The notes below the pieces were generated by a model. That model saw nothing but the letters and a program-made list of their open reading frames with translations, ran no database searches and was not told the DNA's origin. The position numbers and the translations under genes are program-made. From Halalkaliarchaeum desulfuricum (GTDB taxonomy: Archaea > Halobacteriota > Halobacteria > Halobacteriales > Haloferacaceae): 64,000 nt of DNA. The stretch lies in assembly GCF_002952775.1 (NCBI RefSeq), contig NZ_CP025066.1, positions 496,001-560,000 of the forward strand, given 5' to 3'. Position 1 is the stretch's first letter. Each line of letters starts with the position of its first letter. Shown in pieces: positions 1-64,000 of the stretch.

Positions 1-1
1 G

Positions 2-1363
2 GCGTTCGAGGAGTGGCGCCGGATGTCTCACATCGACCGCGCGGAGTATCTCTGGGACATCTATCACGAACTCCGCGAGCGGACCGACGAGCTCGGCGAG
101 ATCCTCACCAGGGAGAACGGCAAAGAGATCAGCGAGGGGAGAGCCGACGTCGTCGAGGCCGCCCACATGGTCGAGTGGGCCGCCGGCGACGCCAGACACC
201 CGAAAGGCGACGTCGTTCCCTCCGAGATCCCCGAAAAGGACGCGTACATGCGGCGGAAGCCGCGGGGCGTGGTCGGCTGTATCACGCCGTGGAACTTCCC
301 GGTAGCGATCCCGTTCTGGCACATGGCCGTCGCGCTGGTGGAGGGCAACACCGTCGTCTGGAAACCCGCCGAGCAGACGCCGTGGTGTGGGCAGGTCATC
401 GCCGAGATGTTCGAGGACAGCGGCATCCCCGAGGGCGTGTTCAATATGGTCCAGGGGTTCGGCGACGCCGGTGCGGCGATCGTCGACCACGACGCCGTCG
501 ACACGATCCTGTTTACCGGCTCGGCGGAGGTCGGCCACGAGGTCGCTCAGAAGGTCGCCGCCGACCCGAAAAAGCAGGCCGCCTGCGAGATGGGCGGGAA
601 AAACGGGATCGTGATCACCGAAAACGCCGACCTCGACGTCGCCGTCCACTCGGCAGTGATGAGTTCGTTTAAAACGACCGGCCAGCGGTGCGTCTCCTCC
701 GAGCGCCTGATCGTCCACACCGACGTGTACGACGAGTTCAAAGCGCGGTTCGTCGACGTCGCCGAGGACGTCGCCGTGGGCGATCCGCTCGAGGAGGACA
801 CGTTCATGGGGCCGCTGATCGAGGAGGCCCACGTCGAGAAGGTGACGGAGTACAACGAACTCGCCAGAAAGGAGGGGGTGAACGTGCTCGTCGACCGAAC
901 CGAACTGGACCCCGAGGAGATCCCCGCGGGTCACGAGGACGGTCACTGGGTCGGGCCGTTCGTCTACGAGGCCGATCCCGACGAGGACCTCCGGTGCACC
1001 CACGAGGAGGTGTTCGGCCCCCACGTCGCGCTCCTCGAATACGAGGGTGACATAGAGCGCGCGATGGAGATCCACAACGACACCGACTACGGGCTGGCAG
1101 GGGCGATCATCTCCGAGGACTACCGCCAGATCAACCACTACCGCGACAACGCGGAGGTCGGGCTGGCGTACGGCAACCTCCCGTGTATCGGCGCGGAGGT
1201 CCAGCTGCCGTTCGGCGGGGTGAAGAAGTCCGGCAACGGCTACCCCAGCGCCCGCGAGGTGATCGAGGCCGTCACCGAGCGCACCGCCTGGACGCTGAAC
1301 AACTCCAGGGAGATCGAGATGGCCCAGGGCCTCTCTGCGGACATCAAAACCCGCGACGAGTAG
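2..1363 (+). CDS. Aldehyde dehydrogenase family protein, 5' end outside the window
   Basis: NAD(P)-dependent oxidation of an aldehyde to the acid; the substrate cannot be told from sequence. The reading frame is open to the first bases of the window, so the start is missing; the first ATG, at 23, is internal. The ALDH hallmarks are present: the cofactor-binding stretch TPWNFPVAIPFW, the FTGSAEVG loop, the general-base glutamate in ACEMGGKNG, and the catalytic cysteine in GQRCVSSERL (codon at 689-691). The C-terminal oligomerisation part with PFGGVKKSGNG is complete. About 30-50 residues are probably missing compared with usual family members. It faces the leftward trp/shikimate cluster, so nothing nearby suggests its pathway. 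Confidence 0.9.
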   Translation, partial: AFEEWRRMSHIDRAEYLWDIYHELRERTDELGEILTRENGKEISEGRADVVEAAHMVEWAAGDARHPKGDVVPSEIPEKDAYMRRKPRGVVGCITPWNFPVAIPFWHMAVALVEGNTVVWKPAEQTPWCGQVIAEMFEDSGIPEGVFNMVQGFGDAGAAIVDHDAVDTILFTGSAEVGHEVAQKVAADPKKQAACEMGGKNGIVITENADLDVAVHSAVMSSFKTTGQRCVSSERLIVHTDVYDEFKARFVDVAEDVAVGDPLEEDTFMGPLIEEAHVEKVTEYNELARKEGVNVLVDRTELDPEEIPAGHEDGHWVGPFVYEADPDEDLRCTHEEVFGPHVALLEYEGDIERAMEIHNDTDYGLAGAIISEDYRQINHYRDNAEVGLAYGNLPCIGAEVQLPFGGVKKSGNGYPSAREVIEAVTERTAWTLNNSREIEMAQGLSADIKTRDE

Positions 1364-1375
1364 GACGCTGCGTTC

Positions 1376-2170
1376 TCACTCGCCGCCCGCGAAGCCACCC
1401 TGCTGCAAGGCCTCCTCGACGCCGGCGTCGTCGTGGACGACCGCGGAGACGGCCCGTGCGATTGCGCCCGGGTCGTCGTGCTGGAAGATCGACCGTCCCA
1501 TCGAGACGCCCGCGGCGCCGCCGTCCATCGCCCCGCGCACCATCTCGACTGTCTCCCGATCGGTTCCCTTCGAGCCACCCGCTATCACGACCGGCAGCCG
1601 GGTCGACTCCGTGACGTGTGTAAACGAGTCGCCGTCGCCGGAGTAACCTGTCTTGACGACGTCGGCCCCCAGCTCCTCGGCCAGCCGCACCGCGTGGCCC
1701 AGCGCCTCGGGATCCGACTCGTCGACGCCGGGACCCCGGGCGTACGCCATCGCGAGCACCGGGATCCCCAGGTCGGCCGCCTCGGTCGTGAGCGTTGCGA
1801 GGTCCTCGATCTGTTTCGGCTCGTACGTCGAGCCGACGTTGAGATGCATCGACACCGCGTCGGCTCCCGCGCGAACCGCGTCCCGCACTGTGCCGGTCAT
1901 CCGCTTGTCGTTTTCGTCGGGCCCGATCGTCGTCGAGGCGTTCACGTGGACGACGTAGCCCGCGCCGTTTTTGTTCGGATGGACGCGAGGGGCGATCCCC
2001 TTCTGGGTGAGCACGGCGTCCGCGCCACCGGCCGTCACCGCGTCGATCGTCGATTCGATGTCCTTCAGCCCTTTTACCGCCCCCATGGTGATACCGTGGT
2101 CCATCGGGACGATCAGGTACCGGCCGTCCGTCGAAATTCGTGTGAGCCGCGCGTCGATTCCCGGATTCAT
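1376..2170 (-). CDS. 2-amino-3,7-dideoxy-D-threo-hept-6-ulosonate (ADH) synthase
   Basis: A class I aldolase-fold enzyme (DhnA/FbaB family) that in archaea catalyses the first step of the alternative shikimate route, making the precursor used by 3-dehydroquinate synthase II. Seen directly: the barrel motif YLIVPMDHGITMG near the N terminus, the candidate Schiff-base lysine in DVVKTGYSGD, and the phosphate-binding segment VVIAGGSKG. I chose the ATG at 2170 (protein begins MNPGIDARLTRI) because the eight extra residues of the longer form look unconserved. It lies 88 bp after trpA on the same strand, which fits a role in aromatic amino acid synthesis rather than glycolysis; a fructose-bisphosphate aldolase function is the main alternative. 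Confidence 0.85.
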   Translation of the reverse strand: MNPGIDARLTRISTDGRYLIVPMDHGITMGAVKGLKDIESTIDAVTAGGADAVLTQKGIAPRVHPNKNGAGYVVHVNASTTIGPDENDKRMTGTVRDAVRAGADAVSMHLNVGSTYEPKQIEDLATLTTEAADLGIPVLAMAYARGPGVDESDPEALGHAVRLAEELGADVVKTGYSGDGDSFTHVTESTRLPVVIAGGSKGTDRETVEMVRGAMDGGAAGVSMGRSIFQHDDPGAIARAVSAVVHDDAGVEEALQQGGFAGGE

Positions 2171-2258
2171 CGTTCGTATGTTAGAGTGTATCAATCGTCG
2201 GTATGTAGCTTGCGAAGCGTGCTCGCGTAAGGCCGTTGCGGTCCCGGCGGGGGTTGCG

Positions 2259-3200
2259 TCATTCTCGCCCGCGCCTTGCCCCCGCCTTCAGTTCACGTGC
2301 CTTCGCTTCGATCCGGTCGGCGACGACGTCGGCATCATCGCCGTTTTCGACCCCCTCGGCGACGATGTCCACCAACGCGGAGCCGACGATGATCCCGTCG
2401 GCGCCGGCGGCGACGATCCGTTCGGCCTGCTCGCCGTCGGCGATCCCGAAGCCGACCGCCTTGGGCACCTCCCAGTCGGCGACCCGCGCGAGGCTCTCTT
2501 CGGTCCGGTCGGACACGTCCGTCCTGGCGCCCGTGGTTCCCAGCCGCGCCTGGACGTAGACGTAGCCGGACACCAGTTCGCGCATGCGGTCGAGCCGCTC
2601 CCCCCGGGTCGTGGGGGCGACGATGAAGATCAGATCCAGCCCGAACTCGTCGCACGCCTCCCTGAGGGGCCCCGCCTCCTCGGCGGGCAGGTCCGGGACG
2701 ACGAACCCCGAGAGCCCGGCCTCCGCGGCGCGCTCGACGAACGCCCGGGGGCCGCCCTCGCCGGCGGCGGCCTCGTACTCGGCGTCCTCGTCCCCGGCGG
2801 CGGCCTCGTACTCGGTGTCCCCGTCCTCGCCGTCCGGCGCCGAGTGGCGGCCGTACTGATAGATCAGGTTGTAATAGGTCATACAGACCAGCGGGACGTC
2901 GACGTCGAGGTCCTCGACGAACGCGAAGAAGCGCTCGGGGGTCATGCCCGCCTCGAGCGCCCGGACGATCGCCCCCTGGATCGTCGGTCCCTCGGCGATC
3001 GGCTCCGAGAAGGGCAGTCCGAGTTCGATCACGTCGGCGCCGCCACGAGCCAGCGCCTCGACGTACGCCAGCGACGACTCGTAGTCCGGATCCCCCACCG
3101 CGAGGTACGGCACGAACGCCGGCTCGCCCGCGAAGGCAGCCGCGAGCGCCTCGTCGTTGGCGACCGTCCCGACGGCCCCGGTCGCATCCGGGCGGCTCAT
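2259..3200 (-). CDS. trpA: Tryptophan synthase alpha subunit
   Basis: Cleaves indole-3-glycerol phosphate to indole, which passes to TrpB. Family motifs are clear: the catalytic glutamate in [30 protein letters not shown], and the late-barrel segments FGIADGEQ and [11 protein letters not shown]. The protein has 313 residues against about 265-280 for the family. The extra length is an acidic insert after YNLIYQYG containing two copies of EYEAAAG; in DNA these are two nearly identical 27-bp blocks at 2761-2787 and 2794-2820. The start overlaps the trpB stop by 4 bp, so translation is probably coupled. Confidence 0.96.
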
Positions 3201-4471
3201 CGGAGCCCTCCCGAGAACAGCGACATGTCCGGCGCGTTCCCGATCTCGCGTTTCTCTGTCTCCTCGATCACTGTCTCGAGGTCCTTGTCGCCCCGCCCGG
3301 AGACGGTCACGACGACGAGGTCACCGAGTTCGTCCTGCCGCTGTTTCAGGTAGCCGAACGCGTGGGCGGTTTCCAGCGCCGGGATGATCCCCTCGTCGGT
3401 CGAGAGTCGGTGGAACGCCTCGAGGGCGGCGTCGTCGTCGACGTTCGCGGCGGTCACCCGCCCCTCGTCGGCGAGCGCAGCCAGTTCGGGGCCGACGCCG
3501 GCGTAGTCGAGCCCCGCCGACACCGAATGTGACTCCATGATCTGGCCGTGGTGGTCCTGCAGGAGCTTCGTCCGCGCGCCGTGAAGCACTCCCTCCCCAC
3601 CCGTCGACAGCGTCGCCGAGTTGGGCGCCACACCCGCCTCCTCGTCGACGGACAGCGAGGAACCCCCGGCCTCGACGGCGTACAGATCGACGTCGTCGTC
3701 TCCGATGAACGCCTCGAAGGAGCCCATCGTGTTCGACCCGCCGCCGGCACACGCGAGCACGGCGTCGGGAAGCCGTCCCGTTTTCTCCTGTACCTGCGCT
3801 CTGGCCTCCCGGCTGATAACCGCCTGGAACTCCCGGACCATCGACGGGAACGGGTGGGGGCCCACCACGGAGCCGATCACGTAGTGGGTGTCCTCGACGG
3901 TCGCCGCCCAGTCGCGCATCGTCTCGGAGATCGCCTCCTTGAGCGTCCCGCGGCCGGTGGTCACGGGCTGTACCTCCGCTCCGTTTATTTTCATCCGGAA
4001 GACGTTGGGGCGCTGGCGGTTGATGTCCCGTTCCCCCATGTAGATGGTGCAGGGCATGCCCAGATGCGCCGCCGCCATCGCAGTCGCGGTGCCGTGCTGT
4101 CCGGCGCCGGTTTCGGCGATGATGCGGTCTTTGCCCATGTACTTCGCCAGGAGAACCTGTCCCAGGGCGTTGTTCAGCTTGTGGGCGCCGCCGTGGAGCA
4201 GGTCCTCGCGCTTGAGATACACCTCGGTGTCGTACCGCTCGGAGAGGCGATCCGCGCGCTGGAGCGGCGTCGGTCGCCCGCCGAAGTCGTCGAGCCGGCG
4301 GTGGAACTCCTCCAGGAAGCCGTCCTCGTTTTCGAGCACGTACCGGCCGTAGGCGTCCTCGAGCTCCTCGAGCGCCGGCATCAGCGCCTCGGGAACGTAC
4401 TGGCCGCCGTACCGGCCGAAGCGTCCGTCGGACTCTGCGTTCTCGTCGTCGGTGTGGGTTGCATCGGTCAT
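3197..4471 (-). CDS. trpB: Tryptophan synthase beta subunit
   Basis: PLP enzyme joining indole and serine to form tryptophan, partner of TrpA. The PLP lysine lies in [11 protein letters not shown], the phosphate-binding glycine loop is GGGSNTMG, and the N terminus carries the family signature [12 protein letters not shown]. At 424 residues it has the normal length of TrpB1, not the longer TrpB2. Four-base overlaps with trpC upstream and trpA downstream show a tight operon in the order trpC-trpB-trpA. Confidence 0.97.
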
Positions 4472-5295
4472 GTGCGCTCCTCGGTGGCGGCAGCGAGCCG
4501 CCGGGTGTTCTCCTCGGGATCGCCGTCCATGATCGCCGACCCGATCAACAGTGCGTCGGCGCCAGCCGCCCGCATCCGCCTGACGTCCGCGGGGGTCGAC
4601 ACGCCCGATTCGGCGATCAGCGTCACGTGGTCGGGAACCTCCGGGGCCACGCGCTCGAACGTCCCCAGATCGACCTCGAGCCGGGCGAGATCCCGATTGT
4701 TCACGCCGACGATCTCCGCGTCCGCCGCAATCGCGTTTTCGAGTTCTGTGACGTCGTGGACCTCCACGAGCGGCTGGAACCCGCGATCGCGAGCCGCCTC
4801 GATCATGTCGGGAAGATCATCCTCCAGGAACCGCGCGATCAACAGCACGAGATCAGCTTCGACGGCGTCGAGCTGGGCGGGCGACAGAAGGAAATCCTTC
4901 CGGAGCACCGGCACGTCGACCGCCTCCCGGACCCGTGCAAGGGACTCGGGACTCCCGCCGAAGTGGTCCGGCTCGGTGAGCACCGAGATCGCGGCAGCGC
5001 CGCCCGCGACCATCGCCCGCGCGAGTTCGGCGGGATCGTCCGTCCGTTCTCCCTCAGTCGTCGGGCTGGTGGGCTTTACCTCCGCCACGATCGGCACCCG
5101 ACCGTCGGCCGCCGCCGCGGCGAACGCGTCTGCCACCGGCCGTGCGTCGACCGCGATCCGACCGGAGTCTGTCCTCCGAGACGCGGGCGGTACTCGGCTA
5201 CGGACCGACTCGAGAATCGATCGCACTTCGGGCGCGAGTTCCTCCTCTCGCTTCTCACCTCGTTTTTTCCCTCGTTTTTTCCCTCGTTTCACCAT
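4468..5295 (-). CDS. trpC: Indole-3-glycerol phosphate synthase
   Basis: Closes the indole ring from carboxyphenylamino-deoxyribulose phosphate, the step before TrpA/TrpB. Motifs: VPIAEVK-like [12 protein letters not shown] with the catalytic lysine, [22 protein letters not shown] and LIAESGVST. It is the first gene of the trpCBA set. The first 20 residues are a basic repeat ([17 protein letters not shown]) not expected in TrpC and unusual in an acidic haloarchaeal proteome; it comes from tandem copies of a short DNA unit at about 5262-5290. The ATG at 5295 is supported by a TATA-like box about 30 bp before it, so the repeat is probably translated. Confidence 0.94.
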
Positions 5296-5298
5296 CTA

Positions 5299-5325
5299 TG
5301 TTCATCAATGTACGTTTGTGTTCAT
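5299..5325 (-). promoter_or_regulatory. Promoter/candidate operator of trpCBA
   Basis: Directly upstream of trpC the heptamer TGTTCAT (plus-strand reading) occurs at 5299-5305 and again at 5319-5325, spaced exactly 20 bp, about two helical turns. On the transcribed strand the second copy overlaps a TATA-like CCTTATGAA, about 30 bp from the trpC start. Two half sites on one helix face suggest a regulator site; no regulator is identified in the window. Confidence 0.35.
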
Positions 5326-5397
5326 AAGGCTGTCGCTGTCGTCGGTACGAACGGGTCGCAAGAACGTCGCGTTCGTCGGCTCAAAAACCCGTCACAG

Positions 5398-5622
5398 TCA
5401 TCCACTGGACTCGCCGGTTTCGCCGGGATCGCCGGGATCCGGCTCCGCGCCGGCAATGGCGTCCTCGAGGCCGTCACGGACGGCTTCGTCGATCCTGTTT
5501 TCCCCCCGAATTTCGCGGTCGTAGTTCTCGTTTTGTGGCTCGGTGACACGTTCGTCCCCGGTGACGTTGACGAACAGGTCGGCCAGTTCCCGCGTCCTGT
5601 CGCTCGAGTTACTGCTGCTCAT
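5398..5622 (-). CDS. Small acidic conserved haloarchaeal protein
   Basis: A 74-residue acidic protein beginning MSSSNSSDRTRELADLF. There are no cysteines, membrane segments or catalytic motif; the N-terminal half may form a helix and the C-terminal third is disordered (proline, glycine and glutamate rich). It is one of the few genes here with a clear Shine-Dalgarno sequence: AGGAGG lies immediately before the ATG. It sits 89 bp after ppsA and about 100 bp before trpC on the same strand. Function unknown; it recalls small haloarchaeal proteins seen in other genomes, but I cannot name a family. Confidence 0.65.
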   Translation of the reverse strand: MSSSNSSDRTRELADLFVNVTGDERVTEPQNENYDREIRGENRIDEAVRDGLEDAIAGAEPDPGDPGETGESSG

Positions 5623-5711
5623 ACCTCCTGTTTGGTACGAATAACCATAGCCTCGGCACCTACCCAGTCAGGGTGTCAGAAGAGTTGGAGACGGCCTCGG
5701 AGCTTCGAGAC

Positions 5712-8069
5712 CTACCGCACCGAGTCCAACAGCAGCTGCTGTTCGACGCGTTTCGCCTCGTGCTGAACGTCCCGAACGGCGTCGATGTTCGCCGAGATCG
5801 AGGAGACACCCTCCTCGACGAGGAACCGGACCATCTCCGGCTTCGAACCGGCCTGCCCGCAGATGCTCGTCGCGACGTCGTGTTCCCTGCAGGTCTGGAT
5901 AGTGGATCCGATGAGCTGTAGCACCGCAGGGTGGAGTTCGTCGAACCGGTCGGCGACGTTCTCGTTGTTGCGGTCGACCGCGAGGGTGTACTGGGTGAGG
6001 TCGTTCGTCCCGAAGGAAGCGAAGTCGATGCCGGTCTCGACCAGTTCCTCGATCCGGAGTGCGCTGGCGGGCGTCTCGATCATCACGCCCCAGGTGATTG
6101 CGTTCGGATCGATATCCTCCTCGCGCATGAGTTCCGCGGCGCGGTCGGCGTCGGCGGCGTCGTTCACCAGCGGAAGCATCAGTTCGACGTTGTCATAGCC
6201 CATGTCGTAGAGCCGTCGGAACGCCGCCAGCTCCGCCCGGAACACGTCCGGCTTGTCCAGGCTCCGGCGGATCCCCCGCCAGCCCAGCATCGGGTTGTGC
6301 TCGTTGGGCTCTTCGTCGCCGCCCTCAAGTTCCTTGAACTCGTCTGTGGGTGCATCGAGCGTCCGCGCCCGAACTGGTCGGGGGTAAAACTCCTCGGCGA
6401 CCTCGCGGATGCCGTCGACGATCTCGTCGACGTACGCGCGCCGCCCGTTTCGCTGGATGTAGCGTTCGGGCGTCTGCCCCAGCGACAGCACCATGTGCTC
6501 GATCCTGAGGAGGCCGACGCCGTCGGCGCCGGTCGCCGCCGCGCGCTCGGCCGCCTCGGGGATCGAGACGTTCACCTTCACTTCGGTGGCTGTCATCGGT
6601 TTGACCGGGGTCTTGGGTCTGACCTCCTCGGTAGGCTCGAACTCCTCTGCGGGTTCGGCATCCTCGTGTGCGCCCTTCCGGACTGTCCCCTTGTCGCCGT
6701 CGATGGTGATCTGCTGGCCGTTCGTGAGGGTCCGGGTCGCCGATCCGGTGCCCACGACCGCCGGCACGCCGAGTTCCCGTGAGACGATCGCTGCGTGGCT
6801 GGTCATCCCGCCCTCGTCGGTGACGATCCCGGCCGCGCGTTTCATCGCCGGCACCATGTCGGGCATCGTCATCTCGGTGACGATGATGTCGCCGTCGGCG
6901 ACAGAATCGAGGTGGTCCAGTTTCGTCACGATCCGGACGGTGCCGGAGACGACCCCCGGCGAGGATCCGAGCCCGCTCAACAGAACGTCGTCGTTCGGAG
7001 CCCCGTTCCCCTGATCGTTCACTCCGTTGCCACCGTTCGGGCTTCCTTCGATCGGATCGAGCGTCCCCTTCTCCTCGTCGTCCGCGTCGCGCTGTGACCC
7101 GGCTCGTGAGCCGGTTTCCGACTCCGCGATCGTCGTGACCGGTCGCGACTGGAGCATATAAATCTCGTCGTCGACGATCGCCCACTCGACGTCCTGCGGC
7201 TCGCCGTAGTGGGACTCGACGCGTTCCCCGATCTCGACGAGCCGTTCGATCTCCGCGTCCGAGAGCACGCGCTCATTCCGGCGGTCCTCATCGAGTTCGA
7301 CCTCGACCGTTTCGCCGGTGTCGGGGTCCTTGCACATCTTCGTCTTCTTGTCGGCGACGGTTACGTCGAGAACCTCGTCAGTCCGTCGGTCGTACACGTA
7401 GTTGTCCGGCGACACCGACCCAGAAACGACCGCCTCGCCGAGCCCCCAGGCGGACTCGATGACCGCTTCCGGCTCCCCCGTCGAAGGGTGGCTGGTGAAC
7501 ATAACGCCGGACTTCTCGGCGTCGACCATCCGCTGAACCACGACCGCGATGTCGACCGATTCGTGGTCGAACCCCTGCCGGTTGCGGTAGTAGATCGCCC
7601 GCTGGGTGAAAAGCGACGCCCAGCAGTCCCTGATCCGCTCGAGGAGCTTCTCTTCGCGGACGTTGAGGTACGTCTCCTGCTGTCCGGCAAATGAGGCCCC
7701 CGGAAGGTCTTCTGCCGTTGCCGACGACCGCACCGCGACGAACGCCTCCTCCTCGCCGCCGAAGCTCCGGTAGGCTTCGAGGATTTCTCGGGCGACGTCC
7801 TCGGGAATCTCCGTTCCGGTTATCAGCCCCTCGGCGGTCTCGGCCGCTTCCCTGAGCGCTGCGGAGTCCTCTGGATCGACGTCAACTGCCGAGAACAGTT
7901 CCTCGTCGATGCCGGCCTCCTCGATGAAGGTCCGATACGTTCCGGCGGTGACGACGAAGCCCGGCGGAACGGGCAGGCCCGCGTCGGTGAGTTCGCCAAG
8001 CGAAGCGGCCTTGCCGCCGACGGTTTCCACGTCGTCGGCTCGAACGTCGTCCAGCCAAATTACTGCCAT
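5712..8069 (-). CDS. ppsA: Phosphoenolpyruvate synthase
   Basis: Converts pyruvate and ATP to PEP, AMP and phosphate at the start of gluconeogenesis. Domain order is normal: an N-terminal ATP/pyruvate-binding domain (about residues 1-325, with VRSSATAEDLPGASFAGQQ), the swivelling phosphohistidine domain with the catalytic His in GGMTSHAAIVSRELG, and a C-terminal PEP-binding barrel ending with the active-site cysteine segment CGQAGSKPE. A linker of about 45 residues rich in Gly, Asn and Asp precedes the His domain. I use the ATG at 8069 (MAVIWLDDV); a TATA-like TTTGATA lies about 30 bp upstream and the 10 extra residues of the longer form look unconserved. Confidence 0.95.
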   Translation of the reverse strand: MAVIWLDDVRADDVETVGGKAASLGELTDAGLPVPPGFVVTAGTYRTFIEEAGIDEELFSAVDVDPEDSAALREAAETAEGLITGTEIPEDVAREILEAYRSFGGEEEAFVAVRSSATAEDLPGASFAGQQETYLNVREEKLLERIRDCWASLFTQRAIYYRNRQGFDHESVDIAVVVQRMVDAEKSGVMFTSHPSTGEPEAVIESAWGLGEAVVSGSVSPDNYVYDRRTDEVLDVTVADKKTKMCKDPDTGETVEVELDEDRRNERVLSDAEIERLVEIGERVESHYGEPQDVEWAIVDDEIYMLQSRPVTTIAESETGSRAGSQRDADDEEKGTLDPIEGSPNGGNGVNDQGNGAPNDDVLLSGLGSSPGVVSGTVRIVTKLDHLDSVADGDIIVTEMTMPDMVPAMKRAAGIVTDEGGMTSHAAIVSRELGVPAVVGTGSATRTLTNGQQITIDGDKGTVRKGAHEDAEPAEEFEPTEEVRPKTPVKPMTATEVKVNVSIPEAAERAAATGADGVGLLRIEHMVLSLGQTPERYIQRNGRRAYVDEIVDGIREVAEEFYPRPVRARTLDAPTDEFKELEGGDEEPNEHNPMLGWRGIRRSLDKPDVFRAELAAFRRLYDMGYDNVELMLPLVNDAADADRAAELMREEDIDPNAITWGVMIETPASALRIEELVETGIDFASFGTNDLTQYTLAVDRNNENVADRFDELHPAVLQLIGSTIQTCREHDVATSICGQAGSKPEMVRFLVEEGVSSISANIDAVRDVQHEAKRVEQQLLLDSVR

Positions 8070-8158
8070 CCTGTATCGGGAGGATTCACGACACGCCATA
8101 TCAAAGTTCCGGAGGCAAAACCCCCGAAAAAGCGCTCACTCGGAGCTGAGTAGTGGTT

Positions 8159-8476
8159 TCAGGCGTCTCCACCGACGAACGCCTCGGCGCCCTCGTAGTC
8201 CCAGAATCCGCCCGCTCGCATCGCCTTGCCGACCGCTCTGTGGAGTTCGACGAAGTCCGCGAACTCCTCCTGTTCGATGCCCTCGAAGATGTCCCGGAGC
8301 GCGACGACCCGCTCGTGGTTGATCCTGATCGGGTCGTCGCCGTATTCGTCGACGAACTCCTCGCGGGAGAGGGGGAAATCCTCCTCCTCGTCGACTTTCT
8401 TTGCGATCACTGCGTGGCCGTATTTGCGCATCCCCTCGCTGCCCTCCTCGCCGTCGGGATCGTGTGGCCAGTCCAT
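8159..8476 (-). CDS. DUF5785 family protein
   Basis: A 105-residue acidic protein of a conserved haloarchaeal family of unknown function, recognised from the N terminus MDWPHDPDGEEGSEGMRKYG and the segment DDPIRINHERVVALRDIF. It has no cysteine pairs or membrane segments and is predicted soluble and mostly helical. It lies between ppsA and a tRNA-Ser, all on the same strand. The family name is from memory. Confidence 0.75.
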   Translation of the reverse strand: MDWPHDPDGEEGSEGMRKYGHAVIAKKVDEEEDFPLSREEFVDEYGDDPIRINHERVVALRDIFEGIEQEEFADFVELHRAVGKAMRAGGFWDYEGAEAFVGGDA

Positions 8477-8563
8477 ACGGGCCCGTACTCACACCCGCCC
8501 GATAGAACTTGCGTTCCGGGCGAATGGATTGTCTTCGGTAAAACGAAGGTATCGTCGAAAACG

Positions 8564-8647
8564 CGGTGGGACTGGGATTCGAACCCAGGAGGCCTGACGG
8601 CCACCTGCTTTCAAGGCAGGCGCGATAGTCCACTCCGCCATCCCACC
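8564..8647 (-). tRNA. tRNA-Ser (anticodon UGA)
   Basis: Reading the minus strand: acceptor stem GGTGGGA/TCCCACC, anticodon arm CCTGC-CTTGAAA-GCAGG giving anticodon TGA, a class II variable arm with the hairpin GGCC-GTCA-GGCC, and the T arm CTGGG-TTCGAAT-CCCAG. The discriminator base is G, as in tRNA-Ser. CCA is not encoded. Length is 84 nt. Confidence 0.95.
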
Positions 8648-8727
8648 GCGTTCGATAGTTGTACGCGACTCCGCAAATGCGTGTCGGTGTCGGTCTCGGT
8701 GCGGTGTCGATCTCGCTGCGGTGTCGA

Positions 8728-9492
8728 TCAGTCAGACACCAGCGTCGGCTCGCCGTTCTCGATCGCGACGTCGACGCCGAACTCCGAGAGGACAGTCGCA
8801 GTGTTGACGGGAACGATCCGTTCGGAGTCGACTCTGGCACGCAACTGGACCAGGACCGCCGCCAGGTCGCGTCCAGTTTCGATGGTCGGTTGCATTCCGA
8901 CGAAGTCGACGTCGAGTTGCGCGTCCACGGCCCGACCTGTAAGCGTCGACAGCGCCGGCGGCTCCCAGGCGTCCGCGAAGTCGACCGGTTCGCGGAAGCC
9001 GGCGTAGTACACCCGTCCGCCGGGCGCCGGGCCGAAAACTGCGCCGGACTGTCGCAGTTTCATCGATGCGGAATCCAGCACCGTTCGAAAGAGAAACGGA
9101 ACGGTGGGTCGCACGATGGCGACCGAACTGGCCTCCTCCTCCCGGAGCAGATGCGTCGCGGTGTTGCCCGCCCGCGCGGAAAACGAGGAGCCGACCTGGG
9201 GCTCGAACCGAACCGAATCCCGGAACTCTGGATCGTCGACCTCGTCGACGACGAGCGTTCGAAGCTGCGCCTCCGGCGGGGTGTCGTCGGCGACCTCGTC
9301 GGGGAGATCACCTGCCGGAGCGTAGTTCACGAGCAGCGATCCGGCAGAACGCTCGACGGCGTGTACCGTGTCCCGAAACAGCGCCTCGTACAGTTCGACG
9401 GCGTCGGCGGGAGAAAGCGGACTCGTCTCCACCAGCTGTGAGAGAACGTGGCCTTCCTGTGGCGGATCAGCGAGAACGGCGACGATCGTCAT
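8728..9492 (-). CDS. DUF2064 (CofC-like nucleotidyltransferase fold) protein
   Basis: A 254-residue soluble protein starting MTIVAVLADPPQEG and followed by TSPLSPADAVELYEALFRDT, the usual opening of haloarchaeal proteins with a DUF2064, GT-A-like fold. The family name is from memory and the substrate is unknown. The middle part RLRTLVVDEV...SARAGNTATHLL would correspond to the second half of the nucleotide-binding fold. No membrane segment. It is separated by about 30 bp from the uracil-DNA glycosylase upstream on the same strand, so co-transcription is possible. Confidence 0.65.
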   Translation of the reverse strand: MTIVAVLADPPQEGHVLSQLVETSPLSPADAVELYEALFRDTVHAVERSAGSLLVNYAPAGDLPDEVADDTPPEAQLRTLVVDEVDDPEFRDSVRFEPQVGSSFSARAGNTATHLLREEEASSVAIVRPTVPFLFRTVLDSASMKLRQSGAVFGPAPGGRVYYAGFREPVDFADAWEPPALSTLTGRAVDAQLDVDFVGMQPTIETGRDLAAVLVQLRARVDSERIVPVNTATVLSEFGVDVAIENGEPTLVSD

Positions 9493-9522
9493 AGCCGCGG
9501 TTCGTGCCGGGATTCCTTGAAC

Positions 9523-10194
9523 TCACCGTTCCTGACGTCCTTTCGTCTGTCTGTAATCCCGGCCGAGCACCGCCTCCGTGAACTGCCTCACCCACGCGTC
9601 CAGTTCGTCATCGCTCGCGCGTTCCGGGTCGACCATCGGCACTAGTTCGAAGCCACGACCCCGGATCGTCGTCGCGTGTACTTCCTCGATGTCGAACGCC
9701 TCCGGGGGGCTGGTCGTGTACTCGACGGCGAGCGCCCCCAGCGTTCGGCCGCCGATGGGGACGATGACGTGTGGATTGATCATCCTGATTTCGGCAGTCA
9801 AAAACGGGTCACACGCGGCGACCTCCCGATCGGCGGGTTCCTCGGGACCGTGGCACCGAACGAGATGCGTGACGTACGCGTTCTCGAGGGGAAGCCCTCC
9901 AGCGCCGCCGGCGTCTTCGGGGGAGGCTTCAGCGGAGGCTTCGGGGGAGGCTTCGGCGGCGTCTACGTCCACCAGTCCGACCGTATTCAAGATCCGACCG
10001 AGTTCGGTACGCTCGAGAACCGGGCGTCCCGTGGCGTCGTCGTCTGGCGACGGCGCCTCGGCGACGAACAGGAAGTCGGCCGCGACGTCGCCGTAGCCGT
10101 GGATCACGTTCGATCGTGTCTCGCAACGTCGACAGTTCTCGCAGGCCTCGTCCATGCCGAACGGGTTCGTCGGCGTGTCCTGTCTGGCGTCCAC
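9523..10194 (-). CDS. Uracil-DNA glycosylase, family 4/5 type (Fe-S)
   Basis: Removes uracil from DNA to start base excision repair. Seen: the Fe-S cysteine pair CENCRRC near the N terminus, the active-site segment FLFVAEAPSPDDDATGRP (GEAPG-like loop), and a second cysteine pair in CHGPEEP...AACDPF. An alanine/glutamate-rich insert (ASPEASAEASPE) follows VGLVDVDAAE, built from short DNA repeats near 9915-9965. I chose the GTG at 10194: it keeps the NPFGMDEACENC lead-in and has a TATA-like TTTTGTC about 24 bp upstream. The longer GTG form at 10308 and the shorter ATG form at 10155 are alternatives. Confidence 0.85.
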   Translation of the reverse strand: MDARQDTPTNPFGMDEACENCRRCETRSNVIHGYGDVAADFLFVAEAPSPDDDATGRPVLERTELGRILNTVGLVDVDAAEASPEASAEASPEDAGGAGGLPLENAYVTHLVRCHGPEEPADREVAACDPFLTAEIRMINPHVIVPIGGRTLGALAVEYTTSPPEAFDIEEVHATTIRGRGFELVPMVDPERASDDELDAWVRQFTEAVLGRDYRQTKGRQER

Positions 10195-10342
10195 GGCCTC
10201 CCGTTCGACCGGACGGACAAAACGCTGTGGGTCGGCATACCCACGCGACAGCGTCGCAGAATGACGGATCGAGCGGTGCGGAGAACTGGCATACGGCGAA
10301 CGAATCACAACCCTTAACCGTCATACCCGATTTTTTTCTGGT

Positions 10343-10417
10343 AGCGGGATGGGATAGCCAGGAGATTCCGCCGGGCTCATAACCCGGAGATCGGTAGTTC
10401 AAATCTACCTCCCGCTA
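10343..10417 (+). tRNA. Initiator tRNA-Met (anticodon CAU)
   Basis: Acceptor stem AGCGGGA/TCCCGCT begins with the A1-U72 pair typical of archaeal initiator tRNA. The anticodon stem CCGGG-CTCATAA-CCCGG has the three consecutive G-C pairs that mark initiators, and the T arm is GGTAG-TTCAAAT-CTACC. Length is 75 nt with no encoded CCA. Confidence 0.95.
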
Positions 10418-10423
10418 CTTTTC
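10394..10423 (+). repeat. tRNA-iMet 3' end, first copy of 30-bp direct repeat (att-like)
   Basis: This segment covers the T arm, the 3' acceptor strand and six bases beyond the tRNA. It is repeated base for base at 10529-10558. By hand comparison the match stops cleanly at both ends. Confidence 0.85.
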
Positions 10424-10528
10424 GAGCGAGACTAAGACTCAAAGCGGAGCGTGAAGTGTCCCGCGTCCCGAGCCCCGGAAAGATTTGAATGAGGCGAGAC
10501 GCGCGCAACGTCGTGAGCACGTCTCGAC

Positions 10529-10558
10529 GTAGTTCAAATCTACCTCCCGCTACTTTTC
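10529..10558 (+). repeat. Second copy of the tRNA-iMet 3' end (att-like remnant)
   Basis: A perfect 30-bp copy of 10394-10423, offset by 135 bp, not part of any complete tRNA. Integrases that target the 3' end of tRNA genes leave exactly such a pair. The 105 bp between the copies contain no gene, so if this was an element only a scar remains. Confidence 0.75.
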
Positions 10559-10695
10559 CGCCGTCGCTCCGTTCGTGAGCCTTCGCTGTCGGGTTCGTGG
10601 GTCGCGAACCGGGCCACGCTCCGTTGTGAATCCGACAGTATAGTTTCACCGCAGACGGGGAAGGTTAACGGTCGTCCGGCCCCCAGTCGTCATCG

Positions 10696-12090
10696 ATGGA
10701 GGCAGCGCGGCTGCCAGGCACCCCCGACGAGGTCGACGAGCGGATCGTCCTGCACGTCGACATGGACTGCTTTTACGCCTCCTGTGAGCGGCTGCGCGAG
10801 CCCGAACTCGAGGGGGAGCCCGTCGTCGTCGGCATGGGATATGAACCCGGCGAGACGAACGGCGCGGTCGCGACCGCGAGCTACGAGGCACGCGAACACG
10901 GCGTCGAGAGCGCCCAGCCCATCTCGCAGGCGCTCGAACAACTCCCGCGGATGGAAGCCGACGTGAAGGACGAACAGTCGGATCCTCGGGGATACTACCG
11001 TTCGGTGGATCTGGAGTTCTACCGGTCGGTCGCGGCGGACGTGAAGGCGGTACTCCACGACTGTGCGGACGTGGTCCGCGAAGTGAGCATCGACGAGGCG
11101 TACCTGGACGTCACCGACCGAACGGGGTGGGATCCGGTCCCCGGCGGCGACCCGAGCCGGTCGGCCGGGCCGGCGGAAACTCGCCGGCTGGCCGAGGGGT
11201 ACGCCAGACACGTGATCGAGCGGATCCAGCGGGAGGCAGGCGTCCCAGCGAGCGTCGGTGTCGCGCCCAACATGTCGACCGCGAAGATCGCCTCCGATTT
11301 CGACAAGCCGAACGGGTTGACGGTGGTTCCACCGGGTCACGTCAGGTCGTTCCTCTCGCCGCTTTCGACCGCCGAAATCCACGGCGTCGGCCCCGTGACG
11401 GCCCGCGAACTCTCGGAACTGGGAATCGAGACGGCCGGCGACCTGGCGGCGGCGGATCCGACAGAGCTGGAAGCGCGGTTCGGCCAGCGGGGACGGGAGT
11501 TGTACGCCCGAGCCCGCGGCGACGACGACCGCGAGGTAACCCCCACCGGTCGGCCGAAGAGCCTCTCGCGGGAGTCCGCCTTCGCCGAACCCGTCCGGGA
11601 AGTGGCGCCGAAACGGGAGACGGTCCGGGCGCTCGCGGCCGACGTCGCAGACCGTGCCCGGAGTCGGGAGGCGCTGTACCGGACGATCGGGATCAAGGCC
11701 GTCGAGCCGCCGTTCGAGGTCAACACCCGCGCAGAGTCGCTTTCGGGACCGGTCGACGATCCGGAACTTCTCGAGGAGATCGCCCTGGAACTGCTCGAGG
11801 AGTTTCACGAAACGCGGGTGCGCAAACTCGGCGTGCGCGTCTCGAACCTCTCGTTCGAGGCGGGCGATCAGGCGACACTGGGGGGATTCGAGGACGCCGA
11901 GATCGAAGCTACCGGACCTGCAGACGGGAACGGTTCGGTCGGCCCGCGGGAGAGATCGACCGACGAGCGGTCCAGTTCGAGGCCGTCGCGATTCCGTCGA
12001 GGGGTCGACCAGTCGGCGCTCGACGAGTGGACACGAGACGAAGAGGCACGAAACGAAGAACCCCGAGACGAAGAGGCACGAAACGGATGA
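10696..12090 (+). CDS. dinB: Y-family DNA polymerase (DNA polymerase IV)
   Basis: Translesion DNA polymerase. The palm motif VDMDCFYASCE holds the first metal-binding Asp, and VSIDEAYLDVT supplies the catalytic Asp-Glu pair. SVGVAPNMSTAKIASDFDKPNG and the helix-hairpin-helix thumb segment HGVGPVTARELSELGI follow, then a little-finger domain. QATLGGFE near residue 390 resembles a PCNA-binding (PIP) box. After it the protein ends in about 75 charged residues, finishing with a repeated RDEEARN element built from a short tandem DNA repeat; this makes it somewhat longer than usual (464 residues). Single gene, with the HerA-like gene 95 bp downstream. Confidence 0.93.
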   Translation: MEAARLPGTPDEVDERIVLHVDMDCFYASCERLREPELEGEPVVVGMGYEPGETNGAVATASYEAREHGVESAQPISQALEQLPRMEADVKDEQSDPRGYYRSVDLEFYRSVAADVKAVLHDCADVVREVSIDEAYLDVTDRTGWDPVPGGDPSRSAGPAETRRLAEGYARHVIERIQREAGVPASVGVAPNMSTAKIASDFDKPNGLTVVPPGHVRSFLSPLSTAEIHGVGPVTARELSELGIETAGDLAAADPTELEARFGQRGRELYARARGDDDREVTPTGRPKSLSRESAFAEPVREVAPKRETVRALAADVADRARSREALYRTIGIKAVEPPFEVNTRAESLSGPVDDPELLEEIALELLEEFHETRVRKLGVRVSNLSFEAGDQATLGGFEDAEIEATGPADGNGSVGPRERSTDERSSSRPSRFRRGVDQSALDEWTRDEEARNEEPRDEEARNG

Positions 12091-12185
12091 CGCGCTCGAC
12101 CAGTTACGCGCTGACTTGCTCGCCCGTCTGACGTGCGTCTGACGCCGGGCAACACCTTTGATGCCGCCGCGTGGAACCTAGGCCA

Positions 12186-14537
12186 ATGAGCGACGACGTC
12201 GAGGACGAAGAAACGATTCACGTCGCGGAGGCCAGCGCCGGACCGGGCGCATCCCCGGACGTCGAACCCGGATCGCCGATCGAGATCCCGGCCGTGGAAC
12301 TGCTCACCGGGCGGGGGTTCGTCACCGGAAAGTCGGGGTCGGGCAAGAGCATTCTCGAGGGCACGCCCGTCGAGACGCCCGAGGGGCCGAAACCGATCGA
12401 GGAAATGCGGAAGGGCGACCAGGTTCTCTCGTTGAACACCGACACTCACGGGGCCGAGTTCCGGCGAGTGCGGGCGACGATCCAGCACACCGATGACGAC
12501 CTGCTCTGTATCGAGCTGGAAGACGGCACCGAGGTCGTCGGTACCGGGGACCACAGTTTCCTCACCCTCGAGGACGGGGACATCGTCCCGATCCGCGGCG
12601 ACGAACTCGATGTCGGTGCCTGGATGCCGACCGCCCCCGAGTTCGTCGACGGCGATCCATCAATCTCCCGAACCGACGGAGGAATCGTATCCCTCGATAG
12701 TGCCGACAGTCCGGTCCACGAGGACGGGCCGCAAAACACCGACGACATCCTGTGGCAGCAGGTCGTCTCGATCGAACCATACCCGGGCGAACGCGAGGTG
12801 TACGACCTCGACGTGGTCGGGACGGACACGTTCCTCGCGAACGGGGTGTTCGTCCACAACTCCAACACCGCCTCCGTCTTCGTCGAGAACCTGCTTGCGG
12901 AGAACCTCAACGTCCTGATCGTCGACACCGACGGCGAGTACTACGGCCTCAAAGAGGAGTACGAGATCCTCCACGTCGGCGCCGACGAGGAGTGTGACAT
13001 CGTTGTCTCGCCGGAACACGCCGAGAAGCTGGCGAACCTCGCGCTCGAACAGAACGTGCCGATCATCCTCGACGTCTCGGGCTACCTCGAGGAGGATGTC
13101 GCCGACGAACTCCTGCTGGAGACAACCAAACACCTCTTCGCGAAGGAAAAGAAGCTCAAGAAGCCGTTCTTGCTCGTCGTCGAGGAGTGCCACGAGTACA
13201 TCCCCGAACGCGGCGGGATGACCGAAACCGGAAAGATGCTCATCAAGGTCGGGAAACGCGGGCGGAAACACGGGCTCGGAATCGTCGGCATCAGCCAGCG
13301 TCCCGCCAACGTCAAGAAGGACTTCATCACCCAGTGTGACTGGCTCGTCTGGCACCGGCTCACCTGGGACAACGACACGAAGGTCGTCGGCCGGATCCTC
13401 GGTTCCGATTACGCCGACGCGATCGAGGACCTCGACGACGGGGAGGCGTTTTTGATGCGCGACTGGGCGGACTCGATCGACAGGGTGCAGTTTCACCGCA
13501 AGCAGACGTTCGACGCCGGGGCAACGCCGGGGCTCGGCGACTTCGAACGCCCGGAACTCAAGAGCGTCTCCGGGAACCTCGTCTCCGAACTCGAGGAGAT
13601 CAGTGACGAAGCGGAGCGTCGGGAATCGGAGATCGCCGACCTGAAACAGGAACTCGACCGCAAGCAGGCGCGGATCCAGCAGCTCGAACAGGAGCTCGAA
13701 GAGGCGAGAGACCTCTCGCAGATGGCCGACCAGTTCGCCCAGGCGCTTCTGGGTCGAGCGGAGGCCTCCTACCGTGGTGGGCAGGGACGAAACCTGCACC
13801 GCGAGGAGGTAGCCGATCAGTCGGTGCTCCCGGAGTACGAACCGGCCGGATCCGACGGTCCCGAAGATCGGAATTCCGACACTCGAACGGAAACGGCGGG
13901 TCGAGGGGAAACGGAGGTTCCAGACGAAGCCGGAGCTCCAGACGAAGCCGGAGCTCCAGACGAAGCTAGTTCTGCAAACGAAACGGACCCTGGAGACGAA
14001 ACGGAGGTTCCGGACGCGGCAGATGTACCGGGCAGCCGTGCCGCGAACGGCGGTCCGATTCCCCCGATCGACGCCGACGACGTCGCGGAGGTGGCCATGG
14101 AGTTCGCGGCCGACGTCCGGCTCGGCACCAGGGAGGCGGTCATCCGGGAGCTGCGCGGGCGGATCGAGTCCGTGCCGGAGTTGTCCAGACGGATGCTCGA
14201 TCACTACCGTCGAGAGGGCACGAGCGAACCGATCGCCGCCCACATCGACGCTGGCGGCGACGGCGACAGACAGATCGCCTACGGACGCAACCGTCCGCTC
14301 AGAACGACCGGGCTGATCCGACACGCCGGCCAGGGAGAGTACACCTACGCGATCCCGGACCTGGTCCGGGACGCGTACGCCGACCGGTTGGGCGACGACG
14401 AGGTCGACGAGATGGTCGATGCGATCGAAGCGGCGTTCGACGGTGAGACCCGTGAAGAAAGCCGCGACGAGGACCGCGACGAGGATCGCGACGAGGACCG
14501 CGACGAGGATCGCGACGAGGACCGAGATTCCCGGTGA
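12186..14537 (+). CDS. HerA-like (DUF87) ATPase with an in-frame intein
   Basis: A HerA/FtsK-type P-loop ATPase, the class that translocates DNA; HerA partners with NurA nuclease in archaeal end resection, but no nurA is in view. The Walker A motif is interrupted: GKSGSGK is followed by a 171-residue intein, after which SNTASVF resumes. Walker B is FLLVVEECHEYIP, and the segment GLGIVGISQRPANVKKD resembles the sensor/arginine-finger region. After about residue 455 come a coiled coil, a Pro/Glu/Thr-rich linker with repeated PDEAGA, a conserved C-terminal domain, and a tail of RDED repeats. I chose the ATG at 12186 over the GTG at 12171. The spliced product would be about 612 residues. Confidence 0.9.
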   Translation: MSDDVEDEETIHVAEASAGPGASPDVEPGSPIEIPAVELLTGRGFVTGKSGSGKSILEGTPVETPEGPKPIEEMRKGDQVLSLNTDTHGAEFRRVRATIQHTDDDLLCIELEDGTEVVGTGDHSFLTLEDGDIVPIRGDELDVGAWMPTAPEFVDGDPSISRTDGGIVSLDSADSPVHEDGPQNTDDILWQQVVSIEPYPGEREVYDLDVVGTDTFLANGVFVHNSNTASVFVENLLAENLNVLIVDTDGEYYGLKEEYEILHVGADEECDIVVSPEHAEKLANLALEQNVPIILDVSGYLEEDVADELLLETTKHLFAKEKKLKKPFLLVVEECHEYIPERGGMTETGKMLIKVGKRGRKHGLGIVGISQRPANVKKDFITQCDWLVWHRLTWDNDTKVVGRILGSDYADAIEDLDDGEAFLMRDWADSIDRVQFHRKQTFDAGATPGLGDFERPELKSVSGNLVSELEEISDEAERRESEIADLKQELDRKQARIQQLEQELEEARDLSQMADQFAQALLGRAEASYRGGQGRNLHREEVADQSVLPEYEPAGSDGPEDRNSDTRTETAGRGETEVPDEAGAPDEAGAPDEASSANETDPGDETEVPDAADVPGSRAANGGPIPPIDADDVAEVAMEFAADVRLGTREAVIRELRGRIESVPELSRRMLDHYRREGTSEPIAAHIDAGGDGDRQIAYGRNRPLRTTGLIRHAGQGEYTYAIPDLVRDAYADRLGDDEVDEMVDAIEAAFDGETREESRDEDRDEDRDEDRDEDRDEDRDSR
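12348..12860 (+). other. Mini-intein in the Walker A motif of the HerA-like ATPase
   Basis: The 171 codons translate to a protein-splicing domain. It starts with Ser (SILEGTPVETPEG, block A, then KGDQVLSL), has a block B with the splicing histidine in GTGDHSFLT, and ends with block F and the terminal His-Asn in LANGVFVHN. The next extein residue is Ser, a valid +1 nucleophile. Removing it joins GKSGSGK to SNT and restores a perfect P-loop. No LAGLIDADG or other homing endonuclease is present between blocks B and F, so this is a minimal intein. Confidence 0.92.
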
Positions 14538-14543
14538 CTCCTC

Positions 14544-15188
14544 TCAGATTTCACTGACCAGGTCCCACAGCACAGCCTCCGGATCGTCGGCCTTTGCGAC
14601 CCCCGACGCGAGTAGCACGCCCTCGGCGCCTAGTTCACCTGCGGCGGCGACGTCCGAGCCCGTCGAGACGCCGGCACCACAGAACACCGACACGTCCTCG
14701 TCGACGGCGGTTGCTGCATCGACGGCGTCCTTGACGACACCGGGATCGGCAGTCGACACCGAGACGTCGCCGCCGATGAGCTCCGGCGGTTCGACCGCGA
14801 CGGCATCGGGGGCGAGGGCGGCCGCGGCGCCCACCTGCGCGGGGTTGTTCGCACAGACGACCGTCTCGAGATCCGCCCGATCGGCCGCCGAGAGTGCGCC
14901 GTCGATGTCGGCCAGACGGAGCCGGCGCTCGGAGTGGTTTATCAGGGTTCCCACCGCACCGGCGTCGGCAACCGCCTCCGCGAGCGTCGAGCCGGTGTGG
15001 CTCCCCTGTTCGACCGGGGAGACGTGCTGGGCCCACGTCTCTGCGCCTGTGTCGTGGATCGTCTCGAGCTGTGCCGCCTGCGGTGCGACTGCCATCCGGA
15101 CGCCGGATTCCTCGCTTACCTCCCGAACCGCCCTCGCGACAGCGGGTCCGTCACACGGGTACGCCTTCAGGTTAACCAGAACGAACAT
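14544..15188 (-). CDS. tpiA: Triosephosphate isomerase, archaeal type
   Basis: Interconverts dihydroxyacetone phosphate and glyceraldehyde 3-phosphate. The start [10 protein letters not shown] carries the catalytic-site Asn and Lys; INHSERR contains the electrophilic histidine; and [10 protein letters not shown] holds the catalytic glutamate, with FCGAGVSTG as phosphate-binding loop. At about 214 residues it has the short archaeal length. ATG at 15188 is preferred over an upstream start nine codons earlier. It converges with the HerA-like gene, with only 6 bp between the stops. Confidence 0.95.
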
Positions 15189-15326
15189 ATCGGTGATGGT
15201 GGTCCGCGTGGGCAAATAGCTTCACGATCCGGACACACTTCGCGTCGAACGAGCCGGGACGTGCGCCGAATCGACGAGTGTGAGTAATTGTCAAATACCC
15301 GCCTCTCCAAGGATCGAACAGAAGAG

Positions 15327-16067
15327 ATGTCCCTCACGGAACTCATCGCCGGCGTCGAATCCTACGAGAAGACGCTGACGGTGATCAACACCGACGGCGA
15401 CGTCGTCGCGGACCTCCGCGACCGGTTTTCGGATCGGAACCTCGAGATCGAGACGGCGACGATGGACGGGGGCCCCGAGTCGTTCGGCGTGCTCGGTCAG
15501 GCGGGGACGTTTCTGACGGCGATCGACCTCGAAGAACTGGCCGACCCCGGAACGCAGCGGGATCCGGAGTTCGTCGCCGGGACGTACCGTCCGATCCTGG
15601 ATCACCTCGACCAGACGATGTTCACCTCCTACTCTGCGGGGGAGATGCTCGCCGCTTCCCGCGAGATCGAGGACCGTGCCTGGCGGGTCGGGGCGGGAGA
15701 ACTCCACGCAGGGTTCCAGACGCTGGAAGTGTTTTCGGGGGAACTGCCCACCTACGAACGGCTCGCAGGCAAGCAGGGGCTGTCGGTACACGCGTACGCA
15801 GTTCCCGAAGGGACCCTCCCGAACATGAAAAACGTCACCCTCCACGTCGAGCGTGACAGCGAGATACGGAAGACATGGTTCGTCGCTTACGACGGCGCCG
15901 GCGTCGACGAGAGCAAGTGCGCGCTGCTGGCTGAAGAGCGCGAGGACGGACACTACTACGGCTTCTGGAGCTACGATCCATCCACAGTCGACTACATGAT
16001 TGACCATCTGACCTCGACGTACGGATTCGCGGAGTCGGACGAACACGGCGGCACGACGCCCTACTAA
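15327..16067 (+). CDS. DICT sensory domain protein
   Basis: A stand-alone haloarchaeal protein of about 246 residues resembling the DICT domain, a sensor module associated with diguanylate cyclases and two-component proteins in bacteria. Supporting segments are MSLTELIAGVESYEKTLTV, FTSYSAGEMLAASREIEDRAW and HAGFQTLEVFSG. No DNA-binding or output domain is fused. I chose the ATG at 15327 because the family usually begins MSLxELI; a longer GTG start at 15288 is possible. It is transcribed away from tpiA and is the last ordinary high-GC gene before the AT-rich island. The ligand is unknown. Confidence 0.75.
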   Translation: MSLTELIAGVESYEKTLTVINTDGDVVADLRDRFSDRNLEIETATMDGGPESFGVLGQAGTFLTAIDLEELADPGTQRDPEFVAGTYRPILDHLDQTMFTSYSAGEMLAASREIEDRAWRVGAGELHAGFQTLEVFSGELPTYERLAGKQGLSVHAYAVPEGTLPNMKNVTLHVERDSEIRKTWFVAYDGAGVDESKCALLAEEREDGHYYGFWSYDPSTVDYMIDHLTSTYGFAESDEHGGTTPY

Positions 16068-16905
16068 CTCGAGGCTCTTATCGAACCCAGTGAAACACCC
16101 GCCGACTTAGAGATATTGTCACCGGTTGGCGTGAAAGATGTAGAGAATGGGTGTTGCAGACAAAGGTTTTTGTAGCAATAATCTGCCACAAACTGCCTGA
16201 TGTGTACAATGGCGAACACATCATTGAGGAGCATTGGATCGAGGAGGAGTCTAGGTTTACGATAGTTGAGTGACTGTCCGGATTCAATCTAAAAGTTTCA
16301 AGAGTTCATCAGAAACCTGCTGCAAGATACATAGCGGGTATTCAACAGGCGACCTCTTCCAAAGAGAAGTGAGGAGCAAAGACCTAGGTTGTAGGGTGCT
16401 ATTATCCCACATGGCACAGCGTGGTTCAGCATAATCACTCGAATGCCGGTGTACGCGGTGAAAGTACAACAATGGAACCGGTGGGTATCAGGGACGGCAC
16501 CTCATCAATTCAAACGGCGAATGTGACATGATGGAAACGGGCTTCGGAGGGCCGCCCTGCCCTCATGGGGAGCACACTAAAGAGTAGGTCCGCTCAGTGA
16601 AACTCCCATCTCAGCGTTGTGAATACCTTCTGTTCCCTTTTTTCAGCAGTTACACAGATGACAGATTCGAGGGCAGATTGGCCCCTACGTGATGGATACT
16701 ATGCGTTTATCGGCCATCGGTTTGACGGGTAGCGTGACCCATTCACCGTACTGCCGGACGAAGGAATACGAGAGAGTAGAACGGCTGGCTTACCACCCTG
16801 TGGGCCCTATCTGAAAGAGACAGCCTCCAAGTCGGACGATTTTTTATTAGTTAATCTTATACATATTACACAATAATTATATAAGTTCCAGTTCGATGTT
16901 AGTGT
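16068..16905. other. AT-richer stretch without a supported gene
   Basis: Base composition and codon use are visibly unlike the flanks. On the plus strand 16094-16273 stays open for 60 codons and ends HIIEEHWIEEESRFTIVE then stop, but it lacks a good start and I do not recognise it; it may be the tail of a decayed gene. Two short minus-strand frames (16078-16287 and 16284-16472) are equally unsupported. The stretch holds the first member (16287-16349) of a diverged repeat pair; its partner is at 17450-17512. Confidence 0.5.
16875..16885 (+). promoter_or_regulatory. TATA box for the winged-helix gene at 16906
   Basis: The sequence AATTATATAAG is centred about 26 bp before the ATG at 16906, the spacing expected for a leaderless archaeal transcript. 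It lies in a strongly AT-rich run from about 16840. Confidence 0.6.
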
Positions 16906-17280
16906 ATGACACACAATGAGGGAGGATTTACTGATTTACCGGACTCAGTGAGTGACGCGTCGGAGAGTATCCTGTTCCGTTCGGGGATGGCTCGCAAACT
17001 CGATATTCTGAGTGAAAGTCATCGCCGGATGATTCTTCTGTTGTTGAAAGAGGGAACTATCGAAACGCAAGCCGACGTTAAGGTTCGGAGTGGGGACCAG
17101 AAAAAAGAGGTGGAAAGGGCCCTCATTCATACCCACCTGCCGAAATTAGACGATGCAGGATACATTGAGTGGGACCGGGAGACGGGCGAGATATCGAAAG
17201 GGCCACGTTTCGACGAAATCGAGCCACTGCTTGAACTGATTGAGAGTCATTCCGACGAACTGCCCCCGGACTGGCCCTGA
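16906..17280 (+). CDS. DUF7344-like winged-helix protein
   Basis: A 124-residue protein of the small haloarchaeal winged-helix type. KLDILSESHRRMILLLLKEGTIE is the usual opening helix, and ALIHTHLPKLDDAGYIEWDRETGEISKGP is the recognition helix plus beta wing. Its C-terminal tail is acidic. Such proteins are probably DNA-binding regulators and are common in haloarchaeal accessory islands. It is a single gene with its own TATA box in AT-rich DNA. The DUF name is from memory; the target is unknown. Confidence 0.75.
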   Translation: MTHNEGGFTDLPDSVSDASESILFRSGMARKLDILSESHRRMILLLLKEGTIETQADVKVRSGDQKKEVERALIHTHLPKLDDAGYIEWDRETGEISKGPRFDEIEPLLELIESHSDELPPDWP

Positions 17281-17601
17281 CTGGATCACCCTGCTGAACT
17301 CACGCTCTGTATCGGGCGCTGCCCTGAAGTCCTCTAAGCAAACCATCACGTGGTGAGTGATGAATACAAGGGGCATACGCATCACCCTGGGAGTCCGTAA
17401 CACGTGTAATGAACTTCGTTTGTGTTAGGATAAGAACTGACTGAAATCAAATAAATCTTATCAGGAGTCAATCAGAAATTCGGTACAAGATACACAACGT
17501 GTATCTCGTAGGTTGTTTCGGTCTGAGCGAAAAGAGTTCATTTCTCAAACACGTATTTGTCCTACCACAATCCTATTATTCCGCTACTCGTATCTGCAAG
17601 T
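17281..17601. other. Intergenic stretch, no supported gene
   Basis: AT-richer DNA between two island genes. It contains the second member (17450-17512) of a diverged repeat whose first member is at 16287-16349. By hand alignment the central 46 bp match at about three quarters of positions. No open frame here is convincing. Confidence 0.5.
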
Positions 17602-18045
17602 ATGGCACTTTCACACTCGATAACGGATATCGAGCGAGGGGATCTCGTCTCGCATGTCCTCGTCCTTGCTGGGTTTGGACTGATCGGTATAGGAGCAGTC
17701 CTTCCGTGGATCGACAAAGAACTCCCGTTGAAGGTGTATGTGTTAGGCGAGCAAATGGGAGTTGAGCGAATCTGGGTTCGACGATTACTCGTCGTAGCAG
17801 GTGTCGGTGCGCTTGTCGAAGTTGGTCGTTTCCGGAGTTCGGAGTGGCGATCCGTCTTCGATCTCGTTTTGGTTGGGATTGGCGGACTCGTAGCGGTGAT
17901 TACGATAACCCAAAGTCCACTTATTGGCAAATGGTTGCCGGGACATGGTGTCTATCTCACTCTCTTTGGGAGCGTCCTTGTCACGTTCGGAGCCAGCATC
18001 TCACTCATCACTACGCAACTTGACAGCCCCTCGGAAGCGCTTTGA
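17602..18045 (+). CDS. Small integral membrane protein of unknown function
   Basis: A 147-residue protein starting MALSHSITDIERG at the ATG at 17602. Four hydrophobic stretches are visible: VSHVLVLAGFGLIGIGAVLP, LLVVAGVGALVEVG, VFDLVLVGIGGLVAVITIT and VYLTLFGSVLVTFGASISL, so about four membrane helices with short loops. There are no catalytic residues or known motif. Codon use is less GC-rich than in genes outside the island. I do not recognise the family. Confidence 0.55.
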   Translation: MALSHSITDIERGDLVSHVLVLAGFGLIGIGAVLPWIDKELPLKVYVLGEQMGVERIWVRRLLVVAGVGALVEVGRFRSSEWRSVFDLVLVGIGGLVAVITITQSPLIGKWLPGHGVYLTLFGSVLVTFGASISLITTQLDSPSEAL

Positions 18046-18473
18046 TCTGTTGGAGGCAGTGTCATATCACGAATTTCGAACGAGCAGTCCGTACCGTCCA
18101 CAGTAAAGCTAGTTCAGTACATCTGGAGCTAAATGAACGCGATTGCCATGCTGAATTGATCCTCTGTATGTTGCACAGTGCCGAGAACATCATGTGATAC
18201 TGGTAAGACCCTCACTGACCAGTTTACATCTCCATTTGCCGTCCGTTCCAGTGTTTTCTGAGTAAACGGAACAATTGCTCATTGATGTGTGTACCGTCTA
18301 TACACATCATTCCAATTAAGATATAAATATAAATGGAAACAACCCCTGCGCAAGACTCGCGCCCTGTAGCTTGCACTGGCCTACCCACACATCTCTCGAT
18401 ATATTCCGCTGTGTCACCGTATTCAGTAAGAGCCTCACTTAAGAAACACACCACCGAGCATACGCCGAGCGAA
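18046..18473. other. Intergenic stretch of the island, no supported gene
   Basis: About 430 bp of AT-richer DNA. A minus-strand frame overlapping 18224-18487 ends ...GTHINEQLFRLLRKHWNGRQMEM and could be a transposase or other gene fragment, but I cannot place it in a family. Nothing else is seen. Confidence 0.4.
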
Positions 18474-18708
18474 GCGAGGCGTTTCACCGCCGGAGCGGGC
18501 GACGCCCGCGGAGGCGGCTTTTTTGATCGAGATTTTTTGGCGGGGGTCGAACGAACGCAGTGAGTGAGGCCCCCGTTAAAAAAGGTCGGAACGCGAGGCG
18601 TTTCACCGCCGGAGCGGGCGACGCCCGCGGAGGCGGCTTTTTTGATCGAGATTTTTTGGCGGGGGTCGAACGAACGCAGTGAGTGAGGCCCCCGTTAAAA
18701 AAGGTCGG
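18474..18708. repeat. 116-bp unit tandemly duplicated, with hairpins and T runs
   Basis: Bases 18474-18589 and 18593-18708 are the same 116-bp unit, period 119. Each unit contains a nested palindrome (CCGCC ... GCGGGC-GAC-GCCCGC ... GGCGG) followed on the plus strand by CTTTTTT. It also contains a second hairpin with GGGGG and CCCCC arms flanked by AAAAAA runs. The block lies immediately after the stop of the minus-strand aMBF1 gene, so it may act as a (duplicated) transcription terminator. Confidence 0.85.
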
Positions 18709-18711
18709 TGT

Positions 18712-19245
18712 TTAATCCTTCCGCTTCACGACGTCGCCAAGCGTCATCGTTCCCGAGGAGTCGCTCGACCACTCGGAGTCTTCCACGTCCTCGCCCTCGA
18801 GGAGCGAGATATCGAGTTCCCGCTCGAGTTTCTTTTGGACGTCGTCGCTGGGGAGGATGTCGCCGCGCTCGAGCTTTCGGATCAGGCTCGCCTTCTCGTT
18901 GAGCTTCTTCGCGAGGTCCTCCTGACTCATCCCGGTCGACTCCCGCGCGTTCCGGATCCGGGTGTCGTAGTCGGCCGCGAGCTCGTCCATCTCGTCGAAC
19001 ATGTCCCGCCGGCGCGAGGAGGAGCCTCCGGATCCCGAAGCGCCGGAGCTCCCGCCGCCGGAACCGCCCGAGGACGTGCCCGAACTCGAGGTCGTCGAGT
19101 ACTTGCTCCCCGACGAACTGGTGGACTCGGTGCGGACCTCCGTGCCGAACTCGGAACAGGAATCACAAAGCTCCAGTTCGGCGCCTTCGACCTTGGTCGT
19201 GGTGAGGGACGACTTCTCCGCACCACACATCTCACACTGGGGCAT
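18712..19245 (-). CDS. Archaeal multiprotein bridging factor 1 homolog (aMBF1)
   Basis: Zn-ribbon plus helix-turn-helix protein of the MBF1 family; archaeal MBF1 binds ribosomes and is transcription-related. The N-terminal ribbon is MPQCEMCGAEK...LCDSC, followed by a Ser/Gly-rich linker of about 45 residues. The Cro/C1-type HTH is RIRNARESTGMSQEDLAKKLNEKASLIRKLERG split over its usual helices. I use the ATG at 19245, directly before the ribbon; the longer form adds 15 hydrophobic residues that do not belong to the family. Confidence 0.88.
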   Translation of the reverse strand: MPQCEMCGAEKSSLTTTKVEGAELELCDSCSEFGTEVRTESTSSSGSKYSTTSSSGTSSGGSGGGSSGASGSGGSSSRRRDMFDEMDELAADYDTRIRNARESTGMSQEDLAKKLNEKASLIRKLERGDILPSDDVQKKLERELDISLLEGEDVEDSEWSSDSSGTMTLGDVVKRKD

Positions 19246-19308
19246 ACACGTCTGTACCGCCGCCGAGAGTAAAAACCACACGCACGCCACGCCGGCCGAA
19301 TTATCAGC

Positions 19309-19911
19309 TCACAGATCCGACCACGCGCCGTAGAACCGCTGGAGCGCAGTGAGGTGACCCACGATCGCGAACGCGACGAGCAGGAGTTCGACGATCGTCA
19401 GGCCGGCGACCAATTCCCCGGGGACGATCGCCGCAACGACGCCGACGACGCCAACGAGCGCGAGCCGATCCGCGCGCCCGAGCGCGCCGCCGTACTCCCG
19501 GCCGAGGCCGACCGCCTGGATCTGGGTGCCGAGATACGACGTCATCAACACGCCGGTTACGGCCAGAAAACCCAGTAGATACGCTCCCATCCCCGCCGCG
19601 AGCCCGGCGATGATCGCGATGTCCGCGTAGCGATCCAGCACGTGATCCAAAAGATCCCCGCCCGCCGACGCCTCCCCCTGGCGACGGGCGAGCGCGCCGT
19701 CGACCAGGTCGAACCAGCCGTTCGCGAACACCAGCACCGCGCCGGCGACGAACCAGACCGGCTCTGCGATCGCGAACGCCCCGCCGGCAGCCAGCGCACA
19801 GACAAACGCCAGCACACTCACCCCGTCCGGGGAGAGCCCGACCGCGTCGGCGGCGTCGACGAACGGCGTCAGCGCCCTGTCGGCGATCGGACGGAGCCGA
19901 TCCAGCGTCAC
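19309..19911 (-). CDS. CDP-alcohol phosphatidyltransferase
   Basis: An integral membrane enzyme that transfers a phospho-alcohol from a CDP-lipid, or a CDP-alcohol to a lipid acceptor, in polar lipid synthesis. The signature DGxxARx8GxxxDxxxD is exact: DGALARRQGEASAGG, then DLLDHVLD. About five to six hydrophobic segments follow. GTG at 19911 is the start; it overlaps the adenylate kinase stop by 4 bp, so the two are probably co-translated. A long apparent N-terminal extension is only shadow reading across that neighbour. The exact alcohol substrate is unknown. Confidence 0.88.
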   Translation of the reverse strand: MTLDRLRPIADRALTPFVDAADAVGLSPDGVSVLAFVCALAAGGAFAIAEPVWFVAGAVLVFANGWFDLVDGALARRQGEASAGGDLLDHVLDRYADIAIIAGLAAGMGAYLLGFLAVTGVLMTSYLGTQIQAVGLGREYGGALGRADRLALVGVVGVVAAIVPGELVAGLTIVELLLVAFAIVGHLTALQRFYGAWSDL

Positions 19912-20495
19912 CCGTCGATCCCTCCCGGAAGATACTCGAGGTAGTCGACTTCGCCGGCGCCCGGTGCCCGCTTTCCGAGCACGACTGCGACGATCTCCTC
20001 GGCGACCGCCGAACTCGATCGGTCGGTGGTGTCGATCTCGTACACCGACGCCCGACCGTGGCGTTCGACCGCCTCCGAGAGGATCACGTCGAGCGCCTCG
20101 CTCTCGCGGTTCTCCCGTGCCTTTCCGGGTGACTCCCCGCGGTTCAGCAGGCGCTCTTCTAGCACGTCCGGGCGGCACCGCAGCACTACCACCCGGTCCG
20201 CCTCGAGGTGGTGGGCGACGTGCGACTCGACGATCCCGTCCCAGTCGCCCAGACGGTCGCGCACCGCCCCGAGGTCGACGACGAGGGTGTCTCGCTCCTC
20301 GTCGCGGTCTGTCCACAGCCCCTCGGCTTTCACGAGATCGTTGAGGTGGACGACGTCGATGTCGAGGTCCCCGACCTCGGCGACCTGCTCGGTCGCGGAC
20401 GTCTTTCCGGTGCCGGGCGTTCCGGTCACGACGATCCGACGGGCACGGGTCCCGGGTGGCGACAGCTCGTCGCCGCCGTCCGTCCGGTCAGCCAC
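19908..20495 (-). CDS. Adenylate kinase AK6/Fap7 family NTPase
   Basis: A small P-loop kinase/ATPase with Walker A VVTGTPGTGKTS and the family segments VVHLNDLVKAEGLW, VVDLGAVRDRLGDWDGIVESHVAHHL and VVVLRCRPDVLEERLLNRG. Eukaryotic and archaeal Fap7 members act in small-subunit ribosome maturation. The GTG at 20495 overlaps the end of hisC by 8 bp and gives a protein of 195 residues. It is the middle gene of an overlapping set hisC, kinase, CDP-alcohol transferase. Confidence 0.88.
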   Translation of the reverse strand: MADRTDGGDELSPPGTRARRIVVTGTPGTGKTSATEQVAEVGDLDIDVVHLNDLVKAEGLWTDRDEERDTLVVDLGAVRDRLGDWDGIVESHVAHHLEADRVVVLRCRPDVLEERLLNRGESPGKARENRESEALDVILSEAVERHGRASVYEIDTTDRSSSAVAEEIVAVVLGKRAPGAGEVDYLEYLPGGIDG

Positions 20496-21588
20496 GCGTC
20501 CCCACCCCGGCGACGTCGGCGTCGGCGAGCACCTCATCGAGCGTCTCGACCGCGAGTTTCGTCTCCTCGCGGGTTCCACAGGAGATGCGGACGTACTCGG
20601 GGAGCCCGAAGCTCGTGCAGTCGCGGATCACTACACCCGCCTGTTTGCTTCGTTCGGCGACCGTTTCGGCGTCGCCCACGTGTGCCAGCACGAAGTTGGC
20701 CGCGCTCTCGACGGTCGGTGCGTCGAGTTCCGTCCGGAGGTACTCCCGGCTCCATCTCGCGGTTTCGACGGACGTCCGGAGGTGATCGTGGTCCCCGAGC
20801 GCCGCCATTGCCGCCCGGCAGGCGAGTTCGTTCACCGCAAACGGGGTGTTCACCCGGGCGTAGGCGTCCCCCCACGCCTCGGGGACGACAGCGTAGCCGA
20901 CCCGGAGTCCGGCGAGCCCGTACGCCTTCGAGAACGTCCGGGTCACCGCGAGGTTCTCGTGGGAGTCCAGTAGCTCGATGTTCGATGGGGACTCGCTGTA
21001 CTCGCCGTACGCCTCGTCGACGACGACGAGCGTCCGGTCCTCGACCGCCGAGAGCAGCTCCAGAAGTTGCTCCCGCGAGAACTCGGTTCCCGCCGGGTTG
21101 TGGGGCGTGGTCACGTAGACGATCCGCTCGCCGTCGTAGGCGGACAACACGGCGTCTGCGGTCCCGGCGAAGTCGTTTGCGGGCGAGAGCTCGTAAGTCG
21201 CCACGGCACCGTGGTGGTACCGGGCACTCATCGGGTAATACGCGAATCCCGGTTCGGGGGCGAGTACCCGATCACCCGGAGACAGCATCGCCCGTGCGAG
21301 GTAGTCCAGCGCGCCGTCGGCGCCCGGGGAGAGCCACACCTGCCGGGAGTCGACCCCCCACTCCTCGGCGATCCGATCGGTCAGGTCGGCGTGGGCGGCC
21401 TTCGGATACTGGTGAATCCGGCCGGCGTGCTCCTGTATCGCGTCGACGGCTGCGGGGCTGGGTCCGTGTGGGTTCTCGTTCGAGGAGAGCGCAACGAGGT
21501 CGTCGGGATCGACGCCGAGTTCCCGGGCGACCTCCTCGATGCCGCTTCCGGGGACGTACGGCGAGTGTGAAGAGAGGTCCCGTGGGTG
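20488..21588 (-). CDS. hisC: Histidinol-phosphate aminotransferase
   Basis: PLP aminotransferase of histidine biosynthesis. SSNENPHGPSPAAVDAI, the nucleotide-fold stretch VYVTTPHNPAGTEF, VVVDEAYGEYS and the PLP lysine in TRTFSKAYGLAGLRVG are all as in HisC. ATG at 21588 (MHPRDLSSHSPYVPG) is preferred, since a TTAAGT box lies about 27 bp before it; a start 14 codons upstream is possible. First gene of an overlapping three-gene set. The opposite pathway, hut, is also in this window. Confidence 0.93.
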   Translation of the reverse strand, partial: HPRDLSSHSPYVPGSGIEEVARELGVDPDDLVALSSNENPHGPSPAAVDAIQEHAGRIHQYPKAAHADLTDRIAEEWGVDSRQVWLSPGADGALDYLARAMLSPGDRVLAPEPGFAYYPMSARYHHGAVATYELSPANDFAGTADAVLSAYDGERIVYVTTPHNPAGTEFSREQLLELLSAVEDRTLVVVDEAYGEYSESPSNIELLDSHENLAVTRTFSKAYGLAGLRVGYAVVPEAWGDAYARVNTPFAVNELACRAAMAALGDHDHLRTSVETARWSREYLRTELDAPTVESAANFVLAHVGDAETVAERSKQAGVVIRDCTSFGLPEYVRISCGTREETKLAVETLDEVLADADVAGVGTRG

Positions 21589-21734
21589 CATGTCGAAAAC
21601 CTCGGGACCGCGCGACTTAAGGGTGCTCAAGCGGGATCGGCCCCACGGCCCGGGGTCGATTTCGCGCCGTTATTTTTTGCTTTTTCAGTGGCGGCTTTCG
21701 TGGCTCCTTTGTTCGTTCGCTCCCTGGAGAGGGC

Positions 21735-22292
21735 ATGGACGATTACGACGCTATCGTGTACGATCTCGATGGCACCCTCGTCAGGCTCGACGTCGACTGG
21801 GGGGCAGTCACCCAGGAGGCGGTGACGGTGTATCGCGAGGCGGGAGTCGACCCGCCGACCGGAGACCTCTGGACACTGCTGGACGACGCCGAAGCACACG
21901 GCGTCGGCGAGGCGGTCGCGGGACTCGTCTGCAGGCGGGAACGCGAGGGGGCACGCCGGTCGGAGCGACTGTTTCTCGCCGACGACCTCCGCGAACGCGC
22001 CGGGGACGGCGTTCCTGTCGGCGTCTGTTCGCTCAACTGCGAGGACGCCGTCCGGATCGCGCTCTCGGAACACGAACTCGCCGGGTCGGTCACGGAAGAA
22101 GCGATCGTGGGACGTGACACGCTCGCGACGCGCAAGCCTGATCCGGAGCCGTTGCGTTCGACGTGTCGGGCGCTTCAAGTCGACCCCGGCCGAACGCTGT
22201 TCGTCGGCGACTCGCCCAGAGACGAGCAAACTGCAGAGCGTGCCGGCGCCGGGTTCGTGTACGTCTCCGAACTGGAAGGAACGCTTCCCTAG
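21735..22292 (+). CDS. HAD family hydrolase
   Basis: A phosphatase-like protein of the haloacid dehalogenase superfamily. Motif I is YDLDGTLVRL with the nucleophile Asp; motif II is in PVGVCSLNCE (Ser); motif III is the lysine in LATRKPDPEPL; motif IV is LFVGDSPRDEQTAERAG. A small alpha-helical cap lies between motifs I and II. At 185 residues it is short but complete. Substrate unknown. Its end overlaps the stop of the convergent DUF5822 gene by 4 bp. Confidence 0.88.
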   Translation: MDDYDAIVYDLDGTLVRLDVDWGAVTQEAVTVYREAGVDPPTGDLWTLLDDAEAHGVGEAVAGLVCRREREGARRSERLFLADDLRERAGDGVPVGVCSLNCEDAVRIALSEHELAGSVTEEAIVGRDTLATRKPDPEPLRSTCRALQVDPGRTLFVGDSPRDEQTAERAGAGFVYVSELEGTLP

Positions 22293-22540
22293 ACAGCGTC
22301 GGAGATCCGGTATCGTTTCGCATAGGCGAACACCGCGATCGCCGTCACGAACCAGATCGGCGCGCCGACCCGTATCGCGAACGCGGCGCGTTCCCCCCAC
22401 GTCGCGAGTTCGACGCCGGTTCCGGAAGCGAGCAGCGCGACGACGGGCGCGCCCACCAGGATGGTGACGACGAACGTCACCTGCATCACCCAACCGTAGT
22501 CGACTCCCTCGGGGTCGGTCTCCTCGACGACTCGTGGCAC
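22289..22540 (-). CDS. DUF5822 family small membrane protein
   Basis: An 83-residue protein with two membrane helices (MQVTFVVTILVGAPVVALLA and FAIRVGAPIWFVTAIAVFAY) after a short acidic N terminus VVEETDPEGVDYGW. I start it at the GTG at 22540; the much longer open frame upstream is a shadow across panB. The DUF name is from memory and no function is known. Confidence 0.7.
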   Translation of the reverse strand: MPRVVEETDPEGVDYGWVMQVTFVVTILVGAPVVALLASGTGVELATWGERAAFAIRVGAPIWFVTAIAVFAYAKRYRISDAV

Positions 22541-22639
22541 GGCCGGGCGATTGGCGGGGTGGCGAGTAAGAGCTACCGGTTTTCCGTCCCGCTGCCGCCC
22601 CAGTCGTGTCGTCGAACCCGATCGACGCTCACCGGACGC

Positions 22640-22645
22640 TTTATT
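22640..22645 (+). promoter_or_regulatory. TATA-like box of panB
   Basis: TTTATT is centred 27 bp before the panB ATG at 22670, consistent with a leaderless transcript. Confidence 0.45.
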
Positions 22646-22669
22646 CTCCGGGTGGCTGAACGTGGGCGT

Positions 22670-23482
22670 ATGGTGACGACACGTGACCTCCGCGAGCGCG
22701 CCGGCGAGGAGCCGATCACCATGCTGACGGCGTACGACGCGCCGACCGCAGCGATCGTCGACGAGGCGGGTGTCGACGTGATCCTGGTGGGCGACAGCAT
22801 GGGAAACGCAGTGCTCGGATACGACACGACGCTGCCGGTGACACTCGAGGAGATGCACAGCCGGACGGCTGCGGTCGCCCGGGCGACCGAGGAGGCGCTG
22901 GTCGTCGCCGACATGCCGTTTCTCTCCTTCGGCGTCGACGCGGCCGAAAGCGTCGAAAACGCCGGGCGACTCCTGAAGGAGGCGAACGCGGACGCGATCA
23001 AAATCGAGAGCGGCCGGCACACGGTCGAACTCACCGAGCGACTCACTCGGGTCGGGATTCCGGTGATGGCACATGTCGGGCTCACGCCACAGCAAGTCAA
23101 CCAGCTCGGCGGGTACGCCAGACAGGGGACCACGGAGAACGCCGCCAGAGATCTGATCGAACTCGCGATCGCCCATCAGGAGGCCGGGGCGTTCTCGATC
23201 GTGCTGGAACACGTCCCCGCGAACGTCGCAGCCAGGGTGACCGACGAGCTTTCCATTCCCACGATCGGGATCGGCGCCGGCGGCGACTGCGACGGACAGG
23301 TGCTCGTGATCACCGACGTCCTCGGGATCGAGGAGGAGTCGCCGTCGTTTTCGAAACAGTACGCCGACCTCCGGGGCGAGATGGCACGGGCCGTCGAGGC
23401 GTTCAAACGGGAGGTCGAATCCGGCGAGTTCCCGGCCGAGGAACACACCCACGTCGAGGAGGATCTCGGAGAGCTGAATTGA
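22670..23482 (+). CDS. panB: 3-Methyl-2-oxobutanoate hydroxymethyltransferase (ketopantoate hydroxymethyltransferase)
   Basis: First committed step of pantothenate and coenzyme A synthesis. MLTAYDAPTAAIVDEAGVD, ILVGDSMGNAVLGYDTTLPV (metal-binding Asp) and IGIGAGGDCDGQVLVITD are family signatures. The catalytic glutamate region reads VLEHVPANVA. At 270 residues it is full length with the ATG at 22670; open frame further upstream overlaps the convergent DUF5822 gene and is not coding. Monocistronic as far as can be seen. Confidence 0.95.
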   Translation: MVTTRDLRERAGEEPITMLTAYDAPTAAIVDEAGVDVILVGDSMGNAVLGYDTTLPVTLEEMHSRTAAVARATEEALVVADMPFLSFGVDAAESVENAGRLLKEANADAIKIESGRHTVELTERLTRVGIPVMAHVGLTPQQVNQLGGYARQGTTENAARDLIELAIAHQEAGAFSIVLEHVPANVAARVTDELSIPTIGIGAGGDCDGQVLVITDVLGIEEESPSFSKQYADLRGEMARAVEAFKREVESGEFPAEEHTHVEEDLGELN

Positions 23483-23515
23483 GTGGCTACGCCCCCGGGC
23501 GGCGGGCCGGCGACG

Positions 23516-24484
23516 TTACTGCCCGTTTCCGATCCGGCTGTGGGCCCCGATGAGCGCGCCGGCGAAGTCGAGCCCCTCGATGTGGGTGTCCTCGTCGATG
23601 ATCGATCGTTTGATCTCCGCGTCCCGGATCGTCACATCCGGAAAGACGATCGTCTCCGAGAGCGACGAGTCGTCGACCGAAGAGTCGGCCATCACGTGGA
23701 CGTTCTCGCCCAGCCGGGAGTTCTCGACGGTCGCGTCGGGATGAACGCGACAGTCGCCGTCGAGCTTCCATCGCACGGCGTCGAGATAGCTTTCGGGGGT
23801 GCCGATGTCGAACCACGCGCCGTCGAAGGTAAAGGCGTACACCGGGTTTCGCTCCTGGAGCCACTGGATGAACCACCCGGGTTCGTCGGGGTTGTTTCCC
23901 CCCTCGAGATACGTCTCGAACAGCGACAGCGACGCCGCGGGGAACGCGTAGCAGGCGATCGACACCAGCGTCGAGTGGGGGTCGTCAGGCTTTTCCTGAA
24001 AGTCGATGACGCGTTCGCCGTCGAGTTCGACCAGCCCGTAGGACTTGGCTCGCTCGCGAGATCCGACGTCGTAGGCGGCGAGGGCGGGTGTCTCCCGGCG
24101 CTGGTAAAAGTCGACGAACTCCGCGAGGTCGAAGCTGATGAGGTTGTCGCCGGCCACCACCAGCAGGTCGTCGTCGATCCCCTCCCGTCGGATGAGTTGT
24201 GCGAGCGCACCGATCACGCCGAACTTCTCCGACTCGTTTTCGGTGTCCTCGACCGAGAGGCTCGGCTTCTCGTAGGGGGCCTCGGCGAGATACTCCCTGA
24301 AGTCCTCCTCGAAGCGTTCGTTCGTGCTGACGTACACCTCCTCGATCCGGTCGTCGACCTCCAGATCTGCGAACGTCTCGTCGATCACCGTGTTCTCGCC
24401 GACGGGGAGGAACATCTTCGGCCGGTTTTTCGTTATCGGCCACAGACGCGTCGCGTACCCGCCCGCGAGCACGATCGCCTTCAT
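23516..24484 (-). CDS. Sugar nucleotidyltransferase (glucose-1-phosphate thymidylyltransferase-like)
   Basis: A GT-A-fold nucleotidyltransferase that activates a sugar-1-phosphate with an NTP. The N terminus MKAIVLAGGYATRLWPIT is the nucleotide-binding signature; VVAGDNLISFDL contains the metal-binding Asp, and IDFQEKPDDP the sugar-phosphate site. The last third (from about residue 235) is a left-handed beta-helix with hexapeptide-like repeats. The sugar and nucleotide are not determinable. It is not next to other sugar-nucleotide genes, although three glycosyltransferases occur 21-32 kb away. Confidence 0.88.
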   Translation of the reverse strand: MKAIVLAGGYATRLWPITKNRPKMFLPVGENTVIDETFADLEVDDRIEEVYVSTNERFEEDFREYLAEAPYEKPSLSVEDTENESEKFGVIGALAQLIRREGIDDDLLVVAGDNLISFDLAEFVDFYQRRETPALAAYDVGSRERAKSYGLVELDGERVIDFQEKPDDPHSTLVSIACYAFPAASLSLFETYLEGGNNPDEPGWFIQWLQERNPVYAFTFDGAWFDIGTPESYLDAVRWKLDGDCRVHPDATVENSRLGENVHVMADSSVDDSSLSETIVFPDVTIRDAEIKRSIIDEDTHIEGLDFAGALIGAHSRIGNGQ

Positions 24485-24543
24485 GACTACAGGGTTACTG
24501 CCTGCCGGTAAGTCTCTTTTCCTCGGCGGCCGTGGCGGTGAAC

Positions 24544-24858
24544 ATGAGCGAGGAACCGGTCGACGGACCGACGAGCCGTACCACCCGCCAACGGATCGCC
24601 GACGCCCTCCGAGAGAAGGAGGCGAGCGCGAGCGAACTCGCCGCCGAGGTCGACGTGCCGGTTCCGGTCGTCTACGACCATCTCACCCATGTCGCGAAAT
24701 CGTTGTCCGGAAGCGGCGAGGAGCTGCTCGTCGCGCCGCCGACGTGTCGCCGGTGCGGCTTCGACGGGTTCGACGACCCCGCAAACCAGCCGTCGCGGTG
24801 TCCCGAGTGCCGAAGCGAAGACATCGCAGAACCCGTTTTTACGATCGGGGAGGCGTGA
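24544..24858 (+). CDS. Predicted transcriptional regulator, HTH plus zinc ribbon
   Basis: A 104-residue protein with an ArsR-like helix-turn-helix (TRQRIADALREKEASASEL, VPVPVVYDHLTHVAKSL) followed by a rubredoxin-like zinc ribbon CRRCGF...CPEC. This matches the archaeal family annotated as HTH and zinc-ribbon regulators. ATG at 24544 is preferred over a GTG four codons earlier. It is transcribed away from the nucleotidyltransferase gene with 59 bp between them. Confidence 0.82.
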   Translation: MSEEPVDGPTSRTTRQRIADALREKEASASELAAEVDVPVPVVYDHLTHVAKSLSGSGEELLVAPPTCRRCGFDGFDDPANQPSRCPECRSEDIAEPVFTIGEA

Positions 24859-24930
24859 AGGGAACCCGCGTTTACGCTCGCTGATGAGTGAGTGGAATCC
24901 ACAGGCGACCGAAGATGGACCGACGGCCGG

Positions 24931-25497
24931 CTATCCGTCACCGCGGGGATCGTCGATGATGACCTCGCCGTTCTCGACGGAGACGTTGATGAGCGTCTTC
25001 ACCCGGTAGTCGGTGTCGTCGAGCTCGTTGGGACCGGTCTTCTTGATGACGGCGACGATGTCGATGATCTCGGCGCCGATGTCCGAGAGGGCCTCGAGAA
25101 TTCCTTTCATCGTGCCCCCGGTCGAGAGCACGTCGTCGAGAACGAGCACGCTGTCGCCGGCCTCGACGTCGTTGATAAACATCTCCGACTCCGAGTAGCC
25201 GGTTTTCTTGGCCAGCGAAACTTCTCCCTCGAGTCCGTACTCCCGCTTGCGGATGACGACAAGCGGGATGTCGGTCATCAGCGAGACGGCAGTGGAGATG
25301 TGGATCCCCATCGCCGCGGGAGTGACGATCTTGTCCACATCTTCGAGTTCCGCCTTCCGAATGATCTTGATGACGATCTCCCGGAGCAGTTCCGGTTCGA
25401 GCATCGGGACGCCGTCGCTGATGGGGTGAACGAAGTACTGGTATTCGCCCTTCTCGATGATCGGGGCGTCGAGCAACGACTGTTCCAGTCGATCCAT
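24931..25497 (-). CDS. hpt: Hypoxanthine/guanine phosphoribosyltransferase, archaeal type
   Basis: Purine salvage enzyme attaching PRPP ribose phosphate to hypoxanthine or guanine. The PRPP-binding motif is [17 protein letters not shown]; other family segments are [15 protein letters not shown] and [17 protein letters not shown] at 25497 ([12 protein letters not shown]) gives 188 residues, the usual archaeal Hpt length. The same fold also serves adenine phosphoribosyltransferases, so the base preference is inferred. Confidence 0.88.
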
Positions 25498-25566
25498 GTC
25501 GTCGGTAGCGGGCAGAGTGGGGTAAAATGTGACGGTTCTCGAATGAGTGGTCGACAGGACCGCCAC

Positions 25567-27255
25567 TCACCCGTACCGTCGCTCAGTTTCGAGGACCTCC
25601 ATCAGATCCAGGAACTCGCGGTGGTCGGCCTCCAGTGTCGCCACCATGCGTTCGTCGCCGAGCACCCGTTCGACGTTCTCGACCAGTTGATCCGACGCCA
25701 AGATGTCGGGCACGGCGACGAAATCCGCCCCCGCGTCGAGTAGCTCACTGGCGACGGTGGACTGGTCGGCCCTGAGGATCACGTCGGCGTCGGTGTCGTG
25801 TTCCAGCAGCGATTCGGACACCGGCCTGTGGTCGACCGTCGAGACGACGAGGCCCGCATGTCGGATTCGGGCCAGCTCCATCGGATAAGACGCCATCGCG
25901 TCGCCGAAGACGTAATTCCGACAGTTCTCGCGGAGATTCCCCCGGACAGTGGGGTCGTTTTCCACGACGACGTAGGGCACCTCGAGTTCCTCGAGCGTCT
26001 CGACGATACGTCGCCCCTGACGTCCGTACCCGATCACGACCACGTGTTCAGCGATCCCCTCATCGATGCTGCTATTGGTGTCGATGTGCCGTGTCTGCCC
26101 CTCGAGGAACCGCGACAGCACTATCTCGTAAAACAGCTGCTCGTACCGTCCCGCAACGGAGCTCAACAGCATCGTCGCGGCGCCCGCGAGCACGATCGCA
26201 TCGAAAAGCGGCGTCGCGATCGTTCCGAGCAGCCACCCCTGTATAGCGATCACGAGCGACAGTTCGCTCACCTGGTTGAGATTCGACGCCGTCAGGAAGG
26301 CGGTTCGACCGTCGTACCCTTCCAGAACGAACGCGGCGGCGTGGACCGCAGGATTGACGGCGACGACAAGCAGCGTGAGGACGGTTGCGAGCACGAGCAC
26401 CTCCGGAGTCGGGACGCTGACGAGCGCGCCGAGCGTGACGAAGAAGATCGCGGCGAAGAAGTCCTTGATCGACTCGATCCCGTTGCGGACCCCGAGAGAC
26501 TCCACACCCTCGCTCCGGACTGCGAGCCCGGCCGCGAACGCGGCGACGACAATCGAGATTCCGACAGCCTCCGCGGCGGCGATGAACGCGATCAAAATCG
26601 AGATACTGCCCATCAGGATCAGCTCCTCCCCGCCGTCGGCCACACGAACCAGTGCCGGGTAGCCGTGGCGGTAAATGAGCAGCCCGGCGAGGACGAACAA
26701 CACGCCGTAGCCGATCTTCGAGGTGACGAGTTGCGAATCCGCGAGGACGTCAGCAGAGAGAATCAACACCGCCCCGAGGGCGACCACGTCGTCGAAGAAG
26801 TGGATCGACGACGCCAGGCGACCGTACAGCATCCCCTCCCGGATCTCCCGTTCGAGGATCTGCGATCCAACGAGCGTCGAACTCAACGTGGCCGCCGCGC
26901 CGAAGTACAGGGCGTTCCGGAACGGATCCTGGAATCCGTACAGGTCCCCCAGCGCGTACCCGACCACGATCGCGACCGGGGCGACCACGATCAGTTGGGC
27001 GAACGCGGCCACCTCACCGTCGCGAAGCACCGCCTGGAGGTCACCGATGTCGACACGGATGCCGAACACGAACACCAGGAAGGCGATCCCCCACAGCGCC
27101 AGATCCACCAGTGCTGGCTGACCGACGACGAGACCGGTTAGCAGCCCGGCGATGATATAAAACGGCACGATGGGGAGTTCCAGCTGGTTTGCGACCAGCA
27201 ACAGCGCTCCGGCAGTGACGAACACCACCGCGAGGGCGATCACGATGTCAGTCAT
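25567..27255 (-). CDS. CPA2-type cation/proton antiporter with TrkA-N domain (second of tandem pair)
   Basis: A monovalent cation:proton antiporter of the CPA2 (Kef/Nha) type. About 12 hydrophobic segments cover residues 1-385, starting MTDIVIALAVVFVTAGALLL. The cytoplasmic C-terminal part is an RCK/TrkA-N nucleotide-binding domain with an intact glycine motif in VVVIGYGRQGRRIVETL and the acidic ribose-binding end in VVENDP. The start at 27255 overlaps the upstream antiporter gene by 8 bp, so the two are likely co-translated. Ion specificity (K+ or Na+) cannot be read from sequence. Confidence 0.88.
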   Translation of the reverse strand: MTDIVIALAVVFVTAGALLLVANQLELPIVPFYIIAGLLTGLVVGQPALVDLALWGIAFLVFVFGIRVDIGDLQAVLRDGEVAAFAQLIVVAPVAIVVGYALGDLYGFQDPFRNALYFGAAATLSSTLVGSQILEREIREGMLYGRLASSIHFFDDVVALGAVLILSADVLADSQLVTSKIGYGVLFVLAGLLIYRHGYPALVRVADGGEELILMGSISILIAFIAAAEAVGISIVVAAFAAGLAVRSEGVESLGVRNGIESIKDFFAAIFFVTLGALVSVPTPEVLVLATVLTLLVVAVNPAVHAAAFVLEGYDGRTAFLTASNLNQVSELSLVIAIQGWLLGTIATPLFDAIVLAGAATMLLSSVAGRYEQLFYEIVLSRFLEGQTRHIDTNSSIDEGIAEHVVVIGYGRQGRRIVETLEELEVPYVVVENDPTVRGNLRENCRNYVFGDAMASYPMELARIRHAGLVVSTVDHRPVSESLLEHDTDADVILRADQSTVASELLDAGADFVAVPDILASDQLVENVERVLGDERMVATLEADHREFLDLMEVLETERRYG

Positions 27256-29002
27256 CGCCACCACCCCAGTGGCGTGGATCGACCTCGATGTCGAAGCTCG
27301 GCGCATCGAGGACACTCACCCGACTGGCTTTCCGTTTGATCCGGTCGATGTCGTCCGCGATCCGCCGTTCGAACGTTGCCCTGTCCCTGAAGTACAGTTC
27401 GAGGTAGTCGCTTAGCTTCGCTGCGGCCAGGTAGGTGTCCATGATAACGTACGCTGCACCCCTGTCGTAGAGATCGTGGGCGTCGGCGATCCGGTCGGCC
27501 TCGGCGAAGACGACAGCGTCGTCCCGGACTTCCTCGAGGATCACCCGGTTGATGTCGGTCTCGACAGTGGAGCTGAGGACGAACGCGGCCTCCGATAGTG
27601 CAGCCGCCTTCCTGATCTCCGTGTGTCGAACGTCACCGAACACGTAGTCGTACCGGTCTTCGGCCTTCAGTTGGGCGATGTGCTCGGTCTTCCGGTCGAC
27701 CACAACGACGGCTCCATATCGCTCCTGTAACAGTGGCAGCGCCTCCTCGGTGACTTCGTCGTACCCGATCGCGACGGCGTGGCCCCGGTATTCACTGACC
27801 TCCGCGTCCACCTTCTCCTCGCTTTCGAACCGCCGGAACCACGGCTGGAGCCGCTCGTAGAGTTCGTGGTTGTAGGTGATGATGTAGGTCGAGGCAGTCA
27901 TCGTCAACAGCGCCATCAGAGTCAGATAGCCCAGCACGTCCGGACCGATGTATCCCTGCTGGATTGCCAGCGCGCCGACGACGAGCGAGAACTCGCTCAC
28001 CTGCACCATGTTGATGCTGCCCACGAACGACGTCTCCACGCTGAATCCCTCTCGGTCGATGAGGGAGAACATGATCCAGAAGTTGCCGACCATCAGGACG
28101 ACTGAGGCGATAATCGCCTCCTGCCAGTACGCCAGCAGGCTCGCGAGGCTCTCGATCTGGAGGCCGATGGTCGCGAAGAACACCAGGATGAAGAAGTCGG
28201 TGATCGGCGTGATTCGATCCTCCAGTTCCTTGCTGTAGGGGAGCTGTGCGAGGCTGATTCCGGCCAGGAACGCGCCGACCTCTACAGAGAGATTGAACAC
28301 TTCTGCGATCGAAATAAACAGGAACGCCCACGCGATCGCGACCACGAGGAAGACATCCTTCCGATCGGCGATTCGACGAAAGAGATGCGGAAGGAGATAC
28401 CGTGAGGAAGCCAGCGAGAACAACCCGATGAACGACATCATGACGAAGATCACACCGAGAGTCGTCGCGATCTGTGCGGGATCGTCGAGGCGCTCGGCTG
28501 AGAACAGCGCGAGAACAATCACCAGGTAGATGTCCTGAATGATCAGGACGCCGACGTCGATCTTGCCGGGGAGCGACGTGATCTCGTTTTTGTCGGTGAG
28601 CAACTTGACGATGATCGGCGTCGCGCCGAAGACGGTCGCCAGTGCGATGACGATGACCTCCGTTGTGCCGAATCCGAGCAGCCAGGCGACCAGGAACGCC
28701 AGTGCCGTCTGCAGGATCGTCTGCCCAACGGCGATGTTGGTGATCGGGCGGAGTATCTCTTTGATGTCGTCAAACCGCATCTTTAGACCGAGAAGGAACA
28801 ACAGGAACCCGAGTCCCAGTTCGGCCATCACTTCCACGAGTCCCCCGATTGTGACGAGGTCGAGCGCTACCGGACCGAGCACGACCCCGGTGAAAATGTA
28901 GGCGACGATAGTGGGTTGGCCGAGCTGGCGGGCCAGGATGCCGATCGCCGTCGCCGCAACGACGATGAGAGCGAAATCTGCCGCGAGAGTAACCTCACTC
29001 AC
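27248..29002 (-). CDS. CPA2-type cation/proton antiporter with degenerate TrkA-N domain (first of tandem pair)
   Basis: 584 residues with about 12 membrane segments (MSEVTLAADFALIVVAATAIGI onward) and a C-terminal RCK-like domain. It is a diverged paralog of the next gene. Its nucleotide-binding loop reads VAIGYDEVTEEALPLL, lacking the glycines of the usual GxGxxG, while the later acidic residue VVVVDRK is kept; binding of NAD(H) may be lost or altered. The pair could form a hetero-oligomeric gate. First gene of the two-gene operon. Confidence 0.88.
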   Translation of the reverse strand: MSEVTLAADFALIVVAATAIGILARQLGQPTIVAYIFTGVVLGPVALDLVTIGGLVEVMAELGLGFLLFLLGLKMRFDDIKEILRPITNIAVGQTILQTALAFLVAWLLGFGTTEVIVIALATVFGATPIIVKLLTDKNEITSLPGKIDVGVLIIQDIYLVIVLALFSAERLDDPAQIATTLGVIFVMMSFIGLFSLASSRYLLPHLFRRIADRKDVFLVVAIAWAFLFISIAEVFNLSVEVGAFLAGISLAQLPYSKELEDRITPITDFFILVFFATIGLQIESLASLLAYWQEAIIASVVLMVGNFWIMFSLIDREGFSVETSFVGSINMVQVSEFSLVVGALAIQQGYIGPDVLGYLTLMALLTMTASTYIITYNHELYERLQPWFRRFESEEKVDAEVSEYRGHAVAIGYDEVTEEALPLLQERYGAVVVVDRKTEHIAQLKAEDRYDYVFGDVRHTEIRKAAALSEAAFVLSSTVETDINRVILEEVRDDAVVFAEADRIADAHDLYDRGAAYVIMDTYLAAAKLSDYLELYFRDRATFERRIADDIDRIKRKASRVSVLDAPSFDIEVDPRHWGGGDD

Positions 29003-29247
29003 GGCTGTCCTCCCAGGCGCTTACGGTGGCACCGGACTTGACGGAGACGAAGCGGACGATGGTTTTCCCGCCGTGACGGTTCGCTTTCCGATCGTTGTCG
29101 CATCTGTCGATTGCCGCGTCTCGTGACGGTTGACTCTTTCGTGATCAGCCGCGATAGTGGGAGATGCATGGCAACGCAGTTTGCTTGTTCGGCTCGGTAC
29201 CGATCCGCAATCATCACCTGTGTTCACTCCTCTCTGATCACTTCTCT

Positions 29248-29381
29248 GCGATCACTTCTCTGGGGTAACTACGTTGCGATCACTTCTCTGGGGTAACTAC
29301 GTTGCGATCACTTCTCTGGGGTAACTACGTTGCGATCACTTCTCTGGGGTAACTACGTTGCGATCACTTCTCTGCGATCAC
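29248..29381. repeat. 28-bp tandem repeat, four full copies plus a partial copy
   Basis: The unit begins GCGATCACTTCTCTGGGGTA and ends ACTACGTT; copies start at 29248, 29276, 29304 and 29332, with a truncated fifth at 29360. The copies appear identical. The array abuts, and its last partial copy forms, the 3' end of the minus-strand gene ending at 29364. On that strand the repeated core is the codons for VIAEK plus stop, so it looks like an expansion of the gene's own end. Confidence 0.92.
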
Positions 29382-29774
29382 TTTTTCGGCGCGGCTACTG
29401 ACCCGCTCGAAATACTCCAGAACGTTCTGACGGTTGCTGTCAATCGTTTGCGCGATCTGGGTCGGAGTCTGTCCCCATGCCGCGTACATGTAGGCGGCGA
29501 TTTCGGCGGTCCCTGCAACAGCGACGTTCACGGGAATCCCGCCCTCGCCGACGCCCCCGATTCGGAACCCGTCGACCACGGTGTAAAGGTCGGCAAACAG
29601 TCGCGCTCTGTCCTCGTCCTCGAACGTCACGGCCTCCCGAACCGGCGCATGAAACCGGAACGACCGGCCCTCATTCGGGTGGTCGCGCTCGATGAGGAAA
29701 ACCTCCGCTGGGTACTCCTGCAGGATCGATTCGTGCTCGTCCAGGTCCGGATCCGTGTTTAGATACGACGTCAT
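29364..29774 (-). CDS. Conserved haloarchaeal protein with C-terminal HTH-like segment
   Basis: A 136-residue soluble protein. The first part (SILQEYPAEVFLIERDHPNEG, then a region mentioning FEDEDRARLFADLYTVVDGF) is a compact alpha/beta domain I do not recognise. The C-terminal part WGQTPTQIAQTIDSNRQNVLEYFERV looks like a helix-turn-helix. The ATG at 29774 is chosen because a TTTAAT-like run lies just upstream. It could be a small regulator; its stop codon is embedded in the 28-bp repeat array. Confidence 0.65.
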   Translation of the reverse strand: MTSYLNTDPDLDEHESILQEYPAEVFLIERDHPNEGRSFRFHAPVREAVTFEDEDRARLFADLYTVVDGFRIGGVGEGGIPVNVAVAGTAEIAAYMYAAWGQTPTQIAQTIDSNRQNVLEYFERVSSRAEKVIAEK

Positions 29775-29931
29775 ACGTGATAGTCTTCGCCCACCCGCTT
29801 TAATACACCCCATGAATTGTATCGCCTGAGAACCCCTATCATCCCCCCGCCTCATCCGACGCCGATCAAATGGTCCGCGACACAGAGCCACCAATGCTTT
29901 TGTGAGAACTCACCCAAAATCCTTTCAAACG

Positions 29932-30213
29932 ATGATTCGACGACTCGTTCTCGACGTCTTGAAACCTCACGAACCGCCGATGGTGACGTTCAGTTCACAG
30001 CTCAGTCAACTCGAGAGCGTCTCCGGGGTCACCACGAAACTCGTCGAGATGGAAGAGGACGTCAGAACGGTCCGGGTCGCCATCGAGGGCGAGGATCTCG
30101 ACCTCTCCAAAATTGAAGCATCAATCGAAGATCTGAGCGGTTCGATTCACTCGGTCGACGAGGTATCATGTGGCGACCGAATCGTCGATGATCCCTGGCT
30201 CAATCGCGGATGA
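29932..30213 (+). CDS. DUF211 family protein
   Basis: A 93-residue ferredoxin-like-fold protein of an archaeal family of unknown function: IRRLVLDVLKPHEPP at the start, VSGVTTKLVEMEEDV and VRVAIEGEDLDL follow, then GSIHSVDEVSCGD. The family forms small oligomers and is often linked to VIT1/CCC1-like transporters. Here its stop overlaps the start of just such a gene by 4 bp, so the two probably work together in metal handling. Confidence 0.88.
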   Translation: MIRRLVLDVLKPHEPPMVTFSSQLSQLESVSGVTTKLVEMEEDVRTVRVAIEGEDLDLSKIEASIEDLSGSIHSVDEVSCGDRIVDDPWLNRG

Positions 30214-30797
30214 CCGCGACAACCAGCAGCGCGAGAATCCGGCGCGTCTTCAAAAAGGACGACGTTCGATCGCTGGCTCGACGGTATTTCATCGCCAATA
30301 GCTTCGACGGAGTGCTCACCAGCCTCGGAGTTATCATCGGCGCGTATCTCGGTGGGATCACGGACGGGCTGACGGTTGTCGGGATCTGTCTCGGCGCCGC
30401 AGTCGGTCTCGGAACGTCGGGCATCTGGAGCGTCTGGGAGATCGAACGTGCCGAAACAGCCCGAGAGCGTCATGAGCTCGAATCGACGCTGCTCACGTCG
30501 CTGGAGGGGACTCGCTACGATCGGGAGCTCCGCAGCGAACAGTTCGTCCTTGCTCTGGCGGCAGCCACGGGACCGGTTCTCAGTATCGTGTTTACCCTGC
30601 TGCCGTTTCCCCTCGAGGGAATCGTTTTCACGATGTTTCAGGCGGTGCTGGTCTCGATCGGACTCGGGATGTTGTGGTTGGGGGCCATCGGCGCCTACAT
30701 GGGACACATTTCACAGCAGCGATGGTACGTGTCTGCAATTCGCATGGCACTTGCGGCCATCGTCGTTGCCGTGATCAGTATCGTCTTGCCTGGGTGA
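30210..30797 (+). CDS. VIT1/CCC1-like membrane transporter
   Basis: 195 residues with five predicted membrane segments. SFDGVLTSLGVIIGAYLGG near the N terminus is the family-defining first helix of iron/manganese VIT1/CCC1 proteins, and a charged cytosolic hairpin (IERAETARERHELEST) follows the second helix. ATG at 30210 overlaps the DUF211 stop. Transport of ferrous iron or manganese is inferred from the family, not shown. Confidence 0.78.
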   Translation: MTATTSSARIRRVFKKDDVRSLARRYFIANSFDGVLTSLGVIIGAYLGGITDGLTVVGICLGAAVGLGTSGIWSVWEIERAETARERHELESTLLTSLEGTRYDRELRSEQFVLALAAATGPVLSIVFTLLPFPLEGIVFTMFQAVLVSIGLGMLWLGAIGAYMGHISQQRWYVSAIRMALAAIVVAVISIVLPG

Positions 30798-30906
30798 TCG
30801 CTCCCACGGCCCGCGAGGATTAAAAAAACCCGTCATCAGCCCTGCGACCCCCGGTTATGCCTAAATCCCGCGATCGAACTTCATCCCGCCATCGGCGTTA
30901 GTGCCG

Positions 30907-31974
30907 CTAATCGATCCCGACCCGACTCCCTTGCTCGGCTGCCCTGTAGACTGCCATCGCCGTCTCGACGTCGACGAGCCCGTCTCGACCGTCGGGTTCT
31001 GGCGGCGAATCCGTCAACAGACAGTGAGCGAAGTAGTCGAACTCCTCGACGGTCTCGTCACTGCCGAACCCCTCCAGTTCGACCGTTCCGTCGTCGGTTT
31101 CGACGACCAGGGTCCGATCGGCACCGACCCCGAACGCGTCGCGTAACGCCACCTGACCGTCGGTTCCCAGCATCGAGAGTTCGGCGTTCGAATGTCCGCT
31201 GAAACTTGCCGAGAAGTTCCCGACCGCGTCCGGGAACTCGACCCCAAAGTCGACGTGTTCGTCGACGTCCCCAAATGGCCCGCTCGTCCGGGTCGTACCC
31301 CACACCGATACCGGATCCGCATCGAGCAGGAACCGCGCGGTGTTGAGCGGGTAGACGCCCACGTCCATCAGCGCGCCCCCGCCAGCCAGGTGCTCGTCGA
31401 GCCGCCACTGGTCAGGCCCCTTCGAACCGCCGAGCACGTCGAAACTGAAGTTTCCGAACAGACGGATCGGTTCGCCGATGCCGCCCTCCCGGACGAACTC
31501 GCGCAGCCGACGGACCAGCGGGTCGGTCTGCATCCGGTAGGCAGTCATCAGCGTCACCCCGGCGTTCTCGCAGGCCTCGACCGCCTGTCGGGCTCGGTCG
31601 GCCGTCGCTTCCAGCGGTTTCTCACAGACGACTGCCTTTCCGTGCTCGGCGGCGGTCTCGACGTGTGGCAAGTGCTCGCGGTTCGGCGTCGCCACGTACA
31701 CTGCGTCGTATTCGTCGGTGGCTGTGCCGTCGGCGTACTCCGCGTACGTGACCCCGACGGCGTCGTACTCCCGGGCGGTTTCGATCCGACGCTGTTCGGT
31801 CCCGCTCACGACGACTGACGGAACGCAGTAGTCGCTCTCGGCGATTGCCGGGAGGGAGACCTTCCGGGCGTAATTCCCGAGCCCGACGACGGCCATTCGA
31901 ACGATCCCGTCGGGACCGGTGTCCCAGTCGCGGCCATCGGCTCCAGTGAAGACGTCCAGCGATGTGTCCGACAT
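30907..31974 (-). CDS. Gfo/Idh/MocA family oxidoreductase (sugar dehydrogenase-like)
   Basis: NAD(P)-dependent dehydrogenase with an N-terminal Rossmann fold (VRMAVVGLGNYARKVSLPAI) and the substrate-site lysine in VVCEKPLEATAD. The C-terminal beta-sheet domain ends with VDVETAMAVYRAAEQGS. The pattern resembles haloarchaeal D-xylose 1-dehydrogenases (Gfo6/XacA type), but the substrate is not certain. The longer upstream frame runs into non-coding sequence, so ATG at 31974 is used. Monocistronic. Confidence 0.85.
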   Translation of the reverse strand: MSDTSLDVFTGADGRDWDTGPDGIVRMAVVGLGNYARKVSLPAIAESDYCVPSVVVSGTEQRRIETAREYDAVGVTYAEYADGTATDEYDAVYVATPNREHLPHVETAAEHGKAVVCEKPLEATADRARQAVEACENAGVTLMTAYRMQTDPLVRRLREFVREGGIGEPIRLFGNFSFDVLGGSKGPDQWRLDEHLAGGGALMDVGVYPLNTARFLLDADPVSVWGTTRTSGPFGDVDEHVDFGVEFPDAVGNFSASFSGHSNAELSMLGTDGQVALRDAFGVGADRTLVVETDDGTVELEGFGSDETVEEFDYFAHCLLTDSPPEPDGRDGLVDVETAMAVYRAAEQGSRVGID

Positions 31975-32097
31975 GGATCGCTCTTCTCCCCGGCGGCGGT
32001 AAGTAGTTGTGCCGGCTCGCGCTCTCCGACGCCTCTCGTAGTATGGTATAAGATGGCAAGCGACAGGATTCATGGTAGTGGGCTGCGTATATGAACC

Positions 32098-32247
32098 ATG
32101 GACGAACCGCGACCGCCATCGTCGGAGGAGACGCGACGTACTCGGAGACGACTGCTCACGGTCGGCGTCACGGGACTGCTCGTGCTGCTTGCGGGTTGTT
32201 CCGACCCCGACGACGACGGCGACGACGAGAACGGCGGCCCGTACTGA
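32098..32247 (+). CDS. Tiny predicted lipoprotein (49 residues)
   Basis: An ATG at 32098 opens a 49-residue frame: [19 protein letters not shown], a hydrophobic stretch [11 protein letters not shown] and the lipobox LLAGC, then an acidic tail ending GGPY and a stop. The arginines before the hydrophobic run suit Tat or Sec export with lipidation at Cys34. The tail DNA (GACGGCGACGACGAGAACGG) recurs immediately after the stop, so the gene may be a truncated remnant of a longer lipoprotein. It precedes hutU by 67 bp. Confidence 0.45.
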
Positions 32248-32285
32248 ACGACGGCGACGACGAGAACGGCGTCGGTGCCTTTTCA

Positions 32286-32301
32286 GTACGGCCGGTCGTA
32301 C
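32286..32301 (+). promoter_or_regulatory. Inverted repeat before hutU (candidate operator)
   Basis: GTACG-GCCGGT-CGTAC is an inverted repeat with perfect 5-bp arms, ending 13 bp before the hutU ATG and just after a weak TATA-like CTTTTCAG. This position suits a repressor site for histidine utilisation; no hut regulator is encoded nearby. Confidence 0.3.
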
Positions 32302-32314
32302 GTGCACTGTTGCC

Positions 32315-34051
32315 ATGGACACCAACCGATCCACCTCCGGCTCGCGGTCGGCTCCCAGCGAACAGTGGCGCGAGTACCGGGGGGCGCCCACCGGGACCGA
32401 TCTGGAGTGTGAGGGGTGGCGACAGGAGGCGGCGCTGCGGCTGCTCAACAACAATCTGGATCCGGAGGTGGCCGAAAACCCAGAAGAGCTTGTCGTGTAC
32501 GGCGGCACCGGGCGGGCGGCCCGGTCGTGGGACGCCTACGACGCGATCCTCGAGCAGCTCCGTGATCTCGCAGACGACGAGACGCTTCTGGTTCAGTCGG
32601 GCAAACCCGTCGGCCGGTTCGAAACCCACGAACGCGCCCCGCGGGTGTTGATCGCGAACTCGAACCTCGTCGGCAAGTGGGACAACTGGAGGCACTTCCA
32701 CGAGCTGGAGGCGGAGGGGAAAATCATGTACGGCCAGATGACCGCCGGCTCGTGGGCCTACATCGGGACGCAGGGAATCATCCAGGGAACCTTCGAGACG
32801 CTTGCAGAGTTGGCCCGTCAGCAGTTCGATGGCGACCTGGCCGGCAGGGTCGTCGTCACCGGGGGACTCGGCGGCATGGGCGGGGCCCAGCCGCTTGCGG
32901 TGACAATGAACAGGGGCGTCTGTATCGCCGCCGAAGTCGACGAAGACCGGATCGATCGCCGGATCGAGACGGGCTACTGTGAAGAGAAAACTGACGATGT
33001 CGAGGAGGCCCTCGATCGTGCCAGGGAGGCAGTTAGGGCAGCGGAGCCGTACAGCGTTGGCGTCCACGTGAACGCGGCAGACCTGCTCGAAGAACTGCTC
33101 GAGCGCGACTTCGTTCCCGACGTGGTCACGGACCAGACGAGTGCACACGACGTTCTCGAGGGGTATTACCCGTCGGGATACACGGTCGAAGCGGCCGACA
33201 GGCTCCGGGAGGAGGACCCGGACACGTACCGGAACGAGAGCCTCGACACGATGGAGCGGCACGTCGATGCGATCCTCGAACTCCAGAAGCGGGGTGCTGT
33301 CGCGTTCGAGTACGGGAACAACATCCGGGGACAGGTGGCCGAACACCGCAACCACGAGGCCGCGTTCGACTTTCCGGGGTTCGTCCCGGCGTACATTCGG
33401 CCGCAGTTCTGTCGGGGCAAGGGACCGTTCCGGTGGCTCGCGCTGTCGGGCGACCCCGAGGACATCTATCGAACCGACGAGGCGGTCCTCAAACTGTTTC
33501 CCGAGAAGGACCACCTCCGGCGCTGGATCGAACTCGCACAGGAACAGGTCCAGTTTCAGGGACTCCCGAGCCGGGTGTGCTGGCTGGGCTACAACACCGA
33601 GGGCGAAGGGACCGAGGGGCTCACCGAGCGCGCCCGCTTTGCCCTCCGGATAAACGAACTCGTCGCAGACGGCGAAATCGCCGCCCCGATCGTGGTCACT
33701 CGGGACCACCTCGACGCCGGCAGCGTCGCGAGCCCGTACCGGGAGACGGAGGACATGAAGGACGGCACCGACGCCGTCGCCGACTGGCCGATCCTCAACG
33801 CGTTGCTCAACTGCGCGGCGGGGGCAGACATCGTCAGCGTCCACGACGGCGGCGGCGTCGGAATCGGCAACGCGATCCACGCCAACAACCACGTCGTGCT
33901 CGACGGAAGCGATCTCGCCGCAAAGAAGGCGAGGGCGGTGTTCACGACCGACCCGGGGACCGGCGTGATCCGTCACGCCGACGCCGGCTACGAGGAAGCG
34001 ATCACGGAGGCCCGAGAGTCGGGTGTCGAGATCCCGATGGACGAGCGATGA
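32315..34051 (+). CDS. hutU: Urocanate hydratase
   Basis: Converts urocanate to imidazolonepropionate, second step of histidine breakdown; uses bound NAD+. Signature segments are [32 protein letters not shown], the NAD-binding [15 protein letters not shown] and VFEYGNN-like [12 protein letters not shown]. At 578 residues it is slightly longer than the bacterial form (about 555) because of an N-terminal extension. ATG at 32315. The hutG start overlaps its stop. Confidence 0.96.
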
Positions 34052-35088
34052 TCGACGGCATCGTTTCCCCCGACTGGGAGGGCTGGGAGGGGCCGTCCGA
34101 CGATCCGAACGACCGGCAGTTCGGCGACGTGATCGAACGCGCAGAATCGGCGGGCGTCGACACCTCGACGGACGCCGTCCTTATCGGCGAACCGTACGAC
34201 GGAGGGGTGATCGGTCGCCGGGGCGCACGGGAAGGCCCCCTGGCGATCCGGCGGTCGCTCGCGGGAGCCAAGACCGCCCACTGTAGCACAGGACGGGACA
34301 GTCCACTGTCGGCGGCGCGGATCGTCGACCTCGGCGACGTCGCGCTTCCCGGGGACCTCGCGGTTTCCGAGAACGATCCGGGCGACATCGCGGGGGGCAG
34401 TCCGGAAGACTCAGTGAGCGCAGTCCAGTCGCACGTCCGAGACGTTGCCCAGGCTGTCCACGGGCTCGACGCGGTTCCGGTTTTTCTCGGTGGAGATAAC
34501 TCGCTCACGCATGCCAACGTGGCCCCCCTGCTGGATCGGGGACGGATCGGGGTCGTGAACTTCGACGCTCACCTCGACTGCCGGGAACTCCATGACGGAC
34601 CGACGAGCGGTACCCCGTACCGGCAACTGCTCGAGGAGGGTCTCGACACCTACGTCGCCGTGGGCGCCCGCCACTTCGAGACGTCCGGCGCCTACGTCGA
34701 GTTCGTCCGCGAACGGGGCGGGACAATCGTCCCGGCAGACGCGTTCGCCCGCGGCGCCGACGCCGTCGTCGACACGGTCCGCGAAGCGGTCGCCGACGCG
34801 GATCTGCTGTACGTCAGCGTCGACTGTGACGTCCTCGATGCGGCAGTCGCGCCCGGCGTCAGTGCGCCGACGCCGGGCGGTATCACGTCCAGGGAGCTTT
34901 TTGCGGCCACCGGTGAACTGGTCCGCGACGACAGGCTCGCGGGATTCGAGGTCGTCGAGTGTGCGCCGCCCCTGGACGTCAATAGACGAACCGTCGATAC
35001 TGCTGCGAGAACTGTCGCACACGCGCTGTACGGTGCGCTCGTTCGCGGACACGGAGACGAACATCGCGACAACAGACACAACCCATGA
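34048..35088 (+). CDS. hutG: Formimidoylglutamase
   Basis: A binuclear-manganese ureohydrolase (arginase superfamily) that yields glutamate from formiminoglutamate. Metal-ligand motifs are [23 protein letters not shown] and [22 protein letters not shown]. The first motif has Asn where agmatinases and arginases have His (GGDHS), as is common in HutG. ATG at 34048 overlaps hutU by 4 bp; the end overlaps hutI by 4 bp, so hutU-hutG-hutI are one operon. Confidence 0.93.
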
Positions 35089-36377
35089 GCTACACGATCG
35101 TATACGACGCGGCGGAACTGGTGGTCGGGCCGGCGAATGACGTCAGCGGGGGGGTCGACGCCGTTAGCGTCACGATCGAGGAGGGGAGCGTTCTCGACAC
35201 CCGATCCGACGCGGCAGTCGTCATCGAGGACGGCGAGGTCGCCGAGATCGGAGCGAGCGACGAACTCGTCCGGCAGTACCCGATCGAAAACGCAGCCACA
35301 GCCGTCGACGCAGCCGAACGGTGCGTCCTCCCGGGGTTCGTCGACGCCCACACCCACGCGCTGTTCGTCGGCGACCGGTCCGACGAGTTCGAGGCCAAAC
35401 TCCGCGGGCAGACCTACCAGGAGATCCTCGCGGAGGGGGGCGGGATCCTCCGGACGGTCAGAAACGTTCGGGACGCGAGCGAGGAAAAACTCCGGAATCG
35501 GCTGCTCGACCACCTCGACGTGATGCTCGCCCACGGAACGACCACGGTCGAAGTGAAGTCCGGCTACGGGCTGAACACGGAAACGGAGCTGAAGATGCTG
35601 TCGGCGATCGCCGGGGGCGACGACGGTCACCCCGTCGACGTGGTGCCGACGTTCATGGGCGCACACGCGATCCCGGAGGGGGCCGACGCCGACGACTACG
35701 TCGATGCCGTCGTCGACGACCAGCTGCCGGCCGTCGCCGACCAGGGGATCGCCCAGTTCTGTGACGTCTTCTGCGAGGAAGACGTCTTCACGCTGGAGCA
35801 ATCCCGTCGCGTGCTGGAGGCAGGAGCGGAACACGGGTTGACGCCGAAGATCCACGCAGACGAGTTCGAACGACTGGGCGGGACCAGGCTGGCGGCCGAA
35901 CTCGGCGCCGCGAGCGCCGATCACCTGCTCCAGTCGACCGACTGGGACGTCAGAGCGCTGCTCGAGGCGGGCGTCACGCCCGTGTTGCTTCCGGGGACCG
36001 CGTTCGGGCTCGGCGAGGGGTATCCGGACCTCGAGCCGTACCGGAAGCGGGGGGCCGTTCCCGCAGTCGCGACCGACTTCAATCCGAACTGCCACGCGCC
36101 AAGCCCCGGGTTCGCGGCGACGCTGGCCTGCGTGGGGATGGGGATGACCCCCGGGGAGGCCATCCTCGGGATCACCGAACGCGGCGCGGCCGCGATCGAT
36201 CGGAATCGAGCATCCGACGGTGCCGCCGGTACCGCCGGTACCCTGACCGTCGGCGCGCCCGGCGACCTCGTCGTGATCGACGGCCCGTCACACCGCCATC
36301 TCCCGTACAACTTCGGGGTCAACGTCGTCGAGACGGTGCTGAAGAGCGGTGAACCCGTCGTCTCGCGCCATCCGTAG
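35085..36377 (+). CDS. hutI: Imidazolonepropionase
   Basis: Metal-dependent amidohydrolase opening the imidazolone ring in histidine degradation. The metal site is in VDAHTHALFVGDR, with further ligands in VPTFMGAHAIP and KIHADEFERLGG; the segment VATDFNPNCHAPSPGF is also typical. At 430 residues it is full length. Last gene of the operon; no histidine ammonia-lyase (hutH) follows, unlike the arrangement I would expect. Confidence 0.96.
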   Translation: MSYTIVYDAAELVVGPANDVSGGVDAVSVTIEEGSVLDTRSDAAVVIEDGEVAEIGASDELVRQYPIENAATAVDAAERCVLPGFVDAHTHALFVGDRSDEFEAKLRGQTYQEILAEGGGILRTVRNVRDASEEKLRNRLLDHLDVMLAHGTTTVEVKSGYGLNTETELKMLSAIAGGDDGHPVDVVPTFMGAHAIPEGADADDYVDAVVDDQLPAVADQGIAQFCDVFCEEDVFTLEQSRRVLEAGAEHGLTPKIHADEFERLGGTRLAAELGAASADHLLQSTDWDVRALLEAGVTPVLLPGTAFGLGEGYPDLEPYRKRGAVPAVATDFNPNCHAPSPGFAATLACVGMGMTPGEAILGITERGAAAIDRNRASDGAAGTAGTLTVGAPGDLVVIDGPSHRHLPYNFGVNVVETVLKSGEPVVSRHP

Positions 36378-36409
36378 TTTTCAAGCCCCGTGGCGTCGTG
36401 TTCCCGGTA

Positions 36410-37591
36410 ATGACACGGACGGTCTGGGTAAAAGCCGACGACGATGTCGGCGACTGGCAGGCGCGAAAGCGACGCATCACGGCGGGAATAGAGGCGGGAG
36501 TCGACTGGGTACTGGTCGACGAACCGGACGTCCCCCGGGTGCGGGAGCTGGGGGACGTAAACGTCGCGGCGTTCCTGCCGGACGCCGACGTGGTCGACGC
36601 CGACGCCGTCGACGAAGCGGAAGAGGTCGAGGCTGACGTGTACCTCGTCGGCAAGGACGGCGAGGGCGACGGAACGATCGGCCTGCCGTCGGACTTCTCC
36701 GGCAGCGCGGACCTCACCACGCTCCGCGGGAACAACCGCGCACAGGGGACGTACGTCCGCATCCTCGATGAGGGATACGAGGCGTTCGCCGAGGAGGCCG
36801 CCAGGGACGGCGAGTACACGCTCGTGATCGGCTCCGACTGGACGATCATCCCCCTGGAGAACCTCATCTCGCGGGTGGGCGAGGACACCCACCTCGTGGC
36901 CGGCGTGACCTCGGCCGCGGAGGCGGAGACCGCATTCGAGACGCTCGAGATCGGCGCGGACGGGGTACTGCTGGACAGCGACGACCCCGACGAGATCCGC
37001 CGGACCGTCGAGGTGCGCGATGCGACCGAGCGCGAACAGCTCGAGCTCACTATCGCGGAGGTCACCGCCGTCGAGCGCACCGGAATGGCCGACCGCGTCT
37101 GCATCGACACCGGCAACCTGATGGAGGACGACGAGGGGATGCTCGTCGGGTCGATGTCCAGGGGGCTGTTCTTCGTGCACGCCGAGACCGCCGAATCGCC
37201 GTACGTCGCCTCCCGCCCGTTCCGGGTCAACGCCGGTGCTGTCCACGCGTACGTCCGTGTCCCGGACGGAGAGACGAAGTACCTCGCCGAACTGCAAAGC
37301 GGCGACGAGGTCCAGATCGTCGACACAAACGGCCGGACCCGCGAGGGGATCGTCGGCCGGGTGAAGATCGAAAAGCGCCCGATGTTCAGGGTCCAGGCCG
37401 AAATCGAAACCGAGGACGGAACCGACAGGATAGAGACGCTGTTGCAAAACGCCGAGACGATCAAGGTGGCGACCGCGGAGGGACGAACCGCCGTCACCGA
37501 TCTCGAGGAGGGCGACGAGGTACTCGTCTACTACGAGGACGTCGCACGCCACTTCGGGGCGTCCGTCGAGGAGAGCATCATCGAGAAGTAA
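36410..37591 (+). CDS. 3-Dehydroquinate synthase II
   Basis: The archaeal-type enzyme converting 2-amino-3,7-dideoxyheptulosonate to 3-dehydroquinate, second step after the ADH synthase encoded at 1376-2170. Recognised from MTRTVWVKADDDVGDW, LRGNNRAQGTYVRILDEGYE and ADRVCIDTGNLMEDDEGMLV. ATG at 36410 is used. Length 393 residues, normal for the family. It stands alone after hutI, 32 bp away but from an unrelated pathway. Confidence 0.92.
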   Translation: MTRTVWVKADDDVGDWQARKRRITAGIEAGVDWVLVDEPDVPRVRELGDVNVAAFLPDADVVDADAVDEAEEVEADVYLVGKDGEGDGTIGLPSDFSGSADLTTLRGNNRAQGTYVRILDEGYEAFAEEAARDGEYTLVIGSDWTIIPLENLISRVGEDTHLVAGVTSAAEAETAFETLEIGADGVLLDSDDPDEIRRTVEVRDATEREQLELTIAEVTAVERTGMADRVCIDTGNLMEDDEGMLVGSMSRGLFFVHAETAESPYVASRPFRVNAGAVHAYVRVPDGETKYLAELQSGDEVQIVDTNGRTREGIVGRVKIEKRPMFRVQAEIETEDGTDRIETLLQNAETIKVATAEGRTAVTDLEEGDEVLVYYEDVARHFGASVEESIIEK

Positions 37592-37597
37592 GCGGCG

Positions 37598-38068
37598 CTA
37601 CGATTCAGGTTCTTCTTCTGCTTCGGCGAACCTCCCGGTACACCACGTACAGAAGTCGAGCTCCGGATCCGTCTCCTTGCCGCAGTGTGGACAGGTGACA
37701 GTTGCCGCTTGCTCGCCGTCCGTCGCGGCAACCGGCGTTTCCCCGTCTTTGAGATCGGTGGGAACTGAGACCGAACTTGACGCGTTGGTTTGCCGGACCG
37801 AAACGAGGTAGGCGTCGACGACACTGATAAAGAGAATGAAGAAGATGCCGGCGATAACCGTCGGCGGGAGGTCGAACACCGACGAGGGGACGGTGTCTCC
37901 GGCGGCCGAGACGACGAGCGCAGCGCCGCCGAACAGCGCCAGAAAGAACCACAGCAGCGCACGCTTCCACTCCCGGAGGTAGGCGTGTCCGACCCCGGCG
38001 ACGCCGAACACCGCCCCGCCGACAGCGAGCAACACGGTGATCACCGACCGACGGCGGTTCTCGTTCAT
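37598..38068 (-). CDS. Membrane protein with C-terminal zinc ribbon
   Basis: A 156-residue protein with three hydrophobic segments (VITVLLAVGGAVFGVAGVGH, LLWFFLALFGGAALVVSA and VIAGIFFILFISVVDAYLV). A linker is followed by a treble-clef-like zinc ribbon CPHCGKE...CTWC and an acidic end. Start is the ATG at 38068. The zinc ribbon would face the cytoplasm. Function unknown; the organisation is common among haloarchaeal uncharacterised proteins. Confidence 0.7.
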   Translation of the reverse strand: MNENRRRSVITVLLAVGGAVFGVAGVGHAYLREWKRALLWFFLALFGGAALVVSAAGDTVPSSVFDLPPTVIAGIFFILFISVVDAYLVSVRQTNASSSVSVPTDLKDGETPVAATDGEQAATVTCPHCGKETDPELDFCTWCTGRFAEAEEEPES

Positions 38069-38138
38069 GCCACACAGTTGGAGCGGTAGATGAATTATAG
38101 CCTGCGGTGTCGAGATCCCGCCGACCCGTCGACGCCAA

Positions 38139-38189
38139 CCGGTCCATCGCCCCGACCGGTCCATCGCCCCGACCGGTCCATCGCCCCGA
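38139..38189. repeat. 17-bp tandem repeat, three copies, in the egsA promoter region
   Basis: The unit CCGGTCCATCGCCCCGA occurs three times in perfect register (38139, 38156, 38173) and begins a fourth time at 38190. It lies between the divergent genes at 38068 and 38235 and ends about 15 bp before the egsA TATA-like box. Confidence 0.92.
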
Positions 38190-38204
38190 CCGGTTTACTC
38201 CAGC

Positions 38205-38211
38205 TTTTTTA
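38205..38211 (+). promoter_or_regulatory. TATA-like box of egsA
   Basis: TTTTTTA is centred 27 bp before the ATG at 38235, the spacing of a leaderless archaeal promoter. Confidence 0.45.
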
Positions 38212-38234
38212 CCCTGCTGTCGAAACCACCGTGC

Positions 38235-39281
38235 ATGTTCGACAAGCGGACGTGGATCAAACTCCCCCGGAACGTCGTCGTCGGCCACGACGTCCTCGAC
38301 GAGTTGGGCGAGGCGGTCGGCGAACTGTCGCTTCCTGGTTCCCCACTGGTGGTCACCAGCCCAACACCGGACCGGCTCGCGGGCGAGAGGGTACGCGCAC
38401 AGTTCGACGACCCCGAAACAGTCTCGATCGAGGAGGCGCGCTTCGACACGATCGAGGAGGTGGTCGAGGCGGCCCGCGCGACGGAGGCGGGATTCTTGAT
38501 CGGCCTCGGCGGGGGCAAACCCATCGACGTCGCAAAGACCGCGAGCGACCGGCTCGGCGTCGGGTTCGTGTCGGTCCCGACAGCCGCGAGCCACGACGGG
38601 ATCGTCTCCGGCCGGTCGTCCATCCCGGAGGGGGACACCCGCCACTCGGTGGCAGCGGACCCCCCGCTCGCGGTGGTCGCCGACACCGAACTGATCGCCG
38701 AGGCGCCCTGGGAACTGACGACCGCCGGCTGTGCCGACATCATCTCCAACTACACCGCCGTCAAGGACTGGCGGCTGGCCCAGCGCCTCAAAAACGTCGA
38801 GTACAGCGAGTACGCCGGCGCGCTCTCGGAGATGACCGCCGAGATGCTCGTGGACAACGCCGGATCGATCAAGAAGGACCTCGAGGAGTCGGCCTGGATC
38901 GTGGTGAAGGCGCTGGTCTCCTCGGGCGTGGCGATGTCGATCGCGGGTTCCTCCCGGCCCGCCTCCGGCGCGGAACATCTCGTCTCCCACCAGCTCGACC
39001 GCATCGCGCCGGGACGCGCGCTGCACGGGCACCAGGTCGGCGTCGCGTCGATCGTCACCGAGTACCTCCACTCCGGCGAGGATGGACAGTGGCGGGCGAT
39101 CCGGAACGCGCTCGCGAGCATCGACGCCCCGACGAGCGCCGACGAGTTGGAGGTCACCGACGAGGAGTTCCTCGAGGCGCTCACGACCGCCCACACGATC
39201 CGCGACCGGTACACGATCCTCGGGAACGGGATCAGCGAGGCCGCCGCCCGGGAGGCCGGTCGGGTTACGGGCGTGATCTAG
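38235..39281 (+). CDS. egsA: sn-Glycerol-1-phosphate dehydrogenase
   Basis: Makes the archaeal stereoisomer sn-glycerol-1-phosphate from dihydroxyacetone phosphate, setting the backbone of ether lipids. NAD(P)-binding GLGGGKPIDVAKTA, the region TAASHDGIVSGRSS, and the zinc ligands in AEHLVSHQLD and ALHGHQVGVAS are all present. 348 residues, normal for the family. Single gene with its own promoter. Confidence 0.95.
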   Translation: MFDKRTWIKLPRNVVVGHDVLDELGEAVGELSLPGSPLVVTSPTPDRLAGERVRAQFDDPETVSIEEARFDTIEEVVEAARATEAGFLIGLGGGKPIDVAKTASDRLGVGFVSVPTAASHDGIVSGRSSIPEGDTRHSVAADPPLAVVADTELIAEAPWELTTAGCADIISNYTAVKDWRLAQRLKNVEYSEYAGALSEMTAEMLVDNAGSIKKDLEESAWIVVKALVSSGVAMSIAGSSRPASGAEHLVSHQLDRIAPGRALHGHQVGVASIVTEYLHSGEDGQWRAIRNALASIDAPTSADELEVTDEEFLEALTTAHTIRDRYTILGNGISEAAAREAGRVTGVI

Positions 39282-39347
39282 GCGAGGGCCTCACGCACCG
39301 CTCCGGTGCTCGCAGTGCCTTTGTAGTCGGCGGCCGAACCGAAGCGT

Positions 39348-40688
39348 ATGACAGACGACGTGATCGTGGTCGGCGGGGGGCTGGCCGGCCTCGTCGCGAC
39401 CCGACGCCTGGCGGAGCGTGGCGCCGACGTGACGCTTCTGGAACGGCGCGAAACCGTCGGCGGGCGGGTGCGAAGTCGACAGCGGGACGGGTTCACCCTG
39501 GATCGCGGGTTCCAGGTGCTTTTCACCGGCTATCCCGCGGTGAAACGCGAGCTCGATCTCGAGGCGCTGGACCTGCGCCGGTTCAAGCCGGGGGCGATCA
39601 TCGCCCGCCCGAGCGAACGATCGGTGCTTTCGGATCCGCTTCGCGATCCGACCGCGGCCGTCGAGTCGCTTTTCAACCACGAGATCCCGCTGAGCGACAA
39701 GCTCAGGACGCTGCTGTTGCGCCGCGAACTCCGGAGTCGGGATCTCGCGTCGATCTTCGAGGGGCGCGACACGGACATCCGGTCGTTCCTCCGGGAGTGG
39801 GGGTTTTCGGAGGCGTACGTGAACAACTTCGTCGCCCCGTTTTACGGCGGGATCACGCTCGATCGGTCGCTGTCGACCTCCAAACGGGTGTTCGAGTACA
39901 CCTTCGCCGTGCTGTCGGAGGGACACACCGCCGTCCCGGCCGACGGGATGGGCGCGATCACCGCCCAACTCGCCGATCGGGCGACAGCCGCCGGCGCGAC
40001 GATCGAGACCGACAGGCGGATCACGGGGGTGGATCCGACCGACGACGGGACGGTGGAGGTACGGACGCCGGAGGGGGTCCGGCGTGCGACGGCGGCGATC
40101 GTCGCGACCGATCCACGGGCGGCCGCCGATCTGACCGGAATCGAATCCGTCCCGACAGACGGGCGGGCAAGCGTCACCCAGTACTACAGCCTTCCGGCCG
40201 GCGCGGGTCCGGGTACAGATCGTCGGCTCCTGTTGAACGCGAAAGGGGGCGCCGAAAGCGAGGGTGACGCCGCGACGGGCGGGGAGGTTCCGGGCGTCGA
40301 CACGCCGAACACGATCGTGCCCCTCACGGAGGCCGCCCCGGAGTACGCCCCCGGGGATCGGGAACTGCTGTGTGCGACGTTCCTCGGCGAACGGCCGGTC
40401 GAAGTCGGCGACGGGGAACTGTTCGAACGGGCCCAGCGGACCCTCGAATCGTGGTATCCCGAACGGACGTTCGGGGGGCTCGAGCGCGTCTGGACCGACA
40501 GGATCCGGTTCGGGCAGTTCCGGCAGCCGCCGGGGATCCACGAGACGCTCCCGGACGTGCGCGATCCCGACGGCTCGGTGTACCTGGCCGGCGAGTACAC
40601 CCAGTGGTCGTCGATACAGGGCGCCATGGAGAGCGGCCGAGTTGCAGCGGAGGCGGTGCTGGCCGACGAGTTCGGCGATTCACAGTAG
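39348..40688 (+). CDS. NAD(P)/FAD-dependent oxidoreductase (phytoene desaturase-like)
   Basis: FAD-binding amine-oxidase/desaturase family. The dinucleotide-binding motif is DVIVVGGGLAGLVATRRLAE, followed by ERRETVGGRVRSRQ, and the C-terminal FAD motif is VYLAGEYTQWSSIQGAMESG. Related enzymes act on carotenoids or protoporphyrinogen, but carotenoid neighbours are absent and the substrate is unknown. 446 residues, complete. Its 3' end overlaps the convergent phosphoesterase gene by 9 bp. Confidence 0.85.
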   Translation: MTDDVIVVGGGLAGLVATRRLAERGADVTLLERRETVGGRVRSRQRDGFTLDRGFQVLFTGYPAVKRELDLEALDLRRFKPGAIIARPSERSVLSDPLRDPTAAVESLFNHEIPLSDKLRTLLLRRELRSRDLASIFEGRDTDIRSFLREWGFSEAYVNNFVAPFYGGITLDRSLSTSKRVFEYTFAVLSEGHTAVPADGMGAITAQLADRATAAGATIETDRRITGVDPTDDGTVEVRTPEGVRRATAAIVATDPRAAADLTGIESVPTDGRASVTQYYSLPAGAGPGTDRRLLLNAKGGAESEGDAATGGEVPGVDTPNTIVPLTEAAPEYAPGDRELLCATFLGERPVEVGDGELFERAQRTLESWYPERTFGGLERVWTDRIRFGQFRQPPGIHETLPDVRDPDGSVYLAGEYTQWSSIQGAMESGRVAAEAVLADEFGDSQ

Positions 40689-41372
40689 CCGACGGAGCTT
40701 CGAAAGCGGCGGAAACCTGAGCGTCTCATGGCTGTCCGGATCGTAGACGATCGGGCGGAACGCGTCGATGTCGCGAACCAGCGGGCTGGAAACGTCGGGG
40801 TTGTACACCCCGTTCACGTCGACGCCCGGTGCGAGACGGTTGAACGCCGGCAACACCAGCACGTCCGCGCCGGCGTACGCCTCCGGACCCCACAGGAAAC
40901 AGGGGCGGGTGTGACCCTCGATTTCTATCGTCGGATGGAGGTGGCCGACCACGTATCGGTCCCCCTGGATCGAGGGCTCCTCGTGACCGTGACAGACGAC
41001 GGTCCCGTCCCGCAGCGCGTACGCATCGTGGACGGTCTCGTCCGACGCCGCCGAAAGCGTCGTGTCGTGGTTGCCGCCGACGAGAACCGGCCGGGCATCC
41101 GTACGCCGACAGGTCGACACGAGTTCGCGCAACCCCTCGCGTGCGGGCCGTCCAACCCCATCGAACCGGTGGAACAGATCTCCGGCGAAGACGACGGTTT
41201 CGGGCGCGAAATGGGCCAAAAGCGCATCCAGACGATCGACGAGATCGTCCCGCTCGCCGAGCGGGAACTGCACGCTCGAGGCCTCGTCGCGCCCCGCGTG
41301 CACGTCCGCGACGACGAGGGCGTCAGCCCCGGGCAGGAACGCGGCGCGATCCCGGACGGACAGATCCCTCAT
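40680..41372 (-). CDS. Metallophosphoesterase, ICC-like archaeal type
   Basis: A calcineurin-like phosphohydrolase. Metal-binding motifs appear in order: VVADVHAGRD (DxH), VVFAGDLFHRFDG (GDxxH-like), LVGGNHDTT (GNHD), CHGHEEP and VGHLHPTIEI (GHxH). ATG at 41372 gives 230 residues; an upstream in-frame extension of 20 residues is not supported. In other archaea this type is often near DNA helicase genes, but not here. Substrate unknown. Confidence 0.85.
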   Translation of the reverse strand: MRDLSVRDRAAFLPGADALVVADVHAGRDEASSVQFPLGERDDLVDRLDALLAHFAPETVVFAGDLFHRFDGVGRPAREGLRELVSTCRRTDARPVLVGGNHDTTLSAASDETVHDAYALRDGTVVCHGHEEPSIQGDRYVVGHLHPTIEIEGHTRPCFLWGPEAYAGADVLVLPAFNRLAPGVDVNGVYNPDVSSPLVRDIDAFRPIVYDPDSHETLRFPPLSKLRRLL

Positions 41373-41464
41373 ACCCGCCAGTACGCCGATTCGATATATA
41401 TCCCTGCCGGCCCCTCGAATCAGGTGACCCATCCCTGCCGACGCTCCGGGTCAGTTGAGGGGGC

Positions 41465-41471
41465 TTTTTAT
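41465..41471 (+). promoter_or_regulatory. TATA-like box for the regulator at 41494
   Basis: TTTTTAT lies 26 bp before the ATG at 41494, in a short AT-rich run between divergent genes. Confidence 0.45.
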
Positions 41472-41493
41472 CGATTCGTCTCGTTTCGCCGGT

Positions 41494-42279
41494 ATGAGCG
41501 ACGCCCTGCGGGACAAACGCACGGCGACCCGATTTCGGATCCTCTCGGAGATCGCCGATCGACAGCCTGCGGTCAGCCAGGGGGAGATTGCCACGGAGGT
41601 CGGCGTGACCAGCCAGGCGGTCAGCGAGTACATCCGCGAGCTCGTCGAGGAAGGGCTCGTGACCAAGGACGGACGGTCGCGTTACCGAGTGACCAAGGAG
41701 GGAGTCGACTGGCTCTTCCAGGAGGCCAGAGAGCTCAGGCGGTTCGCCGATCACGTGACCGAAGACGTCCTCGACAGCGTTCACGAGGACGCCGCGATCG
41801 CCGCCGAAGCGATCGAAAGCGGAGAGACCGTCACGCTCGTCGTGACGGAGGGGCTGTTGTATGCCCATCCCGGTGAGGAGGGCCCTGCCACCGGGATCGC
41901 GACGACCGACGCCGAGCCCGGGGAGGACGTAAGCGTCACCGGGTTCGAGGGCGTCATCGACATCGAACCGGGAACGGTCACCGTCTTCCGCGTCCCGCCG
42001 GCCCGATCCGGGGGGAGCGACGCCGTCGACGAGGCGGCGCTTTCGTCGGCCGTCTCGGCGGCCGACCTGGTGGTGGCTGCCGGCGTGGAAGGGGTGGTCG
42101 CACTCCGAACGATCGACATCGAGCCGGCGGTGACCGCTGCTGCCGGCGAGGTCGCAGCCGAGGCCGCAATGCGCGGACGGGACGTGGCCGTCGTGGCAAG
42201 CGCCGACGCCCTGGGACGGGTGACCGACGCGCTGCGGGACGCCGGCGTCTCCTACGAGGTCGCCGGCGCCGACGCGTAG
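41494..42279 (+). CDS. Winged-helix transcriptional regulator with ligand-domain-like C terminus
   Basis: 261 residues. The N-terminal MarR-type winged helix is plain: ATRFRILSEIADRQPAVSQG, EIATEVGVTSQAVSEYIREL as recognition helix, then GLVTKDGRSRYRVTKEG as the wing. The remaining 185 residues form an alpha/beta domain of unknown ligand (including VTVFRVPPARSG and AADLVVAAGVEGVVALRTI). I do not know its target. Divergent from the phosphoesterase gene, with a TATA box of its own. Confidence 0.8.
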   Translation: MSDALRDKRTATRFRILSEIADRQPAVSQGEIATEVGVTSQAVSEYIRELVEEGLVTKDGRSRYRVTKEGVDWLFQEARELRRFADHVTEDVLDSVHEDAAIAAEAIESGETVTLVVTEGLLYAHPGEEGPATGIATTDAEPGEDVSVTGFEGVIDIEPGTVTVFRVPPARSGGSDAVDEAALSSAVSAADLVVAAGVEGVVALRTIDIEPAVTAAAGEVAAEAAMRGRDVAVVASADALGRVTDALRDAGVSYEVAGADA

Positions 42280-42310
42280 CTCACCCTCGCCGACGCGTAT
42301 CCCGACGCCG

Positions 42311-42976
42311 TCACGGCGCCGAACCCCCGGCGCGTGCGGTGTAGTTGCGTGCGGTCGCGTACGCCTCGCTGACCCGTCGGAACGCCGCTTTACTGCCTCC
42401 CTGGTCGGGATGGACGTCCTTGACCCGCCGCCGGTAGGCGTCCCTGACTGCCGCCACGTCGGTCGTCCGGTCGATGCCGAGCTCCGCAAACGCGACGTCA
42501 ACGGACTCCGCCCCGACCGGAACGTCTCCGGCGCCGGGAGGGCCGACTCCGGCACCGACCGACTGGCCGATGCCGGAAACCTCGAAGGGGAGCCGACGGC
42601 CGAGATGGTGGACGGGCATTTCGTGTTCGTACAACACCGCGTACGTGTCGGCCTCCGCAAGCGAGAAGTACACCTGCGCGTCGAACGTGATGGCGACGTC
42701 TCGCCGGGGGAGATAAAAGTCGACCTCTTCACCGTGGGCGACGTACCCTTCGAAGAACTCTTCGTCGATCCCGCCGAGATAGTTTCGGACGTCCGTCCGG
42801 CGTCGGGAAGAGCCGTCACCGTCGGCCCGATCTCCGGACGCTGTCGCCGTTCCAGGGGCGGGAAACAACCGAGCGCCGACGAGAAACGCTCCCGCGATCA
42901 GAACGCTCAACAGGGTCCCGACGACGAGACCTGCGAGGAGCCACGCAGGAGCGGCCGTCACCCAATCGACGATCAC
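42311..42976 (-). CDS. Membrane-anchored J-domain protein
   Basis: 221 residues: one N-terminal membrane helix (WLLAGLVVGTLLSVLIAGAF), a middle region of unknown fold, and a C-terminal J domain with the diagnostic HPD tripeptide in RVKDVHPDQGGSKAAFRRV. The J domain is expected to stimulate DnaK ATPase, here near the membrane. The order TM then J domain at the end is unlike classical DnaJ, and no DnaK or GrpE gene is close. Confidence 0.82.
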   Translation of the reverse strand: MIVDWVTAAPAWLLAGLVVGTLLSVLIAGAFLVGARLFPAPGTATASGDRADGDGSSRRRTDVRNYLGGIDEEFFEGYVAHGEEVDFYLPRRDVAITFDAQVYFSLAEADTYAVLYEHEMPVHHLGRRLPFEVSGIGQSVGAGVGPPGAGDVPVGAESVDVAFAELGIDRTTDVAAVRDAYRRRVKDVHPDQGGSKAAFRRVSEAYATARNYTARAGGSAP

Positions 42977-43052
42977 GGACCCACTTGGCGATAGTCAGTG
43001 AAGAGTTTCTCGCCGACAAAGAGGAATATTCGATGCCGCGTTAGTTCGCGAG

Positions 43053-43310
43053 CTAGATCACGTCTTCGGCTTTGAGCCCCTCGATGATGTCGTCGACGAG
43101 TTCTTCGACCGTCTCGTACGGGAACTCCTGGTGGTCACCGAGCTTCGAGGCGAGTTCCATCGCAGAGATGGTGACCCCGTCGGCCTCGAACTTCGTGCCG
43201 GGACCGTCCGGCAGCGCCGGAACGAGATCCATCTGGTTGTTGACCGGGTAGTCAGCTCCCTCGAACGCCTCGATGAACTGTTCGCGCAGTTCTGATTGTA
43301 CGTCTGCCAT
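43053..43310 (-). CDS. MTH865-like family protein
   Basis: An 85-residue soluble protein recognised from the pattern ELREQFIEAFEGADYPVNNQMDL...ALPDGPGTKFEADG and a helical end TVEELVDDIIEGLKAEDVI. It belongs to a small archaeal family of known structure (EF-hand-like fold) but unknown function. Single gene. Confidence 0.82.
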   Translation of the reverse strand: MADVQSELREQFIEAFEGADYPVNNQMDLVPALPDGPGTKFEADGVTISAMELASKLGDHQEFPYETVEELVDDIIEGLKAEDVI

Positions 43311-43455
43311 ACGTCAACATGCTCGGAAGACCCGCAAAAGCGTTCCGAAACCCGAAACAACAACTCAAGAGTTGTTAATTCGGTGATCCGAGGATGCTAC
43401 CGGACGCACGTGCCGGTATCTCGGTGCTTTTGCTCCTCGCTGGAGAGAGAGGAGT

Positions 43456-44583
43456 ATGGAGCACGATTTCGAACTCCTCGAAGAGCTGACTGAAGCGCGC
43501 GGCGTCCCCGGCTACGAGGACCGGATCCGGGAGATCGTCCGACGGGAATTCGATGAGACGGTCGATCGGGTACGGACAGACGCAATGGGGAACGTGGTCG
43601 GAACGATCGAGGGAATCGGCGACGGGAACGAGAGCGCCGACGGAAGTGAGAGCGACGACGGAAGTGAGAGCGACGACGGAAGTGAGAGCGACGACGGAAG
43701 CTACAGCGTCGCCGTCGCTGCACACATGGACGAGATCGGGTTCATGGTGAAACACGTGACAGACGAGGGGTTCCTGCAGGTGGACGCACTGGGCGGGTTC
43801 GACCCACGCGTGCTGCGCGCCCAGCGGGTGACGGTCCACTCCGACGACGGCGACCTGACCGGCGTAATCGGATCGGTGCCGCCACACACGCTCACCGAAG
43901 AACAGCGCGAGAAGAAAGACGAGGTCGAGGACGTCTACATCGACGTGGGGCTGGACGGCGACGCGGCAAGCGAGCAGGTTGCTGTCGGGGACCTGGTGAC
44001 GCTGGATCAGACGACCGTCGAGATGGGAGAACTCGTCACCGGGAAGGCGCTGGACGACAGGGTCTGTGTGTTCCAGTTGCTCGAGGCCGCCCGGCGGATC
44101 GAAGATCCCGACGTCACGATTCACTTCGCAGCGACCGTCCAGGAGGAGGTCGGCCTCCGGGGAGCACAGGCGCTCGGGGTCGACGTCGATCCCGACCTGG
44201 CGATCGCGCTGGACGTCACCGTCGCGAACGACGTCCCGCAGATCGGCGACGAGTCGAAGCAGGTGACCGAGGTCGGCGAGGGGACGGCCGTGAAGTTGAA
44301 GGATTCGAGCGTCATCACGAACCCGAAGGTGAACCGTCGGCTCCGCGATGTGGCCGAACGCCGGGAGATCGACCACCAACTCGAGGTGCTCCCCGCCGGG
44401 GGGACCGACACCGCCGGCTTCCAGAACACCCACGGCGCGAAGCCGGTGGGGGCGATCTCGATCCCGACCAGATACCTCCACACGGTGACCGAAAGCGCCC
44501 ACGTCGACGACATCGACGCCGCGATCGACCTGCTGGTCGCGTTCCTCGAGACAGAGACTGGCGAAAACGATTACACGCTCTAA
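43456..44583 (+). CDS. M42 family metallopeptidase (tetrahedral aminopeptidase type)
   Basis: A co-catalytic zinc aminopeptidase. The first ligand is the His in VAAHMDEIGFMV; KALDDRVCVF and ATVQEEVGLRGAQ (catalytic Glu pair) follow; AIALDVTVANDVP and SIPTRYLHTVTESAHVDD complete the active site. Members form large self-compartmentalised oligomers. An insert of four SESDDG-like repeats, from 18-bp tandem DNA repeats at about 43645-43700, sits at residues 59-82, in a surface loop before the first ligand. 375 residues. Confidence 0.92.
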   Translation: MEHDFELLEELTEARGVPGYEDRIREIVRREFDETVDRVRTDAMGNVVGTIEGIGDGNESADGSESDDGSESDDGSESDDGSYSVAVAAHMDEIGFMVKHVTDEGFLQVDALGGFDPRVLRAQRVTVHSDDGDLTGVIGSVPPHTLTEEQREKKDEVEDVYIDVGLDGDAASEQVAVGDLVTLDQTTVEMGELVTGKALDDRVCVFQLLEAARRIEDPDVTIHFAATVQEEVGLRGAQALGVDVDPDLAIALDVTVANDVPQIGDESKQVTEVGEGTAVKLKDSSVITNPKVNRRLRDVAERREIDHQLEVLPAGGTDTAGFQNTHGAKPVGAISIPTRYLHTVTESAHVDDIDAAIDLLVAFLETETGENDYTL

Positions 44584-44656
44584 CTCCCGCCGAGATCCCC
44601 ACATCCCCACCTCCGAAACCGCAGTATTCACTACGGGGGATCCCTAACGGGTGTCC

Positions 44657-45286
44657 ATGTCCGGAAATGAGGTCTCCCGACGCGCGTTCGTCAGGACGGC
44701 CGCCGGTGCGACGGCGGCCGCCGGCGCCACCGCGGCGGGGGCCGGCACCGCGAGCGCACAGGAAGAACCCGACTTCGAGGGGTATCTCGACGGGATCGAC
44801 GGCGGCTACGCGGATCTTCGCGGCGAGGAGGACGTCACCGTCGAGGTCGGCGCCGGCGACGGGCTCCAGTTCTCCCCGGCCGGGATCTGGATCGACGAGG
44901 GGACGACAGTCACCTGGGAATGGACCGGCCAGGGCGGCGACCACAACGTCGTCACCGACACCCAGAACGACGACTTCGAGAACGCCCACGACTTCAACAG
45001 TGGCGATCCCGTAAGCGAGGCGGGCCACACCTTCACACACACCTTCGAGGACGGCGGTCGCACCGGCTACGTCTGTGAACCACACAGAGCCGTCGAGATG
45101 TTCGGCGCCGTCGCCGTCGGCGACGACGTTCCGACGGTCGACACGGGCAACGGGGTCGAGGCCACGGTTCCCCAGGTGCCCGACACCGCACGCGCACTCG
45201 CGGTCGCTACCTTCATGGCGATGGTCGCGACGCTGGGACTCGCGTTCTTCTTCCTGAAGTACGGCGGCGACTACGACGAGCAGTAG
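44657..45286 (+). CDS. Halocyanin-domain blue copper protein, Tat-exported and membrane-anchored
   Basis: Probable extracellular electron carrier. The N terminus has a Tat signal (SRRAFVRTAAGATAAAGATA, then AGTASAQ). The cupredoxin domain shows the copper ligands His in GGDHNVV, Cys and His in GYVCEPHRA, and Met in EMFGAVAV. A C-terminal membrane helix (ALAVATFMAMVATLGLAFFF) anchors it, unlike lipidated halocyanins. ATG at 44657 is preferred to the GTG two codons earlier. Confidence 0.9.
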   Translation: MSGNEVSRRAFVRTAAGATAAAGATAAGAGTASAQEEPDFEGYLDGIDGGYADLRGEEDVTVEVGAGDGLQFSPAGIWIDEGTTVTWEWTGQGGDHNVVTDTQNDDFENAHDFNSGDPVSEAGHTFTHTFEDGGRTGYVCEPHRAVEMFGAVAVGDDVPTVDTGNGVEATVPQVPDTARALAVATFMAMVATLGLAFFFLKYGGDYDEQ

Positions 45287-45301
45287 GCTCCAGGGCGCGA
45301 G

Positions 45302-46357
45302 TTAAAACAGCCCGTACGCCTCGATCTCGTCGCGGTAACAGTCGAGATACTGTTCGAGAACGGCCCTTCGATCGTACTCTTCGAACCGGTCGTCGACTGA
45401 CCGTCGCTCCAGACTGCCTGCGGCGACGATCTCGTCGGCAAGTTCCTGGGGGCTGGTCACGAGCGTCGACCGTCCGCGACCTTCAACGAGTTCGTGTGCA
45501 CTGGAGTCGGCCTGATACTCGACGAGGCCGACACAGCCACACGCGAGCGCCCACAGCAGGTCGTGGGCGAACGGTTCGTACCGGGCGGTCTGGGCGAACA
45601 CGTGGGTTCCCTTGAAGATCTCCACCCGTTTTTCGATCGGGAGCGAGCCGAGGAACTCGACCCGGTCGTCGATCCGCAGGTCGGCAGCCGTCTCCTCGAC
45701 GTCGTCGCGGGCAGGACCGTCGCCGACGACCGCGACCCGCCAGTCGCGTCGGCGCAGCTCCGCAAGCGCCAATAGCAACGTCTCCACGTTGGCGTCCGCG
45801 TCCAGCGGGCGGGAGTAAACGACGTCGAACCGATCGTCGACGTCCGCCGACCGGACGAGCGAGTAGTCGATGCTCTCGGGGACGACCCGAACGTCGGAAT
45901 CGTTCGCCCCGCGCTCCCGGACCTGGGTTTTGACCGTGCGTGACGGGGTTAGTACCCGGCTCGCCCCTCGAATCGCCCGTCGATAGGGGCCTCCAGCGCC
46001 CGGATCGACGTCCCACCAGTCCAGCAACAGCGGTAGACGCTTCAGTCGGCAGGCGACGCCGGCGGCGGCCGCCCCCAGCGGCGGCGTCACGACGGCCTGT
46101 ACCACCTCCGGGTCGAGACGCTGGATCGCAAGCGGCAGCTTCGAGGCGAACCCCCGCCGCGATGGCCGGTCGACGATGGCCCGGTAGGTGATCCCGTCGT
46201 CGTCGAACTCGCGAAACCTGCCGTCCCACCACTTCGCCGACAGCACCGTGACGTCGTGGCCGCGATCGGCGAGCAGACGCGCCGTGCGCCGCGTCCGACG
46301 CCTGGCCGGGGTTTCACCGTGGTGGGTCGTCTCCATCGACACGAACGCGACGCGCAT
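45302..46357 (-). CDS. GT4-family glycosyltransferase
   Basis: A GT-B-fold sugar transferase of 351 residues. The N terminus MRVAFVSMETTHHGETPARR and AVVTPPLGAAAAGVACRLKR resemble GT4 acceptors' domains, and the donor domain contains VAVVGDGPARDDVE and FAHDLLWALACGCVGLVEYQ (the EX7E-type motif, though the first Glu is not obvious). Donor and acceptor are unknown. Two further glycosyltransferases lie at 54.7-57.0 kb. Confidence 0.83.
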   Translation of the reverse strand: MRVAFVSMETTHHGETPARRRTRRTARLLADRGHDVTVLSAKWWDGRFREFDDDGITYRAIVDRPSRRGFASKLPLAIQRLDPEVVQAVVTPPLGAAAAGVACRLKRLPLLLDWWDVDPGAGGPYRRAIRGASRVLTPSRTVKTQVRERGANDSDVRVVPESIDYSLVRSADVDDRFDVVYSRPLDADANVETLLLALAELRRRDWRVAVVGDGPARDDVEETAADLRIDDRVEFLGSLPIEKRVEIFKGTHVFAQTARYEPFAHDLLWALACGCVGLVEYQADSSAHELVEGRGRSTLVTSPQELADEIVAAGSLERRSVDDRFEEYDRRAVLEQYLDCYRDEIEAYGLF

Positions 46358-46402
46358 TTCATCGGATGGTGAACCCGGGCATTTAAAAAGGCTCGCGGTC
46401 CG

Positions 46403-48337
46403 TCACGCCGCGACCCCCCAGATGCCCCAGATCCCCACGGTGACCACGATCGCGATCAGGAACTGCAGGGGGCCACCGACCCGGAGGTAGTCGACGAACC
46501 GGTAGCCTCCGGGGCCGTACACCATGAGGTTGGTCTGGTAGCCGACCGGCGTCATGAACGCGGCGCTGCTGGCGAACATCACCCCGAGGAGAAACGAAAA
46601 GGGGTCCCCGCCGGCGACGGCCGCGGTGTCGACGGCCACCGGAATCATGAGGATCACGCTCGCGACGGGCGTGATCACGTTCGACAACAGCCCGGTGAGA
46701 ACGTAAAAGACCAAAAGGAGTCCGACGAGGGAGATCACGCCCGACAGCGCCTCCAGCAGTCCGGCGAGCCACACCGTGCCGCCCGTCGCCTGCATGGCAA
46801 GCCCGAGCGGGATCACGCCGGCCAGAAGGAAGATCACGTTCCAGTTCACCGCCTCGTAGGCGTCGCTGGTCGTGAGACAGCCGGTTGCGAGCATGACGAA
46901 CGCGCCACCCAGCGCCGCGATCACGATCGGGAGGAGCCCGATCCCGGCGACGATCACGACCCCGGCCATCGTCGACAGCGCGATCGGCGCGGTGGGCGAG
47001 AGCGGCTCCGGTTTCTCCGCGTCGAGCGCCTGGAGTTCGGCGGCGAAGCCACCGGTGAGCAGGAACTCGTCGTCGTCAGCGATGAGCCGTCCGCCGTCGT
47101 CGGTGGTCTGGAGCAACAGCGTGTCCCCCGGCTCTAGGACGAACTCCGCGAGCCCCTCGTGGTGTAGTTTCTCCCCGCGGCGGACCGCGAGCACAGTGGC
47201 GTCGTACCGGTCCCGGAGCGAGAGGTCGCCGAGGCAGTCCCCGATCGCGGACGACTCCGGGGAGACCAGTGCCTCGACCAGCCTGCTCTCGACAGCCCCA
47301 GACCGTAGCGTCTCGTCGGTGACCGTGGCACGGCGGGCCCGACGCAGTCCGTACTCCGCGGCGAGTTCCCGGAGGCGCGCGCGGGGTGCGCGGACGACGA
47401 GCTCGTCGCCAGGTTCGATCGGTCGGTCCGAAGTCGACCCGTGAATCGTCTCGTCCGCACGCTCCACGAGCAACAGCGCGACGCTGTCGTCCTCGATCGG
47501 ACCCTCGGCATCGGACGCGTCCGTTTCGTTGGCGAACGCCTTCCGGATCGGAACGCCCACGAGTGGGGAATCGTCGCGAACGACGAGCCTCGAGAGGTAC
47601 GGCTGGACGTCGAACCGATCGACTGCGGTGGCTTTCGCCGGAATCCGCTCGGGCGTGAGCCGCCGGCCGACAGTCAACAGGTACGCTGCCCCGACCACCA
47701 GCACGACGATCCCCAGCGACGTGAACTCGAACATCCCGATCGGCCGGCCTAGAAGCTCCCGCGAGAGCCCGCCGGCGAGGATGTTCGTCGACGTGCCGAT
47801 CAGCGTGAGCGTCCCCCCGAGCATGGCGGCGTACGACAGCGGCAACAGTAGCTTCGATGGAGAGATCCCGGACCGCTCTGCCAGCCCGACCACCATCGGG
47901 ATGAACACCGCGACGATCGGCGTGTTGTTGACAAAGCCGGCCGAGAGGCCGGTCGTGCCGACAGTCGCGGCCGCGAGCCGCCGCTCCTCGCCCCGCGTGA
48001 CACGGGAGATCGCCGCGCCGAGGCGTTCGACGATCCCCGTCCGGTTTACTCCCTCACTGAGAATGTACATCGCGATGATCGTCACTGTCGCCGGGTTCGC
48101 GAACCCCTGGATCCCCGCGGTCGCGTCGACGCCGGTGTACGGCTCCAGAACGACCAGCGAGACGATGACGCCGATGGCTGTGACGTCGTTTGGAAACAGC
48201 TCGGTGACGAAAAGCACCAGCGCGACGAAGATGATGCCGAACACGACAAGCGCCGATCTCGGCGGGGCCGAGAGGGCAACCGGGGCGAAGTCGGTCGCGA
48301 TCGGCGTATGGAAAGCCCCTGCCGAACCAGCGTCCAT
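46403..48337 (-). CDS. SLC13/DASS family permease with two RCK_C (TrkA-C) domains
   Basis: A 644-residue membrane protein: about five N-terminal helices (AGFVNNTPIVAVFIPMVVGL is the anion-permease signature), then a cytoplasmic insert of about 200 residues with two TrkA-C-like domains (DSPLVGVPIRKAF...GDELVVRAP and CLGDLSLRDRYDATVLAVRR...GDTLLLQTT), then six to seven more helices. The family carries sulfate, phosphate, dicarboxylates or arsenite. Substrate unknown. Single gene. Confidence 0.87.
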   Translation of the reverse strand: MDAGSAGAFHTPIATDFAPVALSAPPRSALVVFGIIFVALVLFVTELFPNDVTAIGVIVSLVVLEPYTGVDATAGIQGFANPATVTIIAMYILSEGVNRTGIVERLGAAISRVTRGEERRLAAATVGTTGLSAGFVNNTPIVAVFIPMVVGLAERSGISPSKLLLPLSYAAMLGGTLTLIGTSTNILAGGLSRELLGRPIGMFEFTSLGIVVLVVGAAYLLTVGRRLTPERIPAKATAVDRFDVQPYLSRLVVRDDSPLVGVPIRKAFANETDASDAEGPIEDDSVALLLVERADETIHGSTSDRPIEPGDELVVRAPRARLRELAAEYGLRRARRATVTDETLRSGAVESRLVEALVSPESSAIGDCLGDLSLRDRYDATVLAVRRGEKLHHEGLAEFVLEPGDTLLLQTTDDGGRLIADDDEFLLTGGFAAELQALDAEKPEPLSPTAPIALSTMAGVVIVAGIGLLPIVIAALGGAFVMLATGCLTTSDAYEAVNWNVIFLLAGVIPLGLAMQATGGTVWLAGLLEALSGVISLVGLLLVFYVLTGLLSNVITPVASVILMIPVAVDTAAVAGGDPFSFLLGVMFASSAAFMTPVGYQTNLMVYGPGGYRFVDYLRVGGPLQFLIAIVVTVGIWGIWGVAA

Positions 48338-48480
48338 GTCCTCCCCCGCGAAGCCCGTCGACTATAGCCTTTCGGGGCCGGAAGACGATCGACACCATCG
48401 GCTCGGCCTCTCGGCGCGAGGAAACGCCGCCGGGTTCCGCCACCCGAAGAGGTTTGCCCGCCGGTAACGTGGCTCCGTGC

Positions 48481-50283
48481 ATGCCGGACGTTAGCCGATA
48501 TCTCAACGTGCGAAGCGCGGCCGGGGCGGATTTCGGTCCCCACGGCGACCGACTCTCGTTTCGGCTCGACGCCACCGGGACGTTCCAGGTGTGGTCCCTC
48601 GAGGAGCCGGAAGGGTGGCCAGAACAGCACACGTTCTTCGACGAGCGCGTGACGTTCGCCTCCTGGTCTCCAGAGCGCCCGGAGCTGATCTTCGGGATGG
48701 ACGAGGGAGGAAACGAGCGGGCACAGCTGTTCCGGCTCGAGCCGGCGACAGGAGAGATCACCGAGCTCACCCGTCGGCCGACCGCGAAACACCGCTGGGG
48801 CGGGTGGTCCAACGACGGCGAGCGGTTCGCGTTCGCGTCGAACCGCAGAGCAGAGGCCGTCTTCGACGTGTACGTCCAGAGTCGGGAGGAGATCGGAGAG
48901 GACGCAACGGTTGTTCAGGAGGGCGACGGCTGGCTCACGGTCGCGGGATGGAGTCCGGACGACAGCCGGCTTCTGGTCGTCGAATCCCACTCCAGTTTCG
49001 ATCAGGACATCTACGTACTCGATCTCGACGATGGCTCGTTTTCGCATCTGACCCCTCACGAGGGCGACGTCCGCCATCTCAGTCCCGAGTGGGGACCCGA
49101 CGGGGAGGGGATCTACCTCGTCACCGACCGGGACGCCGACAGCCTGCAACTGGAGCGGCTCGACGTCGCCTCGAAGACGTACGACGTCGTCGAAGAGGGG
49201 GGCGACTGGAACGTCGACAGCGTGACAGTCCACGAGCCCTCACGCCGGGTGGTCTACACTCGAAACGTCGACGGCTACACGGAACTTACGGCCGGGGAAC
49301 TCGTCGCCCCGGACCGAATCGACGAGTTTCCCTCCCCCGACTTACCCGAGGGAGTTGCCGGCGGAGTCGCCTTCGACCCCGAGGGCGACCGATATGCCGT
49401 CACAGCGACGGGCAGCACCAACAACCCGAACGTCTACGTGGTGGAGGCGACGACCGGCGACGCGGCGCGGTGGACCCGGGCGTCGACAGCGGGGATTCCG
49501 CCCGAGACGTTCGTCGAGCGCGAACTCCTCCGGTATCCCACCTTCGACGGCCGGGAGATTCCGGCATTCTTCTCGACGCCCGCGTCCCCGGCGCCCGAAG
49601 GCGGCTACCCGGTGATAGTCGACATTCACGGGGGGCCCGAGTCGCAGCGGCGTCCCTCCTTCAGGGCGGTGACGCAGTTCTTCCTCGCGGAGGGGTACGC
49701 CGTGATGGAACCGAACGTCCGTGGGTCCTCGGGGTACGGGACCGCGTACAGTTCGCTGGACGACGTCGAAAAGCGGATGGACTCGGTCGCCGACATCGAG
49801 GCGGGCGTCGAGTGGCTCCACGACCACCCGGAAGTCGACGACGACCGGATCGTCGCCATGGGCGGCTCCTACGGCGGGTTCATGGTGCTTTCGGCGCTCA
49901 CGGAGTATCCGGAACTCTGGGCCGCCGGCGTCGACATCGTCGGAATCGCGAACTTCGTGACGTTCCTCGAGAACACCGGCGACTGGCGGCGGGAGCTCCG
50001 GGAGGCCGAATACGGGAGCCTCGAGGACGACCGGGAGTTCCTCGAGGAGATCTCTCCGATCGACAACGTCGATCGCATCGAGGCGCCGCTGTTCGTCCTG
50101 CACGGCGAGAACGATCCCCGCGTCCCCGTCGGGGAAGCCGAACAGGTCGCAGAGAAAGCCAGGGAGGCGGGCGTACCAGTCAGGAAACTGATCTTCGAAG
50201 ACGAAGGCCACGGCTTCTCCAAGCTGGAAAACCGGATCGAGGCGTACTCCGCGATCGTAGAGTTCCTCGAAAACCACGTTTGA
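48481..50283 (+). CDS. S9 family peptidase (acylaminoacyl peptidase-like)
   Basis: Serine peptidase with an N-terminal beta-propeller (residues about 1-340, recurring DxxxL...YxLDLDDGS-like blades) and a C-terminal alpha/beta-hydrolase domain. The nucleophile Ser lies in VAMGGSYGGFMVLSAL, the Asp in LHGENDPRVPV and the His in FEDEGHGFS. About 600 residues, ATG at 48481. It degrades short peptides in the cytoplasm; no signal sequence. Confidence 0.92.
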   Translation: MPDVSRYLNVRSAAGADFGPHGDRLSFRLDATGTFQVWSLEEPEGWPEQHTFFDERVTFASWSPERPELIFGMDEGGNERAQLFRLEPATGEITELTRRPTAKHRWGGWSNDGERFAFASNRRAEAVFDVYVQSREEIGEDATVVQEGDGWLTVAGWSPDDSRLLVVESHSSFDQDIYVLDLDDGSFSHLTPHEGDVRHLSPEWGPDGEGIYLVTDRDADSLQLERLDVASKTYDVVEEGGDWNVDSVTVHEPSRRVVYTRNVDGYTELTAGELVAPDRIDEFPSPDLPEGVAGGVAFDPEGDRYAVTATGSTNNPNVYVVEATTGDAARWTRASTAGIPPETFVERELLRYPTFDGREIPAFFSTPASPAPEGGYPVIVDIHGGPESQRRPSFRAVTQFFLAEGYAVMEPNVRGSSGYGTAYSSLDDVEKRMDSVADIEAGVEWLHDHPEVDDDRIVAMGGSYGGFMVLSALTEYPELWAAGVDIVGIANFVTFLENTGDWRRELREAEYGSLEDDREFLEEISPIDNVDRIEAPLFVLHGENDPRVPVGEAEQVAEKAREAGVPVRKLIFEDEGHGFSKLENRIEAYSAIVEFLENHV

Positions 50284-50322
50284 GATCCGGATCCGTTCGC
50301 GAAGGGATCCGGATCCGTTCGC
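50284..50322. repeat. 17-bp direct repeat after the S9 peptidase gene
   Basis: GATCCGGATCCGTTCGC occurs at 50284-50300 and 50306-50322, immediately after the peptidase stop codon and before the GNAT gene. It includes the palindrome GGATCC in each copy. Confidence 0.85.
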
Positions 50323-50360
50323 CGGAAACGGTTTTGTGATCGCCGACTGTACATCCAAGC

Positions 50361-51116
50361 ATGAACGTCCGCGAAGCGACGGTCGACGACGTCGAGGCGA
50401 TCCGCCGGGTCGCCCGCGAGTCCTTCGAAGCGTCCTACGAGGACGCGCTGGGGGCCGAACGGATCGAACGCGGGTTCGAATCGTGGTACTCGAGTGAGAC
50501 GCTCCGGGACGAACTTCGGGACGAGGCACGGCCGTTCTTCGTCGCGACGGAGGGCGGCGACGTCGTGGCGTTCGCACAGAGCTATCTCGCCAGCCGTCGG
50601 GAGACAGTCGGCGAGATCGACTGGATACACGTGACCCCGGAGTACCGGGAGAGAGGGATCGGTTCGCGTCTGCTCGAACGGGTCGAACGCGAACTCCGCG
50701 ACCGCGGGGCAACCCGGATCGAGGGGCGAGTTCTGCTCGCAAACGAGACCGGAACCGCGTTTTACGAGCGTGAAGGCTACACGGACGCGGGCGAACGCGA
50801 AGTCGACATCGGCGGGGAGACGTTCCGGGAGCGACTCTTCGTGAAGTTCGTCGCCGGAGACGGGGAACAGGTGCTCACGGAGGCTCGCTCGGGCCCGGAC
50901 GGCACCCTCCGATACGTCGCCTTCGACGAGGCGGTTCGCGCCTCGCAGGGCGCGTTCTACCCGGCGTACGCCGACCGGGAACGCGACGAGCTCCACGGAT
51001 GGATGTGCGGGAACTGCGAGTCGTTTGACGTCGCGATCGACACCATGGACCGGTACGAGTGTGTCGACTGTGGAAACCGGCGGAAGCCGGCGCGGTGGGA
51101 CGCTGCGTATTTATAA
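50361..51116 (+). CDS. GNAT acetyltransferase fused to a zinc-ribbon domain
   Basis: Residues 1-165 are a GNAT domain: VREATVDDVEAIRRVARESF, then the acetyl-CoA-binding segment WIHVTPEYRERGIGSRLLERV, and NETGTAFYEREGYTDAG. The C-terminal 85 residues are a separate domain ending in a zinc ribbon CGNCESFDVAIDTMDRYECVDC split as CGNC and CVDC, like haloarchaeal DUF5816. The fusion suggests an acetyltransferase acting on a macromolecular substrate, but the target is not known. ATG at 50361. Confidence 0.85.
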   Translation: MNVREATVDDVEAIRRVARESFEASYEDALGAERIERGFESWYSSETLRDELRDEARPFFVATEGGDVVAFAQSYLASRRETVGEIDWIHVTPEYRERGIGSRLLERVERELRDRGATRIEGRVLLANETGTAFYEREGYTDAGEREVDIGGETFRERLFVKFVAGDGEQVLTEARSGPDGTLRYVAFDEAVRASQGAFYPAYADRERDELHGWMCGNCESFDVAIDTMDRYECVDCGNRRKPARWDAAYL

Positions 51117-51222
51117 GGCAGAAGAGGTGTCTCCCCCGAACGAAACGACCGATTAAAACCTGATGGTCAGAATTGATAATTCGCCCAACACAGTTAAACT
51201 GAAAGGAACGAAATCTGTTCCC

Positions 51223-52086
51223 ATGCCCGCGCGAACGCTCGCAGTCGCCGGCGCGAAGGGGGGCGTCGGAAAGACGACGACGAGCATCAATCTCAGCGCT
51301 GCGCTGGCAGAGGCGGGGCTGGAGGTTTTGGTCGTGGAGACGGATCTCGCGATGGCGAACGTCGTCGACTTTCTGCGTTTTTCTCCGGAGGAAACTCTCC
51401 ACGAGGTGCTTGCAGCCGACGCCGCCCCGAGGGACGCGATCTACTCCGTTCCCGGCGGTTTCGAGGTGCTCCCGAGCGGCACGACAGTCGAGGGATTCGT
51501 CAACGCGGACGTCACGGAGATACCCGCGGTTCTCGAGGCCGTCGAAGACCGATACGACGTGGTCATCTTCGACACCGGTGCGGGCGTGAGCCACGAGTCG
51601 CTGCTCCCGCTGGGACTGGCCGACAGGACCGTCATCGTCTCCTCGCCCCGGGTCGCGAGTGTTCGAGACGCGAACAAGACCGCCGAGCTCGCCGAACGGC
51701 TGGGCGGCGAGGTCGCCGGCGTGCTGTTTAGCAAGTCGGGGACCGGACGCTCTCCACCCCCCGAACAGATCGCCTCCTATCTGGAACTCCCGCTTTTGGG
51801 ACACGTTCCCGAGGATCCCGCCGTGCCCAGCGCACAGGACAGCGGTCGACCGGTGGTGACAGTCTCTCCCGATTCGCCGGCAGCGCGGGCGTACCGCGAG
51901 GTCGCGGGGACGCTGTTCGAGGAAAAGGCGGACCGAGCGGCCCGAACGAACGGCGATTCGACGACCGCCCACAACCAGGGTGCACGGAACCGACCCGATG
52001 GCGACAGCCGGGACACGCGGAACCGGCCCGACAGCGACGACCGGGCATCGTCCGGAAGCATCGACACTGCCGTCAACGACAACTGA
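51223..52086 (+). CDS. MinD/ParA-like deviant Walker ATPase
   Basis: A 287-residue P-loop ATPase of the MinD/ParA group. The deviant Walker A is AGAKGGVGKTTTSIN with the signature lysine, switch I/II segments are VETDLAMANV and VVIFDTGAGVSHES. The last 50 residues are disordered and asparagine/aspartate-rich with the repeated RNRPDGDSRD. No amphipathic MinD tail is visible. It may place or partition a cellular structure; no partner (ParB/MinC) is near. ATG at 51223. Confidence 0.87.
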   Translation: MPARTLAVAGAKGGVGKTTTSINLSAALAEAGLEVLVVETDLAMANVVDFLRFSPEETLHEVLAADAAPRDAIYSVPGGFEVLPSGTTVEGFVNADVTEIPAVLEAVEDRYDVVIFDTGAGVSHESLLPLGLADRTVIVSSPRVASVRDANKTAELAERLGGEVAGVLFSKSGTGRSPPPEQIASYLELPLLGHVPEDPAVPSAQDSGRPVVTVSPDSPAARAYREVAGTLFEEKADRAARTNGDSTTAHNQGARNRPDGDSRDTRNRPDSDDRASSGSIDTAVNDN

Positions 52087-52551
52087 TCAGTCGTCGTCCT
52101 CGCCTGCGTCGACGACGAGTACCGGAACCGTCGTCGTGCGCAGTACCCGCTCGGTGACGCTGCCGAGCAGCGCACGGCGGATTCCCGACCGTCCGTGAGA
52201 CCCCATCACGATCATTCCGACCCCGTGTTCCTCGGCGTAATCGGCGATCGACTGGTGGGGATTGCCACTCACAACGCGTTCGACGACGTCAACTCCCCGC
52301 TCGGCTGCCCGTTCGGCGACGCTTCTGGTGGCCCGTTCGGCGAACTCCTCGATCTCGTCGAACTGCCCGAGTTCACCGTCGTCGATTCGGTCGACCTGCT
52401 CGGAGGACAGCGACATCTCCATTGCGTCCGTGTCGACGACGTACAGCGTGTGGATCGTCGCGCCGTACGTCTCCGCCAGATCCAGCGCGTGATCGACAGC
52501 GTGCTCTGCGACTTTGCTTCCGTCCGTCGGAACGAGAATGGTCTCGTACAT
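52087..52551 (-). CDS. Universal stress protein (UspA family)
   Basis: A single-domain 154-residue Usp: MYETILVPTDGSKVAEHAVDHAL at the start and the ATP-binding motif GSHGRSGIRRALLGSVTERV at the end (G-2x-G-9x-G-S/T). Acts as a small nucleotide-binding stress or signalling protein in the cytoplasm. The gene is 28 bp from the acs stop, on the same strand, so the two may be co-transcribed, which would fit the known pairing of Usp domains with metabolic genes. Confidence 0.93.
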   Translation of the reverse strand: MYETILVPTDGSKVAEHAVDHALDLAETYGATIHTLYVVDTDAMEMSLSSEQVDRIDDGELGQFDEIEEFAERATRSVAERAAERGVDVVERVVSGNPHQSIADYAEEHGVGMIVMGSHGRSGIRRALLGSVTERVLRTTTVPVLVVDAGEDDD

Positions 52552-52579
52552 GTTCTACGGATCGCTCGGGGGCGACGAC

Positions 52580-54577
52580 TCAGGCGTCCCGAACTTTCTC
52601 CTGGATGTCTTCGACGACACCCGGGTTCTGGAGCGTGCTGGTGTTGCCGAGTTCCTCGCCGTTAGCGATGTTTTCGAGCAGGCGACGCATGATCTTTCCG
52701 GATCTCGTCTTCGGGAGATCGGGCGTGAAGATCACCTGCTCGGGGCGAGCGATCGGGCCGATCGCCGACTCGACCCCGTCGACGATCCGTTGTCGGAGCG
52801 TCTCGTCGCCCTCGTAGCCGTCTTCTGTGATGACGTACGCGTACACCGCCTCCCCTTTGAGTTCGTGATCGCCCCCGACGACGGCCGCCTCCGCGACACC
52901 CTCGACGCCGACGATCGCCGATTCGAGCTCCATCGTGCCGAGCCGATGCCCCGAGACGTTGAGCACGTCGTCGACGCGGCCGAGGACGGTGATGTACCCG
53001 TCCTCGTCGATCTTCGCACCGTCCTCCGGAGAGTACACCCAGTCGTCCATGTCGTCGGAGTCGAGATCGGAGTACTCGGCCCAGTACTCCCGGATGAATC
53101 GCTCGTCGTTGCGGTACAGTGTCCGCAACATCCCGGGCCAGGGCTTTTGAATCGTCAGGTAGCCGGCACGGCCGGCCTCGACCTCCTCGCCGGCTGCGTC
53201 GACGACCTGTGCGTCGACGCCGGGAAGCGGCGGCCCGGCCGCACCGGGTTTCATCTCGCAGATCCCCGGCAGCGTCGTCACCATCATCCCGCCGGTCTCG
53301 GTTTGCCACCACGTGTCGACGATCGGACATGCCTCGTCGCCGATGTTGGTGTAGTACCACTTCCAGGCCCGGGGGTTGATCGGTTCGCCGACGGTTCCCA
53401 GGAGGCGAAGCGACGAGAGGTCGTGACGGTCGGGATACTCCTCGCCCCACTTCATGAACGCCCGGATCGCCGTCGGCGCCGTGTACAGTTGGGTCGCCTC
53501 GTACTCCTCGATGATCTCCCACAGCCGGTCGTTGTCGGGATAGTCCGGCGTCCCCTCGTACATCATGGTCGTCGTCCCCAGAGAAAGTGGGCCGTAAACG
53601 ATGTACGAGTGGCCGGTGATCCAGCCGATGTCGGCCGCACAGAAGTAGGTGTCCTCGGGTTTCACGTCGAGCACCGCCTGCGAGGTCCAGGTGACCCACG
53701 AGAGGTAGCCGCCGGTGGTGTGTTTCACGCCCTTCGGCTGCCCTGTCGTGCCGGAGGTGTACATCAAAAAGAGCATGTCCTCGGCGTCGCGTGAAACGGG
53801 AGCGACGGTCGCGCCTTCGTGATCGGCGATCAGGGTCGCGTAATCGTGTTGGCCGTCGGCGAGATCGTGTCCGAAGCCGTCGCCGTTGGGGCCGAGCCGG
53901 TCGACGACGACGGTGGCATCGACGTCGTAGTCGACGCCGTCGAGTCCTTCGTTTGCCTTCTCGAGGTGATCGAGCGGATCCCCGCGCCGGTAGTAGCCGT
54001 CGCAGGTGACCAGATACGACGAGTCAGCGGCGTTCATCCGGGTCGAAAGCGCCTGTGCGGAGAACCCGGCGAAGACGACGCTGTGTGGGGCACCGATCCG
54101 GGCACATGCCAGCATCGCGATCGGCAGCTCCGGGATCATCGGCATGTACACCGTGACGACGTCGTCTTCACCCACGCCGAGATCCCGGAGCGCGGCGGCG
54201 AACTCGTTTACCTCGCGGTGGAGCTGTTCGTACGTGTACGTCCGGTCAGCCTCATCGGTCGGTTCGCCGACCCACTCGATTGCGGGCTCGTCCCCCCGAT
54301 CCTCGAGGTGTCGATCGAGACAGTTTGCCGACGCGTTCAGCTTCCCGTCGGTGAACCACTCGTAAAACGGCGGATCACTGGCGTCGAGCACCTGGTCGTA
54401 CTCCCGGTCCCAGTCGACCAGTTCGGCCGCGGTCTCCCAGCACGCCGGCCAGTTCTCCTCGAACTCCTCGTAGATTTCGGGATCCGTGACGTTCGCCTCC
54501 TCGATGAACGCCTCCGGAGGGTCGAACGTCTCACCTTCGGGAAGTCTCGCTTCCAGTACCGTGTCGTCGTCTGACAT
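52580..54577 (-). CDS. acs: Acetate-CoA ligase (acetyl-CoA synthetase)
   Basis: AMP-forming acetyl-CoA synthetase used to activate acetate. Core motifs: YMPMIPELPIAMLACARIGA, the AMP-binding LMYTSGTTGQPKG, DTWWQTETGG and the C-terminal TRSGKIMRR with the lysine that is acetylated in bacterial Acs. 665 residues from the ATG at 54577. Transcription probably starts from a CTTAATAG box about 30 bp upstream; an inverted repeat lies just behind it. Confidence 0.96.
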   Translation of the reverse strand: MSDDDTVLEARLPEGETFDPPEAFIEEANVTDPEIYEEFEENWPACWETAAELVDWDREYDQVLDASDPPFYEWFTDGKLNASANCLDRHLEDRGDEPAIEWVGEPTDEADRTYTYEQLHREVNEFAAALRDLGVGEDDVVTVYMPMIPELPIAMLACARIGAPHSVVFAGFSAQALSTRMNAADSSYLVTCDGYYRRGDPLDHLEKANEGLDGVDYDVDATVVVDRLGPNGDGFGHDLADGQHDYATLIADHEGATVAPVSRDAEDMLFLMYTSGTTGQPKGVKHTTGGYLSWVTWTSQAVLDVKPEDTYFCAADIGWITGHSYIVYGPLSLGTTTMMYEGTPDYPDNDRLWEIIEEYEATQLYTAPTAIRAFMKWGEEYPDRHDLSSLRLLGTVGEPINPRAWKWYYTNIGDEACPIVDTWWQTETGGMMVTTLPGICEMKPGAAGPPLPGVDAQVVDAAGEEVEAGRAGYLTIQKPWPGMLRTLYRNDERFIREYWAEYSDLDSDDMDDWVYSPEDGAKIDEDGYITVLGRVDDVLNVSGHRLGTMELESAIVGVEGVAEAAVVGGDHELKGEAVYAYVITEDGYEGDETLRQRIVDGVESAIGPIARPEQVIFTPDLPKTRSGKIMRRLLENIANGEELGNTSTLQNPGVVEDIQEKVRDA

Positions 54578-54605
54578 GGGTTGGGCGTACACAGCCGATG
54601 GACGC

Positions 54606-54641
54606 TATTAAGCAGTCCGCCTAATTATCGAGTATATTAGG
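54606..54641 (-). promoter_or_regulatory. acs promoter with adjoining inverted repeat
   Basis: On the minus strand CTTAATAG (about 54606-54613) is 29-36 bp before the acs ATG at 54577, the TATA position. Directly behind it, at 54620-54641, CCTAAT ... ATTAGG form perfect 6-bp inverted arms around a 10-bp centre, where a BRE-proximal regulator could bind. Confidence 0.4.
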
Positions 54642-54740
54642 ATCAGTCGGAGGGTTCACAACGGTGCCCGCCGGGGTAGTCCCTGTCGGCTGTGGGTTCG
54701 AGTCGACAGAGCCAAAGTCGCGTCGGGGGTACCTGAGACC

Positions 54741-55853
54741 GTGCGCGTCTGCAGCCACCTCGAACTCGGCGACCGGCTCGACCGATCCGGGATCGGAGCG
54801 GCCGCGAGCCACCAGCGCCGGGCGCTCTCGGAACACGTCGAGGAAGTCCAAGTGGTCGCCGAACCGTGGGCGGGGGGATCGCTCCGCGGTGGCGTCTCTG
54901 CGGCGATCCGCGGTCGATATCCGTTGCGGGACATCGACGTCGTTCACTGTAACCTTCCGGGACCCGCCGCGCTGGCCATCGCCCGCCTGGCCCGTCGGCG
55001 CGGGGTTCCAGTGGTGTTTCACGCCCACGTGACGAGCGAGGACTTCGCCGGCTCGTTTCGCGGGTCGACCGCAGTCGCGCCCGCACTGCGGCGGTATCTC
55101 CGTCGAGCGTACTCACTCGCCGATCTGGTGTTGTGCCCGAGCGAGTACACGAAACGCCGACTCGAGGGGTACCCGATCGACGCGCCGATCGAACCGATAA
55201 CGAACGGGGTCGATCTCGCGTCCCTCGAGGGGCACAGTCGGCTCGGGGAGGAGTACCGTCGTCGGTTCGGCCTCTCTGGAACAGTCGTGTTCTCGGTCGG
55301 CAACGTGTTCGCCCGGAAGGGTGTCGGCGACTTCTGTCGACTCGCCGGGGAGCTGCAGGGAACGTCGACGCCTGCAGTCGCACCCGGGGACGGGGCCGGC
55401 TACGAATTCGCCTGGTTCGGACCGTACGACACCGGTCCCCAGGCGTCGTCGCCCGTGCGACGGTGGCTCCGGTCCCACCCCTCGAACGTCACGTTCACCG
55501 GGTGGGTAGACGACAAGCGCGGCGCGTTCGGCGCGGGTGACATCTATTTGTTCCCGACACACGAGGAGAACCAGGGAATCGCCGCCCTGGAGGCGATGGC
55601 GTGTGGCAAGCCGGTCGTGATGCGTGACCTCCCGGTGTTCAGGGAGTACTACGAGCACGGTCACGACTGTTTGCTGTGTGCGGATCGAGCGGAGATGCGC
55701 GAGGCCATCCAGCGACTCGCCGGCGACCGGGCCCTTCGCGAGCGGCTCGGCGCCAACGCCCGCGATACCGCACGAGACCACGGGCTCGACCAACTCGGTG
55801 AGCGGCTGGCCGGAATCTACAGGGAGCTGCTGGAGCGAAACACAAGCGATTAA
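54741..55853 (+). CDS. GT4-family glycosyltransferase
   Basis: 370 residues, GT-B fold. The acceptor domain contains IDVVHCNLPGPAALAIARLA and VFHAHVTSEDF; the donor domain has VVFSVGNVFARKGVGDFCRL and the EX7E motif in THEENQGIAALEAMACGKPV. A GTG at 54741 is the start. It is followed 30 bp later by a second GT4 gene on the same strand, so the two likely act on the same glycan or glycolipid. Confidence 0.88.
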   Translation: MRVCSHLELGDRLDRSGIGAAASHQRRALSEHVEEVQVVAEPWAGGSLRGGVSAAIRGRYPLRDIDVVHCNLPGPAALAIARLARRRGVPVVFHAHVTSEDFAGSFRGSTAVAPALRRYLRRAYSLADLVLCPSEYTKRRLEGYPIDAPIEPITNGVDLASLEGHSRLGEEYRRRFGLSGTVVFSVGNVFARKGVGDFCRLAGELQGTSTPAVAPGDGAGYEFAWFGPYDTGPQASSPVRRWLRSHPSNVTFTGWVDDKRGAFGAGDIYLFPTHEENQGIAALEAMACGKPVVMRDLPVFREYYEHGHDCLLCADRAEMREAIQRLAGDRALRERLGANARDTARDHGLDQLGERLAGIYRELLERNTSD

Positions 55854-55883
55854 CCCGCCGCTCGTGAAGCCGAATCCGTACCC

Positions 55884-56990
55884 ATGTACCGGGTCGCCGC
55901 GTTCACGGACACGTATCTCCCGACGGTCAACGGGGTGACCTACACGGTTCGGACGTGGGCGCGCCGGTGGCGCGCACGCGGTGGCCGGATGGACGTGGTG
56001 TATCCCGACGCCCCACAGCGGGATCCCGACGTCGGGGAGTACCCCGTCGAGAGCCTCCCGTTTCCCTTTTATGAGGGGTTCCGCCTGGGCGTTCCGTCGA
56101 TCCCCGCCGACGTGGAGGGGCCGGATATCGTCCACGCGCACACCCCGTTCGCGCTCGGGCTCGCCGCGCGCCGACTCGCCGGCGGCGCGTCGGTGCCGCT
56201 CGTGGCGTCGTACCACACGCCGACGCCCGAGTACGCCTCGTATCTTCCCGGGAACTCCCGGATCGAAACCTGCATCAGGCGCACTGCGGCGGCGTACGAA
56301 CGGTGGGTGCTCGGGGGGGCAGACGCGGTCGTCGTCCCGAGTGAACCCACCGCGGCCGAACTGCGCGAGCGAACCGGGATCGAGGAGGTGTTCGTCGTGC
56401 CGAACGGCGTCGACACCGAGCGGTTCGCCCCGGCCGACGACGCCGACGTCCGGGCGTTCCGCCGGCGACACGATCTGGGATCGGGAACGCTCGTGGGCTA
56501 CACCGGCCGACACGGCTACGAGAAGCGGCTCACCGAGATCCCGCCGGCGGTCGCTGACCTCGACGTCACGCTCGTGGTCGCCGGCGACGGACCCGCCCGC
56601 GAGGAGTTCGAGCGGTCCGCCCGGCGCCACGGCGTCGACGCCCGGTTCCTGGGGTTCCTCGATCGGAAGGAGCTGCCGTCGTTCTACTCTGCGCTGTCGG
56701 CGTTCCTGTTCCCGAGTCCCGTCGAAACCCAGGGGCTGGTCGCGCTGGAGGCGAACGCCTGCGGCACGCCCGTCGTCGGCGTCGACGCCGGCGCGCTCAC
56801 CGAGACGGTCTCGGAGGGGGAGACCGGCTACCGCTTCCCCGAGGGCGACACCGAGGGCTTCCGGGACGCGATCGAACGAACCCTCTCGGAAAAGGAGACG
56901 CTGTCGAGACGGTGTCTCGACCGTCGAGAGACCGTCTGCGTCGAACGGTCGCTCGACACACTACGTGACGTGTACGAACGACTGGTTTGA
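55884..56990 (+). CDS. GT4-family glycosyltransferase (mannosyltransferase-like)
   Basis: 368 residues, GT-B fold, with the opening AFTDTYLPTVNGVTYTVRTW typical of lipid- or phosphatidylinositol-mannosyltransferase-like enzymes. VPSEPTAAELRERTGI, VVPNGVDTERF and the donor motif PSPVETQGLVALEANACGTP are clear. A role in archaeal glycolipid or protein glycan synthesis is inferred from the family only. Second of a tandem pair of glycosyltransferases. Confidence 0.88.
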   Translation: MYRVAAFTDTYLPTVNGVTYTVRTWARRWRARGGRMDVVYPDAPQRDPDVGEYPVESLPFPFYEGFRLGVPSIPADVEGPDIVHAHTPFALGLAARRLAGGASVPLVASYHTPTPEYASYLPGNSRIETCIRRTAAAYERWVLGGADAVVVPSEPTAAELRERTGIEEVFVVPNGVDTERFAPADDADVRAFRRRHDLGSGTLVGYTGRHGYEKRLTEIPPAVADLDVTLVVAGDGPAREEFERSARRHGVDARFLGFLDRKELPSFYSALSAFLFPSPVETQGLVALEANACGTPVVGVDAGALTETVSEGETGYRFPEGDTEGFRDAIERTLSEKETLSRRCLDRRETVCVERSLDTLRDVYERLV

Positions 56991-57042
56991 ACAACTACTG
57001 CCGGTCGAACGCCCGACCGATGCAGTTCAGCAGTTCGGCCGT

Positions 57043-57513
57043 TCAGTCGTCGTCTTCCAGCGCCTGCGCGATCCGCTGGAGCTGACGGGTGACGTCGCGG
57101 ACCTCGTCGCGGAGCTGACGGAGCTCCCGGACGACCTCCTCGTTGCCGGCCCCCTCGGACTCGCGCTCGCCACGCTCACCGCGGGCGCCCGGCGGCCCGC
57201 CCATGCCGCCGCCGGGTCCCCCGCCCATCATGCCGCTCATCATCTGGGCGAAGGGATTGCCCCCGCCGCCCATGCCGCCGCCGGGACCCCCGCCCATCAT
57301 CTCCTCGGGGGACGGGCGCTCGGCCTCGCCCTCTTCGCGTTCCTCTTGACGGCGCTCGCGGATCTCCTCGACCCGTTCGCGGAACGACTTCTCCTCGTCG
57401 TCGCCGTTTTCGCCGTTGCCGCCGTCCTCGTCGGCCCCGGGGGCTTCGGCGGTCTCGTCGGCGTCGACGTTCTCTCGCGTCTCGTCGGCGTCGTCTGCTG
57501 GATCGTCTACCAT
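57043..57513 (-). CDS. Haloarchaeal Gly/Met-rich protein with C-terminal coiled coil
   Basis: 156 residues: a very acidic first third, then EEKSFRERVEEIRERRQEE (helix), a flexible region with repeated MMGGGPGGGMGG, and a terminal coiled coil EEVVRELRQLRDEVRDVTRQLQRIAQ. There are no cysteines. The helix-flexible-helix arrangement suggests an oligomer, but I do not recognise a family with a known role. Start ATG at 57513. It lies between two rightward genes on the opposite strand, so it is expressed alone. Confidence 0.65.
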   Translation of the reverse strand: MVDDPADDADETRENVDADETAEAPGADEDGGNGENGDDEEKSFRERVEEIRERRQEEREEGEAERPSPEEMMGGGPGGGMGGGGNPFAQMMSGMMGGGPGGGMGGPPGARGERGERESEGAGNEEVVRELRQLRDEVRDVTRQLQRIAQALEDDD

Positions 57514-57689
57514 GGCTCCCCGTTCGGCGCTGCGACCGAAAAGCGTTGTTCATCGGAACCGGACACTTCTGGCCGCCCCGAGGCGACCGGGCCGGCGACG
57601 CCACGTTTTATACCGAGGGTATCGAACGACCGCGCCGTGACACGAACGAGTGGATCCAGGGCGGAGCGCACGCGGAGCCGTCGCCGCCG

Positions 57690-59072
57690 ATGACGCTGCT
57701 CGACGAGCTTTCGGGGTTCGAGTTCGAGGAGTTGATGGTCGACGTGTTCCGGCATCAGGGGTACGACGAGGTCCGGCAGGCGGTACGGACGGCCGACGAG
57801 GGTCGGGACGTCACGATGATCGACCGATCGGGTGACGGTCCGCCGACCGGCGTCGTCGTCGAGTGCAAGCACACCGACACCGTCGGCCGACCCGTGGTCC
57901 AGAAGCTCCACTCGGCGGTGAAGACGTACGACTTCGACGGGCCGAAACGTGGGATGGTGGCGACGACCGGACGGTTCACCGGCCCCGCCGAGGAGTACGC
58001 ACGGCGGGTGTCAGACGCGCCAGGCGACGTCGACATCCACCTGCTGGACGGTCGCAAGCTCCGGGAGATCGGCGAGGGGATCGGGATGGACCTGAAGAAC
58101 GGTCGGATCGAGGTGCTGTGCGAGGAGACGCTTTCGCCCCCGAGGGAACGCGAGGCCGTCCGTCGGGTCCGGGAATCCGCGGACCGAGTGTCGAACCTCG
58201 AGCCGGACTCGGCGATCCAGCCGGAGATCGGGATGCAGCTGTTTCCGGCCCTCGTGATCGACACGGAGGTGACCGCAGTCTTCGAGACGTCCGTCGGCGT
58301 CATCCACGCGATCGACGATCAGGACCGGTTCCTCGTGCGGGCCGACAGGGAAGGCCCGGGGATCCTGACCGATCGGGTGGAACAGTTCGTGATCGGCGGT
58401 CTCGGGGGGGCCGTCCCGATCGACGACGTTCGAGAGCGTGCCGGATCCGGCGACGTGCCGCCGCTTCGATCCGTCGAGCGGTTCTGGCTCACCGAAACGG
58501 AGTACAGAGACTGGGCTGTCGAACGACAGCGCGACCGGTACGAGACGACCGTCCGGTACACCGGCGACAACAACGTCACCTACGAACGGACGTGTACGCC
58601 GAACCGCTCGGACGTGGTCGTCACGGACATCGAACCCGTGTACGTGCCACACGTGAAAGCGACCGCCGAACTCGGGGAGTACGCCTACGACCATGCGTCG
58701 TTCGCGTCGGACGACGACGCCGTCGTCCTCGAAAACGAGTACGACAACTGCGTTCGCTGCGGGCAGACGAGCGAGGAACCGACGTTCGGTGACGGGGCGC
58801 TTACGTTCTGTGAGAACTGCGGGAGCATCAACTGTGGCGAGCACGTCCGGACGGAACGGCTCGTCGACGAACCGGTGTGTACCGGCTGTTCGGTGACGGG
58901 GACGTTCTTCTTCGCGGAGAAGCACTTCTACGACGAGGAGAACCTGGAGACGTTCAGCGAGGAGTACGCCGCGATGCCGTTCTACCGGAAACCGCTCGAA
59001 AACCCGAAGCTGGTTGCGGCCGCCGCCGTCGCGCTCGTGGTGCTTTTGGCGATCGCGGTCGGGACCGTCTGA
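57690..59072 (+). CDS. Membrane-anchored Mrr-type restriction endonuclease-like protein
   Basis: 460 residues. Residues 1-120 are an Mrr_cat nuclease domain with the PD-(D/E)xK core: FEFEELMVDVFRHQGYDEV, the Asp in DEGRDVTMID, and VVVECKHTD (E-x-K with Cys between). A central region of about 220 residues has no clear family. Then comes a zinc-binding segment with CVRCGQ, CENCGS, and CTGCSV, and the protein ends in a membrane helix (LVAAAAVALVVLLAIAVGTV). ATG at 57690 is chosen because the upstream extension is weak. DNA cleavage is inferred; no methylase is adjacent. Confidence 0.85.
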   Translation: MTLLDELSGFEFEELMVDVFRHQGYDEVRQAVRTADEGRDVTMIDRSGDGPPTGVVVECKHTDTVGRPVVQKLHSAVKTYDFDGPKRGMVATTGRFTGPAEEYARRVSDAPGDVDIHLLDGRKLREIGEGIGMDLKNGRIEVLCEETLSPPREREAVRRVRESADRVSNLEPDSAIQPEIGMQLFPALVIDTEVTAVFETSVGVIHAIDDQDRFLVRADREGPGILTDRVEQFVIGGLGGAVPIDDVRERAGSGDVPPLRSVERFWLTETEYRDWAVERQRDRYETTVRYTGDNNVTYERTCTPNRSDVVVTDIEPVYVPHVKATAELGEYAYDHASFASDDDAVVLENEYDNCVRCGQTSEEPTFGDGALTFCENCGSINCGEHVRTERLVDEPVCTGCSVTGTFFFAEKHFYDEENLETFSEEYAAMPFYRKPLENPKLVAAAAVALVVLLAIAVGTV

Positions 59073-59141
59073 CGAGCGGATCAAAGCGAGACAGCAGGCC
59101 GTTCGACCACGGTTTTGTGATGGGGGCGACACGTCGACCGT

Positions 59142-59533
59142 ATGGACGGTCCAGAGCGGTCCGAACACGGGAGGGCGGTCGAGGCCGGTGTCGTGGGACG
59201 CCGGGGGCTCCCGGCGTCGACCGCGGTCTGGGGGTGCCTCGCCGTGGCGGGCTGTGTCGGGCGTCCGTGGGCAGGCGATGGCGAGCGCGAGTCGTGGACC
59301 GAACACGTCGACGATTCCGGCGAGCTACCGGCGACCGTCGAACTCGTCGTTACGGTGTCACGGACCTATCAGTCGCGAGAGTCTGGACGTAAAACGGCGA
59401 CGTGAGTGTCTACGGCGTTCCCCTGCAGAACGCGACGCGAACCCGTCGGATGGCGACCGGGAGACTCGAGGACGGAGCCCACGAGTTGACAGTCGAGACG
59501 GCGAACGGCACCCTCACGTTGTCGACGCTTTGA
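59142..59533 (+). pseudogene. Frameshifted small lipoprotein gene
   Basis: The first frame (59142-59405) encodes a short signal with the lipobox-like LAVAGCVGRP and ends at TVELVVTVSRTYQS...; a second frame open from 59393 to the stop at 59531 encodes NGDVSVYGVPLQNATRTRR...LTVETANGTLTLSTL, the usual C-terminal beta-sandwich of small haloarchaeal lipoproteins. A one- or two-base shift near 59390 would join them. I therefore read it as one decayed gene, though two unrelated small frames remain possible. Confidence 0.5.
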
Positions 59534-59842
59534 GAGCGATGCGACGCTTTGAGAGCGCCGAGGATGACTCTCTCGGTCGTGAAACGGCAGGTCCGCCACG
59601 CGAGTGAACAAGGAGGGGGATGACAGCGGGGGGATGGATGCGACAGCGGGGGGGGCGGGCGTGGCGGACCCGTGGAGGGACAGCGTCTGGGGGTGACGCC
59701 TGTGGGGGCAGGGGGTGACGACACCCGTCAAACGGGGACTGAGAGGGCCGAAGCGGGTGTCGCAGTTCCACGTAGCGGTGGAATCAGTATATAACTACCC
59801 AAGACACAAACGCGCGTTTTAGCTAAAAGAGAGGGCGCTAAG
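59534..59842. other. G-run-rich stretch before the IS element, no gene
   Basis: Immediately after the broken gene a 14-bp word (ACGCTTTGAGAGCG) is repeated (59526-59539 and 59545-59558, by hand). Then come G runs of 5-8 bases at 59615, 59628, 59648, 59689, 59704 and 59711, close enough to form quadruplex-type folds on the plus strand. The end (about 59780-59840) is AT-rich. No open frame is convincing. Confidence 0.5.
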
Positions 59843-59888
59843 CCCCCGTCCTCAAGGAGCGAGGCGAAGCCGAGCGAGTAGGGCGGGG
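59843..59888 (+). ncRNA. Orphan tnpB 3'-end / omegaRNA-like scaffold hairpin
   Basis: An outer stem CCCCGTCCT/AGGGCGGGG encloses CTCAAGG, an inner GC-rich hairpin and GAGTAG. This is the architecture and wording of the right-end hairpin at 61202-61243 of the neighbouring tnpB (CCTGCCTCAAGGA ... GAGTAGGCAGG). In the matching frame it ends SRSEAKPSE then TAG, like the last codons of a TnpB. No tnpB of its own precedes it. It is either the scar of an older element or the left-end hairpin of the present one. Confidence 0.5.
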
Positions 59889-59967
59889 ATACAGCGCCCG
59901 CACGATTCACAACCAATTCTACTCAAAACTCTTAATTAACCACAACCACTCGCAGGCAATAAGTCGC

Positions 59968-61236
59968 ATGGAGTACAGTCCACGATACCGACTCTTTCCA
60001 ACGACCGAGCAACGGGAGAGTCTCGACTGGACGAGAGACACCGTGCGACAACTCTACAACCACGCACTCCAGGAATTCACCCAAATCCCCGAAGAGGAAG
60101 GCACGCTTCGACAGCGCGTCTGGCACGTCCGAGACGACTTACCACAACTCAAGCAATGGTGGACTGAGTTGAAACAAGTCTACTCTACTGTCTTGCAGAA
60201 AGCTGTCGAACGCATCCGCACCAACATCACCAATCTCGGCAAGCTGAAAGCCAAGGGCTATGATGTTGGCTCGTTGAACTGGAAAGCGCCGCGCGAGTAT
60301 CGGAGTTTCACGTATCGGCAATCGGGCTTCGAACTCGACAAGAAGAGTGGCCCACGAGACCGTGCGATACTCCGTTTGAAGAAAGTCCGCGATGAAACGC
60401 TGGAGATTCCAATCCGACTCCACCGTGACCTTCCAGAGCACGATGCTATCAAGGAAGTCACAGTGAAGAAAGAACCGACGGGAGCGTGGTACGCCTCGTT
60501 TTGCATCAGTACCGTCGAACCCGAGAAACCTGCTCCAGAAGACATCGACGCTGAAGATACTGTCGGCATCGACCTCGGAATCCTCAACTTCATTCACGAC
60601 TCGGACGGTCGTTCCATCAGGCGACTCGACTTATCCGACGAGCGAGAGCGACTCGAACGCGAGCAACGCTCGCTTTCTCGCAAACAGTACGAGTCGAACA
60701 ACTGGGAGAAGCAGCGCCGTCGCGTTGCCGAGGTTCACGCTCGGATGTCGAACAAGAAGCGAGATTACAAGCACAAGCTCGCACACTTCTACGCGAGGGA
60801 GTACGATGCGGTGTTTGTCGAGAACCTCAATGTGAAGTCGATGCTGGAATCAGATGGGAACGCGCGGAACAAGGCCGAAGTGGGTTGGAGTGAGTTCAGA
60901 GCGATTCTCGAACACCACTGTGACAAGCACGGCACGCACTACGTCGAGGTGAATCCGAGAGGGACAACGAAAGAGTGCGCGTCATGTGGGGCGGAAACGG
61001 ACAAGCCGTTATGGATTCGGGAACACTCGTGCCCTTCCTGTGGGTTCGAGACTGAGAGGGATTGGAACGCAGCGTTGAACGTGAAGTCACGTGGATTGTC
61101 GAAACTAGGAGTGGTTCACTCCGAAGCAACGCCTGTGAAGACTGCGACCGCTGTGGACTCTGTTTCAGTGTCTGCAAGTCGCGTCGTTGAAACAGGAAGC
61201 GCCTGCCTCAAGGAAGCCGCGTTAGCGGCTGAGTAG
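59968..61236 (+). CDS. tnpB: TnpB, RNA-guided RuvC-type nuclease
   Basis: 422 residues, the length of compact TnpBs. The split RuvC site is complete: D202 in VGIDLGILNF, E285 in VFVENLNVKS and D365 in RDWNAALN. Between the last two is the target-nucleic-acid-binding zinc finger CASCGAET...SCPSCGFET. The N-terminal half has the usual basic wedge and helix region (YRLFPTTEQRESLDWTRDTV, RQSGFELDKKSG). By established work on TnpB, the 3' end and right end of such elements encode the omegaRNA guide. A TTAATTAA run before 59938 may be its promoter. Confidence 0.94.
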   Translation: MEYSPRYRLFPTTEQRESLDWTRDTVRQLYNHALQEFTQIPEEEGTLRQRVWHVRDDLPQLKQWWTELKQVYSTVLQKAVERIRTNITNLGKLKAKGYDVGSLNWKAPREYRSFTYRQSGFELDKKSGPRDRAILRLKKVRDETLEIPIRLHRDLPEHDAIKEVTVKKEPTGAWYASFCISTVEPEKPAPEDIDAEDTVGIDLGILNFIHDSDGRSIRRLDLSDERERLEREQRSLSRKQYESNNWEKQRRRVAEVHARMSNKKRDYKHKLAHFYAREYDAVFVENLNVKSMLESDGNARNKAEVGWSEFRAILEHHCDKHGTHYVEVNPRGTTKECASCGAETDKPLWIREHSCPSCGFETERDWNAALNVKSRGLSKLGVVHSEATPVKTATAVDSVSVSASRVVETGSACLKEAALAAE

Positions 61237-61243
61237 GCAGGGG
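61202..61243 (+). ncRNA. omegaRNA scaffold (tnpB 3' end and right-end hairpin)
   Basis: CCTGCCT pairs with AGGCAGG around CAAGG, an inner hairpin AGCCGC-GTTA-GCGGCT and GAGT. It spans the tnpB stop codon at 61234-61236. Sequence just after the right end (from 61252, CTACCGGG...) would act as the guide of the current copy. This assignment follows from known TnpB biology; it is not shown here. Confidence 0.6.
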
Positions 61244-61373
61244 TAGTTCACCTACCGGGATATCGCCCGCCACAAGCGGGATGGACAGCGGCGACGGTGG
61301 CGTCGGAGCACCGAGTCGAAAGCTTCAATTACGTACCCGGGTAACGGGTGAATGCGACGAACGCAGACTGACC

Positions 61374-61448
61374 GGGTTGGTGGTCTAGTCTGGTTATGAC
61401 ACCTCCTTGACATGGAGGAGGCCGGCGGTTCAAATCCGCCCCAACCCA
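61374..61448 (+). tRNA. tRNA-Val (anticodon GAC)
   Basis: Acceptor stem GGGTTGG/CCAACCC with discriminator A, anticodon arm CCTCC-TTGACAT-GGAGG giving GAC, and T arm GGCGG-TTCAAAT-CCGCC. 75 nt, no CCA encoded. The tnpB element lies 122 bp upstream and the CRISPR array 125 bp downstream. Confidence 0.95.
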
Positions 61449-61573
61449 TACCACTTCCTCCTGCACCTCGAAATCGACAGAATGAGGCTACTTTTCAAGC
61501 CTGGAAGTCTGCAATTTGGAGTGGTTTTCCGGTCCAATTGAGGAGGCTGCGAAGGGGTGGTCGACGCCGTCAC

Positions 61574-63576
61574 GTTTCAATCCCGTGCTAGGTTTTCTCC
61601 CCGCTGCGACTCGACTCCCTGGTCGGTCCGGAGGTCGCGACGTACGGTTTCAATCCCGTGCTGGGTTTTCTCCCTGCTGCGACGTTCGAACTCTCGACGT
61701 GAACGTCCAACCCCTCGCCGCGTTTCAATCCCGTGCTGGGTTTTCTCCCTGCTGCGACCCTCGAGTGAGGAGACGCCGACCTCGACCTCGACGTGTTTCA
61801 ATCCCGTGCTGGGTTTTCTCCCTGCTGCGACCTTCACACCCTAACGGCCTGTTTCTCAAGGAGTTAGTGTTTCAATCCCGTGCTGGGTTTTCTCCCTGCT
61901 GCGACCGGGGATAACCTCACCCCACTCGATCGGGACACGCTGTTTCAATCCCGTGCTGGGTTTTCTCCCTGCTGCGACAAGATGCCGTTGCCGCGTCCAC
62001 TGGCGGCGGCTGGTGTTTCAATCCCGTGCTGGGTTTTCTCCCTGCTGCGACCCACGAACCCGACGACGATCTCGGAGCGATCCTTTGGTTTCAATCCCGT
62101 GCTGGGTTTTCTCCCTGCTGCGACACGTCCCGGATCAAACGGGAGACTCGACTTATCGGTTTCAATCCCGTGCTGGGTTTTCTCCCTGCTGCGACCCGAC
62201 TCTCCCCGGAGCCGACGACGTCACTCCGATAGTTTCAATCCCGTGCTGGGTTTTCTCCCTGCTGCGACGGGACGTCGGATCCGACGGTCGTCGTCGAGCC
62301 GATCGGTTTCAATCCCGTGCTGGGTTTTCTCCCTGCTGCGACTCAATACCGAGAGTCCGACGTATCCACCAAAGACGTTTCAATCCCGTGCTGGGTTTTC
62401 TCCCTGCTGCGACACGAGCCTCCGGCTCGTTCGGGCAACAGCAGCCGGGTTTCAATCCCGTGCTGGGTTTTCTCCCTGCTGCGACTTTAGCTAAGACGGT
62501 ACGACTCGACACAAACGCGGGTTTCAATCCCGTGCTGGGTTTTCTCCCTGCTGCGACACGACTGACGAAGACCAGGAGCGAGCGCGCAGGTTTCAATCCC
62601 GTGCTGGGTTTTCTCCCTGCTGCGACGACAAGTCGGACCCGTGGAAAATAGCGATGTACTGTTTCAATCCCGTGCTGGGTTTTCTCCCTGCTGCGACTAT
62701 GCGGGATCGACTCTCGCCGGACGCGGACGTCGAGTTTCAATCCCGTGCTGGGTTTTCTCCCTGCTGCGACTGGTCCGCATCACCGCGCGTTCGAGGCCGC
62801 CGTGATGTTTCAATCCCGTGCTGGGTTTTCTCCCTGCTGCGACCAAAACAAGGGATTTATCCGAGACAAAGACGACGATGTTTCAATCCCGTGCTGGGTT
62901 TTCTCCCTGCTGCGACACCCCGCAGAGGTACGTGCCTTCCGCGCGGCTGCTGTTTCAATCCCGTGCTGGGTTTTCTCCCTGCTGCGACCCAGCTGCGGCG
63001 GAGGTCGTGCGGCCCGACGAACAGCGTTTCAATCCCGTGCTGGGTTTTCTCCCTGCTGCGACTTCGGGGTCGTTTGTGTGCTCGAGCGAAAGTTCGTGTT
63101 TCAATCCCGTGCTGGGTTTTCTCCCTGCTGCGACCCAATCAACCCCGTTCAGGGGTCTGTTCCTTCCGTTGTTTCAATCCCGTGCTGGGTTTTCTCCCTG
63201 CTGCGACCCGGCTGAGAACCGGATTCGAGGGACGCTGCAAGAGGGTTTCAATCCCGTGCTGGGTTTTCTCCCTGCTGCGACTCTTTGTTGTCCTCGATCT
63301 GCGGGAGCATCAGCGGCGTTTCAATCCCGTGCTGGGTTTTCTCCCTGCTGCGACCCGACTCGCTCCCCGGCTCGGACCGAGACCGATCCGTGTTTCAATC
63401 CCGTGCTGGGTTTTCTCCCTGCTGCGACATCAGTGGATGTTGTGCAGTGCTCGGGCTGTGTTCTGTTTCAATCCCGTGCTGGGTTTTCTCCCTGCTGCGA
63501 CTCGATCGTGTTCAGTGTCTCCCCGAACTCCTCGACGCTGTTTCAATCCCGTGCTGGGTTTTCTCCCTGCTGCGAC
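61574..63576 (-). CRISPR. CRISPR array, 28 repeats of 37 bp and 27 spacers
   Basis: Repeats start (plus strand) GTTTCAATCCCGTGCTGGG and end TCCCTGCTGCGAC, 37 bp. I located 28 repeats, the first at 61574-61610 and the last at 63540-63576, separated by 27 spacers of 32-38 bp, mostly 36. All internal repeats read the same; only the first (61574) has mismatches (CTAGG for CTGGG, CCCCGCTG for CCCTGCTG), as expected for the old, leader-distal end. The minus-strand repeat ends in GATTGAAAC, the standard 3' end of processed repeats, so transcription runs leftward from a leader at 63577-63701. No cas gene is in the window. Confidence 0.97.
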
Positions 63577-63701
63577 AGGGGGTCAAAATCCGTCTAGAGA
63601 GGCAATAAATCTTGTTCCAGTAGTGGATTTCGATGACTCGTTCGTGGACGGGGGCTATACCGCCCATTCAAAAAGGTCCACGAAGTCGTCCTTCCCTGAT
63701 G
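63577..63701 (-). promoter_or_regulatory. CRISPR leader with TATA box
   Basis: The 125 bp between the newest repeat and the stop codon of the winged-helix gene. On the minus strand ATTTATT (63604-63610) lies about 28-34 bp before the first repeat and is preceded by CAAG, so transcription should start within the last few bases before the array. Supports the leftward orientation independently of the repeat sequence. Confidence 0.6.
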
Positions 63702-64000
63702 CTATTCCGATCGGCGAAGCAGACGACCAGTCTGAGACAGACAAACGTACTTCGTGTTGTTCTCGAACCGAGTATCAACGACTTCCACGCCGGCCAAATC
63801 ATCCACGTGGCGACTGACAGTGCTCTTACTCTGATCACTTTCACGCGCTAATTCAGGGAGTGCGATTTCCTCGTTGAACTCTGCGATCAAGTCGAAGGTG
63901 GCAACGGCACTCCGTGGGATCTGGGCCGTGAGATGTGGAATTGATACCGTCCGGACCTCCTGATCGACGTCAGTGTATTGGAAGGCACCGTCGATACTGG
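63702..64000 (-). CDS. Winged-helix regulator, 5' end outside the window
   Basis: The frame stays open from 64000 down to the stop at 63702 (about 99 residues). The C-terminal winged helix is clear: VATFDLIAEFNEEIALPEL, ARESDQSKSTVSRHVDDL as recognition helix, and VVDTRFENNTKYVCLSQTG as the wing. Upstream it reads VSIPHLTAQIPRS. It runs toward the CRISPR leader in the same direction as the array. A CARF-winged-helix Csa3-type regulator is possible because of the location, but the ligand domain would be outside the window; a plain MarR/ArsR-type protein is the alternative. Confidence 0.7.
   Translation of the reverse strand, partial: SIDGAFQYTDVDQEVRTVSIPHLTAQIPRSAVATFDLIAEFNEEIALPELARESDQSKSTVSRHVDDLAGVEVVDTRFENNTKYVCLSQTGRLLRRSE

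Follow-up and report, generated by a model that had tools for sequence, protein, structure and literature searches.

A mini-intein, very probably descended from a homing intein, at the Walker A Lys/Ser junction of a haloarchaeal HerA/FtsK-superfamily ATPase

The window analysed here is a stretch of 64,000 nucleotides in the complete 3.31-Mb chromosome of the haloarchaeon Halalkaliarchaeum desulfuricum. Between dinB and tpiA, a gene order that is conserved (dinB-ATPase-tpiA), it contains an open reading frame for an ATPase whose P-loop is interrupted by 171 residues. The frame has no internal stops, and its ATG matches the start of the orthologs ('MSDE/MTD...'). The features of the locus are as follows.

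12186-14537, + strand: precursor ORF, HerA/FtsK-superfamily (DUF87) ATPase plus mini-intein; 783 aa, ATG at 12186, stop at 14537
12186-12347, + strand: N-extein, 54 aa, ending in the Walker A GKSGSGK (12327-12347), delimited by alignment with uninterrupted orthologs
12348-12860, + strand: predicted mini-intein, 171 aa, from Ser1 to His170-Asn171, without an endonuclease domain
12348-12350, + strand: Ser1, predicted block A nucleophile, invariant in same-site inteins; stands in for the Walker A Ser in the precursor
12543-12554, + strand: block B TxxH (Thr66-Gly-Asp-His69), with T66 and H69 invariant
12645-12722, + strand: disordered linker, residues 100-125 (pLDDT <50), putative vestige where the endonuclease was lost; its counterpart in the 432-aa inteins is the endonuclease region
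12798-12815, + strand: block F VYDLDV with the putative catalytic Asp153, invariant
12855-12860, + strand: block G His170-Asn171, invariant
12861-12863, + strand: +1 Ser, invariant; the Walker A Ser that splicing would restore
12861-14537, + strand: C-extein, with the remaining ATPase, a coiled coil and a C-terminal domain
13167-13187, + strand: acidic Walker B-like FLLVVEE in the C-extein

In addition, the 3′ end of the frame (14446-14530) carries a short acidic/basic repeat (EDRDEDRDEDRD) that is absent from the ORF of the congener.

The initial annotation had described 12348-12860 as an endonuclease-free mini-intein with blocks A, B and F in order and Ser at +1, and our results agree with this description. 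The 171-residue segment matched the Pfam Intein_splicing family (PF14890) with 77.3 bits (E = 1.5e-21, cut-off 35.8). A profile search of the same segment gave no LAGLIDADG match, while its 432-aa same-site relatives do match. The best solved relatives by sequence were the PhoCDC21-1 and NpuDnaB inteins. Furthermore, the AlphaFold model of the intein (pLDDT 83.5, with residues 100-125 disordered) matched solved inteins with Z of about 16-21 over 120-160 residues (19.9 for PhoCDC21-1, 21 for DnaB inteins). Blocks A, B, F and G are intact, and T66, H69, D153, H170 and N171 are invariant among 10 aligned same-site inteins. The features of a class 1 intein are present, namely the Ser1/Ser+1 pair, TxxH together with Asp153, H170-N171, homologs with an empty site and a Hint fold. 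The GC content of the intein (0.643) is close to that of the extein (0.649), and nothing in its composition points to a recent foreign origin. The model of the whole 783-aa precursor (pLDDT 55.6) was too poor for a structural reading of the intein within the ATPase.

The host protein had been called HerA-like, which proved right for the superfamily and wrong for HerA in the strict sense. An uninterrupted ortholog scored 49.7 bits against the DUF87 profile (cut-off 23.2), whereas the intein-bearing precursor scored 22.3, and solved HerA proteins were the best sequence matches to the host ATPase profile. However, the NCBIfam HerA equivalog gave only 41.9 bits against a cut-off of 970 with the intein-bearing precursor as query, a gap far larger than the interruption by the intein could cause. 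On these profile matches, the host ATPase is a member of the HerA/FtsK superfamily (DUF87), but it is not a canonical HerA.

Alignment with uninterrupted orthologs confirmed that the intein lies exactly between the Walker A Lys and Ser: the N-extein ends in GKSGSGK, the insert runs from Ser to His-Asn, and the C-extein begins with SNTASV. The initial annotation had pointed to an uninterrupted site of the GKSGSGKSNT type in homologs as a thing to look for, and we read the uninterrupted GKSGSGKSNTASV directly in 39 orthologs (NSASV in one). Using the joined exteins as a tblastn query, we found the gene in 361 of the 392 genomes of the order, and in most of them the alignment passed the junction without a break; low-scoring genomes were checked separately. 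The ATPase is present in more than 90% of the haloarchaeal genomes surveyed. Since the site is uninterrupted in orthologs, the intein is a true insertion, and the observation as a whole lies far outside what chance could produce. It is therefore extremely improbable that the 171 residues are a normal in-frame domain of the ATPase family: nearly all orthologs lack the insert, its distribution is patchy, and it matches intein families in both sequence and fold. ATPase paralogs with an empty site also occur in viral contigs from IMG/VR that are about 51 kb long (L182, L183 and L184), and the viral-contig search found only such empty-site paralogs and no same-site intein.

At least 17 haloarchaeal genomes, from four families, have an intein at the same site, a minimum taken from the joined-extein matches listed. 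Mini-inteins were found in the window (171 aa) and in a congener (G001, 174 aa), both in one genus. Meanwhile, intact inteins of 431-433 aa with LAGLIDADG occur in Halegenticoccus soli, LUM.66, QS_6_71_20, QS_4_62_28, QH_8_67_36, SW_9_67_25, QS_9_67_17 and G241, and the intact ones that were tested gave 46-58 bits for LAGLIDADG_3. The intein of Halobacterium sp. CBA1126 was counted as intact by alignment to G241 (99% in the splicing blocks). In J07HX64, the endonuclease is weakened (LAGLIDADG_3, 35 bits), and the inteins of A07HR60, LUM.70 and a Salinarchaeum MAG gave no LAGLIDADG profile match despite their length of 401-453 aa. As judged from domain content, one site is found empty, or with homing-competent, decaying or endonuclease-free inteins, in related haloarchaea.

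Two related MAGs, QS_4_69_225 and QS_8_69_73, have a frameshift inside a full-length same-site intein, which means either that the assembly is wrong here or that the host gene is broken. A scaffold labelled Candidatus Nanosalinarum J07AB56 (L117), which carries the intein C-terminus and the ATPase, was considered as a nanohaloarchaeal copy and rejected, for it shares 97-99% DNA identity with a scaffold of the haloarchaeon A07HR60 and is probably mis-binned.

The VHN-Ser+1 junction is kept in all same-site inteins that read through. In addition, Ser1 and Ser+1 are found in 15 of 15 of them, including the LAGLIDADG-bearing ones. The Ser1/Ser+1 pair had been taken as a sign of an old, possibly domesticated intein, and this claim fails, because endonuclease-bearing inteins at the same site share the pair. 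Splicing control is possible, and the pair lends no support to it.

The extein tree, whose sample was enriched for intein-occupied genomes, requires at least nine changes between empty and occupied sites (gains or losses). In several endonuclease-bearing pairs, the inteins are more alike than the exteins (LUM.66 and QH_8_67_36, 85% vs 72%; Halegenticoccus and LUM.66, 85% vs 76%), which is a mark of recent homing or transfer. In contrast, the exteins are more alike than the inteins in the pair of mini-inteins (98% vs 77%) and in the pair with decayed endonucleases, A07HR60 and LUM.70 (94% vs 74%), which points to vertical descent with relaxed constraint. In the intein tree, the two mini-inteins group together in a well-supported clade. 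Intact, decayed and mini forms thus share one site, the minis being confined to the genus of the window, and the mini-intein is very probably what a homing intein has finally become, passed down inside a single genus. Gene conversion from another intein of the genome was considered on account of a 66-bp DNA match and rejected. The match falls in an MCM intein, namely in its C-terminal block, where most of the variable residues differ between the two inteins, and it is best read as a shared conserved motif.

Taken together, we consider it very likely that 12348-12860 is a class 1 mini-intein, predicted to splice, which derives from a once-mobile LAGLIDADG homing intein at the Walker A Lys/Ser junction. 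Homing copies would have spread among haloarchaeal families, the endonuclease would have been deleted in the genus of the window, and the element would then have been passed on vertically. The mini-intein may persist because it must splice and because it cannot easily be lost from the P-loop with the precision required.

Splicing itself is deduced from the class 1 pathway (PMC10663303) and the conserved residues. Ser1 would attack the Lys(-1)-Ser1 bond in an acyl shift, aided by Thr66 and His69 of block B and Asp153 of block F, and Ser+1 would then take over the N-extein. Asn171 would cyclise and GKSGSGK would be ligated to SNTASV, leaving an ATPase that is able to form its P-loop. The spliced product of 612 residues given in the initial annotation is arithmetically right (783-171). 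Ser1 stands in the place of the Walker A Ser, so the precursor still reads GKSGSGKS, and the segment after the P-loop lies 171 residues further on. We infer that the precursor ATPase is inactive before splicing.

In same-site inteins, the block F His of PhoCDC21-1 and other inteins (GTHNF in an MCM intein of the same genome) is replaced by Asp (TDTF or NDNF; 12798-12860 in the window). This replacement counts against splicing, yet it is unlikely to abolish it, because the endonuclease-bearing copies share the Asp. In addition, some haloarchaeal inteins require the endonuclease domain for splicing (PMC10643990), and its loss could impair the activity of the mini-intein. Both points would fit a splicing-dead or only-cleaving remnant, with the ATPase non-functional or working as fragments. 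We regard such a remnant as very unlikely, for all key residues are kept, the frame is open in both species, and selection acts on both parts of the gene. Between the window and the congener, dN/dS (Nei-Gojobori) was 0.42 for the linker, whose dS is close to saturation. It was 0.04 for the ATPase, a sign of strong constraint, and 0.24 for the splicing blocks, which evolve under purifying selection.

Such selection is expected of any intein that must splice to free a useful host, and it is not specific to regulation. This bears on the proposal that the intein is domesticated, and that conditional splicing (by salt, DNA substrate, redox or temperature) switches on a DNA-pump ATPase. The P-loop site, the loss of the endonuclease and the presence of a mini-intein in both sampled species of the genus suit this proposal. 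Furthermore, the linker loop is retained, like the vestigial loop of RadA reported as a splicing switch (PMC5790916), and salt-dependent splicing has been cited for a halophilic intein (PMC10663303). However, the mini-inteins evolve faster than the ATPase, with a dN/dS about six times as high, and the linker shows little conservation from one species to the other. In addition, nearly all relatives live without the intein, and the Ser1/Ser+1 pair is common to homing copies. The proposal is therefore unlikely to hold. Its fuller form, in which the mini-intein controls a haloarchaeal HerA/FtsK-type ATPase via conditional (e.g. salt- or DNA-triggered) splicing and was fixed in one genus after endonuclease loss, is slightly less likely still.

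The host genome is rich in inteins: about ten of its genes together hold 25 Hint-domain pieces. Judging from the sequences, the hosts include RNA polymerase A'', MCM, ribonucleotide reductase, topoisomerase VI-B and replication factor C.

ATP-binding domains are stated to harbour about 70% of inteins (PMC10663303). A 2014 haloarchaeal survey listed 24 intein alleles from 13 genes, and no gene among them carries the annotation of a HerA-like ATPase; the survey's 'helicase-b' host is given only as 'ATP-dependent helicase' and might be the same protein (PMC4071816). We found no description of an intein at this host and site in the papers searched on haloarchaeal, HerA, DUF87 and FtsK inteins, with InBase and Novikova 2016 outside the search. 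The kind of element is well known, and the combination of host and site is probably a new intein allele, in an uncharacterised and widely conserved haloarchaeal ATPase. With this range of alleles at one site, direct tests of the homing cycle, and of the point at which an intein starts to benefit its host, are possible in organisms that can be cultured, such as Halegenticoccus soli.

The host shares the DUF87 central domain with the HerA/NurA helicase. However, it has only about 45 residues before the P-loop, which leaves little room for the HerA N-terminal barrel, and its C-terminus is a coiled coil. HerA and NurA are reported as absent from Haloferax volcanii (PMC7776575), and Haloferax species carry an ATPase of the window type.

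Among known inteins, the haloarchaeal rpolA (RNA polymerase A'') inteins are among the closest non-allelic relatives (34-40% over blocks B-G), but they differ in host, site and a +1 Thr. The MCM-a (cdc21-a) inteins of haloarchaea likewise lie directly after the Walker A Lys of a DNA-motor ATPase, with full-size and endonuclease-free forms coexisting (PMC10643990). They differ in the host protein, and block F holds His in at least one MCM intein from the same genome, whereas the window allele has Asp. The VMA-b inteins of archaeal ATP synthases share the position after the P-loop Lys (PMC10643990), but their host is a rotary ATPase and not of HerA/FtsK type. The RadA mini-inteins of Pyrococcus horikoshii and Thermococcus sibericus share the P-loop and a vestigial endonuclease loop (PMC5790916); conditional splicing has been demonstrated for RadA, whereas for the window allele it is hypothetical. 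The position directly after the P-loop Lys is an independent repeat of the choice made by the MCM and VMA inteins, and the preference for the P-loop is also seen in RadA.
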